Part shown: positions 1-5,285 of the stretch, one piece after another
Layout: each line of letters opens with the position of its first letter
Position numbering within the stretch: position 1 is the stretch's first letter
From: Candidatus Eiseniibacteriota bacterium
GTDB lineage: Bacteria > JAFGKV01
NCBI GenBank assembly: GCA_025453925.1
Contig: JALOPK010000252.1
Location: 1-5,285, forward strand
DNA length: 5,285 nucleotides
Direction of reading: 5' to 3'
Notes under the pieces: model-generated
Told to the model about the DNA's origin: nothing
Database searches by the model: none
The model's input: only the letters and a program-made list of their open reading frames with translations
Made by a program: the position numbers and the translations under genes

Positions 1-87
1 GATCTTCGGGAAAGCAGAGGCCACAGTAGCCAGAGCCAGCGTCACCGTAAGGACTCCCATCAGTGCGAGAACGCGTCTACTCCTCAT
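1..87 (-). CDS. N-terminus of a second exported protein (partial, cut by window edge)
   Basis: Twenty-nine codons are visible and the frame is open to the left edge. Translation from ATG 87 begins MRSRRVLALMG, continues with a hydrophobic stretch rich in Leu, Val, Thr and Ala, and ends VASA-FPKI. This is a classical signal peptide: basic start, hydrophobic core of about 17 residues, and an A-x-A cleavage site after residue 25. The SRRVLA stretch loosely resembles a twin-arginine motif but lacks a strong consensus, so Sec export is the default reading. The gene overlaps the end of the upstream gene by 11 bases in another frame and has its own strong ribosome binding site, so it is very probably the next gene of the same operon. 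Nothing of the mature protein can be identified. Confidence 0.75.
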   Translation of the reverse strand, partial: MRSRRVLALMGVLTVTLALATVASAFPKI

Positions 88-946
88 CGGCATACCTCCC
101 CAGCTCGCCGTCCTTCAAGAACCGGTCAACTTCATCTTCGGTGGGAACGGGGCCAAGGTACACCGAACCGGTTCCTCCGGTACTCACCACCTTTGATGAC
201 TTGAAAGCGGCGGATGAGCCCGCCGTCTCGGCGTACTCACCGTCATCCGAGCCGACGAGTTGTCCCAACGGCTTGGAGAGATCAGCGAGCTTGAGGCCGC
301 CTTCGTTCTCCACGACGAAAAGATCGTCTGAGAGAGAATCGCGGCGGAAGCGGAGCCGTTCGAGGATCACCAGGGGAGATGCCCCCCGCCCGGACACGAC
401 GGCCGAACTCCACGGGCTTTTCCCGCCATCGTGGCGGAAGGCGATACGCGCGGACGTGCTGCCGTCCCAAAGGGGGCGCGACAGGGTACGGACAACCAGC
501 GACTCGGGTGCGCCGTTTCCCATAAGGGTGAGGTACCCGCGGCCCAGCGCGCACTCAATCTGAAGCCTGGTCCCGCTCTGCGCGGATGGAACCCACAGCG
601 GCACAAGCAGATCCGTCAGGAGATAGAGCTCGGCCATGGTCAGTTTGGGCCCGGGAGCGAACTCGCTGGGGCGGCCACCCATGAACTTCACGACTCCCTT
701 GCCTGTCCACAACAGCTCCTCGGGACCGGGAGGGACTGTCCCCGTGGAACGTCGGTTGATCACGCGTACTTTGGCTTCTTTGGCGAGAACACGACCCTCC
801 CAGAGGGGCCGGGAACCCGTTCCGGGCAGGATTCTCAACTCACAGGTCGCTCCATCTCCTGCAAACAGCGCCGCCGTCGCGGTGGGCCAGGAACCGGCCC
901 ACGACGGGCTGACCAGAATGCATGCCAGCGTTGCGAGTACTCTCAT
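77..946 (-). CDS. Exported protein of unknown function
   Basis: A 289-residue protein that I do not recognise as any named family. The N-terminus MRVLATLACILVSPSWAGSW reads as a short Sec signal peptide with likely cleavage near residue 17 (SWA/GS). There is no convincing lipobox, since C9 sits in the hydrophobic core and not after a lipobox. No further membrane helix is evident, so the mature protein is probably periplasmic or secreted. The mature part has two cysteines (C35 in ATCELRI, C132 in QIECALG) that could form a disulfide. The heptad SRPLW(E/D)G occurs twice, at 45-51 and 156-162, each followed within about 15 residues by a strand-like stretch, which hints at an internal duplication. 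The C-terminus is acidic. The start ATG directly abuts the channel stop codon and has a strong ribosome binding site, so it is translated with the cyclase and channel. A role as periplasmic partner of the CHASE2 sensor is possible but rests only on location. Confidence 0.85.
   Translation of the reverse strand: MRVLATLACILVSPSWAGSWPTATAALFAGDGATCELRILPGTGSRPLWEGRVLAKEAKVRVINRRSTGTVPPGPEELLWTGKGVVKFMGGRPSEFAPGPKLTMAELYLLTDLLVPLWVPSAQSGTRLQIECALGRGYLTLMGNGAPESLVVRTLSRPLWDGSTSARIAFRHDGGKSPWSSAVVSGRGASPLVILERLRFRRDSLSDDLFVVENEGGLKLADLSKPLGQLVGSDDGEYAETAGSSAAFKSSKVVSTGGTGSVYLGPVPTEDEVDRFLKDGELGRYADEE
95..101 (-). promoter_or_regulatory. Ribosome binding site of the left-edge exported protein gene
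   Basis: GGGGAGG on the minus strand lies 7 bases before ATG 87. An in-frame ATG at 93 is only 1 base from the motif and so is too close, which makes 87 the better start. The site lies inside the end of the 289-residue protein gene. Confidence 0.75.
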
Positions 947-2560
947 CTATTCGTTCCCTCCTCCCGCGGTCGGACCTTTGCGTTTGACGTTACCACCGGG
1001 CCCTTTCCGCGTCAAGCCGCGCAGAATGCCGACGCCGAGGAGAGTCTCCATGGTCGAACGGACCCAGCTCTTGTCCCTCTCGGGAGGAAGATCCTCAGCC
1101 GACTTGCCCGATGCGGCGAGACGCTGGCGATTCATCTCCAACCTGGCGTGGACGATATCCGTCAAGGCCTCCAGGATAGCGCCATTGGCCTCGATGACGA
1201 GCTTGAATGCATCGCGGTTGACGACCGCGACGAGGCAATCCTCAGCGGCGCGGACTGTCGCGTTCCGGGACTCCCCGGTCAGCAGACTCATCTCACCGAA
1301 GTAGTCATGCCGTCCCAACACCGCGACCTCGATTTCGGATCCCCGCTCGTTGCGGATCAACACCCCGGCGCTGCCCTGCAGGATGATGTAGAAGCAGTCG
1401 CCTGACTCGCCCTGCGTCACGAGATTCTCTCCCGAGGCGTAGCTCTGCAGCCCAACCTCGGGCGCGAGACGCTCCATGTCGGGCTCGCTGAGGGGCTGCA
1501 GGATCGCCACCTTGCGCAAGGCCTCCAGGATATCCGCCCGCATCCGACGGCCCTTGTCATCCGATTCCTTCCTGGACAACGGCCTCAGCGTGACGTCGCG
1601 AATCGGGAACGGGATCTCGATGCCGTGCCTGCGGAAGTAGTACCACACCCGCGCTCTCACCGCGTCCTGGATAACGTCGCGCTTACGGAAGTCATCGATC
1701 CAGAACCGAAGCTCGTATCCCACGGAGAAATCATCGTAGGTCCTGAGGAGCACATCCGGAGCGGGGTCGGTGAGAACGCCGTGACGCGCCGCGTCCCTGG
1801 CGAGCTCCAGTAGTACCTGCTTCACCTTGTTCGGGGGCGCCGCGTAGCTCACGCCGACGGGAAAGCGCTCGCGGTGGAGTCGCGCCGGCTTTGAGTAGTT
1901 CACCAGTTGACCCTCGGCGAGCACGCTGTTGGGAACGACAACGTAGTCATTGTCGCGCGTCCAGATGCGCGTGGCTCTCCAGCTCATCTGGTCGACCATT
2001 CCCTCCTTGTCACCCACCTGAATCCAATCGCCCACTTCGAACGGTTTCTCCACGAAGATGGTGATACCCGCCAGAATGTTGTTGAGGGTGCTCTGGAGAG
2101 CGAGCCCGACCACTGCGGAAAGAATGGCGCTGGTAGTGAGAAGTGATCCGAGTCCGACGCCGAACCCCACCTTCAAGACCGCCATGACCACGATCACGAT
2201 GAGCAGCACGCGGATGATGTCCCGCAGGATCATCGGGAAACTCTGGCGCCGGGACGCCGGCACCATCCAGGCGAAGAGAAATGGCTCGAGAGTCTGCACG
2301 AGCAGCACGAGAACCCACAGCGCCAGAATGCCATTCACCGCGCGCAGGGTGCCGGGTTCCGTCAACGGGTGGACGGGGCCGAGGAGTCGTGGGTCGGCCA
2401 GCACCCCCAGCACCAGTCGGACAAGGGTGGTGAGCACGACCAGGGAGGACAGGTTCTTCCCCTTCTGCACCCGCAGGCCGCCGTAGATGATCGCCCGGAC
2501 AACGAGCATACCGACCACTATGCCCATGGATATGACGAGGGATGTACCCCACTCAGGCAT
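947..2560 (-). CDS. MscS-family channel with C-terminal cyclic-nucleotide-binding domain (bCNG type)
   Basis: A 537-residue inner-membrane channel of the small-conductance mechanosensitive (MscS) superfamily, fused to a cytoplasmic cyclic-nucleotide-binding domain. This architecture is known as bCNG. Four membrane helices are predicted at about 5-26, 37-55, 77-98 and 110-134. The pore-lining helix and start of the beta domain follow at about 137-184 and match the family well (VVGLALQSTLNNILAGITIFVEKPFEVGDWI is spread over 150-180). The MscS beta and alpha/beta domains run to about 321. The nucleotide-binding domain spans about 347-471, with a phosphate-binding cassette at 421-438 (FGEMSLL, then ESRNATVRA). 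E423 and R432, which contact the cyclic phosphate in this fold, are present. A basic Gly-rich tail follows (about 480-537). The channel probably gates or is modulated by the cAMP made by the overlapping upstream cyclase (inference). Whether it also responds to membrane tension cannot be told; some bCNG proteins are reported to respond poorly. The start is chosen by its ribosome binding site. The stop TAG directly abuts the next ATG. Confidence 0.94.
   Translation of the reverse strand: MPEWGTSLVISMGIVVGMLVVRAIIYGGLRVQKGKNLSSLVVLTTLVRLVLGVLADPRLLGPVHPLTEPGTLRAVNGILALWVLVLLVQTLEPFLFAWMVPASRRQSFPMILRDIIRVLLIVIVVMAVLKVGFGVGLGSLLTTSAILSAVVGLALQSTLNNILAGITIFVEKPFEVGDWIQVGDKEGMVDQMSWRATRIWTRDNDYVVVPNSVLAEGQLVNYSKPARLHRERFPVGVSYAAPPNKVKQVLLELARDAARHGVLTDPAPDVLLRTYDDFSVGYELRFWIDDFRKRDVIQDAVRARVWYYFRRHGIEIPFPIRDVTLRPLSRKESDDKGRRMRADILEALRKVAILQPLSEPDMERLAPEVGLQSYASGENLVTQGESGDCFYIILQGSAGVLIRNERGSEIEVAVLGRHDYFGEMSLLTGESRNATVRAAEDCLVAVVNRDAFKLVIEANGAILEALTDIVHARLEMNRQRLAASGKSAEDLPPERDKSWVRSTMETLLGVGILRGLTRKGPGGNVKRKGPTAGGGNE
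956..965 (-). promoter_or_regulatory. Ribosome binding site of the 289-residue exported protein gene
   Basis: GGGAGGAGGG on the minus strand lies 9 bases before ATG 946, within the last codons of the channel gene. It supports the start that yields a clean signal peptide. Confidence 0.8.
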
Positions 2561-4523
2561 CGCCAACCTCCCCATATGCGGGCTCGAACAGCTCCACCTC
2601 CTGTTGCCGACCACGAATCTTGCTAGATCCATGAGGCGAAAAACGGATGTTGGTCCGAACGCTCTCGAGCGTGGTCTTCGTGACGAGTATGCTGGTGTTG
2701 AGCTCCTTGTTCAGCGCTTGAACCCTGCTGGCGGTGTTTACCGTATCGCCGATGGCGGTATACTCCATGCGCTCCTTGCTGCCGATGCTCCCGACCACTG
2801 CAGGCCCCGTGTTGATCCCAACGCCAAGACGCAGGGCGGGCCATCCCCGTTCAGTCCAGCGCGCATTCAGCTCGTTGAGTCTCTCGATCATTGCCAACCC
2901 CGTCTGCACGGCGCGGTCGGCGTGGTCGGGAACGTGGCCCGGAGCTCCGTAGAAGACCATCATCCCGTCACCGAGGAACTTGTCCAGCGTCCCCCCGTGG
3001 GCAAAAACCTCACCGACCATGACGCTGAGAAACTCGTCGAGGATGGCGACGACCTCCTCCGGCGTCTTGGTTTCGGAGAGTGTCGTGAAGCCTCGGATGT
3101 CGCAGAAAAGGACCGTGATTTCACGTTGCTCTCCCTTGAGCCTGACTTCACTTGGATCACGGAGCAGTTCCTCCACGACCTGCCGGCTCACGTAGCGGGA
3201 GAAGGTTCGACGGTATCGCCGCTTCTCCCGGCCTTCCGAGAGATACAGTGCGACGACGTGCCCGGCGATTCCCAACGCCAGCGCCAGAAGCGGAAGCGAC
3301 AAGCCCATCCACCACCCCTGATCCAGCATCGCCACGCACACCGCCGCGTAGACGCCGCCAAGCAGCGCCGATGACCCCAAACCAATCGGGGTGGACCAAC
3401 GCCGCAACGCGACGCCGGCGAAAACCGCCAACGCCCCGGCAACGAGCACGGCGGCGCCGGGCCATGCAATCCGGACAAAAGCGCCGGCGAGTATGTTCTC
3501 CAGCGCGGTGGCCTGGATCTCGACGCCCGGCACGCTGGTCCCCATGGGACAGGACACGAGATCGAAGAGCCCTGAGGCAGTCAGCGCGATGATCACCATG
3601 CGGCCCTCAAATACCTCCGGAGTCACCGGCGGCAGTGTGCCGTTCCGCCAGTGGGGCTGCGTGCCCTCTTCCTCCGCCAACGCGGCATGAAGTACCGACG
3701 AGAATGGTACCGGAGAGTGCGGCGTGGAGAACCGGAGCAACGCCTGCGCTCGAGCGTCGACGGGAATGCGAGGCCCTTGGTCCCCCAGCGCGACTTCGCC
3801 GTCGTCGCACCGCAGATCGGAGGAAGACGCCCCCTGCGTCCAGAGATACATCGCCACACTCAGTGCAGGCACCGACATGCCCTCACCGGAGAGCACGATG
3901 GGCACCCGCCGCGCGACGCCGTCCATGTCGCGTGGAACGTTGACATGTCCCAGGCAGTCGCACGCCTCGAGCAAGGCAGGAAAGGGAGTGATGAGTCGCT
4001 CATGAGGTTCCTGCTGCACTCCGCAAGGTACGCCGAATCTCTCCGAGACAACGGCGCGGATACTGTCGGGCGTGGCGAATCCGGTCCGGCCCAAAGCAGC
4101 CACCGAGTGGCAGTTGTTTCCGGCCAGCATGACGGCGCGGACCAGTCTGCGATCGTCTTCCGGGCTCGTCGCGCTCTCCACTGGGAAGTACAGGTCAAAT
4201 CCCACAACCTGTGCTCCCGCCCTCACCAGATAGTCGATCACGGGAGGATAGACGGATCTCGGCCACGGCCACTTGCCGAACTTGAAGGAATCAGCCCCGT
4301 ACGAGATGTCATCAACGGCGACGATCACGACCCTCGCCGAGTCGGGAACCGCCAGCGGCACCATGCGCTGTGCGGTGTCCATGAGCATGAGTTCCACACG
4401 CTGCATCGGTCGGGTGAGGGAGAGGAGTGCGGCCGCCATCACCGCAACGAGCGACACGGCCGCCAGTTCGACCCGTGGAGCCTTCAGGCGCCGTGCGGGA
4501 CGATTCTGCTGTCCCTTCTCCAT
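2553..4523 (-). CDS. CHASE2-domain membrane adenylate cyclase (class III)
   Basis: A 656-residue sensor cyclase expected to convert ATP to cAMP in the cytoplasm in response to an extracytoplasmic signal. Order of parts: short basic N-terminus; membrane helix about 18-37; CHASE2 sensor domain about 38-352, with typical pieces VVIVAVDD, GKWPWPRS, GAQVVGFDLYFP and GHVNVPRDMDGVARRVPIV; three membrane helices about 354-373, 378-400 and 405-428; linker RRTFSRYVSRQVVEELL; class III catalytic domain about 465-650. The catalytic residues look complete: metal-binding D475 (FCDIRGFT) and D519 (KFLGDGMMVFYG), purine-selecting K515 and T589 (EYTAIGDTVN), and transition-state N596 and R600. A Lys/Thr pair is typical of class IIIb adenylate, not guanylate, cyclases. 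The ligand of CHASE2 is unknown. The start is set by a strong ribosome binding site. The gene overlaps nadB by 40 bases and the downstream channel gene by 8 (ATGCCTGA), which points to co-expression with the channel. The sensor domain carries six cysteines including a CxC. Confidence 0.95.
   Translation of the reverse strand: MEKGQQNRPARRLKAPRVELAAVSLVAVMAAALLSLTRPMQRVELMLMDTAQRMVPLAVPDSARVVIVAVDDISYGADSFKFGKWPWPRSVYPPVIDYLVRAGAQVVGFDLYFPVESATSPEDDRRLVRAVMLAGNNCHSVAALGRTGFATPDSIRAVVSERFGVPCGVQQEPHERLITPFPALLEACDCLGHVNVPRDMDGVARRVPIVLSGEGMSVPALSVAMYLWTQGASSSDLRCDDGEVALGDQGPRIPVDARAQALLRFSTPHSPVPFSSVLHAALAEEEGTQPHWRNGTLPPVTPEVFEGRMVIIALTASGLFDLVSCPMGTSVPGVEIQATALENILAGAFVRIAWPGAAVLVAGALAVFAGVALRRWSTPIGLGSSALLGGVYAAVCVAMLDQGWWMGLSLPLLALALGIAGHVVALYLSEGREKRRYRRTFSRYVSRQVVEELLRDPSEVRLKGEQREITVLFCDIRGFTTLSETKTPEEVVAILDEFLSVMVGEVFAHGGTLDKFLGDGMMVFYGAPGHVPDHADRAVQTGLAMIERLNELNARWTERGWPALRLGVGINTGPAVVGSIGSKERMEYTAIGDTVNTASRVQALNKELNTSILVTKTTLESVRTNIRFSPHGSSKIRGRQQEVELFEPAYGEVGDA
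2567..2573 (-). promoter_or_regulatory. Ribosome binding site of the MscS-CNBD channel gene
   Basis: GGGGAGG on the minus strand lies 6 bases before ATG 2560, inside the end of the cyclase gene. It selects this ATG over the in-frame ATGs at 2632 and 2575, which have no comparable site and would add a poor, non-membrane N-terminal extension. Confidence 0.85.
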
Positions 4524-5285
4524 GTCGCTCCTCCCCGGTGAGGGTGATCCGTGTTGAAGTGGAGGCCGCGGGACTCCTTGCGCCAGGCCGCGCTCTCTGC
4601 GATCAGCCTGCCCGTCTGCAGGATGTTTCTGAGCTCCATGACCTCCCGGGCGGGAGTCTGCGACGCCAGCTCCCTGACCGGATGGGCAAGACGGTCGAGG
4701 AGAGTGATTGCATCGGTGATGCCGCGATCGGACCGCACGATGCCCACGTTGCGCCACATGCACTCGCGTGCCTCGACTCGAAGGTCCTCTGCCGCGCGCA
4801 CCGTGTCAGGTGCCCGGGCGTACGACGCGACCGTCTCGGGAGACGGAAGCCGGCGGGACGGACAAACCTCGCACATCGCCGAGACGGAGGCGGCAACCCT
4901 GGTGGCGAACACGATGGCCTCGAGCAGTGAGTTGCTTGCCAGCCGGTTGGCCCCGTGGAGCCCCGTGCAGGCAACCTCACCGCAGGCGAACAGCCCCGCG
5001 ACATCGGTCGCTCCCATCCCGTCGGTGGTCAACCCGCCGCAGAAGTAGTGGGCAGCGGGAACGACCGGGATCGGATCCCGGGTGAAGTCGACACCCGCGT
5101 CGAGGCATTTCCGGTAGATGCCCGGAAATCGATTTCGCGCGAAATCGTGATCAAGAACTGTCACATCGAGGTATACGCACGGCAAACCCCGCGCCTTCAT
5201 CTCCTGGTCGATGGCTCTGGCGACGATGTCCCGTGGCGCGAGTTCGCTGCGGGAATCATACCGATGCATGAACAAGGTGCCGTCG
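4484..5285 (-). CDS. nadB: L-aspartate oxidase NadB, C-terminal half (5' end outside window)
   Basis: FAD-dependent L-aspartate oxidase, a cytoplasmic enzyme that oxidises L-aspartate to iminoaspartate, the first step of de novo NAD synthesis; NadA then makes quinolinate. The reading frame is open to the right edge, with residues D-G-T before a TTG that is not the true start. About 267 codons are visible, roughly half the usual length of about 530 residues. Family motifs seen are ELAPRDIVARAI, PAAHYFCGG and GLHGANRLASNSLLEA. From knowledge of the E. coli enzyme, the Arg of LAPRD (codon 5231-5233), the His of AAHY (5048-5050) and the Arg of GANRLAS (4943-4945) match active-site residues, so the enzyme is probably active. 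The C-terminal helical region (MWRNVGIVRSD ... ESRGLHFNTDHP) is typical of the family. The last 40 bases overlap the cyclase start, so the two genes are probably co-transcribed. Succinate dehydrogenase/fumarate reductase flavoproteins are relatives, but the GANRLASNS and ESRGLH motifs favour NadB. Confidence 0.95.
   Translation of the reverse strand, partial: DGTLFMHRYDSRSELAPRDIVARAIDQEMKARGLPCVYLDVTVLDHDFARNRFPGIYRKCLDAGVDFTRDPIPVVPAAHYFCGGLTTDGMGATDVAGLFACGEVACTGLHGANRLASNSLLEAIVFATRVAASVSAMCEVCPSRRLPSPETVASYARAPDTVRAAEDLRVEARECMWRNVGIVRSDRGITDAITLLDRLAHPVRELASQTPAREVMELRNILQTGRLIAESAAWRKESRGLHFNTDHPHRGGATWRRDSRIVPHGA
4528..4536 (-). promoter_or_regulatory. Ribosome binding site of the CHASE2 cyclase gene
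   Basis: Reading the minus strand, GGGGAGGAG lies just before ATG 4523, with about 6 bases between GGAGG and the ATG. This site decides the start: the same frame is open upstream to 4763, but those 80 codons are Arg/Pro/His-rich and lie inside nadB, so they are out-of-frame shadow. The site lies within the nadB coding sequence, which suggests translational coupling. Confidence 0.85.
5125..5147. repeat. Nested palindromes inside nadB
   Basis: Two overlapping perfect palindromes are present: GAAATCGATTTC at 5125-5136, and an 18-base one, CGATTTCGCGCGAAATCG, at 5130-5147. The hexamer GAAATC therefore appears three times in alternating orientation. The stretch encodes part of HDFARNRFPGIY in NadB, a region conserved in the family, so it may be only a by-product of coding. 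It is AT-richer than its surroundings. Confidence 0.6.

Follow-up and report, generated by a model that had tools for sequence, protein, structure and literature searches.

Does a membrane cyclase encoded directly beside a channel with a cyclic-nucleotide-binding domain (CNBD) make that channel's ligand? The question is raised by the window, a stretch of 5,285 nucleotides from a Candidatus Eiseniibacteriota bacterium (contig JALOPK010000252.1), in which two adjoining open reading frames (ORFs) on the minus strand encode a CHASE2 class III adenylate cyclase of 656 aa (2553..4523) and an MscS-superfamily channel of 537 aa with a C-terminal CNBD (947..2560). We propose, with a probability of about 0.62, that this operon joins an envelope-sensing source of cAMP to a receptor channel of the bCNG type, the coupling of the two through the ligand being what we infer. 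The gene structure, the intact catalytic and ligand-binding residues and the recurrent linkage described below are read directly from the sequences.

The cyclase matches the Pfam models CHASE2 (158.5 bits; cut-off 26.3) and Guanylate_cyc (91.4 bits; cut-off 21.9) and is kept in two relatives, G001 (73%) and G002 (56%). It has the layout of a CHASE2 receptor: behind one N-terminal transmembrane (TM) segment (aa 15-40, from hydropathy) comes the extracytoplasmic sensor domain (aa 30-370; 3414..4436, minus strand; Pfam PF05226, 3.1e-46), and further TM segments found by a hydropathy scan (aa 344-430; 3234..3494, minus strand) link this domain to the class III catalytic output domain (aa 466-642; 2598..3128, minus strand; Pfam PF00211). 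Alignment to solved cyclases locates there the full set of six residues that serve catalysis and substrate choice in a class III adenylate cyclase, namely the metal-binding D475 and D519, the adenine-specifying K515 and T589, and the transition-state residues N596 and R600. All six are invariant in the 8/8 aligned cyclases that are paired with a channel, and the pattern DKDTNR occurs in every paired cyclase whose positions could be read, bar that of the cyanobacterium-like genome G682. K515 and T589 are of the adenylate type, as in CyaC, whereas E and G occupy these places in the guanylate cyclase Cya2; the predicted product of the window's enzyme is, from its substrate residues, cAMP.

The channel combines, in a single ORF, matches to MS_channel_2nd (76.1 bits), MS_channel_3rd (56.7 bits) and cNMP_binding (84 bits), and its AlphaFold2 model (pLDDT 80) has its best PDB matches in MscS, MscK and YnaI. 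Hydropathy and the model's helices delimit a membrane part of five predicted helices (2048..2554, minus strand), the last of which (aa 137-171) falls where MscS has its pore helix. The MscS beta and C-terminal cage domains (aa 158-316; 1613..2089, minus strand; Pfam PF00924 and PF21082) and the CNBD (aa 372-458; 1187..1447, minus strand; Pfam PF00027) follow, the latter matching the CNBDs of PKA, PKG and CRP among PDB sequences. An MscS-type pore and beta domain thus shares one protein with a C-terminal CNBD, the architecture of bCNG channels, and the phosphate-binding cassette FGEMSLLTGESRNA (aa 421-434; 1259..1300, minus strand) retains the ribose-binding Glu E423 and the phosphate-binding Arg R432. 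R432 is invariant in 30/30 aligned MscS-CNBD proteins and E423 is present in at least 90%; the cassette motif FGEMSLLTGESRNATV is intact. Purifying selection acts on both genes, as judged by comparison with a relative in the same genus: the dN/dS values are about 0.12 (cyclase), 0.09 (channel) and 0.13 (the CNBD taken by itself).

The cyclase stop and the channel start overlap by 8 bases (2553..2560, minus strand). This presupposes that the channel begins at the ATG at 2560, the longest possible channel ORF beginning at 2632. Three observations favour the ATG at 2560: the alignment begins at that Met in both G001 and G002, the matching start in G002 is the first of its channel ORF, and an overlap of about 8 bases lies at the same place in both relatives. 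Upstream, the C-terminal part of nadB (L-aspartate oxidase; 4484..5284, minus strand) overlaps the cyclase start by 40 bases, and the order nadB-cyclase-channel is maintained within the family. Downstream lie a third operon gene, which encodes a putatively secreted protein of 289 aa (77..946, minus strand) and is conserved in G001 and G002, and the start of a fourth (1..93, minus strand) with the signal peptide MPMRSRRVLALMGVLTVTLALATVASAFPKI, probably an M48 metalloprotease by synteny with G001 (M48 gene at L020:10546-11382). The 289-aa protein has no Pfam, NCBIfam or PADLOC match and its predicted structure is of low quality (pLDDT 40). The C-terminal tail of this protein, DEVDRFLKDGELGRYADEE, is similar to that of bacterial-SH3 proteins that adjoin other CHASE2 cyclases (hhalign E 8e-4, yet only 20 columns and a probability of 25%), a likeness confined to these 20 residues. 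The preliminary description had recognized the complete class III residues, the extracytoplasmic CHASE2 domain, the MscS-type channel with an intact-looking cassette and the 8-base overlap, all of which hold, the last with the channel start at 2560. The two-gene unit that it saw is confirmed as a pair; the unit itself is larger, the overlapping genes for the secreted protein and the M48 protease having been overlooked.

The pair is conserved in 3/3 genomes of the family and reaches beyond it to Deltaproteobacteria, Planctomycetota, the complete genome G418, G597 and G682. Fifteen of 141 non-redundant MscS-CNBD genes have a same-strand class III cyclase within 1.2 kb, for a chance expectation that we estimate at about 0.2, and these pairs fall in 8 separate tree places with both gene orders represented. 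As a distance control in a set of 80 loci, the 175 kb read at distances up to 1.2 kb contained 8 cyclases, versus 1 in the 454 kb read at 1.2-5 kb; this control and the tree count led us to reject chance adjacency. MscS genes without a CNBD had 0 adjacent cyclases in 11 loci, a small sample. About 90% of MscS-CNBD genes have no neighbouring cyclase, and a linked cyclase is thus no requirement for the channel; none was found next to the MscS-CNBD genes of the distant relatives L022-L026, which the wider survey showed to be true of most such genes and not of all. The genomic search for adjacency and fusions that had been suggested at the outset gave differing outcomes for the two: adjacency persists past the window's genome, across phyla and in both orders, and fusions of cyclase and channel were not seen among the loci read. 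A functional linkage between cyclase and channel is supported by these comparisons.

How exclusive this linkage might be varies with the genome. In the Planctomycetota G063 and G125, a single class III cyclase and a single CNBD protein were detected, and these two form the adjacent pair. The window's genome encodes at least 4 class III cyclases and at least 5 CNBD proteins, and Deltaproteobacteria with the pair also have other CNBD proteins. In the window's genome cAMP could therefore go elsewhere, and the self-contained circuit without a transcription factor put forward in the preliminary description is not established there. Its related claim, that the cyclase is the channel's dedicated ligand source, survives as a functional linkage, favoured by the recurrence and by G063 and G125, and loses the word dedicated for this genome.

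The additional CNBD proteins of the window's genome and of the Deltaproteobacteria are also what an ordinary stress operon would lead one to expect, an explanation that we consider rather unlikely and that survives best among the alternatives. Cyclase and channel would be co-transcribed for osmotic or envelope stress, cAMP would act on CRP-type regulators elsewhere, and the CNBD would be a structural or weak ligand domain. The clustering of CHASE2 cyclases with envelope genes (FecR in 8/64 loci, SH3 plus M48 in 4) fits this idea, as does the large majority of MscS-CNBD genes unlinked to a cyclase. It is countered by the conserved cassette residues, by the cyclase-free neighbourhoods of the few MscS loci without a CNBD, and by G063 and G125, where no other CNBD receptor was detected. 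Moreover, CHASE2 cyclases recurrently adjoin CNBD proteins of differing output type (9/60 other CHASE2-cyclase loci adjoin other CNBD proteins), which would be expected were the CNBD the decisive element. This suggests a general rule whereby CHASE2 cyclases bring their own adjacent CNBD output, be it a transcription factor, a tandem CNBD protein or a channel.

That the linkage in the family is only inherited gene order, travelling with the lpx-nadB operon, seems very improbable: G001 and G002 do share the order from lpxA to the 289-aa gene, but unrelated genomes in other phyla have the pair beside different neighbours and in reversed order, and the tree gives no hint that a single cassette was spread recently by horizontal transfer, so that we rejected pure family synteny. 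We give hardly any credence to a Pycsar-like anti-phage system, in which a membrane CNBD effector would depolarise the infected cell. The logic of a cyclase plus a CNBD effector is the same, and the PADLOC models PycC and PycTIR score 93 bits on the cyclase and 62 bits on the CNBD, but these matches span just the shared cyclase and CNBD folds, the 289-aa and M48 proteins have no PADLOC match, and the locus lies within an lpx-nadB run conserved across the family, with no defence genes seen nearby. The CHASE2 sensor also speaks against this reading, and the adenine pair K515/T589 in place of pyrimidine cyclase residues, together with a context that leans the same way, led us to reject a Pycsar identity. 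A circuit using cGMP or another cyclic nucleotide is scarcely credible for the window's pair given its K/T residues, a type common to all other paired cyclases with both positions readable, except that G682 (1 of the 8 tree places) has the guanylate-type E/G and its ligand may therefore differ.

Returning to a cAMP source coupled to its receptor channel, the same pairing in unrelated bacteria argues that cells probably turn an envelope cue directly into flow through the channel. CHASE2, outside the inner membrane, would sense the state of the envelope and control the class III catalytic domain in the cytoplasm; the co-encoded secreted protein and M48 protease may read or determine that state. 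The cAMP produced would bind the cytoplasmic CNBD of the MscS-type channel and shift its gating or tension threshold, so that the cue would alter ion or solute flux with no wait for transcription. Adenylate cyclase activity, cAMP binding and gating, as well as the cue and the sign of its effect, are what we infer in this scheme. The gene sets found elsewhere include bacterial-SH3 proteins, M48 proteases and hydrolases of the metallo-beta-lactamase type, one of them matching Apyc1, a family of cyclic-nucleotide phosphodiesterases; at L247, an Apyc1-family hydrolase sits between cyclase and channel. In some relatives a clustered metallo-beta-lactamase hydrolase would probably degrade the signal. 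More tentatively, and at somewhat less than even odds, the whole may be a portable transcription-free circuit in which a CHASE2 sensor with its adenylate cyclase acts on a cAMP-gated MscS-type channel, a metallo-beta-lactamase phosphodiesterase switches the signal off in several lineages, and a secreted SH3-like protein and M48 form the sensing arm. This circuit would be the sole cAMP pathway in one class of Planctomycetota.

Several known systems resemble parts of this locus. Pycsar, whose messengers are cCMP and cUMP (PMC9117128), likewise places a cyclase and a CNBD-bearing effector in one locus, and differs from the window in the adenine residues, CHASE2 sensor, MscS channel and housekeeping context of the latter. 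Apyc1 and YhfI are class II (metallo-beta-lactamase) phosphodiesterases (PMC9117128); the hydrolase next to the G682 pair, at 81 bits, exceeds the Apyc1 family cut-off of 50, whereas those of G418, G597 and L065 lie further off, matching PF12706 and scoring 43-48 bits with a phosphodiesterase model that has a cut-off of 400. CHASE2 cyclases such as Synechocystis Cya2, a CHASE2-regulated class III guanylate cyclase with E/G (PMC5995499), are the closest solved sequence relatives. They share the outside CHASE2 domain, the TM segments and the class III domain, to which the window's cyclase adds the adenylate K/T pair and an operonic channel partner. To our knowledge, the Myxococcus xanthus cyclases CyaA and CyaB have no channel partner. 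They are receptor adenylyl cyclases described as osmosensing (cited in PMC7643160). Their likeness to the window's enzyme is one of working principle, a membrane adenylyl cyclase tied to osmotic cues.

Caldwell and colleagues are said to have reported in 2010 (a title cited in PMC4560390) that bCNG channels are gated by cyclic nucleotide. We know of no natural cAMP source or role assigned to these channels, though they are described as cAMP-gated, and the usual teaching on bacterial cAMP makes it a signal for transcription factors. They belong to the MscS superfamily, Ss-bCNGa being one example (Malcolm et al. 2012). The open-licence literature that we searched contained no linked cyclase for the bCNG family and no description of such a pair or module (CHASE2 with mechanosensitive channels; MscS with adenylate cyclase). 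The window's channel shares with them the MscS pore and cage as well as a C-terminal CNBD whose cassette is intact, and differs in its five predicted membrane helices and in having a gene that overlaps that of the cyclase. The recurrent cyclase-channel operon would provide bCNG channels with a defined source-receptor pair; neither G063 nor G125 yielded a second class III cyclase or CNBD receptor that could compete with it.

Our analyses show that the window's CHASE2 class III cyclase (656 aa) and its MscS-type channel carrying a C-terminal cyclic-nucleotide-binding domain (CNBD; 537 aa) are encoded by overlapping genes with intact key residues, and that their linkage is conserved beyond this genome. 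The window spans an entire contig of 5,285 bases from a metagenome-assembled genome (G000), 82% complete, whose closest named relatives are Candidatus Fermentibacteria. All five genes read lie on the minus strand, touching or overlapping: the end of nadB comes first, then the cyclase (2553-4523) and the channel (947-2560), after which lie the gene for a putatively secreted protein of 289 aa (77-946) and the initial 31 codons of one more secreted protein (1-93). As the complete counterpart of this last gene in the same-genus relative G001 is an M48 metalloprotease, and the genes are contiguous, the pair, described preliminarily as a two-gene unit and confirmed here as a pair, occupies the middle of a longer operon with the secreted protein and the putative M48 gene.

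Judged from their sequences, both proteins are intact. The cyclase aligns to solved class III cyclases and has D475, K515, D519, T589, N596, and R600, invariant in eight aligned paired cyclases, of which the seven others are 29-73% identical to it. The channel comprises MscS beta, cage, and CNBD domains, the cassette Arg of the latter being invariant in 30 aligned relatives; its model (pLDDT 80) best matches MscS, MscK, and YnaI. Relative to G001, dN/dS is ~0.12 for the cyclase, ~0.09 for the channel, and ~0.13 for the CNBD. Elsewhere, an MscS-CNBD relative in G001 (G001:C188:8711-9645) consists of two abutting fragments (L109, L110), which a frameshift may have produced, and the channel gene of genome G418 (L245:5737-7232) is split by a frameshift within the CNBD, reflecting real inactivation or an assembly error.

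Among the best 80 MscS-CNBD loci from a GTDB 220 collection scan, six are directly adjoined by a same-strand class III cyclase: two in Fermentibacteria, three in Deltaproteobacteria, and one, in reverse order, in Planctomycetota. CHASE2 is visible in five of these cyclases, the contig stretch at the sixth, L081, ending the gene before that region. MscS-CNBD channels occurred in 43 of 386 surveyed genomes (mostly one per family), with three pairs outside the window's family: G418 (one contig, 96% complete), G597, and G682, the last two having one hydrolase gene between cyclase and channel. Further pairs came from searches of the Deltaproteobacteria class and Planctomycetota; at L182 and L185 the contig holds the cyclase's C-terminal end alone. 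Altogether, 15 of 141 non-redundant MscS-CNBD genes are paired, in a sample that started from the window's own family and included two groups chosen for searching on account of a pair already found in them. By our arithmetic, a cyclase density of 36 in ~33 Mb (13 genomes) leads to an estimated ~0.2 same-strand pairs within 1.2 kb of 141 genes by chance. Independently of genome-wide density, the 80 loci contain eight cyclases at distances up to 1.2 kb (six on the same strand and two on the other; 175 kb read) and one at 1.2-5 kb (454 kb read). Pairing needs eight changes, one per cluster, on a quick FastTree tree in which related loci are not independent. In the Deltaproteobacteria class (L075, L094, L081, L143, L145-L149), a transglutaminase-core protein gene continues the operon, which at L075 and L094 begins with a FecR-TPR protein gene.

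The proposal of a dedicated, self-contained circuit fared less well: exclusivity is not established in the window's genome, since it encodes at least four cyclases of class III, along with five proteins bearing a CNBD. A second MscS-CNBD channel there (G000:C257:4447-5964; L022:4432-5967), 38-39% identical, lacks a neighbouring cyclase on its contig of 9.5 kb, and repeated sequence lies at and downstream of its gene's 3' end (L022:5824-6492). In the Planctomycetota G063 and G125, one cyclase and one CNBD protein were detected each, adjoining, in a count covering class III cyclases; provided that both assemblies are close to complete, the channel would be the only CNBD receptor for the cyclase product. 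Of their sister genomes, G126 yielded neither cyclase nor CNBD protein, and G127 no cyclase and two CNBD proteins.

Five-gene clusters in two orders are candidates for a complete cAMP module: SH3 protein, M48 protease, MscS-CNBD, CHASE2 cyclase, and metallo-beta-lactamase hydrolase in G418 (L245:4373-10280), and SH3, M48, CHASE2 cyclase, hydrolase, and MscS-CNBD in G597 (L246:123-6294). The cyanobacterium-like G682 (L247:2529-7154) encodes, one after another, a guanylate-type cyclase with CHASE2, a hydrolase of the Apyc1 family, and an MscS-CNBD, possibly representing a cGMP version. The G682 hydrolase scores above the Apyc1 family cut-off, the remaining hydrolases being more distant relatives. 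Apyc1-family enzymes are class II phosphodiesterases cutting cyclic mononucleotides, and relatives such as YhfI prefer cAMP/cGMP (PMC9117128). Of 60 CHASE2-cyclase loci that lie outside the window's family and did not contribute to the query, other CNBD proteins adjoin nine (CRP-type regulators, single or tandem CNBD proteins; L300, L302, L322, L289, L337, L314, L323, L324, L326), FecR proteins eight, and SH3 plus M48 four. The nine loci argue for a general pattern of a CHASE2 cyclase with an adjoining CNBD output, of which the channel is one version, and suggest that these outputs are swappable. A recurrent trio, with no adjoining channel, consists of a CHASE2 cyclase followed by a protein that has bacterial SH3 or takes the SH3 slot, together with an M48 protease (L279, L286, L292, L336, L071). 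Its SH3 proteins have a common motif, DEVALAGKGFNPxVExEY, and a tail resembling FxxxGKLGE; a short C-terminal tail common to them and the window's 289-aa protein hints weakly that the latter may occupy the same slot.

We infer that an envelope cue would elicit cAMP synthesis by the CHASE2 cyclase, which would in turn act on the channel. Our preferred guess for the cue would be osmotic or envelope stress, because the M48 proteins match BepA and LoiP models, with scores below cut-offs, and Myxococcus xanthus has receptor adenylyl cyclases described as osmosensing (cited in PMC7643160). Both protein families are already known; our searches of open-licence papers did not turn up the linked module. 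Cya2 is likewise CHASE2-regulated, but is a guanylate cyclase (PMC5995499) with Glu/Gly where the window cyclase has Lys/Thr, whereas the adenylate cyclase CyaC shares Lys and Thr, so that the product predicted from these substrate residues should be cAMP.
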